DNA of 50,133 nucleotides, from the NCBI GenBank assembly GCA_905181825.1, contig CAJIZJ010000028.1, positions 1-50,133 of the forward strand, read 5' to 3'. The number at the start of each line of letters is the position of its first letter. Within the stretch, counting starts at the first letter, position 1. Positions 1 through 50,133 of this stretch are shown here, one piece after another. The notes under the pieces were generated by a model. That model was given only the letters and a program-made list of their open reading frames with translations. It ran no database searches and had not been told where the DNA came from. A program made the translations under genes and the position numbers. The stretch comes from an uncultured Flavobacteriaceae bacterium (GTDB lineage Bacteria; Bacteroidota; Bacteroidia; Flavobacteriales; Flavobacteriaceae).

Positions 1-32
1 AAATTGATGACATAAGTTCGTATATTTTTATC

Positions 33-40
33 TAAATTTG
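33..40 (+). promoter_or_regulatory. -7 promoter element of recR
   Basis: The sequence TAAATTTG is an exact match to the Bacteroidota -7 element TAnnTTTG. Only four bases separate it from the recR start codon, so transcription probably begins at or almost at the ATG and the mRNA would be leaderless. A TTG lies at 4-6, 26 bases upstream, slightly beyond the usual 17-23 base spacing. Confidence 0.5.
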
Positions 41-44
41 TGTC

Positions 45-662
45 ATGGAATTTTCATCAAAATTACTACAAAGTGCAGTGGACGAAGTGGCACAATTGCC
101 TGGAATTGGTCGACGAACTGCTTTACGTCTTGTTCTTCATTTAATGCGTCAGCCAGTATCTCAAACGTTGCATTTAACAGAGGCACTTCAGGCCATGCGC
201 CAAAATATTAATTTTTGTAAAAACTGTCATAATATTAGTGATTCAGACTTGTGTGAAATTTGCATCAACACAAATAGACAACAAGATGTTGTGTGTGTTG
301 TTGAAGATATTAGAGATGTGATGGCTGTAGAGAGTACTGCTTCATTTAGAGGGGTATATCATGTGTTAGGAGGTAAAATATCTCCTATGGATGGAATTGG
401 CCCTCATGATCTGAAAATTAATAGTTTAGTTGAAAAAGTTCGTTCGGGACTTGTAAAGGAACTTATTTTTGCCTTGAGTTCTACAATGGAAGGGGATACG
501 ACTAATTTTTATATATTTAAACAAATTCAAGATACCGAAGTTGTTATTTCCACGATTGCACGAGGAATTTCTGTTGGTGACGAATTGGAGTATGCCGATG
601 AAGTGACTCTTGGAAGAAGTATAACCAATAGAATTCCATTTGAACTTTCTATTAAATCTTAA
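45..662 (+). CDS. recR: Recombination mediator protein RecR
   Basis: RecR loads RecA at single-strand gaps together with RecF and RecO. The 205 residues match the usual family length. The order of parts is visible: a helix-hairpin-helix motif ([11 protein letters not shown], residues 18-28), a four-cysteine zinc finger (Cys58, Cys61, Cys70, Cys73) and a Toprim domain from about residue 81 with acidic residues in VVEDIRDVM. The ATG start sits four bases after a -7 promoter element, and this is the canonical RecR N-terminus. The next gene starts six bases after the stop, so the two are probably co-transcribed, a common arrangement in flavobacteria. Confidence 0.96.
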
Positions 663-668
663 TTTATC

Positions 669-1757
669 TTGAAGCTATCAGTAGTCATTCTAAATTATAA
701 TGTTCGTTATTTTCTCGAGCTTTGCCTACAAAGTGTAGAAGCTGCTTTGGAAGGAATTCCTTCCGAAATTATTGTGATTGACAACAATTCTGATGACGCT
801 AGTTGTGAGATGGTTGTTTCAAAATTCCCTTCCGTAACTTTAATTAAAAATGCAGTAAATGTAGGGTTTTCAAAAGCAAATAATCAGGCTGTGGAAGTGG
901 CTAAAGGAGAGTATGTATGTATACTGAATCCAGATACAGTTGTTTCAGAAGACACCTTTCTAAAAGTCATGGATTTCGCTGATAGTAAATCAAACCTTGG
1001 AATTGTTGGCTGTAGATTAATTGATGGAGCGGGTGATTTTTTACATGAAAGTAAGCGGAACATTCCTTTGGTTAGTATTGCAATTAAAAAAATATTAGGA
1101 AACTCCAACCGCTATTACGCAAACCATGTTTCAGAATATGGGGTTGGAAAAGTAGATGTGCTAGTAGGCGCTTTCATGCTTATAAAACAAGATGTTTATA
1201 AATTATTAAGAGGTTTTGATGAGGATTATTTCATGTATGGAGAAGACATTGACCTGTCCTATAAGTCCCTCAAATCAGGTTACGATAATTATTATTATGG
1301 AGATGTATCCGTTATTCATTACAAAGGTGAAAGTACCCGTAAAGATGAGGTTTATCTTAGGCGATTTTATGGCGCAATGCAGATTTTTTATAATAAACAT
1401 TTTAAAAAAAGTAGACTATTTAATTTCTTAATATATTTGGGTGTTAAATGGATGATTTTGTTTAGCTCAGCACAAAAAGTAAGCCTGAAAAACCCCAGTC
1501 TTTCTCTCTTGTTCTCTAAGGAACCTGATCAGAAATTAATAGCCAAGTTAAACCCAGTAATAGCGTCCAGTCTTGATCAGATTAGAGCTGGAAATCAAGT
1601 TATATTTGATGCAGCGGGAATCTCGTTTAAGTCGATTATTGAACACATGCAAGTTAATGAATACAAGCAGTGCATATTTAAAATACAGCCCAAAAATTGC
1701 TCTTATATTATAGGCAGCACTTCGGCAGATACAAAGGGAGAAATAATACAATTTTAA
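669..1757 (+). CDS. Family 2 glycosyltransferase
   Basis: This is a GT-A fold glycosyltransferase of family 2 that probably adds a sugar to a cell-surface polysaccharide or lipid carrier; the substrate cannot be read from sequence. The N-terminus (SVVILNYN) begins the nucleotide-binding fold, DNNSDD lies at residues 38-43, the metal-binding acidic motif is NPDT at 87-90, and the rhamnosyltransferase-like GEDIDLSYK is at 191-199. A hydrophobic stretch follows at about 254-266, and the last 100 residues match nothing I recognise. The start is TTG at 669, since no in-frame ATG lies nearby upstream; recR ends six bases before it. Confidence 0.88.
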   Translation: MKLSVVILNYNVRYFLELCLQSVEAALEGIPSEIIVIDNNSDDASCEMVVSKFPSVTLIKNAVNVGFSKANNQAVEVAKGEYVCILNPDTVVSEDTFLKVMDFADSKSNLGIVGCRLIDGAGDFLHESKRNIPLVSIAIKKILGNSNRYYANHVSEYGVGKVDVLVGAFMLIKQDVYKLLRGFDEDYFMYGEDIDLSYKSLKSGYDNYYYGDVSVIHYKGESTRKDEVYLRRFYGAMQIFYNKHFKKSRLFNFLIYLGVKWMILFSSAQKVSLKNPSLSLLFSKEPDQKLIAKLNPVIASSLDQIRAGNQVIFDAAGISFKSIIEHMQVNEYKQCIFKIQPKNCSYIIGSTSADTKGEIIQF

Positions 1758-1785
1758 AATTACTGAATAGTTTCATCTATTTTCG

Positions 1786-1793
1786 TAAATTTG
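1786..1793 (+). promoter_or_regulatory. -7 promoter element of the E2 gene
   Basis: TAAATTTG matches the Bacteroidota -7 element exactly and lies 34 bases before the start codon of the E2 gene. No TTG is found at the usual -33 distance, so the upstream half is weak. Confidence 0.5.
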
Positions 1794-1827
1794 TAGTCTA
1801 AACTCACACACCCAATCATATTATCCT

Positions 1828-3138
1828 ATGGCAAAATTCGAACTTAAATTACCCAAAATGGGTGAGAGTGTAGCAGAGGCAACACTTACAGCTTGGCTCA
1901 AAGATGTAGGTGATAAAATTGATGCTGACGAACCCGTTTTAGAAATTGCTACTGACAAAGTAGATAGTGAGGTGCCCAGTGAAGTTGAAGGAGTTTTGAT
2001 TCAGAAACTTTTTGAAGTTGATGATGTTATTGAAGTTGGTCAAACTATTGCGATTATTGAAACAGAATCCGATACTCAGGAAATTACAGTGCCAGCAGCA
2101 ACAGTTGCAGAGGTTTCAGATCCGAAAGAGGTAGTGCAACTTGAGACTTCCATTTCAAAGGTAAAAGACGAAATGAAGTCTGTTCAATCTAACGAAACTC
2201 GTTTTTATTCCCCTTTAGTCAAAAACATTGCCAAAAAAGAAGGAGTTTCACAAGCACAACTTGATTTAATTCAAGGCTCTGGAAAGGATGGAAGGGTTAC
2301 TAAAAATGACATCCTAGCCTATTTGTCTAATGTACCAGCTCCAAAACCCGTTAGGGTTGAGGTATCCAAACCAGTTACACAACCAGTTTCACAAAGGTCA
2401 TCTACTGCAAGCCCTGTTATAAGTCGCGGAGAAGATGAAATCATTGAAATGTCACGTATGGGTAAACTAGTATCTAAACATATGACAGATTCAATTCAAA
2501 CATCTGCTCATGTACAATCATTTATTGAAGTTGATGTTACAAGAATATGGAACTGGAGATTAAAAATAAAAGAATCGTTTAAAGCACGAGAGGGAGAGAA
2601 TATCACGTTTACTCCAATATTTATGGAAGCGATAGCATATGCACTTACTGTGCACCCAATGCTTAATATCTCTGTTCAAGACGGAAAAATAATTAAACGT
2701 AAAAATATTAATATTGGTATGGCTGCATCTTTAGAGGATGGAAACTTAATTGTACCAGTAATTAAAAACGCAGACCAATTGAATTTAGTTGGTATGACTA
2801 AACGAGTTAATGACTTAGCGTTACGAGCTCGAACAAATAAACTCAAGCCAGACGATATTCAAGATGGTACTTATACAGTGACTAATGTTGGTGGCTTTGG
2901 AAGTATTATGGGAACGCCAATCATAAATCAACCACAAGTTGGGATTTTAGCGCTTGGAGCTATTAGAAAAGTGCCGGCAGTTATCGAAACTAGCGAAGGG
3001 GATTTCATAGGTATCAGACAAAAAATGTTTTTATCACATTCCTATGACCATAGGGTAGTAAACGGAGCTTTAGGAGGACAGTTTTTAAAGACAGTCAAAG
3101 ATTACTTAGAAGCATGGGACGCTAACAGAACACTATAA
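1828..3138 (+). CDS. Dihydrolipoamide acyltransferase (2-oxo acid dehydrogenase E2)
   Basis: This is the E2 core subunit of a 2-oxo acid dehydrogenase complex. It passes an acyl group from lipoamide to coenzyme A, and its resemblance is closest to branched-chain 2-oxo acid E2 proteins. A lipoyl domain covers residues 1-80 with the lipoylated lysine at Lys44 (ATDKVDSEV). A linker and a peripheral subunit-binding domain follow at about 127-166, then the catalytic domain from about 205 to the end. The catalytic motif is HRVVNG: His408 is present, but position 412 is Asn where the family normally has Asp. The exonuclease gene begins two bases after the stop, so the E2 gene probably leads an operon with the next three genes. 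The E1 and E3 genes are not in the window. Confidence 0.92.
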   Translation: MAKFELKLPKMGESVAEATLTAWLKDVGDKIDADEPVLEIATDKVDSEVPSEVEGVLIQKLFEVDDVIEVGQTIAIIETESDTQEITVPAATVAEVSDPKEVVQLETSISKVKDEMKSVQSNETRFYSPLVKNIAKKEGVSQAQLDLIQGSGKDGRVTKNDILAYLSNVPAPKPVRVEVSKPVTQPVSQRSSTASPVISRGEDEIIEMSRMGKLVSKHMTDSIQTSAHVQSFIEVDVTRIWNWRLKIKESFKAREGENITFTPIFMEAIAYALTVHPMLNISVQDGKIIKRKNINIGMAASLEDGNLIVPVIKNADQLNLVGMTKRVNDLALRARTNKLKPDDIQDGTYTVTNVGGFGSIMGTPIINQPQVGILALGAIRKVPAVIETSEGDFIGIRQKMFLSHSYDHRVVNGALGGQFLKTVKDYLEAWDANRTL

Positions 3139-3140
3139 AT

Positions 3141-3914
3141 ATGCAATTAAACCTTAATAAATCTATTTGTTTCTTTGATTTAGAAACAACAGGCATAAGT
3201 ATTACTAAAGATAGAATTGTTGAAATATCTATATTGAAAGTAAATCCTGATGGGTCTGAAGAAAAGAAAACTTGGTTGGTAAACCCAGAAATTCCAATTC
3301 CAGCAGTAGTGACTGCAGTTCACGGAATTACAGATGAAAAAGTAGCAAATGAGCCAACATTTAATGAGTTAGCGAAGGAAGTTAATACATGGATTAAAGA
3401 TTCTGATTTAGGCGGGTTTAACTCCAATCGATTTGATATTCCTTTGTTAGCAGAAGAAATGTTACGAGCAGGTATTGATTTTGACATGAAAAATCGCCGT
3501 TCTGTAGATGTACAAACTATTTTTCATAAAATGGAACAGCGTACTTTGACAGCTGCCTTTAAGTTTTATTGCGACAGGAGTTTAGAAGACGCACATAGTG
3601 CCGAAGCGGATACAATGGCTACATATGAGGTGTTAAAAGCACAACTAGATCGTTATGATAATTTAGAAAATGATACTAGATTTTTAGCAGAGTTTAGCTC
3701 TCGAAAAAAAATTGCAGATTTTGCAGGGTTTATTGCCTTTGATGAAGATGGAGAGGAGTGTTTTTCTTTTGGAAAGCATAAGGGTAAAAAAGTAACCGAG
3801 ATACTTGAAAGAGAGCCTGGGTATTTTGGTTGGCTGCAATCAGCTGACTTCCCTTTGTATACTAAAAAGGTGTTAACGGCCATAAAGTTACGGTCGTTTA
3901 ATAATAAGCTATAA
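3141..3914 (+). CDS. DEDDh 3'-5' exonuclease with C-terminal DUF3820-like segment
   Basis: This is an exonuclease of the DnaQ/epsilon superfamily. The acidic catalytic residues are visible: Asp13 and Glu15 in FFDLETTG, Asp99 in FNSNRFDIP, then His152 and Asp157 in DAHSAEAD. HGITDEKV at 61-68 is also typical. Residues 200-257 form a separate small domain with FGKHKGKKV and GYFGWLQ, resembling the DUF3820 segment attached to some bacterial exonucleases. The role could be DNA proofreading, repair or RNA trimming; I cannot decide which. It sits tightly between the E2 and fumarylacetoacetate hydrolase genes with gaps of two bases on each side. Confidence 0.87.
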   Translation: MQLNLNKSICFFDLETTGISITKDRIVEISILKVNPDGSEEKKTWLVNPEIPIPAVVTAVHGITDEKVANEPTFNELAKEVNTWIKDSDLGGFNSNRFDIPLLAEEMLRAGIDFDMKNRRSVDVQTIFHKMEQRTLTAAFKFYCDRSLEDAHSAEADTMATYEVLKAQLDRYDNLENDTRFLAEFSSRKKIADFAGFIAFDEDGEECFSFGKHKGKKVTEILEREPGYFGWLQSADFPLYTKKVLTAIKLRSFNNKL

Positions 3915-3916
3915 TA

Positions 3917-4528
3917 ATGAAGTTAATTTGTATTGGTCGTAATTATGCCCAGCATATTTCAGAGCTCAAAAGTGAAAAACCAACAGATCCTGTTATTTTC
4001 CTAAAACCCGATACCGCAATTCTTTTAAAAAAACAGCCATTTTTTATTCCAGATTTTTCTAATGAAGTACATCATGAAGTTGAGGTCTTGGTTAAAATTA
4101 ACAGGGTTGGAAAATACATTGATTCAAAATTTGCCCATAAATATTACGAACAAATTGGTTTAGGGATTGATTTCACAGCACGTGACCTTCAACAGCAACT
4201 TAAGCAGAAAGGCCTGCCATGGGAAATATCTAAAGCATTTGATGGCTCGGCAGTCATTGGTAAGTGGGTCTCTAAATCAAGCTTTGAAAATTTAAATAAA
4301 TTACCGTTCAGTCTTCTTAAAAATAATGAAACTGTACAGTCTGCTACTACAGAAGATATGTTGTGGGGAATTGATGAGATTATAGCTTATGTTTCTAAGT
4401 TTTTCACATTAAAAATTGGGGATATCATTTTTACAGGCACCCCATCAGGAGTCGGTAAAGTGGAGTCTAATGATTCATTAAAGGGCTACATTGGAGACGA
4501 TGAATTCTTTTCGATTAAAGTTAAATAA
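3917..4528 (+). CDS. Fumarylacetoacetate hydrolase family protein
   Basis: At 203 residues this is a short single-domain member of the FAH family. Relatives act as acylpyruvate hydrolases or oxaloacetate decarboxylases (YcgM/FAHD1 type). The start KLICIGRNY, the metal-binding HHEVEV at 52-57 (Glu54 and Glu56), Asp85 in GIDFTARD, Lys106 in WEISKAFDGSA and FTGTPSGVG near the C-terminus are all family signatures. The exact substrate cannot be predicted. The gene lies two bases after the exonuclease and three before cinA, in the same apparent operon. Confidence 0.9.
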   Translation: MKLICIGRNYAQHISELKSEKPTDPVIFLKPDTAILLKKQPFFIPDFSNEVHHEVEVLVKINRVGKYIDSKFAHKYYEQIGLGIDFTARDLQQQLKQKGLPWEISKAFDGSAVIGKWVSKSSFENLNKLPFSLLKNNETVQSATTEDMLWGIDEIIAYVSKFFTLKIGDIIFTGTPSGVGKVESNDSLKGYIGDDEFFSIKVK

Positions 4529-4531
4529 GTT

Positions 4532-5782
4532 ATGAAGGCAGAAATTATTACCATTGGAGATGAAATTTTAATAGGGCAAATCATAGACACTAATTCTGCA
4601 TTTATTTCGAAGGAATTAAATAATATTGGTGTTTCAGTTTACCAAATAACTTCTGTGCAAGACGATAAGGCTCATATTTTAGAGGCCTTTCAAGCTGCTG
4701 AAAAAAATGTTGATATCGTTATTATTACCGGAGGTTTAGGGCCAACTAAAGATGATATTACAAAAACAACCTTAGCTGAGTATTTTGATGACACTTTGGA
4801 GTACGATCAAGCTGTTCTAGAAAATATAAAGTACTTGTGGAAAAATTTTGTGAAACAGCCACTTCTTCAAGTAAATATTGATCAATCCTTAGTGCTTTCA
4901 AAGGCAACATCTTTGATGAATAAATCAGGAAGTGCACCTGGTATGTGGCTAGAAAAAAATAATACAATATTTATTTCTTTACCTGGGGTGCCTTACGAAA
5001 TGAAAGGACTTATGAACGATGAGGTTTTACCGCGAATTTCTAAGAAATTTAAAAGGCCTTTCATTCTTCATAAAACACTTTTAACCTATGGTTTAGGAGA
5101 GAGTGTTATTGCAGACCGAATAAAAGAATGGGAGTCTGCTTTACCAGAGTCTATTAAGTTAGCATATTTACCAAACCTTGGAAGAGTGCGCCTTAGGTTA
5201 TCTTCTAAGGGGTTTGACAAGTCAGTGGTTACACACGAAGTTGAAGATCAAGTTGCCACGTTGATCCCTTTAATTAGCGATATTTTTGTGGGTTTTGAAG
5301 AACAATCATCTATAGAACAGATCATAGGAAATCAACTAACGAAACTAGGAAAAACATTTGCCGTAGCCGAAAGTTGTACGGGGGGTAAAATTGCAGAAAA
5401 CATAACAGCTTACTCTGGTGCTTCAAGTTATTTTAAGGGGGGGCTAGTTGCTTATGCAATGGATTCTAAAACAGATATTTTAAAAGTGGATCCTAAACTA
5501 ATTGAGTTGCATTCAGTAGTCAGCAATCAAGTAGCTGAGTCGATGGCTCAAAATGTTAAGAAATTATTTAATTCTGATTATGGATTAGCAACAACGGGAA
5601 ATGCTGGGCCCAGTAAAGGGGATTCTGAAGCTGAAATAGGGACTGTGTGTATTGCAATAGCAACCCCTTATGGAGTATTTTCAGAGCAGTTTAACTTTGG
5701 TAAACAACGACTTAGGGTGGTTCAGAAAGCAGTTACGATGGCCTTTACATTACTCCAGAAAGAAATTTTTAAAAAATGCTAA
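4532..5782 (+). CDS. cinA: CinA family protein (nicotinamide nucleotide amidase / competence-damage inducible)
   Basis: This is a full-length two-domain CinA of 416 residues. The N-terminal half is a MoaB/Mog-like domain with TIGDEILIGQIIDTN at 7-21 and GGLGPTKDD at 67-75, a fold that in CinA carries ADP-ribose pyrophosphatase activity. The C-terminal half from about 265 is the nicotinamide mononucleotide deamidase domain, with AESCTGGKIA and the later TTGNAGPSKGD. It probably salvages pyridine nucleotides; links to competence are known only in some bacteria. In the usual TG-x-AGP motif the middle residue is Asn here and the following loop is longer than in E. coli. It is the last gene of the apparent operon before the rpmB promoter. 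Confidence 0.93.
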   Translation: MKAEIITIGDEILIGQIIDTNSAFISKELNNIGVSVYQITSVQDDKAHILEAFQAAEKNVDIVIITGGLGPTKDDITKTTLAEYFDDTLEYDQAVLENIKYLWKNFVKQPLLQVNIDQSLVLSKATSLMNKSGSAPGMWLEKNNTIFISLPGVPYEMKGLMNDEVLPRISKKFKRPFILHKTLLTYGLGESVIADRIKEWESALPESIKLAYLPNLGRVRLRLSSKGFDKSVVTHEVEDQVATLIPLISDIFVGFEEQSSIEQIIGNQLTKLGKTFAVAESCTGGKIAENITAYSGASSYFKGGLVAYAMDSKTDILKVDPKLIELHSVVSNQVAESMAQNVKKLFNSDYGLATTGNAGPSKGDSEAEIGTVCIAIATPYGVFSEQFNFGKQRLRVVQKAVTMAFTLLQKEIFKKC

Positions 5783-5790
5783 AATAAAGT

Positions 5791-5820
5791 TTGCGTACTT
5801 CTAAAGAATTCGTATTTTTG
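5791..5820 (+). promoter_or_regulatory. Promoter of the rpmB-rpmG ribosomal operon
   Basis: TTG at 5791-5793 and TATTTTTG at 5813-5820 are separated by 19 bases. This matches the Bacteroidota two-part promoter (TTG, 17-23 bases, TAnnTTTG). It predicts a leader of roughly 37 bases before rpmB. Confidence 0.75.
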
Positions 5821-5861
5821 CACCTCGTTTTGAAACAACAAAACAATTAAAGTTAAGAAAA

Positions 5862-6098
5862 ATGTCAAGAATTTGTGAACTTACTGGTAAAAGAGCAATG
5901 TTTGGAAACAATGTATCTCATGCCTTAAATAGAACTAAGCGTAGATTTAATGTAAATCTGATTAAAAAACGTTTTTATATTCCAGAAGAAGATAACTGGG
6001 TAACCCTAAAGGTTTCTACAGCAGCTTTGAAAACCATCAACAAAATTGGTATTCATGCAGCAATAAAAGAAGCAAAGACTAAAGGTTTTTTAAAATAA
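5862..6098 (+). CDS. rpmB: Large ribosomal subunit protein bL28
   Basis: This encodes bL28, a small basic protein of the 50S subunit. The 78 residues, the start [20 protein letters not shown] and the following basic stretch are characteristic. The zinc-ribbon cysteine pairs of the C-plus form are missing, since only one Cys is present, so this is a zinc-free C-minus form. It leads a cluster with bL33 and DUF4295, an arrangement conserved across Bacteroidota. Confidence 0.97.
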
Positions 6099-6121
6099 AC
6101 GACCAATAAAAGCACTGTAAA

Positions 6122-6304
6122 ATGGCAAAAAGAGGAAATAGAGTTCAAGTAATTTTAGAGTGCACTGAGCACAAGGAGTCCGGAAAACCAGGAACTTCTA
6201 GATATATTACAACTAAGAACAAGAAGAATACGCCTGATCGTATGGAGATTAAGAAATTTAACTCCATCCTTAAGAGAATGACGGTTCACAAAGAAATTAA
6301 ATAA
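6122..6304 (+). CDS. rpmG: Large ribosomal subunit protein bL33
   Basis: This encodes bL33, a 60-residue basic 50S protein. [17 protein letters not shown] at the start and [19 protein letters not shown] in the middle are family signatures. Only one cysteine remains, so it is the zinc-independent C-minus form, matching bL28 upstream. It lies 23 bases after rpmB and is probably co-transcribed with it. Confidence 0.97.
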
Positions 6305-6351
6305 TTTAAGAATTTTACGAAAGTAATTTTCAAACGTAACACATTTGAATC

Positions 6352-6504
6352 ATGGCAAAGAAATCAGTAGCATCCTTACAAACTGGGTCAAAGCGTCTAA
6401 CTAAAGCGATCAAAATGGTTAAGTCAGAGAAATCTGGAGCTTATATTTTTGTTGAATCTATTATGACGCCTGAAAAGGTAAGTGACTTCTTAAGTAAAAA
6501 ATAA
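6352..6504 (+). CDS. DUF4295 family small basic protein
   Basis: This 50-residue frame begins MAKKSVASLQ and ends VSDFLSKK. It matches the DUF4295 family, which in Bacteroidota regularly follows rpmB and rpmG. The protein is rich in lysine, and the context suggests a ribosome-associated role, though its function is unknown. It begins 47 bases after rpmG and is followed by a terminator, so it closes the ribosomal-protein operon. Confidence 0.88.
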   Translation: MAKKSVASLQTGSKRLTKAIKMVKSEKSGAYIFVESIMTPEKVSDFLSKK

Positions 6505-6527
6505 GATAGTTTTTACAGTATCATATT

Positions 6528-6563
6528 TAAAGCTGCTTTATTATAAAGCGGCTTTTATTTTTT
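6528..6563 (+). terminator. Intrinsic terminator of the rpmB-rpmG-DUF4295 operon
   Basis: An inverted repeat (AGCTGCTTTA pairing with TAAAGCGGCT, with one G-T pair and a short A/T loop) is followed directly by a T-rich run. It lies 24 bases after the DUF4295 stop codon. Confidence 0.8.
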
Positions 6564-6583
6564 AATTTCCTCACATTTAATGC

Positions 6584-6591
6584 TATTTTTG
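6584..6591 (+). promoter_or_regulatory. -7 promoter element of ftsY
   Basis: TATTTTTG is an exact -7 element 22 bases before the ftsY ATG. No TTG is seen at the -33 distance. The preceding terminator supports separate transcription from the ribosomal genes. Confidence 0.55.
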
Positions 6592-6613
6592 TAAATAGAG
6601 AAATTGTTGACTT

Positions 6614-7567
6614 ATGAGTTTTTTTAAAAAGATATTTTCATCAGACAAAAAGGCGACTTTAGATAAAGGTCTGGAGAAGTCCAACTCTAACTTTTTTGAC
6701 AAGTTAAGTAAAGCTGTTGTAGGTAAATCTAAGGTAGATGCAGATGTATTAGATAACTTAGAGGAAGTTCTTGTTACTAGTGACGTTGGTGTAAATACGA
6801 CCCTAAAAGTAATCGACCGAATTGAAGCAAGAGTGACCAAAGATAAATATGTTGGTACTGAAGCACTAAATCTAATTCTTAGAGAAGAAATTGCAGGTTT
6901 GTTATCTGAAACTAATTCTGGTGAAGATATTGATTTTACAATTCCCCAAACAAATAAACCTTACGTTATAATGGTAGTGGGTGTTAATGGAGCCGGAAAA
7001 ACCACTACTATTGGAAAGCTAGCTTATCAACTAAAAAAGCAAGGACTTAATGTCGTTTTAGGAGCGGCTGACACATTTAGAGCTGCGGCTATCGATCAGC
7101 TACAGGTTTGGGCTGACCGAGTAGGAGTTCCAATTATTAAACAGTCGATGGGAAGTGACCCTGCTTCTGTTGCATTTGATACTTTACAAAGTGCTGTCAC
7201 TTCTAATGCAGATGTGGTTATTATAGATACAGCCGGACGTTTACATAATAAAGTTAATTTGATGAATGAATTGACCAAGGTCAAGCGTGTTATGCGAAAA
7301 GTAGTAGAGCATTCGCCTCATGAAGTACTGCTGGTACTTGATGGTTCTACTGGACAGAATGCTTTTGAACAAGCCAAGCAATTTACAGCTGCTACCGAAG
7401 TAACTGCCCTAGCGATTACTAAATTAGACGGCACTGCTAAGGGTGGTGTTGTCATTGGAATTAGTGACGAGTTTAAAATTCCTGTAAGATATATAGGCGT
7501 AGGAGAAGGTATAGAAGATCTTCAAGTTTTTAATAAGTTTGAATTTGTAGATTCATTTTTCAAATAA
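6614..7567 (+). CDS. ftsY: Signal recognition particle receptor FtsY
   Basis: FtsY is the membrane-bound GTPase that docks ribosome-SRP complexes at the Sec translocon. The 317 residues contain the four-helix N domain (about 25-100) and the G domain. Visible GTPase motifs are the P-loop GVNGAGKT at 123-130, the insertion-box DTFRAAA at 153-159, DTAGR at 205-209 and TKLDG at 269-273. The acidic N-terminal A domain of E. coli FtsY is absent; a short lysine-rich start (MSFFKKIFSSDKK) could serve as the membrane-targeting helix. It follows the ribosomal cluster and precedes rimO by 25 bases. Confidence 0.97.
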   Translation: MSFFKKIFSSDKKATLDKGLEKSNSNFFDKLSKAVVGKSKVDADVLDNLEEVLVTSDVGVNTTLKVIDRIEARVTKDKYVGTEALNLILREEIAGLLSETNSGEDIDFTIPQTNKPYVIMVVGVNGAGKTTTIGKLAYQLKKQGLNVVLGAADTFRAAAIDQLQVWADRVGVPIIKQSMGSDPASVAFDTLQSAVTSNADVVIIDTAGRLHNKVNLMNELTKVKRVMRKVVEHSPHEVLLVLDGSTGQNAFEQAKQFTAATEVTALAITKLDGTAKGGVVIGISDEFKIPVRYIGVGEGIEDLQVFNKFEFVDSFFK

Positions 7568-7592
7568 ACCTCAACATTAATAGTATCATATC

Positions 7593-8897
7593 ATGAGAAC
7601 TAAAACACTTAAAAAAAATAAAATTAATGTGATCACTTTAGGCTGTAGCAAAAACGTCTATGATAGTGAAGTGTTAATGGGGCAACTCAAAGCGAGTGGA
7701 AAAGATGTAGTTCACGAAGGGGAAGGAAATGTAGTAGTTATTAATACCTGTGGCTTTATTAACAATGCCAAAGAAGAAAGTGTTAATACGATTTTAGATT
7801 ACATGCAGAAGAAAGAGGATGGAGAAGTTGATAAAGTGTTTGTGACGGGTTGTTTAAGTGAGCGCTATAAGCCAGACTTGCAGAAAGAAATTCCTAATGT
7901 AGATCAGTATTTTGGAACCACGGAATTACCACAATTGTTAAAGGCTTTAGGAGCTGACTATAAGCATGAGCTTATAGGAGAACGCCTAACAACTACTCCA
8001 AAGAATTACGCTTATCTAAAAATTGCTGAAGGTTGTGATCGTCCTTGTAGTTTTTGTGCCATTCCATTAATGCGAGGGAAACATAAATCTACTCCGATAG
8101 AGAATCTTGTTATTGAAGCTGAGAAATTAGCAGCTAACGGGGTTAAAGAATTGATTTTAATCGCTCAAGATTTAACATACTACGGTTTAGATATATACAA
8201 AAAAAGAAATTTAGCTGAGCTTTTAGAGGCGCTAGTAAAAGTTGAAGGAGTAGAATGGATTCGTTTGCATTATGCATTTCCAACAGGCTTCCCGTTAGAC
8301 GTTTTAGACGTTATGAAGCGTGAGCCTAAAATATGTAATTACCTTGATATTCCACTACAACATATTTCAGACAAAATTCTTAAAAGTATGCGTCGTGGGA
8401 CGACACAGGCTAAAACCACAAAACTTCTTACTCAATTTAGAGCAGCAGTTCCAGAAATGACTATCCGAACGACCTTAATTGTTGGATACCCAGGAGAAAC
8501 AGAAGAAGATTACCAGACCTTAAAAGCGTGGGTAGAAGCGATGCGTTTTGAACGTTTAGGCTGTTTCACCTATTCTCATGAAGAAAATACACATGCTTTT
8601 AATTTAGAAGATGATGTGCCTGAAGAGGTAAAGTTAGCAAGAGCTAATGAAATTATGGAAATTCAATCTCAAATTTCATGGGAATTGAATCAAGCAAAAA
8701 TTGGAGAAACTTTTAAGGTTGTTATAGACCGTAAAGAAGGTACTTACTTTGTTGGAAGAACCGAGTTTGATTCTCCAGATGTTGATAATGAAGTATTGAT
8801 TGATGCTACTAATACATACCTCAAAACAGGGGAGTTTGCAACCGTTAAAGTAACTGAAGCTGCTGATTTTGATTTGTATGCAGAAGTGGTATTGTAA
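7593..8897 (+). CDS. rimO: Ribosomal protein uS12 methylthiotransferase RimO
   Basis: RimO is a radical SAM enzyme that adds a methylthio group to an aspartate of ribosomal protein uS12. The N-terminal UPF0004 domain ligates one iron-sulfur cluster through Cys18, Cys53 and Cys87. The radical SAM cluster is ligated by Cys148, Cys152 and Cys155 (CDRPCSFC). A C-terminal TRAM domain occupies roughly the last 65 residues. The 434-residue length and the GCSKNVYDSE start fit RimO better than MiaB. It is probably co-transcribed with ftsY. Confidence 0.96.
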   Translation: MRTKTLKKNKINVITLGCSKNVYDSEVLMGQLKASGKDVVHEGEGNVVVINTCGFINNAKEESVNTILDYMQKKEDGEVDKVFVTGCLSERYKPDLQKEIPNVDQYFGTTELPQLLKALGADYKHELIGERLTTTPKNYAYLKIAEGCDRPCSFCAIPLMRGKHKSTPIENLVIEAEKLAANGVKELILIAQDLTYYGLDIYKKRNLAELLEALVKVEGVEWIRLHYAFPTGFPLDVLDVMKREPKICNYLDIPLQHISDKILKSMRRGTTQAKTTKLLTQFRAAVPEMTIRTTLIVGYPGETEEDYQTLKAWVEAMRFERLGCFTYSHEENTHAFNLEDDVPEEVKLARANEIMEIQSQISWELNQAKIGETFKVVIDRKEGTYFVGRTEFDSPDVDNEVLIDATNTYLKTGEFATVKVTEAADFDLYAEVVL

Positions 8898-8954
8898 GCC
8901 TCTTTAGTAATTGCATACGAAATAGAGTGTTTTTATATATAATAAGTTAATGCT

Positions 8955-10556
8955 ATGCCAACAGACTGTATTTCATTTCGAGACACTGCTTATGCTTCAA
9001 AGCTTATTTGTGATTATGTGGAAAACCGATCCGAGCTACATCCTCTTTATAATCTTTTTCCAAATATAGATAATTTCAAAGCTCAGCTAAAAACCAAGCA
9101 AGCGGATTTTTCTTTAGAAAAAAGAACCGTTTTAGTAAATGCATTGACACAACAATATACGTCATTACAGCCTTCTAATTTAACAACTTCTAGAATTCAG
9201 TCTCTAGCTAATCAAAATACTTTTACCATCACTACAGGTCATCAATTAAACCTGTTAGGTGGGCCACTGTTCTTCTTATACAAAATTATAACAACCATAA
9301 ATTTAGCGAAGGAGTTAAAAAGAAACGACCCCAAAAATAATTTTATCCCTATTTTTTGGATGGCTACTGAAGATCATGACTTTGAAGAAATTAATCATTT
9401 TAATTTTCTGAACAAGCGTTTTCAATGGTCGCAAGAAACTTCAGGTGCAGTTGGCTTATTAGACACTTCAGGACTATCTGATCTTATAGGTGTTTTTTCT
9501 AATGTTTTAGGCAAAACAGTTACAGCCAAATTTCTTAAAGAATTACTCAATAAATCGTACACAAACCATTCGAACTTAGCAGATGCAACACGCTTTTTAG
9601 TTCATGCGCTGTTTGAGGGTGAAGACTTAGTTGTGATTGACGGTAATGATGCAGCTTTAAAGCGGTTGTTTATTCCAATAGTAGCCTCAGAGTTATCTTC
9701 TAGTACTGCTTTTAAGTCCATATCTGATACCATCAAAACATTAAAAGCAATTGATAGCGATTATAAAGTTCAGGTAAATCCTAGAGAATTAAATTTATTT
9801 TACTTGAAAGATGATTTACGTGAACGCATTGTAAAAATCGATGGAGTTTATAGTGTCTTAAACACCCAACTATCTTGGGATTTACAAGGCATTTTAGAAG
9901 AACTTAATCTTTTTCCAGAACGGTTTTCTCCAAATGTGATCATGCGCCCTTTATTTCAAGAAACAATCCTACCTAACCTTTGTTACATTGGTGGAGGGGG
10001 TGAGTTGTCTTATTGGCTTCAGCTTAAATCATATTTTGAGTCTGAGCATCTTAAATTTCCAATTTTGTTACATCGAAACTCAGTGCTTTTGGTGACTCCT
10101 AAGCAGCATCAGAAATTAGATAAACTGAACCTATCTCTTTCTGACCTATTTAAAAATAAACAAGAACTAATTGATTGTCAAATCAAAAAAATGACTGCAT
10201 TGTCTATAGATTTTTCTAATCAAAAAATCGCTTTAAAGCAACAGTTTTTAGCGCTTTATAAGATTGCTGGTCTAACAGATAAGTCCTTCTTGGGTGCTGT
10301 TTCAGCTCAAGAAAAAAAACAAATTAAAGGTTTAGAAGTTTTAGAGAAACGCCTACTTAAAGCAGAAAAGAAATCTCATAAAAATTATATCGAACGTATA
10401 GAGCAGATACATTTAGAGCTTTTCCCAAACGGAACTCTACAAGAGCGCTTCTCAAATTTCTCAGAATTTTATTTAGAATTTGGAGATGAATTTATAGAAC
10501 GATTAAAACTTGAGTTACAACCACTAAATCAAAATTTTCATATTTTTTCTCTATAA
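8955..10556 (+). CDS. bshC: Bacillithiol synthase BshC (cysteine-adding enzyme)
   Basis: BshC performs the last step of bacillithiol synthesis, joining cysteine to glucosaminyl-malate. The 533 residues match the family length. Typical segments are TTGHQLNLLGGPLFFLYK (about 94-111), IFWMATEDHDFEE (about 134-146) and IGGGGELSYWLQLK (about 345-358), with a predicted coiled-coil region around 420-490. Its presence suggests a bacillithiol-based thiol pool, as proposed for several Bacteroidota; bshA and bshB are not in the window. The ATG at 8955 lies 57 bases after rimO. Confidence 0.93.
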   Translation: MPTDCISFRDTAYASKLICDYVENRSELHPLYNLFPNIDNFKAQLKTKQADFSLEKRTVLVNALTQQYTSLQPSNLTTSRIQSLANQNTFTITTGHQLNLLGGPLFFLYKIITTINLAKELKRNDPKNNFIPIFWMATEDHDFEEINHFNFLNKRFQWSQETSGAVGLLDTSGLSDLIGVFSNVLGKTVTAKFLKELLNKSYTNHSNLADATRFLVHALFEGEDLVVIDGNDAALKRLFIPIVASELSSSTAFKSISDTIKTLKAIDSDYKVQVNPRELNLFYLKDDLRERIVKIDGVYSVLNTQLSWDLQGILEELNLFPERFSPNVIMRPLFQETILPNLCYIGGGGELSYWLQLKSYFESEHLKFPILLHRNSVLLVTPKQHQKLDKLNLSLSDLFKNKQELIDCQIKKMTALSIDFSNQKIALKQQFLALYKIAGLTDKSFLGAVSAQEKKQIKGLEVLEKRLLKAEKKSHKNYIERIEQIHLELFPNGTLQERFSNFSEFYLEFGDEFIERLKLELQPLNQNFHIFSL

Positions 10557-10593
10557 ATTTCTAAATTAGTAGTCCAATTTTATTTATAAATAT

Positions 10594-10601
10594 TACTTTT
10601 G
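10594..10601 (+). promoter_or_regulatory. -7 promoter element abutting guaA
   Basis: TACTTTTG matches TAnnTTTG and ends only three bases before the preferred guaA ATG at 10605, so the mRNA would begin at or next to the start codon. No TTG is apparent at -33. The alternative TTG start at 10599 would lie inside this promoter element, which argues against it. Confidence 0.45.
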
Positions 10602-10604
10602 AAT

Positions 10605-12140
10605 ATGCAACACGATAAGGTATTAATACTCGATTTCGGATCTCAATATACTCAACTTATAGCAAGACGCGTAAGGGAGCTAAACATATATTGTGAGATT
10701 CACCCCTACAATAAAATCCCCACCAATTTAGACGAATTTAAAGCTGTAGTACTTTCTGGGAGTCCACAGTCTGTGAGAGGTGAAGACGCACTGCATCCAG
10801 ATTTAACTGGAGTACGTGGTCAAAAACCATTATTAGCTGTTTGTTATGGCGCACAATATTTGGCTCATTTTTCTGGAGGGTTGGTTTCACCATCCAATAC
10901 AAGAGAGTACGGACGTGCTAATTTATCGTATGTAAAAGAAAATGAAGCTTTCTTTGAGGGTGTTAACTCTGGAAGTCAAGTTTGGATGAGTCATAGCGAT
11001 ACTATAAATGAACTACCAACCAATGCTGTTTTACTGGCTAGTACTGCAGATGTGGTTAATGCTGCATATAAGATTGAAGGCGAGACTACTTTTGCAATTC
11101 AATTCCATCCTGAAGTATATCATTCAACTGACGGAAAAACTTTATTACAGAACTTCTTGGTTTCTATAGCTGGTTTAAACCAGGATTGGACTCCTGACTC
11201 ATTTGTAGATGAAACGGTTGCTGATTTAAAATCGAAACTTCAAAATGATAAAGTTGTTTTAGGTTTATCAGGAGGAGTTGATTCAACGGTGGCTGCAATT
11301 TTATTGCACAAAGCTATTGGAAAAAATCTGTATTGTATTTTTGTAAATAACGGACTACTCAGGAAAGATGAATTTTCAGGTGTTTTAACTCAGTATGAAG
11401 GAATGGGGCTTAATGTAAAAGGAGTAGATGCCTCAGACCGTTTTATGGGAGCTTTAGCAGGTCTGGAAGATCCAGAACTGAAACGTAAAGCCATTGGGCG
11501 TGTATTTATAGAAGTTTTTGATGATGAGGCACAAATGATACAAGATGTTAAATGGTTAGCTCAAGGCACTATTTATCCCGATGTAATAGAAAGTGTTTCT
11601 GCTACTGGAGGTCCTAGTGCAACCATTAAAAGTCATCATAATGTAGGGGGTTTACCCGACTTCATGAAGTTACAAGTAGTAGAGCCTCTCAAGGCTTTGT
11701 TTAAGGATGAAGTTAGGCGCGTAGGTGCTTCTATGGGTATTGATCCTAAATTGCTAGGTCGTCACCCCTTTCCTGGACCTGGACTCGCCATCCGTATTTT
11801 AGGAGATATTACCCATGAAAAAGTTCGTATCTTACAAGAAGTAGACGCTGTATTTATAAATGGATTAAGAGAATGGGATTTATATGATAAGGTTTGGCAA
11901 GCAGGGGCTATTTTACTACCAGTAAATAGTGTAGGAGTTATGGGAGACGAACGTACCTATGAAAAATGCGTTGCCTTAAGAGCGGTAGAAAGTACAGATG
12001 GAATGACTGCTGATTGGGTTAATTTGCCTTATGAATTTCTCCAAAAAACATCCAATGATATTATTAATAAAGTAAAAGGAGTAAATAGAGTAGTGTATGA
12101 TATTAGTTCTAAGCCACCTGCGACCATAGAGTGGGAGTAA
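10605..12140 (+). CDS. guaA: GMP synthase (glutamine-hydrolysing)
   Basis: GuaA converts XMP to GMP using glutamine and ATP. It has a class I glutamine amidotransferase domain (about 1-190) with nucleophile Cys80 in [12 protein letters not shown] and the His/Glu pair in FHPEVYHS. The ATP-pyrophosphatase domain has the P-loop GLSGGVDST, and the C-terminal dimerisation domain ends in [14 protein letters not shown] chose the ATG at 10605 because [18 protein letters not shown] is the usual GuaA start; a TTG at 10599 would add two residues but falls inside the promoter element. The length is 511 residues. Confidence 0.97.
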
Positions 12141-12180
12141 TCTTGATATTAAGGCAGGAGTAAATTTTTAAAATAAGTGT

Positions 12181-14112
12181 ATGAAGCATTTTTTAATTTT
12201 TTTAGGAATTATTCTATTTAGCATTTCTAGCTATGCTCAGAATTTAAAAACACATAATGTAAAAACAGGAGAGACTGTTGAAAGTATCGCTCAGCTTTAC
12301 AAAATATCAACAGCTGATATTTACGCTTTAAATCCGGATGCTTTTTCTGGTATTGCTATTGATTCAGAGTTAATTATTCCTGAATCATTTTTAGATAGAT
12401 TAAATTCTCCACTAGCGGAAAGAGAAATAGAATCGTATAAAGTTCATAAAGTTCGCCGAAAAGAAACGCTTTTTAGCATTGCCCAGATATATAATATTAC
12501 AATTCAAGATTTAAAAACTCACAATGAACGGCTAAGAAATAAAAAGTTAAGGTCTGGAAAAAAAATATACATTCCTATCTTTAAGGAAAACAGTGATCCA
12601 GCTTATAATAGTTCATTACAGCTCTATACTGTTTTAGCTAAAGAGGGGAAATGGCGCATAGCTTACAAGTTTGGAATCTCAGTACCTCAACTTGAAGCAC
12701 TTAACCCAAATATGGGAGCTAGTCTAAATGAGGGTCAGCAATTGAATGTTCCAAATATCATAGTTTCAGATAAAAAACAGATAGAAGAAGATCAGTTTGG
12801 ATATTATATCGTAAAAGCAAGTGAAGGTTTTTATAGACTCGAAAAAAAGTTAGGACTTTCTAAAGAACTGCTAGTATCTCTTAATCCAGAGCTAGAGATA
12901 GAAGGATTAAAATTAGGGATGGTTTTAAGAGTTCCAAAGTCTAGCGTCAAAGACATAGAAACAGCTCTGGTTTTTACGACGACTCTCTCTGATAGCTTAG
13001 TAGATTTAACGGTTAAAAACATAGGTCTCCTATTGCCATTTAAGACAAAAAGTATCGATTCAGATTCCTTATTCTTAGCTAGAGAACAACTAAAGCGTGA
13101 TGGATATATTAATCTTTCTACGGATTTTTATTCTGGGGTTGCTATTGCAATTGATTCCGCAAAACAATTAGGAATTTCTGTAAACTTGGATGTATTCGAC
13201 ACTAATGCTAAAGCGTTGGATGTAAAAACAATACTGAATGAGACAGATTTTTCGAAATATGACCTAATTCTTGGGCCTATAACTTATAAGAATCTTGAGT
13301 TGACAGCACAACATGTTTTAAAGGATAACATTCCAGTAGTATCTCCGTTTGTTAACTCAAAAAAGAGTTATTCTAATTTGTTCCAAACCATTCCAGACTT
13401 GGATTGGATGCGATCCAAAATGGTTTCTTATGTTAAAACAGATACGATTCCACACAGGACATTAATTATATATGATTCAAAAAACACATCAACAGTAACT
13501 TATTTAAAAAAAGCATTTCCTTCGGCTTCTTTGATAACTTCAAAAACAGATAAAGATGGAGTTGAGCAGTTTTATTTAATGTTAGAAGATGTTCAAAAAG
13601 TACTTTTACCAGGAAGAACAATTGTTTTTCTTGAGTCGAATAATGAGGGCTTTGTTTCCAACGTTACTAGCATGCTAAATGCTATGAATGGCTTAACAAC
13701 TCTTGTAGATGATAATGAAACTGAAATTCAGCGAGATATATTACTGATGACAACTTCTAAAAACAAAGCATTTGAAGGAAAAAACGTTTCAAATTATGAT
13801 TTGTCTAACTTACATTTTCAGTATCCAGCTATTAATTTCAACATGGAACTTCCTAGTGCATTTCAAGAAAAATACTTAATTAAGTTTGGAACCTTTCCCA
13901 ACAAATATGCTATAAGAGGGTTTGATTTAACAATGGATTTATTACTACGACTTAGCAGGTTTGGAACTCTATACGAAAGAGCAACGGATATTCAAACGAG
14001 TTACATAGGAAATAAATTTAAATATACGCTTCAGCCAAATGGAGGTTATAAAAATGAGGCTGGCTTCATACTTAAATACGACGACTTAGAAATCATTAAA
14101 GTCCAAGATTAA
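12181..14112 (+). CDS. LysM-repeat protein fused to a periplasmic-binding-like domain
   Basis: This is an exported protein with a Sec signal peptide (residues 1-19, ending ISSYAQ). About four LysM peptidoglycan-binding repeats lie at roughly 24-67, 86-133, 147-190 and 206-253. From about 280 to 640 there is a type 1 periplasmic-binding-like domain with NIGLLLPFK and DLILGPITYKN. Such fusions are common in Bacteroidota next to guaA. I infer a role in cell wall sensing or synthase control, by loose analogy with LpoA, but no function is proven. It starts 40 bases after guaA and is probably co-transcribed. Confidence 0.85.
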   Translation: MKHFLIFLGIILFSISSYAQNLKTHNVKTGETVESIAQLYKISTADIYALNPDAFSGIAIDSELIIPESFLDRLNSPLAEREIESYKVHKVRRKETLFSIAQIYNITIQDLKTHNERLRNKKLRSGKKIYIPIFKENSDPAYNSSLQLYTVLAKEGKWRIAYKFGISVPQLEALNPNMGASLNEGQQLNVPNIIVSDKKQIEEDQFGYYIVKASEGFYRLEKKLGLSKELLVSLNPELEIEGLKLGMVLRVPKSSVKDIETALVFTTTLSDSLVDLTVKNIGLLLPFKTKSIDSDSLFLAREQLKRDGYINLSTDFYSGVAIAIDSAKQLGISVNLDVFDTNAKALDVKTILNETDFSKYDLILGPITYKNLELTAQHVLKDNIPVVSPFVNSKKSYSNLFQTIPDLDWMRSKMVSYVKTDTIPHRTLIIYDSKNTSTVTYLKKAFPSASLITSKTDKDGVEQFYLMLEDVQKVLLPGRTIVFLESNNEGFVSNVTSMLNAMNGLTTLVDDNETEIQRDILLMTTSKNKAFEGKNVSNYDLSNLHFQYPAINFNMELPSAFQEKYLIKFGTFPNKYAIRGFDLTMDLLLRLSRFGTLYERATDIQTSYIGNKFKYTLQPNGGYKNEAGFILKYDDLEIIKVQD

Positions 14113-14137
14113 TTTATCTCAATAAAAAATCGATTAA

Positions 14138-14698
14138 CTAGCTAGTTTTCCACTTAATACTACATCCAATACTGGGCTTTTGAGTTCGTGTATTGTCTTT
14201 GTTTTTTAATAAGCAGTCAACAGCATGTCTTAAGTCACTTCCATCTACTGGAAGGTCATTTGTAGGTCGAGACTCATCTAGCTGACCTCTATACGTTAGC
14301 TTCAGCTCGGCGTTAAATAAATAGAAGTCTGGTGTGCATGCAGCATTATACGCTTTGGCAATATCCTGCGTTCTATCGTACAAATAAGGAAAAGAATACT
14401 TCATTTTTCTTGCATGCAGTTCCATGGCTCTTGGTCCGTCTTGTGGGTACTTTTCAGCGTCATTACTAGAGATAGCAATCACTCTTATTCCCTTTGTTTT
14501 TAGCTCCTCTGCCAGAACTACTAGTGCTTCATTAATATGAATGACATAAGGACAATGATTGCATATGAACATTACCATAGTTCCGTTTGGACCTTTTACT
14601 TTGTTTAATGATTTTATAGAATCTGAAACAGTATCCCATAATTTAAAATTTGGTGCTTCCGTTCCTAATGGAAGCATATTTGAAGGTGTTTGAGCCAT
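14138..14698 (-). CDS. Thioredoxin-like redox protein
   Basis: This is a thioredoxin-fold protein of the AhpC/TSA-related type. The active site is Cys46-Asn-His-Cys49 in MFICNHCPYV, preceded by a peroxiredoxin-like N-terminus (LPLGTEAPNFKL). The sequence around CTPDFYLF supplies the conserved cis-proline. No signal peptide is present, so it should be cytoplasmic. The last 20 residues are basic and probably disordered. The gene faces the LysM gene tail to tail with 25 bases between them, and a 12-base palindrome (14136-14147) overlaps its stop codon. Confidence 0.88.
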   Translation of the reverse strand: MAQTPSNMLPLGTEAPNFKLWDTVSDSIKSLNKVKGPNGTMVMFICNHCPYVIHINEALVVLAEELKTKGIRVIAISSNDAEKYPQDGPRAMELHARKMKYSFPYLYDRTQDIAKAYNAACTPDFYLFNAELKLTYRGQLDESRPTNDLPVDGSDLRHAVDCLLKNKDNTRTQKPSIGCSIKWKTS

Positions 14699-14799
14699 TT
14701 CGTGTTAGTTGTCCTCAAAGATATGCAAAGATTTGTAGTTATTCGTTTAGGAAGTACTGAAAAAATTATATCTTCATTGCTTTGATTAATGCAATAAAT

Positions 14800-15135
14800 A
14801 TGACCACAACAATTTCGTTTGATGACTACTCTAAAATTGATTTGAGAATAGGCACTATAACTGAAGTTTTTGACTTTAACGAGGCACATAAACCTGCCTA
14901 TAAGTTAACGATAGATTTTGGGAGTGTAGGGATTAAAAAGTCTTCCGCTCAGATTACATCTCTTTATTCTAAAGAAGATTTATTGAACAAACAAATTATA
15001 GCTAATATTAATTTCCCAAATAAACAGATTTCCAATTTTGTTAGTGAATGCTTAGTTTTAGGGGCTGTAGATGCTTTTAAAGTTATTTTGTTGTCGCCTG
15101 AAGAAAATGTACCTAACGGCACTCCTTTGCTTTAA
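14800..15135 (+). CDS. CsaA-like tRNA-binding protein
   Basis: This is a stand-alone tRNA-binding domain of the CsaA family with an OB fold of about 110 residues. The signatures are FDDYSKIDLRIGTI at the start, SAQITSLYS in the middle and ECLVLGA followed by PNGTPLL near the end. Relatives act as export chaperones or bind tRNA, and the precise role here is unknown. The frame is open from an ATG at 14782, but starting at 14800 (MTTTISFDDYSK) gives the usual family length of 111 residues. It is divergent from the thioredoxin gene across about 100 bases. Confidence 0.87.
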   Translation: MTTTISFDDYSKIDLRIGTITEVFDFNEAHKPAYKLTIDFGSVGIKKSSAQITSLYSKEDLLNKQIIANINFPNKQISNFVSECLVLGAVDAFKVILLSPEENVPNGTPLL

Positions 15136-15366
15136 CCCCATTGCTTCATATAAGGGTATTATTTTGCTTTTGATTTTTCATGATTATAGAGTTCCATGAT
15201 ACCTGTAATTATTAACGTATAAAATAGGGTATATGCAAAGTCTTACAGGTCAAAATCAAGGCCTTTTAGAAACTAATTTATGGCATATAATCCAGCGAAT
15301 ACTGTTCCATGTATGAAAAAAGTTATAAGTAAAATTCTTATTCTTTTATTTATTGTCTATTTCCTG

Positions 15367-15726
15367 CTAAATGTCATCAAAATTAACGTCTGTGAAGTTG
15401 CCAGTTGACAGATTCTCTTTACTGACTTTAGAGGGAAACTCTTCTTTCACGTAGTCTTTTTGATGTCTATCGCTAATAACTTCTTGACCTTTTTCATTAA
15501 TTATGTAGTCAGTCATTTCTTTTAGAATGCTATTAAACTCCGTGAAGTCTTCCTTATAGAGGTATATTTTATGTTTTTTGTAGTGGAAAGATCCATCATC
15601 GTTAGTGAATTTTTTACTTTCTGTAACCGTCAAGTAGTAGTCACCAGCTTTAGTAGCTCTGACATCAAAAAAATAGGTGCGCCTTCCAGCTCTTAAAACT
15701 TTCGAATAAATTTCTTCTTGTTCCAT
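15367..15726 (-). CDS. DUF3276 / PUR-alpha-like nucleic-acid-binding protein
   Basis: At 119 residues this is a typical DUF3276 protein of Bacteroidota, related to the PUR-alpha single-stranded nucleic-acid-binding fold. The segment LRAGRRTYFFDVRATKAGDY followed by LTVTESKK is the conserved core (about 11-39). A second conserved stretch around KIYLYKEDFTEF lies at about 53-64. The C-terminal 40 residues are acidic and low in complexity. It stands alone, with about 230 bases of apparently empty sequence beyond its 3' end. Confidence 0.88.
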   Translation of the reverse strand: MEQEEIYSKVLRAGRRTYFFDVRATKAGDYYLTVTESKKFTNDDGSFHYKKHKIYLYKEDFTEFNSILKEMTDYIINEKGQEVISDRHQKDYVKEEFPSKVSKENLSTGNFTDVNFDDI

Positions 15727-15861
15727 AATTGTTGTGTTAAAAATAGAAAGAGATTCAATTAATAGGTCTCTTTTACAATCAAAAGTCCAAAAAATAAATT
15801 AGCACACCAACTAATTAAGACATTTATTTTCTAGAATTCAATGATTTGTTGTTTTATGAAA

Positions 15862-17616
15862 CTAACTGGAAATTTCTTGTAGTTGATTTTGATAAAGATC
15901 TTTGTAATAACCTTCAACATTAATAAGTTCAGCGTGAGAACCTTTTTGCGTTATGATTCCGTTATTCAAAACCACTATTATGTCTGCGTTTTTTGCAGAT
16001 GAAATTCTATGACTAACTATGATAGTTGTTTTGTCTTTGGTTACTAACTTTATATTGTTTAAAATTTGTTCTTCGGTTTCTGTATCAACTGCAGAAAGAC
16101 AATCGTCTAAAAGAAGAATTTGTGGGTTTTTTATAAAAGCCCTTGCAATAGATACTCGTTGCTTTTGGCCCCCTGAAAGCGTGATGCCGCGTTCTCCCAA
16201 AATAGTATCATATCCGTTTTTAAAATTAATAATATTGTCATGAACAACGGCCATCTTAGAAGCTTCTATAACTTCGTTGTCTGATGCATTATTTTTCCCA
16301 AATTTGATATTTTTTTTGAGACTATCAGAAAATAAAAAGGGGTCTTGAGGAACAAAACCAATACTAGATCTAAGGCTATCCAGGTTTTGACTTTGAATCG
16401 CTATTCCGTCCACTTCTATATGGCCTTTTTGAACATCATATAATCGTCCTATGAGCTCTAGTATAGTTGATTTCCCAGAGCCAGTGTTTCCAATAATAGC
16501 AAGAGTTTGTCCCATTTTAACTTCAAAACTGACCCCTTTTAATGCTTGAATATTGGTGTCCTCGTATGTAAAGTATACATCTTTAAAAGAAATAGATCCA
16601 TCGATTTTAGTTTCTAGCTCACAGTTGTTGATTATGCTAGGAGTTTGCTTTAGAAACTCATTTATACGTTTCTGTGAAGCCTCCGCTTCTTGTATTAAAG
16701 AAGTGACCCATCCAATAGAAGCTACTGGCCAAGTGAGCATATTCACATATATTATAAACTCTGCTATGGTTCCCAAATTCTCTATCTGCCCATCCATATA
16801 TTGCTTTCCTCCAATATAAATTACTATCAGATTACTTATGCCTATTAGTAGTAACATTAAAGGATGAAAAAATGCCTGAATTTTAGATAAACCCAAACGT
16901 TTCTCACGTTGAGAGTTTGCCAAGTCTGAAAACTTTTGTTCTGTTTGTTTCTCTATGGCATAGGCCTTTGTAATCCAAATACCACTAAAAAACTCTTGAG
17001 TTGACGATGATAAGGTAGATAAATGAGTTTGTACAATCGTACTTTGTTTATGAATTAGTTTACTAAGAAAATAGATGGATATAGATAAAAAAGGAAGCGG
17101 TAGAATGGTATACATTGTAAGTGAAGGCGATTGATTGTACATGTATGCCAAAGCAACAATAAATAGTGTTAAAGTATTAATTGTATACATAACAGCTGGT
17201 CCAATATACATTCGGACTTTACTAACGTCTTCACTTATTCGACTCATAAGGTCTCCCGTACGGTTTCGTTTGTAAAAAGCAATAGAAAGCTTTTGATAGT
17301 GTTTGTAAACTTCATTTTTCAAATCAAACTCCACATGACGCGACACGTTAATTATAGTTTGACGCATTAAAAAGGTAAATATACCGGTGGCAATGGCGGC
17401 TCCAATTATGTAAAGTATATATGTGCTTATTTGATTCCTAAAAACGTCAGGACTTGTAGGATTAGTAATTTGATTAGAAATTAAAGTAATCGATTTTCCA
17501 ATAAGCTGAGGAGTAAATAATGCAAATATCTTAGATCCAATTGTTATAAGAATACCCAAGATGATTTTAAAGCGATACTTTAAAAAATATTTATTAAGAT
17601 ACTTAAGTTCTTTCAT
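15862..17616 (-). CDS. ABC exporter half-transporter (MsbA/MdlB type)
   Basis: This is a fused membrane and ATPase half-transporter of 584 residues that should work as a dimer. Six membrane helices occupy about 1-310. The ATPase domain follows, with Walker A GNTGSGKST near 375, signature LSGGQ near 479 and Walker B ILLLDD near 502. The catalytic glutamate after Walker B is replaced by Asp (LLLDDCLSAVD), as in the degenerate site of some heterodimeric exporters, although no partner gene adjoins. A -7 element (TATCTTTG on the minus strand, 17659-17666) lies 43 bases upstream. The substrate cannot be predicted. The gene is divergent from nusB. Confidence 0.93.
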   Translation of the reverse strand: MKELKYLNKYFLKYRFKIILGILITIGSKIFALFTPQLIGKSITLISNQITNPTSPDVFRNQISTYILYIIGAAIATGIFTFLMRQTIINVSRHVEFDLKNEVYKHYQKLSIAFYKRNRTGDLMSRISEDVSKVRMYIGPAVMYTINTLTLFIVALAYMYNQSPSLTMYTILPLPFLSISIYFLSKLIHKQSTIVQTHLSTLSSSTQEFFSGIWITKAYAIEKQTEQKFSDLANSQREKRLGLSKIQAFFHPLMLLLIGISNLIVIYIGGKQYMDGQIENLGTIAEFIIYVNMLTWPVASIGWVTSLIQEAEASQKRINEFLKQTPSIINNCELETKIDGSISFKDVYFTYEDTNIQALKGVSFEVKMGQTLAIIGNTGSGKSTILELIGRLYDVQKGHIEVDGIAIQSQNLDSLRSSIGFVPQDPFLFSDSLKKNIKFGKNNASDNEVIEASKMAVVHDNIINFKNGYDTILGERGITLSGGQKQRVSIARAFIKNPQILLLDDCLSAVDTETEEQILNNIKLVTKDKTTIIVSHRISSAKNADIIVVLNNGIITQKGSHAELINVEGYYKDLYQNQLQEISS

Positions 17617-17708
17617 TGGTTATATTGTAGGATCGTATTGGAACTAGAAACCCACTTACAAAGATAGTAGTTTTATAGAAAGATGACATTGTGTAAAAAA
17701 ACTAATTT

Positions 17709-17742
17709 TTGAATTTTTAGAAGCAAAATAATACTATTTTTG
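17709..17742 (+). promoter_or_regulatory. Promoter of nusB
   Basis: TTG at 17709-17711 and TATTTTTG at 17735-17742 are 23 bases apart, within the 17-23 base range known for Bacteroidota promoters. The predicted leader before nusB is about 75 bases. Confidence 0.6.
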
Positions 17743-17819
17743 TCAGGCAATTTATTTCAATTGTAAGAATCAAAATAAACAAAGGTCAAAACTGATCCAA
17801 AAATTAAGTTCTTTATACC

Positions 17820-18761
17820 ATGCTGAATAGAAGACATATCCGAACCAAAGTAATGCAAGTTATTTATGCCCTTAAAAGATCAGAGGATGTTAACTTGGCT
17901 TCTGAAGAAAAATTCCTTAACTCAAGCATGGACAGTATGTATTCTCTCTATCTGCTAATGCTTTCATTACTTATTAAAGTACATGATAAGGCTAAGGATC
18001 AACAAGAAAAATCTCAACAAAAACACCTTTTAACTACAGAGGATTTAAATCCTAATATGAAGTTCATTAAAAATGCACTCTTAGTTCAGATGTCTGATAG
18101 CCAGTCTTTAAAAAATGCATTTGAGCGTTATAAAATCCAAAATTGGGAATTGGACAACGAGTATGTTGAAGTCATTTTCAGGTCTATACTAGAAAGTGAT
18201 ATTTATGCTTCTTATATGAATTCAAAATTTTCTTTTAACAACGATAAACAGTGTGTCGTTGATCTCTTTAAAGAAGTAATTGCACCAAATGAGAAACTAT
18301 ATGATTATTTAGAAGATCGGAATTTGACATGGTTAGATGATTTGCCAGTAGTAAATACAGCACTAGTTAAGCTTTTAAATAAAGCCAAAGAAAATAGCTC
18401 AGATGACTACTTTACTCCCCAGTTGTTTAAGGATGATGAAGATAAAGAGTTTGGTGTTGAATTATTAAGAAATACAGTACTAAATATTGAGTCTTATTCT
18501 GAAGAAATAAGCTTAAAAACACAAAACTGGGATAAGGATCGTATTGCTGATATTGATTTTGTACTGCTTCAAATGGCTATTTGTGAATTCCATGAATTCC
18601 CATCAATTCCGACCAAAGTATCCATTAATGAATATATTGAAATAGCAAAAGAATATTCAACACCAAAAAGTAATGTATTTATAAACGGTGTTTTAGATAA
18701 AATTGTAAAAGAATACGACGAAAACAAAACCTTAAACAAAGTAGGACGTGGATTAATGTAA
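17820..18761 (+). CDS. nusB: Transcription antitermination factor NusB
   Basis: NusB binds boxA RNA with NusE/S10 and supports rRNA antitermination. The conserved NusB domain is in the C-terminal part, with DIDFVLLQMAICEFHEFPSI followed by KVSINEYIEIAKEYSTPKS and FINGVLDKI. The start LNRRHIRTKVMQVIYAL is also diagnostic. At 313 residues it is about twice the length of E. coli NusB because of a central extension, which is usual in Bacteroidota. It leads a probable operon with the DUF1573 lipoprotein and yajC. Confidence 0.93.
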   Translation: MLNRRHIRTKVMQVIYALKRSEDVNLASEEKFLNSSMDSMYSLYLLMLSLLIKVHDKAKDQQEKSQQKHLLTTEDLNPNMKFIKNALLVQMSDSQSLKNAFERYKIQNWELDNEYVEVIFRSILESDIYASYMNSKFSFNNDKQCVVDLFKEVIAPNEKLYDYLEDRNLTWLDDLPVVNTALVKLLNKAKENSSDDYFTPQLFKDDEDKEFGVELLRNTVLNIESYSEEISLKTQNWDKDRIADIDFVLLQMAICEFHEFPSIPTKVSINEYIEIAKEYSTPKSNVFINGVLDKIVKEYDENKTLNKVGRGLM

Positions 18762-18820
18762 TTTTTTAGTTACTTTTACCAACTCATTTTTTAAAATCAA
18801 ATTAATTAAAATTCTAACTT

Positions 18821-19294
18821 ATGAAAAATTTATTTTTAACACTAACAATAGCAAGTCTAGTTGCTTTTACTTCTTGTAAAGAAAACGCTGCTGAAAAAAT
18901 AAACCAAGAAAATGTAACTAAAGCTGCTGAGAGAGATTCTCAAGCAATAGTTTATCCAAGTATCTCTTTTGATAAAACGGAGCATGATTTTGGACAAATA
19001 ATGAATGGAACCCCTGTAGAAACAACTTTCTCTTACACTAACACAGGAAAATCTCCACTTGTTGTTACCGATATCAAAAGTACATGTGGTTGTACTGTTC
19101 CTCAAGGTTGGAGTAAGGAACCTTTAATGCCTGGAGCTTCTTCACAATTTAGCGTTAAGTTTAATGGAAAAGGAGCAAACAAAACATCTAAAACAATTAC
19201 GTTAACAACAAATACACAAACTGGAAGAGAGCAAGTGAGAATTTCAGCTTTCATTACTCCAGATCCTAACGCACCTGTTGTTAAAAAGCAATAA
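18821..19294 (+). CDS. DUF1573 lipoprotein
   Basis: This is a 157-residue lipoprotein with a signal peptide II motif ending AFTSC (acylated Cys19). The mature part contains a DUF1573 immunoglobulin-like domain (about 48-145) with FDKTEHDFGQI, FSYTNTGKSPLVVTDI and STCGCTVP. DUF1573 proteins are common next to nusB and yajC in Bacteroidota; their function is unknown. A near-consensus -7 element (TACTTTTA, 18771-18778) lies upstream, so the gene may also have its own promoter. Confidence 0.9.
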   Translation: MKNLFLTLTIASLVAFTSCKENAAEKINQENVTKAAERDSQAIVYPSISFDKTEHDFGQIMNGTPVETTFSYTNTGKSPLVVTDIKSTCGCTVPQGWSKEPLMPGASSQFSVKFNGKGANKTSKTITLTTNTQTGREQVRISAFITPDPNAPVVKKQ

Positions 19295-19324
19295 ACAATA
19301 ATAGTAATAATTTAATCCCTATAT

Positions 19325-19612
19325 ATGGAAGCTCTTAGTCAATTCACCCCCTTTATTTTAATGTTCGTAGTGGTCTATTTTTTTATGATAGCCCCTCAAA
19401 TGAAACGCGCAAAGAAAGAAAAGAAATTTGCTGCCGAACTAAAAAAAGGAAATAAGGTAATAACTAAAAGTGGAATGCACGGCAAGATTGCTGAATTAAA
19501 TGACAAAGACAACTCTTGTGTCATTGAAACCTTAGCTGGTAAAATTAAATTTGACCGTTCAGCCATTTCAATGGAAATGAGTCAAAAACTAAATTCGACT
19601 TCAGTCAAATAA
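19325..19612 (+). CDS. yajC: Preprotein translocase subunit YajC
   Basis: YajC is a small inner-membrane partner of SecDF. One membrane helix spans about residues 9-25 (PFILMFVVVYFFMIAP), followed by the conserved PQMKRAKKEKKF and a compact cytoplasmic domain with GNKVITKSGMHGKI. The 95 residues are normal for the family. It is the third gene of the nusB cluster and ends just before a strong bidirectional terminator. Confidence 0.95.
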   Translation: MEALSQFTPFILMFVVVYFFMIAPQMKRAKKEKKFAAELKKGNKVITKSGMHGKIAELNDKDNSCVIETLAGKIKFDRSAISMEMSQKLNSTSVK

Positions 19613-19616
19613 CAAC

Positions 19617-19648
19617 ATAAAAAAGCCGCTAAATTAGCGGCTTTTTTT
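19617..19648. terminator. Bidirectional terminator between yajC and pepT
   Basis: A perfect stem (AAAAAGCCGCT pairing with AGCGGCTTTTT, five-base loop) lies between the converging genes yajC and pepT. It has an A run on one side and a T run on the other, so it can stop transcription both ways. The pepT stop codon overlaps the T run. Confidence 0.92.
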
Positions 19649-20888
19649 ATGAGTAACTTTTTTGCGTCAGCTCTGCAATTTTACAAATTACTTCAGTAGC
19701 ACTTAAAATACTTTCTAGTGGGACATATTCATAGCGCCCATGGAAGTTATGGCCTCCCGCAAAAATATTTGGACAAGGTAACCCCATAAAACTTAATTGT
19801 GATCCATCTGTACCACCTCTTATAGGCTTTATAAGTGGTTGGATGTTTAATTCTCTCATAGCTGCTTCTGCAATGTCTACAATATGCATAACAGGAAGCA
19901 CCATTTCCTTCATATTATAATACTGGTCTTTGATGTCAATTTCAAACACAGCATGGCCGATGTCTTTATTTAATGTTTTAACCAAATCTAAAAGATGTTG
20001 CTTTCGCGCTTCAAACTTAGTTCGATCATGGTCTCTTACAATGTAACTCAATTCAGTAGCTTCCACTTTTCCTTCCATACTATGGAGATGATAAAACCCT
20101 TCGTAATCTTCAGTTTGTTCAGGGGTTTCATTTTTTGGTAGTGCTTCAATGAACCGAGTAGCATAATACATTGAGTTAATCATTTTACCTTTAGCATATC
20201 CTGGGTGTACAATTTTACCATTTACTTTAATGACGGCACCAGCAGCATTAAAGTTTTCATATTCTAATTCTCCTATTTGACTTCCGTCCATAGTATAGGC
20301 CCAGTCTGCTCCAAATTTCTCAACATCAAACTTGTGTGCGCCACGACCAATTTCTTCATCTGGAGTAAATCCAACTTTTATAGGACCATGTTTTATCTCT
20401 GGATGCTGAATAAGGTATTCCATAGCACTTATAATTTCACATATCCCTGCTTTATCATCAGCACCCAAAAGGGTAGTGCCATCTGTAGTAATTAAAGTTT
20501 GCCCTTTGTATAACAGCAAATCTTCAAAATAATCAGGCGACAAAACAATGTTCTCCTCTTTGTTTAGTACAATATCAGAGCCATCATAATTTTCAATAAT
20601 TTGAGGTTTTACATTTGCAGCTGTAAAATCAGGAGAGGTATCAAAGTGTGACACAAATCCAATAGCAGGTACTTTGTGTGCTACATTTGAGGGTAAGCTG
20701 GCCATGATGTATGCATTTGCATCAATGCTAACGTCTTGCATTCCAATTGACTTTAATTCTTCGGCCAGTTTATTGGCTAGCTCCCATTGCTTCAGTGTAC
20801 TTGGAGTTGAAGTAGATTTTGGATCGCTTTCGGTGTCTATTTTTACATAGCTAATAAAACGATTCAGAATATGTTTTTTGTCTAACAT
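19647..20888 (-). CDS. pepT: Peptidase T (aminotripeptidase)
   Basis: PepT is an M20 zinc peptidase that removes the N-terminal residue of tripeptides in the cytoplasm. Metal ligands are visible: His81 and Asp83 in SHFDTSPD, the bridging Asp144 in LGADDKAG, and Glu178-Glu179 in PDEEIGRG; GGTDGSQLSFMGLP and GGHNFHGRYEYV near the C-terminus complete the signature. The 413 residues are the normal length. The gene has its own strong promoter and ends in the shared terminator with yajC. Confidence 0.96.
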   Translation of the reverse strand: MLDKKHILNRFISYVKIDTESDPKSTSTPSTLKQWELANKLAEELKSIGMQDVSIDANAYIMASLPSNVAHKVPAIGFVSHFDTSPDFTAANVKPQIIENYDGSDIVLNKEENIVLSPDYFEDLLLYKGQTLITTDGTTLLGADDKAGICEIISAMEYLIQHPEIKHGPIKVGFTPDEEIGRGAHKFDVEKFGADWAYTMDGSQIGELEYENFNAAGAVIKVNGKIVHPGYAKGKMINSMYYATRFIEALPKNETPEQTEDYEGFYHLHSMEGKVEATELSYIVRDHDRTKFEARKQHLLDLVKTLNKDIGHAVFEIDIKDQYYNMKEMVLPVMHIVDIAEAAMRELNIQPLIKPIRGGTDGSQLSFMGLPCPNIFAGGHNFHGRYEYVPLESILSATEVICKIAELTQKSYS

Positions 20889-20905
20889 TTAATTTTGTCT
20901 TTGCT

Positions 20906-20936
20906 CAAAAATAATTAACCCCTTTTAAAGTGCCAA
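20906..20936 (-). promoter_or_regulatory. Promoter of pepT
   Basis: On the minus strand, TTG (20934-20936) and TATTTTTG (20906-20913) are 20 bases apart. This is an excellent match to the Bacteroidota promoter, 17 bases before the pepT ATG. Confidence 0.72.
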
Positions 20937-20977
20937 GACTTCTTTAGAGTTTCTTTTTTTTGTTTCGCTATTTAGCG

Positions 20978-20985
20978 TATTTTTG
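20978..20985 (+). promoter_or_regulatory. -7 promoter element of pyrD
   Basis: TATTTTTG is an exact -7 element 17 bases before the pyrD ATG. A TTG at 20960-20962 is only 15 bases upstream, shorter than the usual spacing. It is back to back with the pepT promoter. Confidence 0.55.
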
Positions 20986-21002
20986 TAATCAAAATATACG
21001 TC

Positions 21003-22046
21003 ATGTATAAGTCGATTATTCGTAAAATCCTTTTTAAATTTGATCCTGAAGCTGTTCATTATTTCACTTTTGACGCGATCAAGCTGTTGTCTAAAATTCC
21101 TTTAGTCCCTTTCTTAATCAGGTCTATTTTTCAGGTAAATCACCCTAAGCTAGAACGTGAGTTATTTGGGTTGCGTTTTAAAAACCCAGTGGGCTTAGCT
21201 GCCGGATTTGATAAGAATGCAGTACTTTATAATGAACTTGCAAATTTTGGTTTTGGTTTTATTGAAATAGGAACCGTCACTCCTAAAGCACAAAAAGGCA
21301 ATCCGAAAAAACGTTTATTTAGATTGCAAGATGATAATGGTATAATCAATAGAATGGGGTTTAATAATGCAGGCCTTGAAGCGGCAATAACTCAATTAAA
21401 AAAAAATAAAAAACAAATCATAATTGGAGGGAATATAGGTAAAAACACACAAACAGCCCCTGAAGCATACACGAATGATTATTTAGAGTGTTTTAAGGCC
21501 TTACACCCTTATGTTGATTACTTTGTTTTAAATGTAAGTTGTCCTAACGTTGGGAGCCATGCCAAATTAAACGATAAAGATTATTTAGAAGAGTTGATAA
21601 GTGCAGTTCAATCATTAAATACCACATTTGAAGAAACTAAGCCTATTTTACTTAAAATTGCTCCAGATTTAAATAACACTCAGTTAGATGAAATCATAGC
21701 ACTTGTTAAGACTACTAAAATTGAAGGCGTTATCGCCTCTAATACGTCGGTTTCTAGAGAGAACCTTAAAGCAGATGCCTCCACTCTAGAATCCATTGGT
21801 AATGGGGGGGTTAGTGGTAAGCCAATCACTGGTAAAAGTACTCAAGTCATTAAGTATTTATCTGACAACAGTCAAAAAGCGTTTCCAATTATTGGAGTAG
21901 GGGGTATTCATTCTGAAAAAGATGCTTTAGATAAGTTAAACGCAGGGGCCGATTTAGTGCAGATCTATACGGGCTTTATTTATGAGGGTCCCGCCCTTGT
22001 GAAGCGAATTAACAAAGCGGTTTTGAAGGCCTCTTTAAATTCGTAA
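21003..22046 (+). CDS. pyrD: Dihydroorotate dehydrogenase (quinone), class 2
   Basis: PyrD oxidises dihydroorotate to orotate in pyrimidine synthesis, passing electrons to the membrane quinone pool. The class 2 N-terminal extension (about 1-50), which forms the membrane-associated helices, is present, followed by the FMN barrel with [13 protein letters not shown] at 61-73 and [13 protein letters not shown] near 274. The catalytic-base position in NVSCPN is Cys180, whereas E. coli class 2 enzymes have Ser there and class 1 enzymes have Cys. The 347-residue length fits class 2. The LysE-type gene starts directly after its stop codon. Confidence 0.94.
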
Positions 22047-22676
22047 TTGATTTTGCAAATAGAAATTTTAGTTTCATTCATTCTTGCTACCGCAACGCTG
22101 GCAATTTCGCCTGGTCCAGATAATGTATTTGTACTCATTCAAACTATTTCTTACGGCAAACGTAAAGGAATGGCTATTGTTTGTGGCTTGATTTCGGGCT
22201 GTGTTATACACACTTCTGTAGTGGCTTTTGGCTTATCAACAGTTATTCAGTCGCGTACGGAATTACTTTTTGGTTTGAAGCTAATAGGTGCTTTTTACTT
22301 GTTGTATTTAGCCTATTCTACATATACGTCTGAAAATGAGTTGAATATTGATAAACAATCGGACAACGGAACGTCTTTAGTTCGTTTGTTTAGAAGGGGT
22401 TTTATTATGAATGTAATCAACCCAAAAGTCTCCTTGTTTTTTATGGCCTTTTTCCCTGCTTTTTTGTTCAGTAAAACCATCTCATTAACTGTTCAGTTTT
22501 TTTCGCTCGGACTTTTGTTTATGGGAACCTCCTTTTTTATTTTCACAATGCTTGTTTTTTTCTCAGGGTCTGTAGCTTCTGTTTTAAGGGGAAATAAACG
22601 TTTTGAATCTATAATTAAATGGTGTCAGATTATAGTTTTTTTGATCATTGCTATTTTTATTTTAATCACAAATTAA
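22047..22676 (+). CDS. LysE/RhtB family amino acid exporter
   Basis: This is a small inner-membrane exporter of 209 residues with about six hydrophobic helices. The N-terminal LAISPGPDNVFV (about 18-29) and the GFIMNVINPKVSLFFMAF segment (about 117-134) are hallmarks of LysE/RhtB proteins, which export amino acids such as homoserine or threonine. The substrate here is unknown. The start is TTG at 22047, directly after the pyrD stop, or a second TTG two codons later; no ATG is available near the N-terminus. Translation is likely coupled to pyrD. Confidence 0.9.
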   Translation: MILQIEILVSFILATATLAISPGPDNVFVLIQTISYGKRKGMAIVCGLISGCVIHTSVVAFGLSTVIQSRTELLFGLKLIGAFYLLYLAYSTYTSENELNIDKQSDNGTSLVRLFRRGFIMNVINPKVSLFFMAFFPAFLFSKTISLTVQFFSLGLLFMGTSFFIFTMLVFFSGSVASVLRGNKRFESIIKWCQIIVFLIIAIFILITN

Positions 22677-22690
22677 GTCACTATAACTAA

Positions 22691-22930
22691 ATGGAAAAAA
22701 TAAAACTTATATGGGATTTTAGAGGTCCCTCTAGTAAGCATACTGCTACGCACTTTAAAACGCATTTATTAGAGTTTTTTGAAGCGGAGAAATTGGAATA
22801 TTATACCTGTGAGGTGGAAGCTGTAAATGAGTCTTATCACTATACATTTGTCATTACAAACAAATCAAATTTAGTACTTATTAAATCGGCACTAAAGCCA
22901 AATAGAGGCCAGCTCGTTAAAGCTGGCTAG
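22691..22930 (+). CDS. Small conserved-looking hypothetical protein
   Basis: I do not recognise this 79-residue protein. It starts MEKIKLIWDFRGPSS, has no membrane segment or signal peptide, and contains several histidines and aromatic residues (KHTATHFKTHLLEFF). It lies 14 bases after the exporter gene in the same direction, so it is probably co-transcribed with pyrD. Codon use resembles the neighbours. Its stop codon sits inside an inverted repeat that may terminate transcription. Confidence 0.7.
   Translation: MEKIKLIWDFRGPSSKHTATHFKTHLLEFFEAEKLEYYTCEVEAVNESYHYTFVITNKSNLVLIKSALKPNRGQLVKAG
22907..22928. terminator. Hairpin between converging genes
   Basis: GCCAGCT and AGCTGGC form a seven-base-pair stem (plus one G-T pair) around a six-base loop, at the end of the small hypothetical gene and eight bases before the end of the minus-strand gene. 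A clear T run is lacking, so terminator function is only probable. Confidence 0.5.
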
Positions 22931-22937
22931 AGATCTA

Positions 22938-23915
22938 TTAGTTATAAGTATCTAAAAGTTTGTATTGAGATTCTATAGCGTCCTTAAATTCTATTTTCAT
23001 AGAGGCTATAAGTTCTGCTACTGACGGGGAGTCATGAATATTCGTAACCCCTTGACCTGCAGACCAAATAGTGGCCCAAGCCTTTGCTTCACTTTCAGAA
23101 GGAGTGAGTTCTTTTCCAAAATCAATTTTCTTTTCTTGGCTGAGCATTTCCTCAGTAATTCCCATAGCCTCCATACTAGGGCGTAAGAAATTAGCCGCTA
23201 CCCCAGAAATCGCTGCGGTGTACACGACATCATTAGCACCACTAGAAATAATCATATCTCTGTATTCTTTTGGAGCCTTACTTTCTTTTGTGTTTATAAA
23301 CCGGGTACCCATATAAGCAGCATCAGCTCCCATTTGCATGGCAGAGGCGATATCGCGACCATTACTAATGCAACCTGATAAAATCACTGTTTTCTTAAAG
23401 AAGCTTTTAATTTCAGCGACTAAAGGCATTGGGTTAATTGTACCAGCATGTCCTCCAGCTCCTGCTGCGACCACAATAAGTCCGTCAACTCCTGCTTCTG
23501 AAGCTTTTTCAGCATGTCGTCTTTTGATAACGTCGTGAAAAACCAATCCACCATAACTATGAACAGCATCAACCAATTGAGGTACAGCTCCCAATGAAGT
23601 TATTATAATAGGGACTTGGTGTTTGACACATAACATTAAATCTGCTTGTACTCGTGGATTTGATTGATGTACAATCAAATTAACTCCAAAAGGTGCTGGT
23701 TTTGTACCGGTCTCTTTTTCAAAATCTGAAAGTGCAGTTTTAATTTCAATAAGCCATTCCTCAAAGCCCTCACTTGTTCGCTGGTTCAAAGCAGGGAATG
23801 TTCCTACAATTCCATTTTTGCAGCATTCAATTACAAGTTTAGGTCCTGAGATTAAAAACATTGGAGCTGCGATTGCTGGAATGGATAATTCTTTTATAAA
23901 TGAAGGTGTACTCAT
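22938..23915 (-). CDS. Nitronate monooxygenase-like FMN protein
   Basis: This is a TIM-barrel flavoprotein of the 2-nitropropane dioxygenase / nitronate monooxygenase family, 325 residues long. The N-terminus (IPAIAAPMFLISGPKLV), the glycine-rich AAGAGGHAGT near 150-160, the phosphate-binding LSGCISNGRDIASAMQMGADAAYMGTRF region near 178-205 and a C-terminal GQGVTNIHD are typical. The natural substrate is uncertain, because the family includes several enzymes that do not use nitronates. An exact -7 element (TAAATTTG on the minus strand, 23953-23960) lies 38 bases upstream. Confidence 0.88.
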   Translation of the reverse strand: MSTPSFIKELSIPAIAAPMFLISGPKLVIECCKNGIVGTFPALNQRTSEGFEEWLIEIKTALSDFEKETGTKPAPFGVNLIVHQSNPRVQADLMLCVKHQVPIIITSLGAVPQLVDAVHSYGGLVFHDVIKRRHAEKASEAGVDGLIVVAAGAGGHAGTINPMPLVAEIKSFFKKTVILSGCISNGRDIASAMQMGADAAYMGTRFINTKESKAPKEYRDMIISSGANDVVYTAAISGVAANFLRPSMEAMGITEEMLSQEKKIDFGKELTPSESEAKAWATIWSAGQGVTNIHDSPSVAELIASMKIEFKDAIESQYKLLDTYN

Positions 23916-24076
23916 AATAGTGTTTTTGTGTGAATTTAATAAATTGAAATGACAAATTTAAGTCCAGAGCGTTTAGTGCTAATAATGGGGGTTTGTAAAT
24001 GATTTACTTTGCAATATAATATATGTATGGTAAAGTACCAACCGAACTCTAAAATCCTATAAGTAAATTAACGATA

Positions 24077-25078
24077 TTAATTATTTACTTTTAAAATCAA
24101 CTTTCCTATTTTTTCACCAGAAAAGAGCTTCAAAAAGAGGTCATTAAAATTCTCTATGCCTTCATAGATGTCTGCTCTGCTTTTAATCTGTTCAGTTTGT
24201 ATCCATTTAAGATAATCAGCGATGGCTTCTGGGTATTGATCTTGATAATCAAAAACAACCATGCCTTTCATAGAAGCACGATTTACTAACAGTGATAAAT
24301 AATTACTAGGGCCTTTAGGTTTTGAAGTCGAGTTGTACTGAGAGATTGCGCCACAAATAACGACTCTTGCATTTCGTCTTAACTTTGTGAGTGCTCCATC
24401 TAAAATAGCACCGCCTACATTGTCAAAAAACACATCAATTCCTTTAGGGCAATGGGCTTTTAATCCGGAGTATATATTGTCGTTTTTATAGTCTATAGCA
24501 GCGTCAAAGTTGAGTTCATTTACAAGATAGTCACATTTGGTTTTTCCGCCAGCAATTCCGACTACACGGCACCCTTTTATTTTAGCTATTTGACCTACTA
24601 AACTTCCAACAGCTCCGGCGGCGGCTGAAACAAGAACAATATCTCCTTTTTTAAGCTCAGCAACTTTTAAAATCCCAAAATAGGCCGTCATACCAGGCAT
24701 TCCTATAATTCCTAAATAGCTTTCCAGCGCTGCATTAGCTGGATCTACGGTATGGAATCCCTTTCCGTCTGTCACTGTAAACTCTTGAACACCTCCCCAT
24801 CCACATACAAAATCACCTGCCTTAAACTGTGGATTATTATTTACTTTTATGACTTCACCCACGGTTCCTGCACGCATGATTCCACCTACTTCAACGGGCT
24901 CAATATAAGATTTGCCCTCTCTAATCCACCCCCGCATTGCTGGGTCTAATGAAATATAATGGTTTTTGACAAGGATTTCTCCATCTAAAATTTCAGGAAT
25001 TTTTGTAGTTTGATAAGTCCAAGTAGAATCTGTTGGCATACCTACAGGGCGTTCTGCTAATAAAACTTGTTTGTTCAT
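24077..25078 (-). CDS. NADP-dependent medium-chain reductase (CurA / prostaglandin reductase type)
   Basis: This is a zinc-free medium-chain dehydrogenase/reductase of 333 residues, similar to CurA and leukotriene B4 12-hydroxydehydrogenase-type alkenal/alkenone reductases. MNKQVLLAERPVGMPT starts the family, YISLDPAMRGW lies near 42-52, GMPGMTAYFGI near 126-136, and the nucleotide-binding VSAAAGAVGSLVGQIAK near 150-166. It probably reduces the double bond of reactive enals or enones using NADPH. A -7 element (TAGCTTTG on the minus strand, 25131-25138) lies 52 bases upstream. Confidence 0.9.
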   Translation of the reverse strand: MNKQVLLAERPVGMPTDSTWTYQTTKIPEILDGEILVKNHYISLDPAMRGWIREGKSYIEPVEVGGIMRAGTVGEVIKVNNNPQFKAGDFVCGWGGVQEFTVTDGKGFHTVDPANAALESYLGIIGMPGMTAYFGILKVAELKKGDIVLVSAAAGAVGSLVGQIAKIKGCRVVGIAGGKTKCDYLVNELNFDAAIDYKNDNIYSGLKAHCPKGIDVFFDNVGGAILDGALTKLRRNARVVICGAISQYNSTSKPKGPSNYLSLLVNRASMKGMVVFDYQDQYPEAIADYLKWIQTEQIKSRADIYEGIENFNDLFLKLFSGEKIGKLILKVNN

Positions 25079-25664
25079 TGAATTTTATTTGTATTGTTTT
25101 ATTCCACTCTAATATTTATTTCAATTGGGACAAAGCTATATTAAGCAAAATATATTGATGAAAAATACAAATTTTTGATCAAATCCTTATTAATAGTTTT
25201 ATGTTTTACGTAATTATAATTAAGTATAGATTTAGTGATATATCTATAGTGTTATTGATAAGCGCTTATAAATTATTTGTTTTTAGTTTTTGTATGTTTA
25301 ATTATCAGATTTTTGGTTTTTATTGTTTTTCATAAAACTACTTCATTTTTTTTGGAAAATTCCAATATTTTAAGACCATTGCCCTTAACTGAAGAAGTTG
25401 CTGTCGTAACTAAATTGAATTAAAAGTTAACTAATAGCACTATCATATATTATAAAGTTCTAATCAACAGTCCGACTGTAGATTCTTAGCTTTATAGTTT
25501 ATTGAATAATTACTGATTTTATGCTGTCATTATAATGATACCATAAGATTTTTTTTTAAATTGAATATCTGAAAATTAAAATACTAGTTTGCAGGGAGCT
25601 TTTCTAAAACTGTTATGAAATAACTACGGTTTTATTTTATCTTAGCTTTTTTAAATAATTTAGA
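25079..25664. other. Gene-free AT-rich stretch of 586 bases
   Basis: No frame longer than a few dozen codons with plausible composition is seen between the reductase gene and galE. The only elements I can name are the -7 element of the reductase (25131-25138, minus strand) and an imperfect palindrome TTGGAA-AA-TTCCAA at 25352-25365. No tRNA-like or rRNA-like structure is apparent. It could hold promoters for both divergent genes, a decayed gene or an unrecognised RNA. Confidence 0.6.
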
Positions 25665-26690
25665 ATGGCACAAAAAATCATTGTAACAGGAGGTTGTGGG
25701 TATATTGGCTCTCATACAGTAATAGAGCTTATAAATAATAATTATGAGGTGGTCATTGCTGATGACTTATCAAACTCGACTCTACAAATTTTAGATCGTA
25801 TAGAGAAAATAACAGCCATTAAACCTGAGTTTGTTCACATAGATTTAAAGTCAGCAATAGATACTCAACTTTTTTTTAAGACACACAATGATGCGGTTGC
25901 TGTAATTCATTTTGCAGCCCATAAGGCTGTAGCAGAGTCTATTCAAAATCCTTTGATGTATTATAATAATAATTTCGTATCTCTAATTAATGTTTTAATA
26001 TCGATGCAAGAATTTGGAGTCTCTAACTTTATATTCTCTTCGTCAGCGACGGTTTACGGTAACCCGTCAAATATGCCAATAAGCGAACAAACCCCAACTC
26101 AACGTCCGTTTTCTCCCTATGGTAATTCAAAGAGAATAGCGGAAGAAATTTTAGAAGATGTATGCAGTGCATCCTCTGATTTTTCTACAATTTTATTGCG
26201 ATATTTCAACCCTATTGGGGCTCATTCTTCTGGATTAATTGGCGAATTTCCTAGTGGAGTTCCGAATAACTTAATGCCATACATTACTCAAACAGCCGCT
26301 GGTGTACGCGAAAAGCTTAGTGTGTTTGGAGATGATTACCCAACAAAAGATGGAACCGCCGTTCGTGATTATATTCATGTTGTTGACCTAGCAGATGCGC
26401 ATGTAAAGGCTGTTAGTAGACTTTTAAGTGGTGACTCTCAGACTAATATCGAAACGATTAACTTAGGTACAGGAATTGGCTATTCTGTATTAGAGGTTAT
26501 TAAAGCCTTTGAATCAGTTAGTGGTAAGCCACTTAACTATGAAGTTACCAATAGAAGAGAAGGGGATGTAGCAGAACTTTATGCTTCTACTGCACTCGCT
26601 AAGAAGCTTTTAAATTGGGAAGCTAAATTTGGGTTAGAGTCTATGATTCAAACTTCTTGGGACTGGGAACAAAACCTAAGAAATGAATAA
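25665..26690 (+). CDS. galE: UDP-glucose 4-epimerase
   Basis: GalE interconverts UDP-glucose and UDP-galactose for polysaccharide synthesis. The Rossmann motif is GGCGYIGSH at 9-17 (Cys replaces the common Ala). The catalytic residues are Ser127 in SSSATVYG and the Tyr152/Lys156 pair in SPYGNSK. The segment RDYIHVVDLADAHVKA and the final WDWEQNL are typical, and 341 residues is the usual length. It appears to be transcribed alone, and the weak -7-like TAGCTTTT upstream is the only promoter hint. Confidence 0.95.
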   Translation: MAQKIIVTGGCGYIGSHTVIELINNNYEVVIADDLSNSTLQILDRIEKITAIKPEFVHIDLKSAIDTQLFFKTHNDAVAVIHFAAHKAVAESIQNPLMYYNNNFVSLINVLISMQEFGVSNFIFSSSATVYGNPSNMPISEQTPTQRPFSPYGNSKRIAEEILEDVCSASSDFSTILLRYFNPIGAHSSGLIGEFPSGVPNNLMPYITQTAAGVREKLSVFGDDYPTKDGTAVRDYIHVVDLADAHVKAVSRLLSGDSQTNIETINLGTGIGYSVLEVIKAFESVSGKPLNYEVTNRREGDVAELYASTALAKKLLNWEAKFGLESMIQTSWDWEQNLRNE

Positions 26691-26738
26691 TACGGCGTTA
26701 AATTTATGATAAACATCAATATATGTGTATCTAAACAG

Positions 26739-26746
26739 TATGTTTG
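26739..26746 (+). promoter_or_regulatory. -7 promoter element of the GLPGLI gene
   Basis: TATGTTTG matches TAnnTTTG exactly and lies 28 bases before the ATG. No good TTG is seen at -33. Confidence 0.45.
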
Positions 26747-26774
26747 TTAAACAATCAATTTAATATTTTTACAA

Positions 26775-27608
26775 ATGAAGTCAAATTTTTTTTCTGTTCT
26801 GTCATTGGTTTTTATTTTTCTAATCTCTACAAGTGTAGATACAATTAAATCTACTCAAGAGTTTCAAGCAAGAGCCTATTATTTTTCTAAATCTAAAATG
26901 GAATTAGGAAATTGGGGCGCTAGGTTAAGCGAAGCTCAGAAAAAGGAAATCGAAGCGCGCATGAAAAATAGACTTGAAAAAGGGTATGTGTTATCATTTA
27001 ATAAAGAAGAATCTTTGTTTGTTGAAGAAGATCAGCTAGATGCTATTTCAGGTGCTACGGATTCATGGGGTAAAAATTTTGCTCCCGGAAAACAATACAA
27101 AAATGTTAAATCGAACACACAGCTACAAGAACAAGAGTTTTATGGGAAAAAGTTTCTTGTCAATGATGTATTGCAACCGATAGAGTGGAAACTTGAATCG
27201 GACTCTAAAAAAATCGGTAATTACGATTGTTTTAAAGCCACTGCATCAATTCCTACCAATGATCTAACATGGTATTCATTTTCGTGGGATAAGTTAAAAG
27301 ATACGAACGAAACAGAAAACGACTCCACACAAACAAAAGAAATTAAGATGACACTAGTGGAAGCGTGGTATGCTCCGCAAATACCTGTGCGTCATGGTCC
27401 TTTAGAGTACTGGGGTCTTCCAGGTTTGATTTTAGAAGTAAGTGCGGATAATACAACTATGTTATGCTCAAAGCTAGTTCTTAACCCTGATGAAGTCATT
27501 GAAATTAAAGCACCCAGCAAAGGAAAAGAAGTGACTAAGCTAGAATATCAAGCCATAATCAATGAAAAAATGGTAGAGTTTAGAAATAATCGAATGCAAC
27601 GTCGTTAA
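26775..27608 (+). CDS. GLPGLI family exported protein
   Basis: This 277-residue protein belongs to the GLPGLI family, a Bacteroidota-specific group named after the motif seen here as WGLPGLILEV (about 215-224). It begins with a hydrophobic export signal (about 1-20). The remainder is a probable beta-rich domain with YDCFKATAS and a tryptophan-rich LTWYSFSWD. The family function is unknown; members are often in the envelope. It stands alone between galE and the arginine region. Confidence 0.85.
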   Translation: MKSNFFSVLSLVFIFLISTSVDTIKSTQEFQARAYYFSKSKMELGNWGARLSEAQKKEIEARMKNRLEKGYVLSFNKEESLFVEEDQLDAISGATDSWGKNFAPGKQYKNVKSNTQLQEQEFYGKKFLVNDVLQPIEWKLESDSKKIGNYDCFKATASIPTNDLTWYSFSWDKLKDTNETENDSTQTKEIKMTLVEAWYAPQIPVRHGPLEYWGLPGLILEVSADNTTMLCSKLVLNPDEVIEIKAPSKGKEVTKLEYQAIINEKMVEFRNNRMQRR

Positions 27609-27758
27609 TTTTTATAAGTCAATCTATGGTTTATTCATAAATCAGAAAATAAATTAAACTATTGATATTGTTTTTGATATTATTTTTAGAATATCGAAAA
27701 AGTGATTACAATTTCTCTAATATTTAATTCTCACTTCAAATAATTTATATATTTACCA

Positions 27759-27766
27759 TGCATTTG
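27759..27766 (+). promoter_or_regulatory. Possible -7 element of the arginine operon
   Basis: TGCATTTG differs at one base from TAnnTTTG. If used, transcription would start near 27771, just before the leader frame and within the inverted repeat at 27767-27785. A second candidate, TATTTTTA at 27681-27688 with a TTG 16 bases upstream, would give a longer leader. The choice is not settled by sequence alone. Confidence 0.3.
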
Positions 27767-27785
27767 GACAACACAACTTGTTGTC
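27767..27785. promoter_or_regulatory. Inverted repeat in the arginine operon promoter region (possible operator)
   Basis: GACAACA and TGTTGTC form a perfect seven-base inverted repeat around a five-base spacer (CAACT). It directly follows the candidate -7 element and ends 12 bases before the leader frame. It may be an operator for a dimeric repressor or a hairpin at the 5' end of the transcript. It does not look like the E. coli ArgR box. Confidence 0.45.
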
Positions 27786-27797
27786 AGATCAATTTAT

Positions 27798-27893
27798 ATG
27801 AACTTACATAATTATAAAACCATCTTTACAACACTGGCTACTCCTTGTAGCCCAGGTTTTATATTTTCTCGCGTTAAGCGCTGTCGCCCTTAG
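27798..27893 (+). CDS. Candidate arginine leader peptide, 31 residues
   Basis: This short frame lies 91 bases before the first gene of the arginine operon. It runs from ATG to TAG and ends SRVKRCRP, with three CGC arginine codons and one lysine codon among the last seven codons. Arginine codons clustered just before the stop of a short frame, upstream of arginine synthesis genes, are the hallmark of a leader peptide at which ribosomes stall when charged tRNA-Arg is scarce. The frame overlaps a hairpin (27834-27855). No Shine-Dalgarno is visible, which is normal in this phylum. I found no matching leader in memory, so the call rests on codons and position. Confidence 0.5.
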   Translation: MNLHNYKTIFTTLATPCSPGFIFSRVKRCRP

Positions 27894-27932
27894 GGTGTCT
27901 ATGTAGTTTCTGAACTTAGGTGTGTCCGGGTT
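27834..27932 (+). promoter_or_regulatory. Candidate attenuator structure in the arginine operon leader
   Basis: A strong hairpin at 27834-27855 pairs CTGGCTAC with GTAGCCCAG, with one bulged C and a five-base loop. A smaller hairpin (CGCCC-TTA-GGGTG, 27885-27897) covers the last arginine codon and the stop of the leader frame. An alternative pairing of AGCCCAGG (27849-27856) with TCCGGGTT (27925-27932) would break the first hairpin. No T-run terminator follows, so control would have to use Rho or translation rather than a classic intrinsic terminator. Confidence 0.35.
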
Positions 27933-27984
27933 CCCATTTCAATTTCTTTCAAACAATTCATTTTATCAATTTAAATCTTAAATA

Positions 27985-28602
27985 ATGAATATCATTATTA
28001 CAGATAAGTCACATACAATTCACGCGCATACTATATGTCAAGCTATTGAAGCAGCAGCACAAGTAAGAGGAACAGGAATTGCCAAGCGTTCTCCAGAGTA
28101 TATTATTTCAAAAATACAAAATGGCAATGCAGTTATTGCTTTAGAGGGTACTACGTTTGCGGGCTTCTGTTACATAGAAACTTGGAGCCATGACAAGTTT
28201 GTAGCAAATTCTGGTCTTATCGTTGTTCCGGAATTTAGAAATCAAGGATTAGCTAAGAGAATTAAGCAAGTAGTTTTTGAGCACTCAAGAACCAAATATC
28301 CAACTGCAAAAATTTTTAGTATAACTACTGGTCTCGCGGTCATGAAGCTAAATAGCACCCTTGGTTATAAGCCGGTTACTTTTTCGGAACTCACCAACGA
28401 ATCTAGCTTTTGGAAGGGCTGCCAGACATGCAAAAATTACGATGTACTTCAGCGAACATCTGAAAGTATGTGTTTATGTACCGGAATGTTATTTGACCCC
28501 AAGTCAGAACTATCAAACAACTCTGAGAAAGTTAAAGAAAAAACATTTCTAAGATTAAAAAGTATCAAGCAAAGCTTGTTTCTAAAAAAAAATAAAAAAT
28601 GA
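27985..28602 (+). CDS. GNAT acyltransferase, probable N-acylglutamate synthase (ArgA role)
   Basis: This GNAT-fold protein has 205 residues. The acyl-CoA pyrophosphate loop appears as FRNQGLAKR (84-92). As first gene of the arginine operon, where no other argA or argJ occurs, it most likely makes N-acetyl- or N-succinyl-glutamate, the first committed step. After the GNAT core there is an unusual extension with Cys146, Cys149, Cys163 and Cys165 (CQTC and CLC), which could bind zinc, and then a lysine-rich tail. Its stop codon overlaps the argG start by four bases (ATGA), so translation is coupled. Confidence 0.75.
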   Translation: MNIIITDKSHTIHAHTICQAIEAAAQVRGTGIAKRSPEYIISKIQNGNAVIALEGTTFAGFCYIETWSHDKFVANSGLIVVPEFRNQGLAKRIKQVVFEHSRTKYPTAKIFSITTGLAVMKLNSTLGYKPVTFSELTNESSFWKGCQTCKNYDVLQRTSESMCLCTGMLFDPKSELSNNSEKVKEKTFLRLKSIKQSLFLKKNKK

Positions 28603-29792
28603 AAAATTTAAAAAAATTAGTAATCGCCTACAGTGGTGGTTTAGATACCTCTTACTGTGCAGTATCCTTATCCAAACAAGGGTATGAAGTACATGCTGTA
28701 AGCGTCAATACTGGAGGCTTTTCTAAAAATGATATTAAAACTATTGAGGAGAATGCCTATAAGATGGGAGTTTCGACCTACAAAAATATAGAAGCTTTAG
28801 CTACCTTTTATCAAAAAGTAGTCAAATACTTAATTTACGGAAATGTCTTAAAAAATAATACCTACCCTCTCTCTGTCAGTGCCGAGCGGATTGTACAAGC
28901 GATTGAAATTATTGAGTATGCCAAGTCAATTAACGCTAAATTTATAGCACACGGGAGTACAGGTGCTGGCAATGATCAAGTTCGTTTTGATATGATTTTT
29001 CAAACGCTGGCACCAGAAATTGAAATTGTCACACCCATTAGAGATCAAAAGCTAACAAGGCAAGAAGAGATTACTTATTTAAAATCTAATGGAATTGATT
29101 TGGATTGGGATAAAGCAAAGTATTCAATAAACAAAGGCTTGTGGGGTACAAGTATTGGGGGCGATGAAACGCTAACGTCTCACTTGGCATTGCCAGAATC
29201 GGCCTATCCTTCCCAGTTAAAAACAGAATCTCCTCAAACTATCTCGCTCACTTTTATAAAGGGTGAGTTAACGGCTATAGACGGAAAAGCAAATTCTCCT
29301 GAAGTGCTAATTCAACAGCTTAATGACGTAGGTTCAAATTTTGCTATTGGAAGGGATATTCATGTAGGAGATACCATTGTAGGTATTAAAGGGCGCGTAG
29401 GATTTGAAGCTGCTGCTGCTCTTATTACAGTCAAAGCCCATCACTTACTTGAAAAACATACATTAACCAAGTGGCAACTTCAGCATAAAGATCAGCTGTC
29501 TAACTTTTATGGAATGCATTTACATGAGGGTCAATATTTGGATCCTGTTATGCGCGACATAGAAGCGTTTTTAATCTCCAGCCAAACAAGTGTTTCTGGA
29601 GATGTAGAGGTGGTGCTGAAGCCCTATCATTTTGTCATTAACGGGGTTAATTCTCCTTTCGATTTGATGAACGCGAAGTTTGGGAGCTATGGAGAAGTTA
29701 ATTCTGGTTGGACTGCTGAAGAGGCTAAAGGCTTTATTAAAATTAACGGCAATCAAAATAAAATTCATCAACAAGTAAATTCAGACGCATGA
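28599..29792 (+). CDS. argG: Argininosuccinate synthase
   Basis: ArgG condenses citrulline and aspartate with ATP. The N-type ATP pyrophosphatase loop SGGLDTS lies at 12-18. The family segments AHGSTGAGNDQVRF (about 122-135) and PIRDQKLTRQEE (about 147-158) are both present. The 397 residues are normal. It overlaps the GNAT gene and argC by four bases each. Confidence 0.95.
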   Translation: MKNLKKLVIAYSGGLDTSYCAVSLSKQGYEVHAVSVNTGGFSKNDIKTIEENAYKMGVSTYKNIEALATFYQKVVKYLIYGNVLKNNTYPLSVSAERIVQAIEIIEYAKSINAKFIAHGSTGAGNDQVRFDMIFQTLAPEIEIVTPIRDQKLTRQEEITYLKSNGIDLDWDKAKYSINKGLWGTSIGGDETLTSHLALPESAYPSQLKTESPQTISLTFIKGELTAIDGKANSPEVLIQQLNDVGSNFAIGRDIHVGDTIVGIKGRVGFEAAAALITVKAHHLLEKHTLTKWQLQHKDQLSNFYGMHLHEGQYLDPVMRDIEAFLISSQTSVSGDVEVVLKPYHFVINGVNSPFDLMNAKFGSYGEVNSGWTAEEAKGFIKINGNQNKIHQQVNSDA

Positions 29793-30766
29793 TACAAGCA
29801 GGAATTATAGGAGGTGCTGGTTATACAGCTGGAGAATTAATTAGATTATTAGTAGGACACTCTAAAGTTCATATTAACTTTGTGTATAGTACTTCTAGTG
29901 CTGGTAAAAAAATAAGTACAATCCATCAAGATTTAGAAGGGACCACTAATCAATTGTTTACAGACTTAATTAAAACAGATATAGATGTTTTATTTCTTTG
30001 TTTGGGACATGGAAATTCTAAAGTATTTTTAGAAAAAAACACGTTTTCCAAAACTACTAAAATAATTGATTTATCCAATGACTTTAGATTAACAGAAGCT
30101 GCTGTTTTTCAAAATATGCCATTTGTGTATGGCCTGCCGGAATTAAATAAATTAGCCATACAATCTGCTCAATATATTGCTAATCCAGGTTGCTTTGCAA
30201 CCGCTATTCAATTGGCAATTTTGCCTTTGGCAGCCAATAGCTTAATTAAGGATGCCATCCATGTCAATGCTGTTACAGGTGCAACAGGAGCGGGGACGGC
30301 CTTATCGCCTACGACTCATTTTGCATGGCGGGTAGATAACTTTTCACATTACAAAGCATTTAACCATCAACATCTAGGAGAAATTCATCAATCTGTAAAT
30401 TCACTTCAACAAGATTTGCAAAGTGTGATTCATTTTATCCCAAACCGAGGCAATTTCTCTAGAGGAATATTTGCTACTATTTATACAGCCTACGAAGGTA
30501 CTTTGGAAACTGCTATATCCCTTTTTAAAAACTATTATAAGGAAGCAGAGTTTACTTTTATTTCTGACACCAGTATTCACTTAAAACAAGTCGTGAATAC
30601 CAATAAATGTTTACTTCACTTAGAAGTGCATGATGGTCAGCTACTCGTAACCAGTGTCATTGATAATTTACTCAAAGGTGCTTCTGGTCAAGCAGTACAA
30701 AACATGAATTTGATGTATGGGTTCGAAACCCATTTAGGACTACAGTTAAAAGCAAATTATTTTTAA
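29789..30766 (+). CDS. argC: N-acyl-gamma-glutamyl-phosphate reductase
   Basis: ArgC reduces the N-acylated glutamyl phosphate to the semialdehyde with NADPH. The nucleotide-binding GGAGYTAGEL is at 8-17 and the catalytic cysteine is Cys135 in NPGCFATAIQ. VTGATGAGT and the later HRGxFS-like NRGNFSRGI follow. The 325-residue length fits. It is coupled to argG by a four-base overlap, and the SET gene begins three bases after its stop. Confidence 0.95.
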   Translation: MIQAGIIGGAGYTAGELIRLLVGHSKVHINFVYSTSSAGKKISTIHQDLEGTTNQLFTDLIKTDIDVLFLCLGHGNSKVFLEKNTFSKTTKIIDLSNDFRLTEAAVFQNMPFVYGLPELNKLAIQSAQYIANPGCFATAIQLAILPLAANSLIKDAIHVNAVTGATGAGTALSPTTHFAWRVDNFSHYKAFNHQHLGEIHQSVNSLQQDLQSVIHFIPNRGNFSRGIFATIYTAYEGTLETAISLFKNYYKEAEFTFISDTSIHLKQVVNTNKCLLHLEVHDGQLLVTSVIDNLLKGASGQAVQNMNLMYGFETHLGLQLKANYF

Positions 30767-30769
30767 ACT

Positions 30770-31063
30770 ATGAGCTATAAACCACTACCATTAGGGCTGA
30801 CCATTTCAAAATCTAAGATTGAAGGACTTGGCTTGTTTGCAACACAACGGATTTTAAAAAATACTGTTTTAGGTATAATCCATATCCATGATTCTCGTTT
30901 TGAAAACAATTGTATCAGGACCCCATTAGGAGGATTTATTAATCATAGTGAAGATCCGAATTTACAAACCTATTCAGAAAAGGATTTTAAATATATAAAA
31001 ACAATAAAAGAGGTTACAACAGCAGAAGAGTTAACCTTAAAATACACCCTATATAAATTATGA
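30770..31063 (+). CDS. Small SET-domain protein inside the arginine operon
   Basis: This 97-residue protein is almost entirely a minimal SET domain. The three recognisable SET motifs are GLGLFA at 19-24, GGFINHSEDPN at 54-64 and EELTLKYTLY at 86-95; they normally bind S-adenosylmethionine and position the target lysine. It lacks pre- and post-SET regions and is shorter than most SET proteins. A protein lysine methyltransferase activity is inferred from the fold only. It lies between argC and proC with a three-base gap and a four-base overlap, so it is translated with the arginine enzymes. Confidence 0.75.
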   Translation: MSYKPLPLGLTISKSKIEGLGLFATQRILKNTVLGIIHIHDSRFENNCIRTPLGGFINHSEDPNLQTYSEKDFKYIKTIKEVTTAEELTLKYTLYKL

Positions 31064-31854
31064 AAATAGCTATCATTGGAACCGGAAATTTAGGAAGCTC
31101 TATTGCAAAAGGGCTTATAAAAAATAATGCCATTACCACTTTATATCTCACTAAGAGAAATGTTAATGATTTAATTGATTTTGAAGGCTATCAAAATGTG
31201 TTTTTAACAGCTGATAATAAAGAAGCCGTTCAAAAGTCTGATATTATTATTTTGGCTGTTCAGCCGGCTCATTTAGAGAATATACTAAATGAGATCAACT
31301 TGTTTTTAACAGAAAAGCATGTTTTAATATCAACCATAACAGGGTTTTCAATTTCCAGAATAGAAAGTCTTGTAGGAGCTCACCAATTTATCATTCGGGC
31401 CATGCCCAATACGGCTATTGCAGTGGGGAAATCTATGACGTGCCTTTGCAGTAATAAGATTGGGGCTCAACGCCTAGCTATTGCTGAAGCAATCTTTAAC
31501 CGTTTGGGAACTACCATAGCCATTCCAGAACAGCAAATGCAAGCTGCTACGGTTGTGTGTGCTAGTGGAATTGCTTTTTGGATGCGTTTAATTCGTGCCA
31601 CTACACAAGCTGCAATTCAGCTAGGTTTTGATGCCAAAGAAGCTCAAAACCTAGCCATGTTTACTTGTGAAGGTGCGGCTAATTTGTTAATCACTTCAGG
31701 AAATCATCCAGAACAAGAAATTGATAGAGTGACTACTCCAAATGGCTGTACTATCGAAGGACTTAACGAAATGGAACACAAAGGATTGAGTTCTTCTCTT
31801 ATTCAGGGTATGGTCGCTTCCTTTGAAAAAATTAATAGTATTAAAGCCCACTAA
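31060..31854 (+). CDS. proC: Pyrroline-5-carboxylate reductase
   Basis: ProC reduces pyrroline-5-carboxylate to proline. The Rossmann motif GTGNLGSSIAKG is at 7-18, and the family signature around RAMPNTAIAVGKSMT lies near 113-127. The 264 residues are normal, and the C-terminal HPEQEIDRVTTPNGCTIEGL matches the usual dimer region. Placement inside an arginine operon is known in several Bacteroidota and links proline with arginine flux. It overlaps the SET gene by four bases. Confidence 0.92.
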   Translation: MKIAIIGTGNLGSSIAKGLIKNNAITTLYLTKRNVNDLIDFEGYQNVFLTADNKEAVQKSDIIILAVQPAHLENILNEINLFLTEKHVLISTITGFSISRIESLVGAHQFIIRAMPNTAIAVGKSMTCLCSNKIGAQRLAIAEAIFNRLGTTIAIPEQQMQAATVVCASGIAFWMRLIRATTQAAIQLGFDAKEAQNLAMFTCEGAANLLITSGNHPEQEIDRVTTPNGCTIEGLNEMEHKGLSSSLIQGMVASFEKINSIKAH

Positions 31855-31856
31855 TT

Positions 31857-32981
31857 ATGAGTTTATTTGATGTGTATCCACTTTTTGACGTAACACCCGT
31901 AAAAGCCGACGGTGTTTTTTTATATGATGATACTGGAACACAATATTTGGATTTGTATGGTGGTCATGCGGTGATTTCAATAGGGCATTCACATCCTGTT
32001 TATGTAAATGCATTAACGGATCAACTTCACAAGATTGGGTTTTATAGCAACGCCGTTCAGAATCCAATTCAAAAGCGCTTAGCAGACCGTCTTGAACAGC
32101 TTTCTGGCTGTGCCGGTTATAACTTGTTTATGTGTAGCTCAGGAGCAGAGGCCAATGAAAATGCTTTAAAGTTAGCTTCGTTTCATACCGACAAAGCAAC
32201 TGTGATAGCATTTGACAATTCTTTTCATGGGCGTACTTCAGCTTGTGTGGCTGCGACGGATAATAAAAAAATTATCGCGCCATTAAATGCCCAACAACAA
32301 GTACGCTTCTTTCCTCTAGGGAATTTAGAACTGGTTGAAGAGACTTTAAAATCAGAACCTGTTTGTGCCATTATTATTGAGTGTATTCAAGGGGTTGGTG
32401 GCTTGGATGAAAGTACTACAGAGTTTTATCAAGGCTTAGAATTGTTATGTAATAAGTACAATACTATTTTAATTGCTGATGAGGTTCAATCAGGTTTTGG
32501 ACGAACTGGAGACTTTTTTGCATTCCAAAAACACGGAATTACTCCTCACATTATTTCAATGGCCAAGGGAATGGGGAATGGCTTTCCTGTGGGAGGAATT
32601 CTTATTCATCCTTCAATAAAAGCGGCTTATGGATTATTGGGAACCACTTTTGGAGGGAACCACTTGGCTAGTACTGCCACTCTAGCAGTTTTAGATGTTT
32701 TAGAATCAGAGAAATTAATGCAAAACGCCAAAGAGATGTCTGCTTACTTTATTAAAAAAGCCAAGACAATCTCTCAGTTAAAACAACTTAAAGGTCGTGG
32801 TTTAATGTTGGGTTTAGAGTTTAATTTTCCGGTAGCTGAACTTCGTAAAAAACTTCTTTTTGACCATTTTTTATTTACAGGAAGCTCCAAGAACCCCAAT
32901 CTGATTCGGATTTTACCACCATTAACAATTCAAACGGAACATATCGATACATTTTTTAATGCTTTATCTAAAGAATTATGA
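31857..32981 (+). CDS. argD: N-acylornithine aminotransferase
   Basis: ArgD is a class III pyridoxal-phosphate aminotransferase that converts the N-acyl glutamate semialdehyde to N-acylornithine. The cofactor lysine is Lys237 in SMAKGMGNG, with IADEVQSGFGRTG upstream at about 206-218 and GGNHLAS near 262. The 374 residues are slightly short for the class but complete. It starts two bases after proC and overlaps the transcarbamylase gene by four bases. Confidence 0.92.
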   Translation: MSLFDVYPLFDVTPVKADGVFLYDDTGTQYLDLYGGHAVISIGHSHPVYVNALTDQLHKIGFYSNAVQNPIQKRLADRLEQLSGCAGYNLFMCSSGAEANENALKLASFHTDKATVIAFDNSFHGRTSACVAATDNKKIIAPLNAQQQVRFFPLGNLELVEETLKSEPVCAIIIECIQGVGGLDESTTEFYQGLELLCNKYNTILIADEVQSGFGRTGDFFAFQKHGITPHIISMAKGMGNGFPVGGILIHPSIKAAYGLLGTTFGGNHLASTATLAVLDVLESEKLMQNAKEMSAYFIKKAKTISQLKQLKGRGLMLGLEFNFPVAELRKKLLFDHFLFTGSSKNPNLIRILPPLTIQTEHIDTFFNALSKEL

Positions 32982-33913
32982 AACACTATTTAACTCTTAA
33001 CGACCTTACGTCAATTGAAACTGCAATTCAGGAAGCTATGGCGTTAAAATCAGATCCTTACAAGTATAAATATTTAGGCGCTCAAAAAACTTTAGTCATG
33101 TTGTTTTTTAATGCCAGTCTTCGAACTCGTTTAAGTACCGAGAAAGCTGCTAAGCACTTAGGGATGGAGGTTATTGTATTAAATGTTACTGATTCTTGGC
33201 AATTAGAATTTGAAGCTGGGGTTGTTATGAACTTAGAGAGTTCTGAACACGTTAAAGAAGCGGCGCAAGTGATTTCTCAATATGCTGATATTTTAGCAGT
33301 GAGAGCATTTCCTTCTTTGAAAAATAAGGAAAAGGATCAGTCTGAATGGATTCTAACTAGTTTTGTTAAATATGCGACGGTTCCAGTTGTAAACATGGAA
33401 AGTGCCACAGGCCATCCGCTTCAAGCATTAGCAGATGCGATTACGATTGAAGAATTAAAAACAAAGAAAACGCCTAAGGTCGTCTTATCTTGGGCGCCCC
33501 ATCCTAAAGCATTGCCACATGCAGTGGCTAATTCATTCATTGAAATGATGCAAGCTAGTGACGTTAATTTTAGTATCGTACACCCCCAAGGTTATGATTT
33601 AGATCCCAACATTGTAAAAGAAACTCCAGTAAGCTATTTACAAGACAAAGCACTAGAATCCGCTGACTTTGTATATGTTAAAAACTGGAGTAATTATCAG
33701 GCATATGGAGAGGTCACTTCTCAAGATGCTAGTTGGATGATGACCAAACAGAAGCTAGGGTCCGCTATTTTCATGCATTGCTTGCCTGTGAGACGGAATG
33801 TAGTAGTAGAAGATGCTGTCTTAGATAGTGAGCAATCTGCAGTGATCATGCAGTCAAATAATAGAACTTATGCGGCACAGCTAGTGTTGAAAAAAATTCT
33901 GGAAAATGGATAA
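32978..33913 (+). CDS. argF': N-acylornithine (acetyl- or succinyl-) transcarbamylase
   Basis: This is a transcarbamylase of the acylornithine type, which carbamoylates N-acetyl- or N-succinyl-ornithine instead of ornithine. The carbamoyl phosphate site FFNASLRTRLST is at 43-54, and HCLPVRRN lies near 270. The sequence is close to the Bacteroides fragilis succinylornithine enzyme as I recall it (for example SLRTRLST, TWAPHP-like and FMHCLPVRRN). At the residue known to separate acetyl from succinyl specificity (Glu in Xanthomonas, Pro in B. fragilis), this protein has Ser89. Its start overlaps argD and it ends eight bases inside argB. Confidence 0.88.
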   Translation: MKHYLTLNDLTSIETAIQEAMALKSDPYKYKYLGAQKTLVMLFFNASLRTRLSTEKAAKHLGMEVIVLNVTDSWQLEFEAGVVMNLESSEHVKEAAQVISQYADILAVRAFPSLKNKEKDQSEWILTSFVKYATVPVVNMESATGHPLQALADAITIEELKTKKTPKVVLSWAPHPKALPHAVANSFIEMMQASDVNFSIVHPQGYDLDPNIVKETPVSYLQDKALESADFVYVKNWSNYQAYGEVTSQDASWMMTKQKLGSAIFMHCLPVRRNVVVEDAVLDSEQSAVIMQSNNRTYAAQLVLKKILENG

Positions 33914-34694
33914 AAAGAAAACACTTAAGATTATTAAAATAGGAGGGAATGTTATTGATGATCCAATGGCTCTCAAGTCATTTCTCAGAACGGTATCCAC
34001 AGTTCAGGGGCCCAAGATTCTTGTTCATGGGGGTGGTAAATCAGCGACTGCCTTGGCTGAACAAACGGGGCTTAAAGTGAAAATGATTGAAGGAAGACGT
34101 GTTACAGATGCTGTAACTCTAGAACTCATTACTATGGTGTATGCAGGTAAAATTAATAAAAGACTGGTGGCGCAGCTGCAAGCATTAAAATGTAATGCTA
34201 TTGGGTTTACTGGTGCGGATGGTAATACTATTAGTGCAGAAAAACGACCAGTATCATCCATAGATTATGGCTTTGTTGGGGATGTTAAAAACGTCGAAAC
34301 TTCAACTTTACATTTGCTGCTAAAACAGAGCATTTGCCCTGTTTTTTGTGCCATAACACATGACAATAAGGGCCAGCTTTTAAATACCAATGCCGACACA
34401 ATAGCTTCCGAATTAGCAATTGCATTTGCTAATCAATACCAAGTCGAACTCTATTACTGTTTTGAGAAAAAGGGGGTTTTAAAAGATATTAACGACGATA
34501 ATTCTGTGATTCAAACGATCACTAAATCGTCTTATAAAAAATTATTAGAGACCCAATTAATATTCTCTGGAATGTTACCGAAATTAAATAATTGCTTCCA
34601 TGCGTTAGAACAAAATGTTTCTAAAGTTTGTATTGGAACTCCAGAAATGTTGCTTAATTCAGAATCAATTTTCACAACACTCACTATAAAATGA
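33906..34694 (+). CDS. argB: N-acylglutamate kinase
   Basis: ArgB phosphorylates the gamma-carboxyl of N-acylglutamate. The amino acid kinase fold shows KIGGN at 11-15 and HGGGKSATALA at 41-51, and the C-terminal SGMLPKLNN segment is characteristic. The 262 residues match the family. The start ATG at 33906 overlaps the end of the transcarbamylase gene by eight bases. The enzyme is often feedback-inhibited by arginine in linear pathways, which cannot be judged from sequence here. Confidence 0.94.
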   Translation: MDKKKTLKIIKIGGNVIDDPMALKSFLRTVSTVQGPKILVHGGGKSATALAEQTGLKVKMIEGRRVTDAVTLELITMVYAGKINKRLVAQLQALKCNAIGFTGADGNTISAEKRPVSSIDYGFVGDVKNVETSTLHLLLKQSICPVFCAITHDNKGQLLNTNADTIASELAIAFANQYQVELYYCFEKKGVLKDINDDNSVIQTITKSSYKKLLETQLIFSGMLPKLNNCFHALEQNVSKVCIGTPEMLLNSESIFTTLTIK

Positions 34695-35755
34695 ATTTAG
34701 AAAACCTATCCGAAGCCGCTATTCAATTATTAAAAGATCTGATTGAAATTCCTTCGTTCTCATCTGAAGAACAGCACACTGCGAAACGTATTGAAGAGTG
34801 GTTCAACGTTAATGACATCCCGTTTAAACGCAACCAAAACAACATCTGGGCAGTTAATAAATTTTTTGATGTATCAAAACCATCCCTATTATTAAATTCC
34901 CACCACGACACCGTCAAACCCAATAATGGCTACACCAAAGACCCCTTTAAAGCAATTGTCGAAGCAGGCAAACTTTATGGATTGGGAAGTAATGATGCCG
35001 GTGGTTGTTTAGTGTCTTTAATGGCTACATTTACGCATTTTTATGCACAAAAAGATCTTAATTATAATTTAGTGGTTGTAGCCTCTGCGGAAGAAGAGAG
35101 TAGTGGTAATGCGGGATTAAATAGCATGCTACCGATTATTCCAAAAATAGATGTTGCGATTGTAGGAGAACCTACGCTCATGCAATTGGCGGTTACGGAA
35201 AAGGGATTGGTGGTCTTTGACGCAGTTGTAAAAGGAACACCTGGGCATGCCGCTCACCCTAATACAGATAATGCTATTTATAATTCAATCAAAGTTCTGG
35301 AATGGTTTAAGGATTTTGAGTTTAAAAAAATATCAGACTCATTAGGACCTGTAAAATTGACAGTCACGCAAATCAATGCTGGAAAGCAACACAATGCGAT
35401 TCCTGCTGGGGTTAGTTTGGTTGTTGATGTTCGTGTTAATGACCAATATAGCAATTTAGATATTGCTGATATTTTGCAAAAATCAGCCCCCTGCGATTCC
35501 ATTATTCCAAGAAGTCTACGGCTTAATTCGTCTTTTATCCCTCTTGAGCATCCGCTTGTTCAAGCAGGTATTGAAATAGGACGTGAAACCTATGGGTCGC
35601 CAACGCTATCTGATCAATCTGTTTTAAGTTGCCCTTCCTTAAAATTAGGTCCTGGTGATAGTACACGTTCACATACTGCTGATGAGTTCATTTATATCAG
35701 TGAAATAGAAGAAGGCATTGCATTATATATTCAATTATTAACTAAAATATTATAG
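34691..35755 (+). CDS. argE: N-acylornithine/citrulline deacylase (M20 family)
   Basis: This is an M20 zinc hydrolase. In acylornithine-transcarbamylase pathways it removes the acyl group from N-acylcitrulline. Metal ligands are His71 and Asp73 in NSHHDTVKP, Asp102 in GSNDAGG and Glu134-Glu135 in SAEEESSG, with GEPT and a late SHTADEF. The dimerisation domain lies around 175-290. The 354 residues are near the normal range. The deacylation product (citrulline) is the ArgG substrate, consistent with the operon content. It overlaps argB by four bases. Confidence 0.9.
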   Translation: MNLENLSEAAIQLLKDLIEIPSFSSEEQHTAKRIEEWFNVNDIPFKRNQNNIWAVNKFFDVSKPSLLLNSHHDTVKPNNGYTKDPFKAIVEAGKLYGLGSNDAGGCLVSLMATFTHFYAQKDLNYNLVVVASAEEESSGNAGLNSMLPIIPKIDVAIVGEPTLMQLAVTEKGLVVFDAVVKGTPGHAAHPNTDNAIYNSIKVLEWFKDFEFKKISDSLGPVKLTVTQINAGKQHNAIPAGVSLVVDVRVNDQYSNLDIADILQKSAPCDSIIPRSLRLNSSFIPLEHPLVQAGIEIGRETYGSPTLSDQSVLSCPSLKLGPGDSTRSHTADEFIYISEIEEGIALYIQLLTKIL

Positions 35756-35757
35756 CT

Positions 35758-37038
35758 ATGAAACTTTGGGATAAAGGATTTTCAATTGATGAATTTATTG
35801 AAAAATTTACTGTTGGTAACGACCGGGAAATCGACCTTAAGATTGCCGCTTATGATATTCAAGCTTCGCTTGCGCACGCGCAAATGTTGGAAGAAATAGG
35901 GCTTTTAAATCCGTTAGAACTTAAAGGGGTTGAAGGGGTATTTGAAACGCTTCAGTCACAGCTTAGTAAAGGCACTTTTGTTATTGATGCACAGTTTGAA
36001 GATATACACTCTAAATTAGAATATGAACTGACCAAAGCCTTAGGGGACACGGGTAAAAAAATACATACAGCTCGTTCAAGGAATGATCAGGTTTTAGTGG
36101 CTTTGCAATTGTATTACAAGGCTAATTTGAAGACCATACAAGGCAAGACTAAAGTACTGTTCAACACTTTAATTGACTTAGCAGAAACGCATAAAACGGC
36201 TTTACTACCAGGCTATACCCATTTACAAGTAGCTATGCCCTCGTCTTTTGGTTTGTGGTTTTCTGCTTATGCAGAATCTCTTATAGACGACGTATATGTA
36301 CTTCAGGCGGCTCAAAAAGTAGTGGATCAAAATCCTTTGGGTTCTGCGGCTGGGTATGGAAGTTCATTTCCAATTGATAGAGCATATACGACCAAAATAC
36401 TTGGATTTGAGACCTTAAAATACAATGTAGTGGCTGCTCAAATGAGCCGTGGAAAAAACGAGCGTATTATTGCGTCTGGTCTAGGTAATTTGGCCCATAC
36501 CCTAGGGAAAATGGCCATGGATATTTGCTTGTACATGAGTCAAAACTTTGATTTTATCGGCTTTCCTGAAACTCTTACGACTGGGAGTAGTATCATGCCC
36601 CACAAAAAAAATCCAGATGTTTTTGAACTGATTCGTGGTAAGTGTAATAAGCTTCAAAGTTTAGAAGCTGAGATGCTTTTGATTACCAATAATTTACCGA
36701 GTGGATACCATCGGGATTTTCAATTATTAAAAGAAAATATGATTAAGGGCTTTGAAGAATTAGAAGCTATTTTAGATATTTTTAATTATTCTATTCAGCA
36801 AATTCAAGTTAAAAAAATTGATTTGAAGGATCCTAAATACCACTATTTATTTACTGTAGACAGCATCAATTCCTTAGTAATTCAGGGGAGGTCTTTTAGA
36901 GAGGCCTATCAAACTATAGGGGCTCAAGTGCAAGCGGGAACTTACAAATCAGATAGCCGTATTCCGCATACTCATTTAGGGAGTATCCATAATTTGTCGT
37001 TAAATGAAATTAAAGAAAAATATCCATTTTGTAATTAA
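35758..37038 (+). CDS. argH: Argininosuccinate lyase
   Basis: ArgH releases arginine and fumarate, the last step of the pathway. The fumarase/aspartase superfamily loop GSSIMPHKKNPD (about 278-289) and the earlier HTARSRNDQV near 100 are both present, as is GYTHLQVAMP near 155. The 426 residues are slightly shorter than usual. It starts two bases after argE and is the last gene of the ten-gene run; no clear terminator follows within the 19-base gap to the converging gene. Confidence 0.95.
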   Translation: MKLWDKGFSIDEFIEKFTVGNDREIDLKIAAYDIQASLAHAQMLEEIGLLNPLELKGVEGVFETLQSQLSKGTFVIDAQFEDIHSKLEYELTKALGDTGKKIHTARSRNDQVLVALQLYYKANLKTIQGKTKVLFNTLIDLAETHKTALLPGYTHLQVAMPSSFGLWFSAYAESLIDDVYVLQAAQKVVDQNPLGSAAGYGSSFPIDRAYTTKILGFETLKYNVVAAQMSRGKNERIIASGLGNLAHTLGKMAMDICLYMSQNFDFIGFPETLTTGSSIMPHKKNPDVFELIRGKCNKLQSLEAEMLLITNNLPSGYHRDFQLLKENMIKGFEELEAILDIFNYSIQQIQVKKIDLKDPKYHYLFTVDSINSLVIQGRSFREAYQTIGAQVQAGTYKSDSRIPHTHLGSIHNLSLNEIKEKYPFCN

Positions 37039-37057
37039 AATAGAGAAAATCAAACAA

Positions 37058-38695
37058 TTAGTATTTCACTAGTTTATGACTGCTGGTCTCTAGTGAATTT
37101 TTGAGGGTAAGAAAATACATTCCATTTTGTAATTGCGGGGCGTTTATGGCTGCTTTTCCGTTATGGAATTTCAAAACACCCTTCAGTACGCGCTGCGATA
37201 GTTGATTCCGCAGTTCAAAGTGTGTTTCGAGTTCATGGTTTTCTGAGAGGATAAAAAACGATGTTTTAAATGGATTTGGAAATACTGACCAATTGTCTAG
37301 ATTTGATTCTGGAATCGATAAGCTCTCTGTATAACAGTCTTCGGGAACGGAATAATCAGCTTTAATTAAATCCGTTATTTTAGAAGTCACAAAACTTTCA
37401 TTGGATATGTTATCAATAAATGTAGAATCAATTACACTGCTAGTCGCTCCTAAAAAATCCTGCATAATTGTTGCAAACGTTTCCCGGTAATCATGTTGAA
37501 CTGTTTGTACTTGGTAATTATTAGTTTCAACTGCTTCTGCAAGATCTACATTAATACCAGACACACCACTTTTAACGGGTTTTCCAAAAGCAAACATGGG
37601 TGCTACTTCACCATGATCTGTTCCTAAGCTTCCATTTTCTTTTGCCTTTCTGCCAAATTCTGAAAAGGTGACTCCTAACACATCATCTGCTAAGTTATCA
37701 GCATTTAAGTCGCTCATAAAAGACTCAATGGCTCCTGACAGCTCAGTCATTAATTCACTATGTTTTCCTTGAATATCTCCACTCGCCTGATTTTGATTAT
37801 TATGCGTATCAAATCCTCCAAGCTTTACCATAAAAACCTTGGTTTCAATGCCGCCTCTAATCAACCGAGCCACTGTTTTTAACTGATCTGCTAAATTAGT
37901 ATCTGGGTAATTAGCTCCAGTACTATTTGCCCCATTATTAAATGCATTAGATATGACCTGTGAATATTGGTTAGACAATATATCGGTATCAATGATGTAT
38001 TGTAGTTCTGTACCATAATCAGAGTTAGGGATGTTAGTAGGCGCGTCACCTCCAAGTCCACTAAGTATAGAATAGAAGTTTTCAGAATCTTGACCACTTA
38101 GATTCAAAGAAAGACCATGTTCAATTTCTCCATGAAATCCCAAAGAGGTTGTTTTTGATCCTACTTGTATACCTAAAGGGTAAGTTGTTGGAATACTATC
38201 CGCATAGTTTTGTTCCATGAAACGTCCAATCCAACCACTCTGATCCCCGTTGTCCCAATTGTTACCATCATTTCCGGTAGCATAGATATCTTGAGATGCA
38301 AAGTGACTTTTATTTTGTGAAGGATATCCAACAGATTGAATGATGCGCAGTTGATCTTGCGCATATAAATTATAAAACCCTGTTAGTTCTGGATGTAGTG
38401 CAATGTCTTGATTTGTTCCTGCAAGGGAAGAATCAATAGCGTTTAACGGAAGAAATACAGAGGCGGGGATATGAATGTTTGGTCTTAGTGTTTGATAGTC
38501 TGTATAGGCACTGATAGGAATGACTGTATTTAAACCGTCATTTCCCCCGTTTAATTCCACCAAAATCAATTTTCTGTTGGAGACATCACAATTATAAAAC
38601 GAGTTGACCAATTTCATTGAAGCCTGAACTTCAAATGGCAACATGCTTGCGGCAGAGGCCGTGGTAGTAAGTTTTATAAATTGACGTCTTTTCAT
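37058..38695 (-). CDS. DUF1501 protein with twin-arginine signal and type IX sorting domain
   Basis: This 545-residue DUF1501 protein carries a twin-arginine-type signal (MKRRQFIKLTTTASAASML, arginines 3-4). The central region has ILVELNGGNDGLNTVIP and the late GVTFSEFGRKAKENGS plus DHGEV, typical of the sulfatase-like DUF1501 family. The last ~75 residues form a type IX secretion sorting domain (FPNPFKTSFF, then QNGMYFLTLKN). DUF1501 and DUF1800 genes often occur in pairs, and their enzymatic activity is unknown. It follows the DUF1800 gene by 10 bases, in one operon. Confidence 0.88.
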   Translation of the reverse strand: MKRRQFIKLTTTASAASMLPFEVQASMKLVNSFYNCDVSNRKLILVELNGGNDGLNTVIPISAYTDYQTLRPNIHIPASVFLPLNAIDSSLAGTNQDIALHPELTGFYNLYAQDQLRIIQSVGYPSQNKSHFASQDIYATGNDGNNWDNGDQSGWIGRFMEQNYADSIPTTYPLGIQVGSKTTSLGFHGEIEHGLSLNLSGQDSENFYSILSGLGGDAPTNIPNSDYGTELQYIIDTDILSNQYSQVISNAFNNGANSTGANYPDTNLADQLKTVARLIRGGIETKVFMVKLGGFDTHNNQNQASGDIQGKHSELMTELSGAIESFMSDLNADNLADDVLGVTFSEFGRKAKENGSLGTDHGEVAPMFAFGKPVKSGVSGINVDLAEAVETNNYQVQTVQHDYRETFATIMQDFLGATSSVIDSTFIDNISNESFVTSKITDLIKADYSVPEDCYTESLSIPESNLDNWSVFPNPFKTSFFILSENHELETHFELRNQLSQRVLKGVLKFHNGKAAINAPQLQNGMYFLTLKNSLETSSHKLVKY

Positions 38696-38705
38696 ATATC
38701 AAATG

Positions 38706-40406
38706 TTACATTAATTGAAATTCAGCTGCGTTAATCATTGCTGTAAATAGGGCATCTAGTCGTATTTTAACCTGAACGGTATTGCCTGTTTGCAGGTATT
38801 CGTTCCATGCGGTATTCCAATAGTATGCTTCGAGACCGTCAGTGAGAATAGAAACAAAATAAGTGATTCTAGTGCTATCAATTGATTCACAATAGAGTAA
38901 TTCAGCGATCTCTGTAACTAAAGTTGTTGCATCTGTAGCAGTAGCAGTAGAGAAATTACCAGAGTTTTCTACATAGTCAACGCTGTTAAATTGCACCCTT
39001 ATGTTCATATTGTTGTTAAGAATGTTATTCCTTCCAGTAATCAAACATTCAATTAATTTATAACGTCCTATAACGGTGTTTGAAGAAAACCAATTACGAT
39101 CAAAACTAGGCGTTTGGTACATTGCTGGATAGCCTGCCACCGTTTCTGGTGAAAACGGATTGATTCCAGTGCTTGCAAAAAAGCCTAAATAACTAAAATT
39201 GTAATAAAACTTATGAAAATAAATTTGATCATTACTAAATGATCCTGGGGGATTAGTAGCACTGGCCTCTGGGTTTGGAAGGCTAATGTCTAGCAGTTGA
39301 AGTGTTTCACTAATAAGTTGAAGCGGACTCTTTACAACGCTACCAATAATTTCATCTGTATTATCACTGCTGTCTTCATCATAAAAATGTTGAGACATCA
39401 ATAGGGTTTCTAGAACCTCATGTAAATTGAAGTTATTGGCAATAAGTTGACTGGATAGAGGAGTTATGATATCGTCTTCTACTTCTTGACTCCATTCACT
39501 TTTCACATAAAATCGGTATAGTTTTCTACAGTATGATTTCGCTGTTGCTTGTTGTGAGAAAATCATTTCCACAAAGTCATTTACTTCTTGAATAACGCCT
39601 TGCTGAGTGGATTGACCTGAAATGGTTTGGTTGTTAAAAGCCGAGGAGAATATTTTATCTGTAGTATCATGTTGTCCAGTATTTACATAGCCCATTGGAA
39701 TTCCTGTGTCTGGATCAAGGGTGTCCCTGAGCGGCTTGGTTTTTATTCCAGAAAATACTTTTGCAGCATTTTGAATATCACTTTCCTTGTAGGTTGTATA
39801 ATCTCCTTCTCCAATTTGTTCCCCTTTTAAAATAGTGAAAAGTTCTAAAAATTCACGTGAGTAATTTTCATTAGGATTGTTTTTATTATTGGTATTGTTG
39901 TCAAGATAGTACAAGATTGAATTGTCAAAAGTTATTTTCTTTGCAAGAGTTTTTATGTTACCAAAAGCATAGAAATCTAGTAATCTCAAATAGTCGTAGA
40001 AGTAAGAAGATTTAGCAACTCCATCATCTTTAGAAAGTGTAAAACAGCTGTGAAGAAAAAAAACGAGTTTATGTTTTAAACTGTTTTGTTTCTGTGCATT
40101 ATACCACCACCATCCTGAAATAATTGCTTTTTTTCGAAATTGTCCAACAGAAAAGTCTGCGGGAGTTGTATTGGTAGTATGCATCCAAAACGCATCAGGG
40201 ACACCAGTATTTGAGTTGACAATAGTATCATAGGGATGTTCCCAAAATAGGATAGGCTCATTTGATAATTCACTAACGGCCTGTTGGGGTGTTAGGGTTG
40301 CAAAATAGTCAAGAGTGATTTTTGAGTAACTAAAGCAAGCTCTCCTTAAAAGATGTTTTGCTTTTCGAGACCCTAAGAGGTCTGTATATGGATTTAATGA
40401 TGCCAA
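38706..40406 (-). CDS. DUF1800 family protein
   Basis: This is a 566-residue DUF1800 protein. The start MASLNPYTDLLGSRKAKHLLRRACF and the motifs KLVFFLHSCF, NENYSREFLELFT and GYPAMYQTPSF fit the family. No signal peptide is visible, unlike its partner DUF1501, so how it leaves the cytoplasm (if it does) is unclear. The start is TTG at 40406, which gives the expected N-terminus; no better upstream ATG is found. Upstream lies an AT-rich tandem repeat (40445-40504). Confidence 0.87.
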   Translation of the reverse strand: MASLNPYTDLLGSRKAKHLLRRACFSYSKITLDYFATLTPQQAVSELSNEPILFWEHPYDTIVNSNTGVPDAFWMHTTNTTPADFSVGQFRKKAIISGWWWYNAQKQNSLKHKLVFFLHSCFTLSKDDGVAKSSYFYDYLRLLDFYAFGNIKTLAKKITFDNSILYYLDNNTNNKNNPNENYSREFLELFTILKGEQIGEGDYTTYKESDIQNAAKVFSGIKTKPLRDTLDPDTGIPMGYVNTGQHDTTDKIFSSAFNNQTISGQSTQQGVIQEVNDFVEMIFSQQATAKSYCRKLYRFYVKSEWSQEVEDDIITPLSSQLIANNFNLHEVLETLLMSQHFYDEDSSDNTDEIIGSVVKSPLQLISETLQLLDISLPNPEASATNPPGSFSNDQIYFHKFYYNFSYLGFFASTGINPFSPETVAGYPAMYQTPSFDRNWFSSNTVIGRYKLIECLITGRNNILNNNMNIRVQFNSVDYVENSGNFSTATATDATTLVTEIAELLYCESIDSTRITYFVSILTDGLEAYYWNTAWNEYLQTGNTVQVKIRLDALFTAMINAAEFQLM

Positions 40407-40444
40407 TAATAAACTATTAAGTCACTAAAATAAGTAAAAATCTA

Positions 40445-40504
40445 ATAATTAACGTATTAATTGATAGTTTTAATGTATTTAATGTAGTTTTAATGTATTA
40501 AATG
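40445..40504. repeat. AT-rich tandem repeat, period about 20 bases
   Basis: Two adjacent 20-base copies (TAGTTTTAATGTATTTAATG at 40465-40484 and a single-base variant at 40485-40504) are preceded by a more diverged third copy (about 40445-40464, 12 of 15 core bases matching). The array sits between the divergent DUF1800 gene and the next plus-strand gene, so it may be a binding site or a slippage-prone promoter spacer. Confidence 0.7.
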
Positions 40505-40602
40505 ATAGCTATTTATTTTTTGCAGAGTTTTTTAATATTTCACCAAAAACATATTAATCTAGCTTGTTCTTCCTATTTCCCTTAAATTCTCCGTTGATTA
40601 TG

Positions 40603-40634
40603 TTGTAAATAACTCAATTTTTTTATTACTTTTA
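40603..40634 (+). promoter_or_regulatory. Probable promoter of the NTF2-like/glycogen-binding-like gene
   Basis: TTG (40603-40605) and TACTTTTA (40627-40634) are 21 bases apart. The -7 element ends in A instead of G, one mismatch to the consensus. The start codon is 38 bases downstream. Confidence 0.45.
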
Positions 40635-40671
40635 CTTCACAACTAATTTAAACTTAATTAAAATAAAAATA

Positions 40672-41508
40672 ATGAAAACATTAAAACGATTAGTAATCAC
40701 AATTATTTTAGCTAATTTTTCTAACATAAATGCTCAAGACAGAATGGATGCGGTAGGTTTCGCAGGGGATTTAAACCAAGCCTTTGTTTTAGGAAATCAA
40801 GAAAGTGTAACTGTTTGGTTAGAGTGGTGTAAGCTACACGAAGAAAAAAATATCGAAGGAATTATGTTACTAGCAGGGGATAATATTAAACTTGAACTGC
40901 CTGGAGGTAAATCTATTATTGAAGGTAAAGAAAATTTAAAGCTTTCTCTTGAGAGTTGGTTTTTAGAAACAAATGATATTCAAATTCAGCAAAGCTGGGG
41001 AATGCCAATAAAGTTTATTAATGCTGAAGGCGAGCTAATGAGTGGAGATTGGATTATAACTGGTCATACATTAAAATCCAGCCGTAACGAGGTAACCTCA
41101 TTTGAAGATAACCATATTAATGTACTTATTGATGGCGGAAAGGTACAGTATCTCAAAGTTTTCAACCATAGCTTGGTTGAGCCTGTTAATGTTGTTGTGT
41201 CTGTAGATTTATCAAATGCCAAAGACAAATTTGAATCGGTATCTATATTAGGGACATTTAATGACTGGTGTAACAGCTGTGATTTTATGACAGATGAGGA
41301 TAATGATGGAGTATACACAACTGAAATCTTAGTGACTCCAGGAGAAATGGAATATAAATTCTCAGTTGATGGTAAGGAAGAAGTTTTTAAGCCTGGAACA
41401 AGCTGTACTAAAACAACAGATATTTATACAAATAGAGTCTTACAAATCGAATCAACAACCAGTTCAATAAGTGCTGTTTGCTTCAATAGCTGTACAATAT
41501 GTAAATAG
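40672..41508 (+). CDS. Exported NTF2-like domain fused to a glycogen-binding-like domain
   Basis: This 278-residue protein has a signal peptide (1-22, ending SNINAQ) and two unlike parts. Residues 30-165 look like a SnoaL/NTF2-like domain (LEWCKLHEEKNIEGIMLLAG, GDWIITGHT, VQYLKVFNHSL). Residues 172-255 resemble the AMPK/CBM48-type glycogen-binding fold (SVSILGTFNDW, then GVYTTEILVTPGEMEYKFSVDG). The C-terminal tail has three cysteines (AVCFNSCTICK). I do not know a named family with this combination, and its function is unknown. The neighbours are surface proteins. Confidence 0.7.
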   Translation: MKTLKRLVITIILANFSNINAQDRMDAVGFAGDLNQAFVLGNQESVTVWLEWCKLHEEKNIEGIMLLAGDNIKLELPGGKSIIEGKENLKLSLESWFLETNDIQIQQSWGMPIKFINAEGELMSGDWIITGHTLKSSRNEVTSFEDNHINVLIDGGKVQYLKVFNHSLVEPVNVVVSVDLSNAKDKFESVSILGTFNDWCNSCDFMTDEDNDGVYTTEILVTPGEMEYKFSVDGKEEVFKPGTSCTKTTDIYTNRVLQIESTTSSISAVCFNSCTICK

Positions 41509-41618
41509 ACTTACAATTTTAAAGTCCTAAAATAGTATTGATTTGCTAGTTGTTTTGAGTTTTAGATTAGCTCAGTTTTATTGTATATTTTTACATAAAT
41601 ATTAAAAAATAACTACTC

Positions 41619-44219
41619 ATGCGTTATCTATATTTATTGTGTCTGCTTTATTCATTTTGCCTAACGGCTCAAATTGACCATTGGGAAAGTGTCGTGTTGC
41701 CCGGCGATCAATGGGATTATCTTGTGCCTACGTCACAACCTAGTTCTAACTGGAACCAATTAGGATTTAACTCATCAAGTTGGAATACGGGGAATTCAGG
41801 GTTTGGATATGGAGATGGTGATGATGCTACGATAGTTTCAAGCACTATGTCTATTTACATTCGAAAAATATTTACGATAACTAATGCCTCTGATATTGAG
41901 TCGATTATACTTGATTTAGATTATGATGATGGTTTTGTAGCGTATTTAAATGGACAAGAAATAGCTAGAAACTTAATTTCAGGATCTGTTCCTAGTTTCA
42001 ATCAGTCTAGTGATGGGTATCATGAAGCATTACTTCCACAAGGCTATGCTCCCGAGCGCTTTGCAGCAGATCCTGCACTTCTCAATACAGGTATAAATGT
42101 ACTAGCGGTTCAGGTACATAACCAATCGTTCAATTCTTCTGATCTAACCGCACTACCCGTTTTATCATTAGCAATAAATAATACATCTACAAATTACCAA
42201 ACACCTCCATCGTGGTTTGTTGTTCCTGATATTCCTACTGAGGTTGATTTTGAATCGTCTAATTTACCAATCGTTCTTATTGAAACAGCTCAAGGTCAAG
42301 AAATCCCTAATGATCCGAAGATTGACGCGACCATGAAAATAATTTATAGAGATAATGGACAGCGAAACTATCTTACTGATGACAGCGATCCTACAGCTCT
42401 TAGCTATAACGGCCCTATAAAAATTGAATACCGTGGATCGTCTTCTAGTTTGTTGGACAAAAAACAATATGCCTTTACTCCTTATGATGATTTGGGTGAT
42501 AAAATAAATGTACCTTTTTTAGATATGCCAACAGAAAATGATTGGATTTTGAGTGGCTTGGCCTATGATCCTTCTTTTATGAGAGATTTTTTGAGTTATA
42601 GGCTTGCAAATTTAACCAATAATTATGCCTCAAGAGGTCGTTATTGTGAAGTGGTCCTTAATGGGAGTTTTCAAGGTATATATGTGTTACAAGAAAAGTT
42701 AAAAGCAGACGACAGTCGAATTGATATTAAAAAAATTAAAGACGTAGATTTAACACTTCCTAAACTTACTGGGGGGTATATTACAAAAACAGATAAGATT
42801 GAAGGCTCAGATACCCAAGCTTGGTCAATGCCAAATTATGGGGGTTGGGAAAGCAATTTTGTACACGAGCATCCCAAGCCTACAACCGTAATGCCAGAAC
42901 AAGACACTTACATAAGAAATGAATTTGAAACTCTCCAGGCTTATGTTGCGTCACCAAGTAATAGTACGATTACACAAGGCTACCCGTCAGTAATTGACAT
43001 CCCTTCATTTGTCGATTTTATGATACTAAACGAACTCTCCTCTAATGCAGATGGTTATGAGTTTAGTACGTTTTTTCATAAAGATCGGAATGGGAAGCTG
43101 AGAGCAGGGCCCATTTGGGATTTTAATTTAACATTTGGGAATGATTTATTTCAATGGGGGTATGATAGAAGTCACACGGATATTTGGCAGTTTGATGACC
43201 AAGGAAATATGGGGCCTAAGTTTTGGAAAGACTTATTTGATGACCCCGTATTTAATTGCTACTTAACCAAGCGTTGGCAAGAACTGACCGCGCCAGGAAT
43301 GCCATTAAACTCAACTGAAATTTTTAGCCTTATCGATGCAACCCAAACCCTTATTTCGGAGGCTGCAGCTCGACAAGAAATCGTTTCGGGGACCACTGGT
43401 GATTTTAATGAAAATATAATTGAGATGAAAGAGTTTATTTCTGAGCGGATTCAATGGATATCAAATCAATTAACAGATACTAGTTTATGTGATACGATTA
43501 CAACACCTGCATTAGTGATTTCTAAAATAAATTATAATCCATTGGTAGAGGTCGACTTAGATTCAAGCGATTTTGAATTTATTGAAATCACAAACAACAG
43601 TTCATCTATGATTGATTTGACGGGTATTTATTTTGGTGGTCTAGGGCTTACCTATCAATTCCCTCAGGAGTTATCTCTTTCCGCTGAAAGTGTACTTTAC
43701 TTAGCAAACGACAGTGATTCTTTTAATGAACGCTATGGATTTGAACCTTTTGATGAATTTTCAAGAAGCCTGTCCAATGATGGAGAAGATTTGATTTTGA
43801 GAGATGCCTATGGGAATATTATTGATGAGGTGACTTATAACGATGCATTGCCATGGCCAGAAGCGGCTGATGGGGAAGGTTCGTTCCTTAAACTTGTTGG
43901 TTTAGATTTAGACAATAATTTGGCCAGCAGTTGGATAGCGCGTAATGATATATCAGAAAACTTAGCTGTTGGAAGTAGTACTTTTGATTCTTTTGTTAGT
44001 CTTTATCCAAACCCAGTTTCGGATGTATTGAAAATTAAAACCACCTCTAGCAACATTTTAAGTATTAAACTCTACAGTATAAACGGAAAACTTTTCAGAA
44101 CCTATTCTTTTGAAAACAGACAGGTTGAATTGGATTTAAGTGCTTTTGCAAATGGGTTCTATCTATTACAAATTCAAACCGATAACGAGTTATTATTTAA
44201 GAAAATCATTAAAAACTAA
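41619..44219 (+). CDS. Type IX-secreted CotH-kinase-like protein with lamin-tail domain
   Basis: This large secreted protein has 866 residues. A signal peptide (1-18) is followed by a beta-rich domain with GFGYGDGDDAT (about 60-190). A CotH core spans about 205-615, with KIEYRGSSS, NDWILSGLAYDPSFMRDFLSY, YCEVVLNGSFQGIYVLQEKLK and AGPIWDFNLTFGND. A lamin-tail domain lies near 628-770, and a type IX sorting domain makes up the last ~75 residues (LYPNPVSDVLKI). CotH proteins of spore coats phosphorylate serines; kinase activity here is inferred from homology only. Confidence 0.88.
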   Translation: MRYLYLLCLLYSFCLTAQIDHWESVVLPGDQWDYLVPTSQPSSNWNQLGFNSSSWNTGNSGFGYGDGDDATIVSSTMSIYIRKIFTITNASDIESIILDLDYDDGFVAYLNGQEIARNLISGSVPSFNQSSDGYHEALLPQGYAPERFAADPALLNTGINVLAVQVHNQSFNSSDLTALPVLSLAINNTSTNYQTPPSWFVVPDIPTEVDFESSNLPIVLIETAQGQEIPNDPKIDATMKIIYRDNGQRNYLTDDSDPTALSYNGPIKIEYRGSSSSLLDKKQYAFTPYDDLGDKINVPFLDMPTENDWILSGLAYDPSFMRDFLSYRLANLTNNYASRGRYCEVVLNGSFQGIYVLQEKLKADDSRIDIKKIKDVDLTLPKLTGGYITKTDKIEGSDTQAWSMPNYGGWESNFVHEHPKPTTVMPEQDTYIRNEFETLQAYVASPSNSTITQGYPSVIDIPSFVDFMILNELSSNADGYEFSTFFHKDRNGKLRAGPIWDFNLTFGNDLFQWGYDRSHTDIWQFDDQGNMGPKFWKDLFDDPVFNCYLTKRWQELTAPGMPLNSTEIFSLIDATQTLISEAAARQEIVSGTTGDFNENIIEMKEFISERIQWISNQLTDTSLCDTITTPALVISKINYNPLVEVDLDSSDFEFIEITNNSSSMIDLTGIYFGGLGLTYQFPQELSLSAESVLYLANDSDSFNERYGFEPFDEFSRSLSNDGEDLILRDAYGNIIDEVTYNDALPWPEAADGEGSFLKLVGLDLDNNLASSWIARNDISENLAVGSSTFDSFVSLYPNPVSDVLKIKTTSSNILSIKLYSINGKLFRTYSFENRQVELDLSAFANGFYLLQIQTDNELLFKKIIKN

Positions 44220-44235
44220 TGATCAGTTTACCGCT

Positions 44236-46458
44236 TTATTTAATATGATACCTAATTCCTAAAAACCCATTAATTCCTTGGTTTGAGTAGTAAACATAAC
44301 TAGGGTCAAATGACAGTGCATTAGGGTTATTTGGTGTAGCTATAACTTGCCCATTGCTCCCAAATTCAACCCCAGAGTCAAAGGGGTCATAAGCACGTGC
44401 AATACTGTTAGAAGCAGGTTTGAAATCTAAAATATTTTTTATTCCGGCAAATATTTCAATGGTTTTAATTCCATAGGTTCCCTGTAGGTTAATGATGTTA
44501 ATAACTGGACTGTACGGGGCTCTTGTGTCTAAGTCTCCTAGAAGAGGGAGTTTCATAGGGCCAATGACTGTCCCAGAAATATCAACTGTAATTTTAGGAG
44601 AGTAGAACGTATAACTTAGTTTGTAGTTTCCTGAAAATTTTTCTGTGAGAAATGGATATTCAGTTTGATTATTATTAATGATTTTTGAATCAATAAACGT
44701 GGCACCTATATTGACTTTAAGTCCATTTGCAAATAGGCTATTTACGTTAACGGTTACCCCTTGAGTGATTGATTTCCCGTCCAAATTACTGTAAATAATT
44801 TGGTTTGGATTGGTTTCGTAATCTGGAAGAATTCTGTTTGAAAACTCAGTTGTAAAAACGCTAAAATCAAAGTCATAAATAGCGCCGTATTTGGTGTAAA
44901 TTTTTTTATTCCAATTAATAGTTGTGTTCCATGATTTTTCTGGTAGAATAGCCTCCGTAAAAATGACTTCTCTTGCACCAGTAAGTGCTGCATGGTCTTC
45001 TGTAAACACATTGACTACTCTGTAGCCTGTTCCAAACCCAAGTCGTAGAATGGAACTTTCATCTTTACTGGCCCATTTAAAGTTTAGTCTAGGCGTCCAA
45101 ATATCTCCGTAAATGGAGTTCTTATCATACCGGATTCCAGATAGTAATGTTTTGGATTTACTTAGTTTCCATTGGTCTTGAATAAAGAGTCCTGGCAGGG
45201 ATGTTTTATCTTTTTCTAATGTAGCAGGGGTATTGTCATCATAAAGTGTATACCTATATGTTGCTCCAAATAACAAGTCATGCTTTTGTATTTGTTTTGT
45301 AAATACTCCTTGTACAAACCCGATGGTTTGTATGGCATTATAAGAAGTAGTTCCGTAGACCGAATTTTGGTCGTGATTATTTAAGCTGTATTGTAAAAAT
45401 AAATTTTTTGAAACATCGTACTTTCCAAAGACTTCGACTCTGCTTGTGTAAATACTTTCGCCATAAACCTGATTACCACCTCTAAAATCCGAATTCCAGT
45501 TCATTTCACCGCCCCATCGGTCCTCATAAAAATAACGAATCGCCAGACTGTTATTTTTGGTGTTTATTTTATTGAAAATTGAAATTCTGTGTTGCAGTGT
45601 TAAATCGGTAAACCCGTCACCATTATTATCAATTGGATTGGAATAATTAAAATAATTTATTCCTATTAAACCTTCACTGTTTTTTAGTTTGTATTTAGCC
45701 CCAATATCAATATTTAATTCACCCCATGAGCTCATAAAAGTTTCAATATTAAACGGCTTAACAGATTCTGGACGTTTAGTGATTAAATTAATAACCCCTC
45801 CAATTGCTTCAGATCCATAGAGGGTAGAAGCAGGCCCTTTTATCACTTCCACTTGTTTGATGAGTGATTGTGGGATCCCTGAAAGACCATACACAGTTGA
45901 TAAGCCACTAACCAATGGAAGACCGTCAATTAATACCATTGTATTGGCGCCTTCCTGTCCGTTTATGTGAATATCTCCTGTATTACATATGTTGCAGTTT
46001 AGCTGCGGACGAACGCCATTAATACCTTCAATAGCCTCAAAGAAACTTGCTTTTGGAGTTGCTTTAAAAAACTCAGCTGTATAAAGCTCAATAGGAACCG
46101 CACTTTTAAGTTTAGATACTTGCTTCAGAGTACCAGAAATTACAATTTCTTCCAAGCGGTCATTTTCCAAAACGATCGATCCCGTATTAATGGGTTCTCC
46201 AATTGATTCAAACGTTATTATTTTTGAAGTATATCCGACATAAGAAAAGAATAGCTTGTTTTTACCTTTGTCAGAGTCTATGAAAAACGCACCCATTTCA
46301 TTCGCAACCACACTTTTTGAATTAGAGCTATTATAAACCGTAGCTCCAAAAAGCAGATTGTTCTCAGAGTCTTTAATAACGCCCTTTATGGTTTGCGCAA
46401 AACTTAATTTCATCAAAAGTATAATTATGATAAAATTAAAAGGTTTTTTTATGTTCAT
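44236..46458 (-). CDS. TonB-dependent receptor with carboxypeptidase-like N-terminal domain
   Basis: This is an outer-membrane TonB-dependent transporter of 740 residues. A signal peptide (1-21) is followed by a carboxypeptidase-regulatory-like domain (about 23-100), the plug (about 105-230, with VLIDGLPLV and KGPASTLYGSEAIGGVINLIT) and a beta-barrel to the end. A cysteine pair Cys155-Asn-Ile-Cys158 in the plug is unusual and may help bind metal. It is divergent from a DtxR-type metal-responsive regulator that shares its promoter region, so a metal or metal-chelate substrate is likely. The substrate itself is unknown. Confidence 0.9.
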   Translation of the reverse strand: MNIKKPFNFIIIILLMKLSFAQTIKGVIKDSENNLLFGATVYNSSNSKSVVANEMGAFFIDSDKGKNKLFFSYVGYTSKIITFESIGEPINTGSIVLENDRLEEIVISGTLKQVSKLKSAVPIELYTAEFFKATPKASFFEAIEGINGVRPQLNCNICNTGDIHINGQEGANTMVLIDGLPLVSGLSTVYGLSGIPQSLIKQVEVIKGPASTLYGSEAIGGVINLITKRPESVKPFNIETFMSSWGELNIDIGAKYKLKNSEGLIGINYFNYSNPIDNNGDGFTDLTLQHRISIFNKINTKNNSLAIRYFYEDRWGGEMNWNSDFRGGNQVYGESIYTSRVEVFGKYDVSKNLFLQYSLNNHDQNSVYGTTSYNAIQTIGFVQGVFTKQIQKHDLLFGATYRYTLYDDNTPATLEKDKTSLPGLFIQDQWKLSKSKTLLSGIRYDKNSIYGDIWTPRLNFKWASKDESSILRLGFGTGYRVVNVFTEDHAALTGAREVIFTEAILPEKSWNTTINWNKKIYTKYGAIYDFDFSVFTTEFSNRILPDYETNPNQIIYSNLDGKSITQGVTVNVNSLFANGLKVNIGATFIDSKIINNNQTEYPFLTEKFSGNYKLSYTFYSPKITVDISGTVIGPMKLPLLGDLDTRAPYSPVINIINLQGTYGIKTIEIFAGIKNILDFKPASNSIARAYDPFDSGVEFGSNGQVIATPNNPNALSFDPSYVYYSNQGINGFLGIRYHIK

Positions 46459-46483
46459 TTTTGTAATTTTGGGTAGTTTAAAT

Positions 46484-46538
46484 AAAATAGTTCACCACCG
46501 CAAAACTAATAAAAATAGTTCACTACTGCAAAACTAAT
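46484..46538. repeat. 28-base-period tandem repeat in the receptor/regulator promoter
   Basis: Two 27-base copies (46484-46510 and 46512-46538) differ at only two positions. Each contains a TAGTT...AACTA inverted repeat. On the minus strand each contains TAGTTTTG, an exact -7 element. The right copy also supplies a TTG (46529-46531) that lies 20 bases before the -7 element of the left copy, making a full receptor promoter. The right copy ends inside the ATG of the regulator gene. This is probably a double operator for that regulator. Confidence 0.72.
46501..46531 (-). promoter_or_regulatory. Promoter of the TonB-dependent receptor
   Basis: On the minus strand TTG (46529-46531), 20 bases, then TAGTTTTG (46501-46508) match the Bacteroidota promoter. 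The start codon is 42 bases downstream. Both halves lie within the tandem repeat, so a protein bound there would block transcription. Confidence 0.6.
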
Positions 46539-46947
46539 GAGGAATACTAAAGAAAAAGAACATTATTTAAAGGAAATATATAGATTTGAATCGGCAAATG
46601 TTCTGGTGTCCGTTTCTAGTCTATCTAAAGTGTTAGGCGTTTCTAAATCTTCTGTTTCTAATATGGTAAAAAAGTTGGTGGCTATGCATTTATTAAACTC
46701 AGCGCCTTATAAGGCTATAGAGTTTACTTCAGAGGGTCGAGAACTCGCTCGTACCATAGTAGCCAAGCATCGTTTAATTGAGCTTTTTTTAGTTGAAGTC
46801 ATGGGGTTTGAGTCTGAAAATGTTCATGATATTGCAGAAGAAATTGAGCATATTCAAAGTCCAGCCTTTTTTAGAAAAGTAAAAAAAATGTTAGATAATC
46901 GAGATACCGATCCGCATGGGAGTCCCATACCAGATGTAGAGTTTTAG
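46537..46947 (+). CDS. DtxR/MntR-family metal-dependent transcriptional regulator
   Basis: This 136-residue regulator has an N-terminal winged helix-turn-helix (about 7-65, with VSVSSLSKVLGVSKSSVSNMVKKL). A metal-binding and dimerisation domain with HRLIELFLVEVMGFE, EEIEHIQSPAF and DPHGSPIPD follows. The length fits a short MntR-like type without the C-terminal SH3/FeoA-like domain found in longer members. It probably controls the divergent TonB-dependent receptor through the tandem repeat that overlaps its own start codon, which would also give self-regulation. The metal (Mn, Fe or Zn) is not certain. Confidence 0.9.
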   Translation: MRNTKEKEHYLKEIYRFESANVLVSVSSLSKVLGVSKSSVSNMVKKLVAMHLLNSAPYKAIEFTSEGRELARTIVAKHRLIELFLVEVMGFESENVHDIAEEIEHIQSPAFFRKVKKMLDNRDTDPHGSPIPDVEF

Positions 46948-46974
46948 ATCAACCCCCATTCGTGCTGATATCAT

Positions 46975-47574
46975 CTAATCAAGATCAGCTTTTTGTAATT
47001 CTACAATCACTTCATTTTTACGATTAAATACTTCATATGGGGCATTGTACCCTAAAAAGTAAAATCGGTTTGTATGATTGATTCCCTGTTTATCTAAGGC
47101 AGCAATTAATTTTTGTTTATATTTTTCAATTTTCTTATCGTTAGCCCATCCTTTAAATTGTATGGCTGCAACCGTTTTTGCCGGTTCTTTTTGAAATTTA
47201 ATTTTTGACTCGTTAGGCTGTGGTAAAGTTTCTTTATTAAATTTCTTTGGAACCATAAATAGCATTGTTGAAGTGTCCTTTAGTGTCATGGCAACTGGAG
47301 AGGTCATTGCTATTTTTTCCTTTCGTTCATTGTTTCCAAAAATATAACCTGCTAAAACAGAAAACCCCTCACTTGAATTTTCCTTGTATGTAGTCCCAGA
47401 GAGTTTGACCGAACTGAATAGGGTGGCTTCATAATGACGGATTTCAAATTGGTCATATTTTTTATTTACAACATAAGAATACGTTTCAATATTTTTTTGG
47501 CTTTTTAAAGCAAAAATCTGTACAGCAATAAAAGCGACGGCTATGATACCAAGAATAATAGATACTACTTTCAT
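46975..47574 (-). CDS. SOUL family heme-binding protein
   Basis: This 199-residue protein has a hydrophobic N-terminal anchor (about 4-23) followed by a SOUL domain. The conserved pieces are YDQFEIRHYEATLFSSV (about 40-56), FSVLAGYIFGNNERKEKIAMTSPV (about 71-94) and the C-terminal GYNAPYEVFNRKNEV. SOUL proteins bind heme or related tetrapyrroles. It converges with the DtxR-type regulator gene, ending 27 bases beyond it. A candidate promoter about 200 bases upstream (47776-47803) would create a long leader. Confidence 0.9.
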   Translation of the reverse strand: MKVVSIILGIIAVAFIAVQIFALKSQKNIETYSYVVNKKYDQFEIRHYEATLFSSVKLSGTTYKENSSEGFSVLAGYIFGNNERKEKIAMTSPVAMTLKDTSTMLFMVPKKFNKETLPQPNESKIKFQKEPAKTVAAIQFKGWANDKKIEKYKQKLIAALDKQGINHTNRFYFLGYNAPYEVFNRKNEVIVELQKADLD

Positions 47575-47695
47575 ATAAGTAAATTTGTTTATTATTATTT
47601 ATTTCTAATTATAAATGCAATCAGTCTTTGAATCCTTTTTCTGCAGTTTTCTTTAAGAGAAACCCACGAGTTTTGTTGTCTTTTGTGTCAGATTA

Positions 47696-47714
47696 ACAGG
47701 TCCAGGCAACCTGT
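47696..47714 (-). promoter_or_regulatory. Hairpin in the probable SOUL gene leader
   Basis: ACAGGT and ACCTGT form a perfect six-base stem around a seven-base loop, 122 bases before the SOUL start codon. It has no T run, so it is more likely a leader structure than a terminator. Confidence 0.35.
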
Positions 47715-47775
47715 GCTTCTTGTATGCTAATAATGTTCCTTATTTGATACCATATTTATATTGTTGTAAATTTAG

Positions 47776-47803
47776 CAAATTTAAGTCAAATAAAAACCCA
47801 CAA
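47776..47803 (-). promoter_or_regulatory. Candidate promoter upstream of the SOUL gene
   Basis: On the minus strand TTG (47801-47803), 17 bases, then TAAATTTG (47776-47783) fit the consensus. The TTG lies in the stem of the preceding terminator. The distance to the SOUL start is about 200 bases, so it could instead serve a small RNA. Confidence 0.35.
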
Positions 47804-47823
47804 TATTTAAAGTTGTGGGTTTT
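47793..47823 (-). terminator. Terminator after the TonB receptor-lipoprotein operon
   Basis: AAAACCCACAA and TTGTGGGTTTT form a perfect eleven-base stem with a nine-base loop. On the minus strand the T run follows immediately. It lies about 90 bases after the lipoprotein stop codon. Confidence 0.78.
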
Positions 47824-47915
47824 ACTTTGGCTTTAGAGAAATAGACCTAAGGACTTAAGTTTAATATCCTTTTGTTATTTCTTACCAAATAAATTGAATT
47901 GTGACTAATTCAAAT

Positions 47916-48470
47916 TTATTGTATTGATAATTCAAAAGTAGCTTCAATGTCTGTTTCTCCACCTGCATCTTCTAAGCCCATATTTGGCTTATTAGGTTCG
48001 TGACGTAGTGTAAACGTGATTGAACCTGAACTTGCAGAATAAGTAGATAATACAAAGTCTAGACCTAGTGGATTTCCTTCAGAATCAGCATCATTATAAT
48101 CAGTTTCAGCGTCTAGACCACTTCCAACTGAGTAGAAAAATTGATGTGCTAAATCTTCTTCTTCAATTTCTTCTGTCATGTTTTCAGCTGGATCTTCTGT
48201 CTCATTCAACAGTGTAATAGATCCTGAATAATTAGTATTTGAAGATAAATTTCCAGAAACTGTTACTACTGGAAGATCAGGTCCATCTCCGTCCAAATCC
48301 TGAGTTTGTAATATCACATCGGCCTGTCCATCCGCCTCAAGAGTAATTGTCATAGTAGTAATCACTTCTTCTTCTAATACTGGTTCAGGTGTTGAGTCGT
48401 CATCACTTGAACATGAAAAAATTAATGCAGTTGCAAAAATTGTTGTTGATAAAAATTTTACTGTTTTCAT
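47916..48470 (-). CDS. Surface-type lipoprotein paired with a TonB-dependent receptor
   Basis: This 184-residue lipoprotein has a signal peptide ending FSC (acylated Cys20) followed by SSDDD, the acidic surface-export signal known from Bacteroidota. The mature part is acidic, with EEEVITTMTITL, TQDLDGDGPDLP, HQFFYSV and FTLRHEPNKP. I recall similar flavobacterial proteins being annotated as type 1 periplasmic-binding-fold proteins beside a TonB-dependent receptor. It lies 18 bases after the receptor gene, so it probably presents the ligand to that receptor; the ligand is unknown. Confidence 0.75.
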   Translation of the reverse strand: MKTVKFLSTTIFATALIFSCSSDDDSTPEPVLEEEVITTMTITLEADGQADVILQTQDLDGDGPDLPVVTVSGNLSSNTNYSGSITLLNETEDPAENMTEEIEEEDLAHQFFYSVGSGLDAETDYNDADSEGNPLGLDFVLSTYSASSGSITFTLRHEPNKPNMGLEDAGGETDIEATFELSIQ

Positions 48471-48488
48471 TTGTTTAAAATTTAAAAA

Positions 48489-50133
48489 TTAATAATTGAG
48501 TTTTAAGGTTAATAAATAGTTTCTGCCTAAGTCATCTGCGTATAATCTAAGTCGACTAAGGTAATTTCGGTATGATGTATTTAGTATGTTGCTAATTTCT
48601 AGTCCTGCCGTTAGGATTGTTTTTTTTGATGTTTGAAAATCTATGCTAGAACTAAAGTTTATTAAATGGTATGCATTTGGTGGGGTGCTAAAATCAACAA
48701 GTTCATAAGTTTCTGTTTGAGGAATATAAACTTCAAAATTATTATTAGGAAATTCATTTTGTCGAAAAACATAATTACTCTGTAATGAAATTCTTAAGTT
48801 ATTGTATTCTGAATTTTTATAAATAATTTCATTTTTAAAATTAGCAGGGGGCATACTAATAAGCGGTTCGTCTCTAGTTCGATCATATCCTTTAACTAAT
48901 GAAAATTGATGATTTAACTTTAGTTTTTCATTTATAGGGTATGAGGCATCAATGTCAACCCCTATCAATTGTGCATTGGTTTGTCTGTACTCCCACACTT
49001 GAAAATTACCTCTTATCGTTTCAGTTACATTTACTGGTTCAATCACTATAAAATCATTAATAGTATTTATGTAAGGCTGAATGGAAAAGCTATAATTTTT
49101 GTTATTTTTTTGAAGTGTTATTGCAAATTTATGACCTATCTCAGAGCTAAAACGTAAATCTCCTAGTTCTATTCTGGACGCTGAATGGTGTAAGCCCTCG
49201 CTAAATAGTTCAGACGGGTTTGGGGACCGAGATGCCAAAGAGTAGTTGAATAATAGCTTGTAGTCATCTTTAAAGGAATAGCTAGTTCCTAGAGTTGCCG
49301 AACTGTTGTAAAAATTTAACTTGGGTTGGGTTAAAATTTGAGTTCCAAACTCCTCAACTACAATTTCAGGAAAAATCTCGTCATAGTTTCTGGATTCCCA
49401 AAATGAATTACGATAAAATTTATACACATCCATGTGTGTGTAGTCAAATCGCCCTCCAATTTCCAATATTAGGGATTCATTTACTTCAGTATCAATCATT
49501 GCATAAACTCCTAGGTCATATTTAGTATAATCTGGTATTAATCTGCGAATTCCAGTCTTTGGATTCGGATAGTTTTTTTGATAACGACCAATTATACCTG
49601 ATTTAATATGAATTTTATTTGATTTATTGTTTTCGAAATTTGTTTGGATAGTATGAGTAATAAGTTCTAAATCTAAAGCAGCTTTGTCTCTGTCATCACC
49701 TCTCCTTATATCGTATTCAAGTCTATTATTTTGTTGATAATCATATTGAAAACTTAATTTGCCGTGCTTACCTAATTCTTTGAATGCCATAATTCGACCA
49801 AGATGGTGAGTTACATCTTGTCTTGGTTCATTTAAATCATAGGTAAAGTCGTTGATGACTAAAGGAGTTGGGCTTGAAATAGCACGAACTTGATCTTGGG
49901 CGCCACCTAGGTGAGAAGCTCTTAAAATCCCTAACTGGTTTTTAAATATAGAATAGTAGGCTTCAATTCCATAATCAAATCTATTAAAACCAAGTTTTAT
50001 TGAAGCATTTCGTTCAAAAACTCCAGTGTTACTTAGTAAATAATTTGAAGCTTCAGTATCACCAGTTCGTTTGAAAGATCCCTGAATACTACTATACCAA
50101 CCATTTAAATTACTTTTAGTTATTCTTGAATTG
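48489..50133 (-). CDS. TonB-dependent receptor, N-terminus beyond the window
   Basis: This is the C-terminal part of an outer-membrane TonB-dependent receptor. The frame is open from the stop codon at 48489 to the window edge with no upstream stop: I translated 49791-50133 on the minus strand and found the continuous, receptor-like sequence RASHLGGAQDQVRAISSPTP. The Met at 49790 is therefore internal and not the start. Barrel-type alternating strands run throughout, including TLGTSYSFKDDYKLLFNYSLASRSPNPSELF and a terminal NYLLTLKLNY. It precedes the surface lipoprotein in an operon. The plug and signal peptide lie outside the window. Confidence 0.88.
   Translation of the reverse strand, partial: NSRITKSNLNGWYSSIQGSFKRTGDTEASNYLLSNTGVFERNASIKLGFNRFDYGIEAYYSIFKNQLGILRASHLGGAQDQVRAISSPTPLVINDFTYDLNEPRQDVTHHLGRIMAFKELGKHGKLSFQYDYQQNNRLEYDIRRGDDRDKAALDLELITHTIQTNFENNKSNKIHIKSGIIGRYQKNYPNPKTGIRRLIPDYTKYDLGVYAMIDTEVNESLILEIGGRFDYTHMDVYKFYRNSFWESRNYDEIFPEIVVEEFGTQILTQPKLNFYNSSATLGTSYSFKDDYKLLFNYSLASRSPNPSELFSEGLHHSASRIELGDLRFSSEIGHKFAITLQKNNKNYSFSIQPYINTINDFIVIEPVNVTETIRGNFQVWEYRQTNAQLIGVDIDASYPINEKLKLNHQFSLVKGYDRTRDEPLISMPPANFKNEIIYKNSEYNNLRISLQSNYVFRQNEFPNNNFEVYIPQTETYELVDFSTPPNAYHLINFSSSIDFQTSKKTILTAGLEISNILNTSYRNYLSRLRLYADDLGRNYLLTLKLNY

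Follow-up and report, generated by a model that had tools for sequence, protein, structure and literature searches.

A conserved arginine-codon leader with two RNA hairpins, probably a ribosome-read arginine sensor, precedes the arginine operon of Flavobacteriaceae

The arginine operon of an uncultured Flavobacteriaceae bacterium is preceded by a short open reading frame with terminal arginine codons and by two RNA hairpins, one over the stop codon of the frame and one just downstream. Judging from sequence comparison, this leader is quite likely a cis-acting arginine sensor that is read by the ribosome, of the leader-peptide attenuation kind. Comparison of relatives shows the frame, its arginine codons, the hairpins H1 and H2, the position before the GNAT-argG genes, and the absence of ArgR matches. 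The leader element is real and conserved, stands before the arginine genes of many marine flavobacteria, and is probably functional; it probably switches these genes on when arginine runs out. The original prediction, an arginine-codon leader in front of an arginine operon, is supported by conservation in the family. The stretch of DNA that was analysed, hereafter the window, is 50,133 nucleotides long and contains the following features:

27798..27893, + strand: leader peptide frame, 31 codons and TAG, open in 90 of 91 loci
27836..27852, + strand: hairpin H0 inside the frame, GGCTACTCCTTGTAGCC, z below -2 in 34 of 66 leaders
27870..27890, + strand: control codons CGC GTT AAG CGC TGT CGC CCT, encoding RVKRCRP; the consensus end is RRRP
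27885..27897, + strand: hairpin H1, CGCCCTTAGGGTG, z below -2 in 64 of 66 leaders
27912..27934, + strand: hairpin H2 with the nearly invariant top GGTG(A/T)GTCC (GGTGWGTCC); double changes at four stem pairs
27935..27984, + strand: 50 bases without G that reach the GNAT start; predicted to be unstructured and to resemble a rut site only in composition
27985..28602, + strand: GNAT acetyltransferase, first gene of the operon
28599..29792, + strand: argG, argininosuccinate synthase, by best NCBIfam match, below the curated cut-off
29789..37038, + strand: argC, proC, argD, N-acetylornithine carbamoyltransferase, argB, ArgE/DapE deacylase, and argH, the rest of the operon

The leader frame runs from ATG to TAG and translates as MNLHNYKTIFTTLATPCSPGFIFSRVKRCRP. 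Three CGC codons (27870, 27879, and 27885) lie within its last seven codons, and 91 bases separate its stop from the GNAT start at 27985, in agreement with the original prediction in length, distance, and codons. The hairpins that had been noticed inside the frame and over its stop correspond to H0 and H1; the second downstream hairpin, H2, had been overlooked. The window copy is atypical in that a cysteine replaces the last-but-one arginine (RCRP), the sole cysteine at that position among 91 loci. The first 143 nt of the leader are predicted to fold more stably than all 200 dinucleotide shuffles (z -2.94). A sigma-70 scan returned two sites, versus 2.4 in shuffles. The gene preceding the leader (26775-27608) encodes a GLPGLI/Porph_ging family protein.

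The designation of the downstream genes as an arginine operon is borne out by their best NCBIfam matches, which are above cut-off for argC, proC, argB, and argH, and below it for argG, argD, N-acetylornithine carbamoyltransferase, and ArgE/DapE. The GNAT product probably performs the acyl-transfer step of the arginine pathway. Between argC and proC, positions 30767-31059 form a gap of nearly 300 bases inside the operon without an open reading frame of 100 amino acids, possibly a second regulatory site.

Conservation was assessed in GNAT upstream regions from the best 80 of 579 relatives' contigs, which are hence close relatives, and in 15 same-genus loci from the 14 of 18 same-genus genomes with a match, the window's own included. 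The element is present in all 95 fetched loci, counting the window's copy and three pairs identical over the last 300 nt. One contig labelled as uncultured Rhodobacteraceae (G015; L004 and L092) bears the operon of the same flavobacterial genus, and its label looks wrong. Counts out of 91 refer to loci with enough sequence, after removal of duplicates and of the truncated L090. Over the 24 codons that precede the last arginine, the frame is open in 90 of 91 loci; each of the two alternative frames is open in far fewer, 27 and 11. A selection rule for the start codon gave ATG in 61, TTG in 26, and GTG in three of 90 loci, and found no start in L037. The TTG codons overlap, by eye, a promoter-like TTTG, and the true start of those loci is therefore doubtful. 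By the same rule, the frame measures 31 codons in 30 loci and 26-28 codons in 39 loci, within a range of 25-38.

Single-base codon differences among 13 same-genus copies are synonymous and nonsynonymous in a ratio of 347:545 in the frame, versus 198:669 and 152:746 in the other frames. The excess is clearest in the last 33 nt (187:104 versus 66:227 and 6:305); the first 30 nt show none (36:243 versus 72:183 and 41:262). Arginine occupies the last three arginine positions in 67, 86, and 91 of 91 loci, the 91 by construction, as the last arginine is the anchor. Proline follows the last arginine in 82 of 91 loci, and the stop comes next in 82 of 91; in nine loci the stop does not directly follow the codon at the proline position, and the frame runs past it. 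Residues ahead of about the last ten vary between genera, and the N-terminal half is poorly conserved. The leader arginine codons are CGC or CGT in 372 of 398 cases, versus 192 of 712 in the GNAT genes of the same loci, a preference that is partly forced by the pairing of H1. The 31-residue peptide, a short query, has no Pfam match at E 0.001.

By sequence comparison, the leader has the short upstream frame, conserved as a frame, and the run of end-product codons near its end that characterize a leader-peptide attenuator. The original prediction expected relatives to keep the frame, its start codon, and its terminal arginine codons, with synonymous changes, and family relatives do so. A missing or frameshifted frame, which would speak against a leader, occurs in at most one of 91 loci, a set drawn from the 80 closest relatives and the genus; more distant copies sometimes differ.

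The three hairpins differ in conservation. The sequence of H0 varies by lineage, and the hairpin is significant in about half of the leaders. In H1, the last arginine and proline codons (CGCCC) pair with GGGTG after the stop, which places the stop codon in the loop. One H1 pair changes from C-G to A-U in six of 86 rows with letters. Some relatives replace CGCCC/GGGTG with CGCAC/GTGCG, which keeps the pairing and turns the proline into threonine. Of 91 loci, 70 have GGTGAGTCC as the top of H2 and 21 have GGTGTGTCC; the truncated L090 has GGCGTGTCC. The distance between the stop and this top is 26-30 nt in 82 of the 91 loci and 2-18 nt in the nine with a later stop. At one H2 stem pair, 28 of the 80 rows that have letters there show A-U in place of C-G, pairing kept. 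H2 is only weakly more stable than shuffles, with z below -2 in 24 of 66 leaders. The GGTGWGTCC motif occurs once in the window's genome.

Covariation was evaluated with a covariance model, R1, which was built from 19 hand-chosen rows (A2), since the first alignment (A1) misplaced the gaps of the H1 loop. The resulting alignment A3 holds 92 matches, 89 of them distinct, and, being fitted to the structure of R1, leans to it. On A3, 97.5% of H1 and H2 cells pair, double changes occur at five of 13 pairs, and double-change cells number 58 versus 14.2 in shuffles; sliding the partner destroys the signal. Pair changes are visible in the raw sequences too. The covariance that had been named as a check on the leader is thus seen for both downstream hairpins on an alignment fitted to the model, on which H1 also provides conserved RNA structure over the control codons, as in leader-peptide attenuators. 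A DNA operator was considered and rejected, as G-U pairs and the asymmetric H2 top speak for RNA. Rfam gave no match at gathering score in the window, and seven weak matches far below gathering scores. AGGTGA in H2 might in principle pair with the anti-Shine-Dalgarno sequence; 21 of 91 loci carry AGGTGT or its like.

R1 matches 18 of 392 sampled genomes of the phylum, the window's own counted, all of them in the family Flavobacteriaceae and all with the element directly before GNAT-argG. Across the family it matches 125 of 199 genomes (124 of 198 genera); the position next to GNAT-argG is that of the 18 matches in the phylum sample. Of the 74 family genomes without a match (54 of their handles were inferred), 14 have a GNAT match and 60 have none. 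Judging by the GNAT search alone, arginine auxotrophs may therefore be numerous among these genera. With filters off, five of the 14 hold divergent copies (L117, L118, L119, L122, and L124; E 1e-5 to 0.005), with H2 tops of GGTGTGCCC in L118 and GGTGCGTCC in L122. L116 is marginal (0.018), and the rest score 0.13 or worse. Leaders in this group end in PRRRIRE (L120) and FRRRRCRE (L121), with AGA, CGA, and AGG codons, and in YPRRP (L116), FYTRR (L125), RSFRPLS (L126), and FRRRLLA (L127). No leader with two arginines near its end was found in L123 and L129, and L128 has merely an unlikely one.

Genomes of group g2, presumably Flavobacterium, have no credible R1 match. Of the 12 examined, 11 share a different conserved frame, such as MNKISLHITSLSRTNSPITSPEVRTLSL, in which two CGG codons are invariant; L151 differs. 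In the 11 (L147, L149, L150, L152-L155, and L157-L160), the leader contains TSPEVR with its two CGG arginine codons and ends 224-250 nt before GNAT.

Beyond the family, GNAT matches occur in 164 of 392 phylum genomes. We inspected 70 loci, composed of 59 upstream stretches hand-chosen to spread over families and a further 11. A first, loose screen for leaders found 38 of 70 on the forward strand, 23 on the reverse strand, and 18.8 in shuffled sequences. A strict screen accepted only frames that were 15-75 codons long, had their end 90-175 nt upstream of GNAT, and carried three or more arginines in the last ten residues; 12 g2 and three argR loci were left out of the 70. Arginine-rich leaders precede GNAT in 25 of the remaining 55 loci; the reverse strand gave four, and dinucleotide shuffles gave 2.2 (sd 1.5). 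They concentrate in families f24 (11 of 11), f8 (3 of 3), f4 (5 of 6), and f3 (3 of 4), and occur at about chance level in the other loci (3 of 31). The leaders of these four families are unlike in sequence and have no match to R1. Several f24 leaders end in PRRR-stop. Six leaders of this family (L188, L189, L191, L192, L194, and L214) carry PRRR or RRR at or near the end, mostly as CGG and CGA codons, and inspection by eye shows a short hairpin after them whose sequence changes; they may represent an independent attenuator design.

The ArgR domain PF02863 was found in none of the 199 family genomes by a search that detected it in eight of 14 controls; the window's own genome, which is 77% complete, has no match either, so that the ArgR that would define an ArgR-regulated operon was not seen there. 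In the phylum sample, the domain occurs in 130 of 392 genomes. GNAT carriers with ArgR are only G247, G255, G363, G366, and G399, and the marginal G050, whose match scores 25.0 bits, equal to the cut-off, and has a stop inside. In G255, G363, and G399, both matches lie on one strand, and the distance from the end of the ArgR match to the GNAT match downstream is 125, 113, and 56 nt, respectively. The argR gene thus occupies the place of the leader in all three genomes with coordinates for both genes. From this position, and from the absence of ArgR matches in the family, the leader and ArgR seem to exclude each other. In other families, neither was seen in many GNAT carriers.

We looked for the output of the leader in terminators, alternative pairings, and base composition. 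The original prediction held that the leader lacks an intrinsic terminator, and a scan of the window found no terminator-like site 3' of the frame; the one site inside the frame is at H0, which, followed by CAGGTTTTAT, scored as terminator-like and is by eye absent from the Muricauda/Allomuricauda group. An intrinsic terminator at H2 was rejected, as that group has no U-tract. A long-range alternative pairing had also been proposed; the predicted fold of the window's leader contains it, joining the 5' end of the frame to the stretch after H1, and neither folds nor the covariation scan gave a conserved counterpart. In the window's genus, only single folds pair the leader 5' end with H2 or with the bases ahead of H2.

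Folding of 66 leaders, free and ribosome-masked at four positions, together with partner probabilities and an all-column covariation scan of A3, revealed no conserved antiterminator for H2 beyond its own arm. The scan also gave column pairs outside H1 and H2 (e.g. 23-61, with nine double changes), which were read as group effects of G-U-tolerant columns and rejected as helices. The mean probability of H2 is 0.48 in free and 0.51-0.54 in masked folds, and it exceeds 0.5 in 28 of 66 free full-leader folds; H2 is predicted not to respond to ribosome position. The loss of H1 under the mask is by construction. The mutually exclusive terminator and antiterminator hairpins of a trp-type attenuator were not found, neither as a conserved alternative pairing nor as a terminator-like site after the window frame.

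The stretch between H2 and GNAT is predicted to be unstructured (mean z +0.44 over 66 loci). In the window (27935-27984) it contains no G and eight C, and its mean composition over 91 loci is 17.7% C and 4.6% G. In 74% of 66 loci, C outnumbers G at least two to one in the 60 nt before GNAT, a stretch that includes some of the H2 arm; among 95 control upstream regions the share is 28%. Rho-dependent termination is our guess from base composition; the C bias fits Rho without proving it.

We infer translation, stalling, the direction of the response, the participation of Rho, and the role of H2, as follows. The leader peptide would be translated while the mRNA is being made. With ample charged tRNA-Arg, the ribosome would pass the terminal Arg-Arg-(Arg)-Pro codons, terminate at the stop in the H1 loop, and depart. 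H1 could then fold and the operon would be shut off, most likely by Rho, which would load onto the unstructured, G-poor RNA that separates H2 from the GNAT gene. Under arginine shortage, the ribosome would stall at the terminal arginine codons and sit on H1. The stalled ribosome would protect the transcript or keep RNA polymerase coupled, and the operon would be expressed. H2 is probably a pause or factor-binding hairpin.

The strongest competing explanation, which we regard as possible though clearly less probable, keeps the sensor and moves its output to translation or mRNA stability: H1 and H2 would govern GNAT translation or RNase access, as the hairpins of Salmonella orf34-speF do. Two hairpins at and just past the stop, as in orf34 (PMC6386406), favour it, as do the nearly fixed spacing from stop to H2 and the lack of a terminator-like site after the window frame. 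However, 50 nt separate the end of H2 from the GNAT start in the window, and since these are predicted to be unstructured, no sequestration of the start site is seen.

It is improbable that the RRRP-stop peptide itself arrests the ribosome by sensing free arginine or ornithine in the tunnel, like TnaC or SpeFL. The terminal Arg-Arg and Pro-stop are retained in most loci, and the latter recalls TnaC, which has a proline before its stop. Against arrest, each genus has its own residues ahead of roughly the final ten, proline gives way to threonine where H1 keeps its pairing by a C-G to A-U change, and nine of 91 frames run past the proline position. Codon sensing is favoured over peptide arrest for two reasons: conservation of the N-terminal part does not extend across genera, and the proline and stop change with H1.

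Still less credible is a ligand-binding riboswitch made of H1 and H2, specific for arginine or a pathway intermediate, with the frame being secondary. The nearly invariant GGUGWGUCC top, the covarying stems, and the location before one operon in all 18 matches examined would suit it, whereas frame conservation with synonymous excess, the small structure without an Rfam match, and the arginine-rich leaders of other families without a match to R1 would not. A functional small protein acting in trans would explain the conserved open frame, yet we consider it very unlikely given a length of 25-38 codons by the start rule, a poorly conserved N-terminal half, no Pfam match, and a 3' end constrained by RNA pairing.

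To our knowledge, the control of amino-acid synthesis in Bacteroidota is poorly known, and the ribosomes of these bacteria largely ignore Shine-Dalgarno sequences. With codon sensing by the ribosome as the preferred reading, we tentatively speculate, at somewhat less than even confidence, that arginine-codon leaders govern arginine synthesis in ArgR-less Bacteroidota lineages in the place of argR, and that they have arisen or diverged several times with different arginine codons. In Flavobacteriaceae, the signal would exit through a new hairpin with a nearly invariant GGUGWGUCC top, recognized by Rho, RNA polymerase, or some other factor, and not through an intrinsic terminator. Such a sensor, widespread in a family where ArgR was not detected and built on a defined RNA element, offers a directly testable attenuator without an intrinsic terminator. 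The R1 model finds the element in new genomes, and the phylum lends itself to comparing how a repressor and a leader control the same operon.

A literature search of the main texts of openly available papers returned no description of the GNAT-argG leader element. Attenuators of the trp and his type have leaders with control codons for the operon's own amino acid. The leader described here resembles them in carrying such codons before a biosynthetic operon, and differs in that no pair of intrinsic terminator and antiterminator was found and in that its control codons lie in the hairpin of the stop codon. Leader-peptide attenuation has been proposed before amino-acid operons of Flavobacterium psychrophilum, a member of the same family, in a general statement that names neither arginine nor the H1/H2 element (PMC9723704). 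Short frames in 5' UTRs of Bacteroides thetaiotaomicron, also of the Bacteroidota, have been compared with leader peptides; the example is a hypothetical gene, and the word arginine is absent from the main text (PMC7366714). The eight-codon leader rbfL of Staphylococcus aureus senses arginine limitation through its arginine codons; it overlaps the ribosome-binding site of its target, acts translationally, and represses a biofilm regulator at low arginine (PMC13009471). The nearest known system in logic, by analogy, is orf34-speF of Salmonella. It differs in controlling ornithine decarboxylase, in the position of its arginine codons (12-13) away from the stop, and in belonging to another phylum (PMC6386406). 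The Pfam search at E 0.001 with the short window peptide showed no relation to the orf34/SpeFL family (DUF2618). The consecutive arginine codons of orf34 sense arginine by ribosome pausing and Rho is involved; as in the flavobacterial leader, a short frame stands upstream of a gene of arginine or polyamine metabolism, with one hairpin at its stop and another just downstream (PMC6386406).
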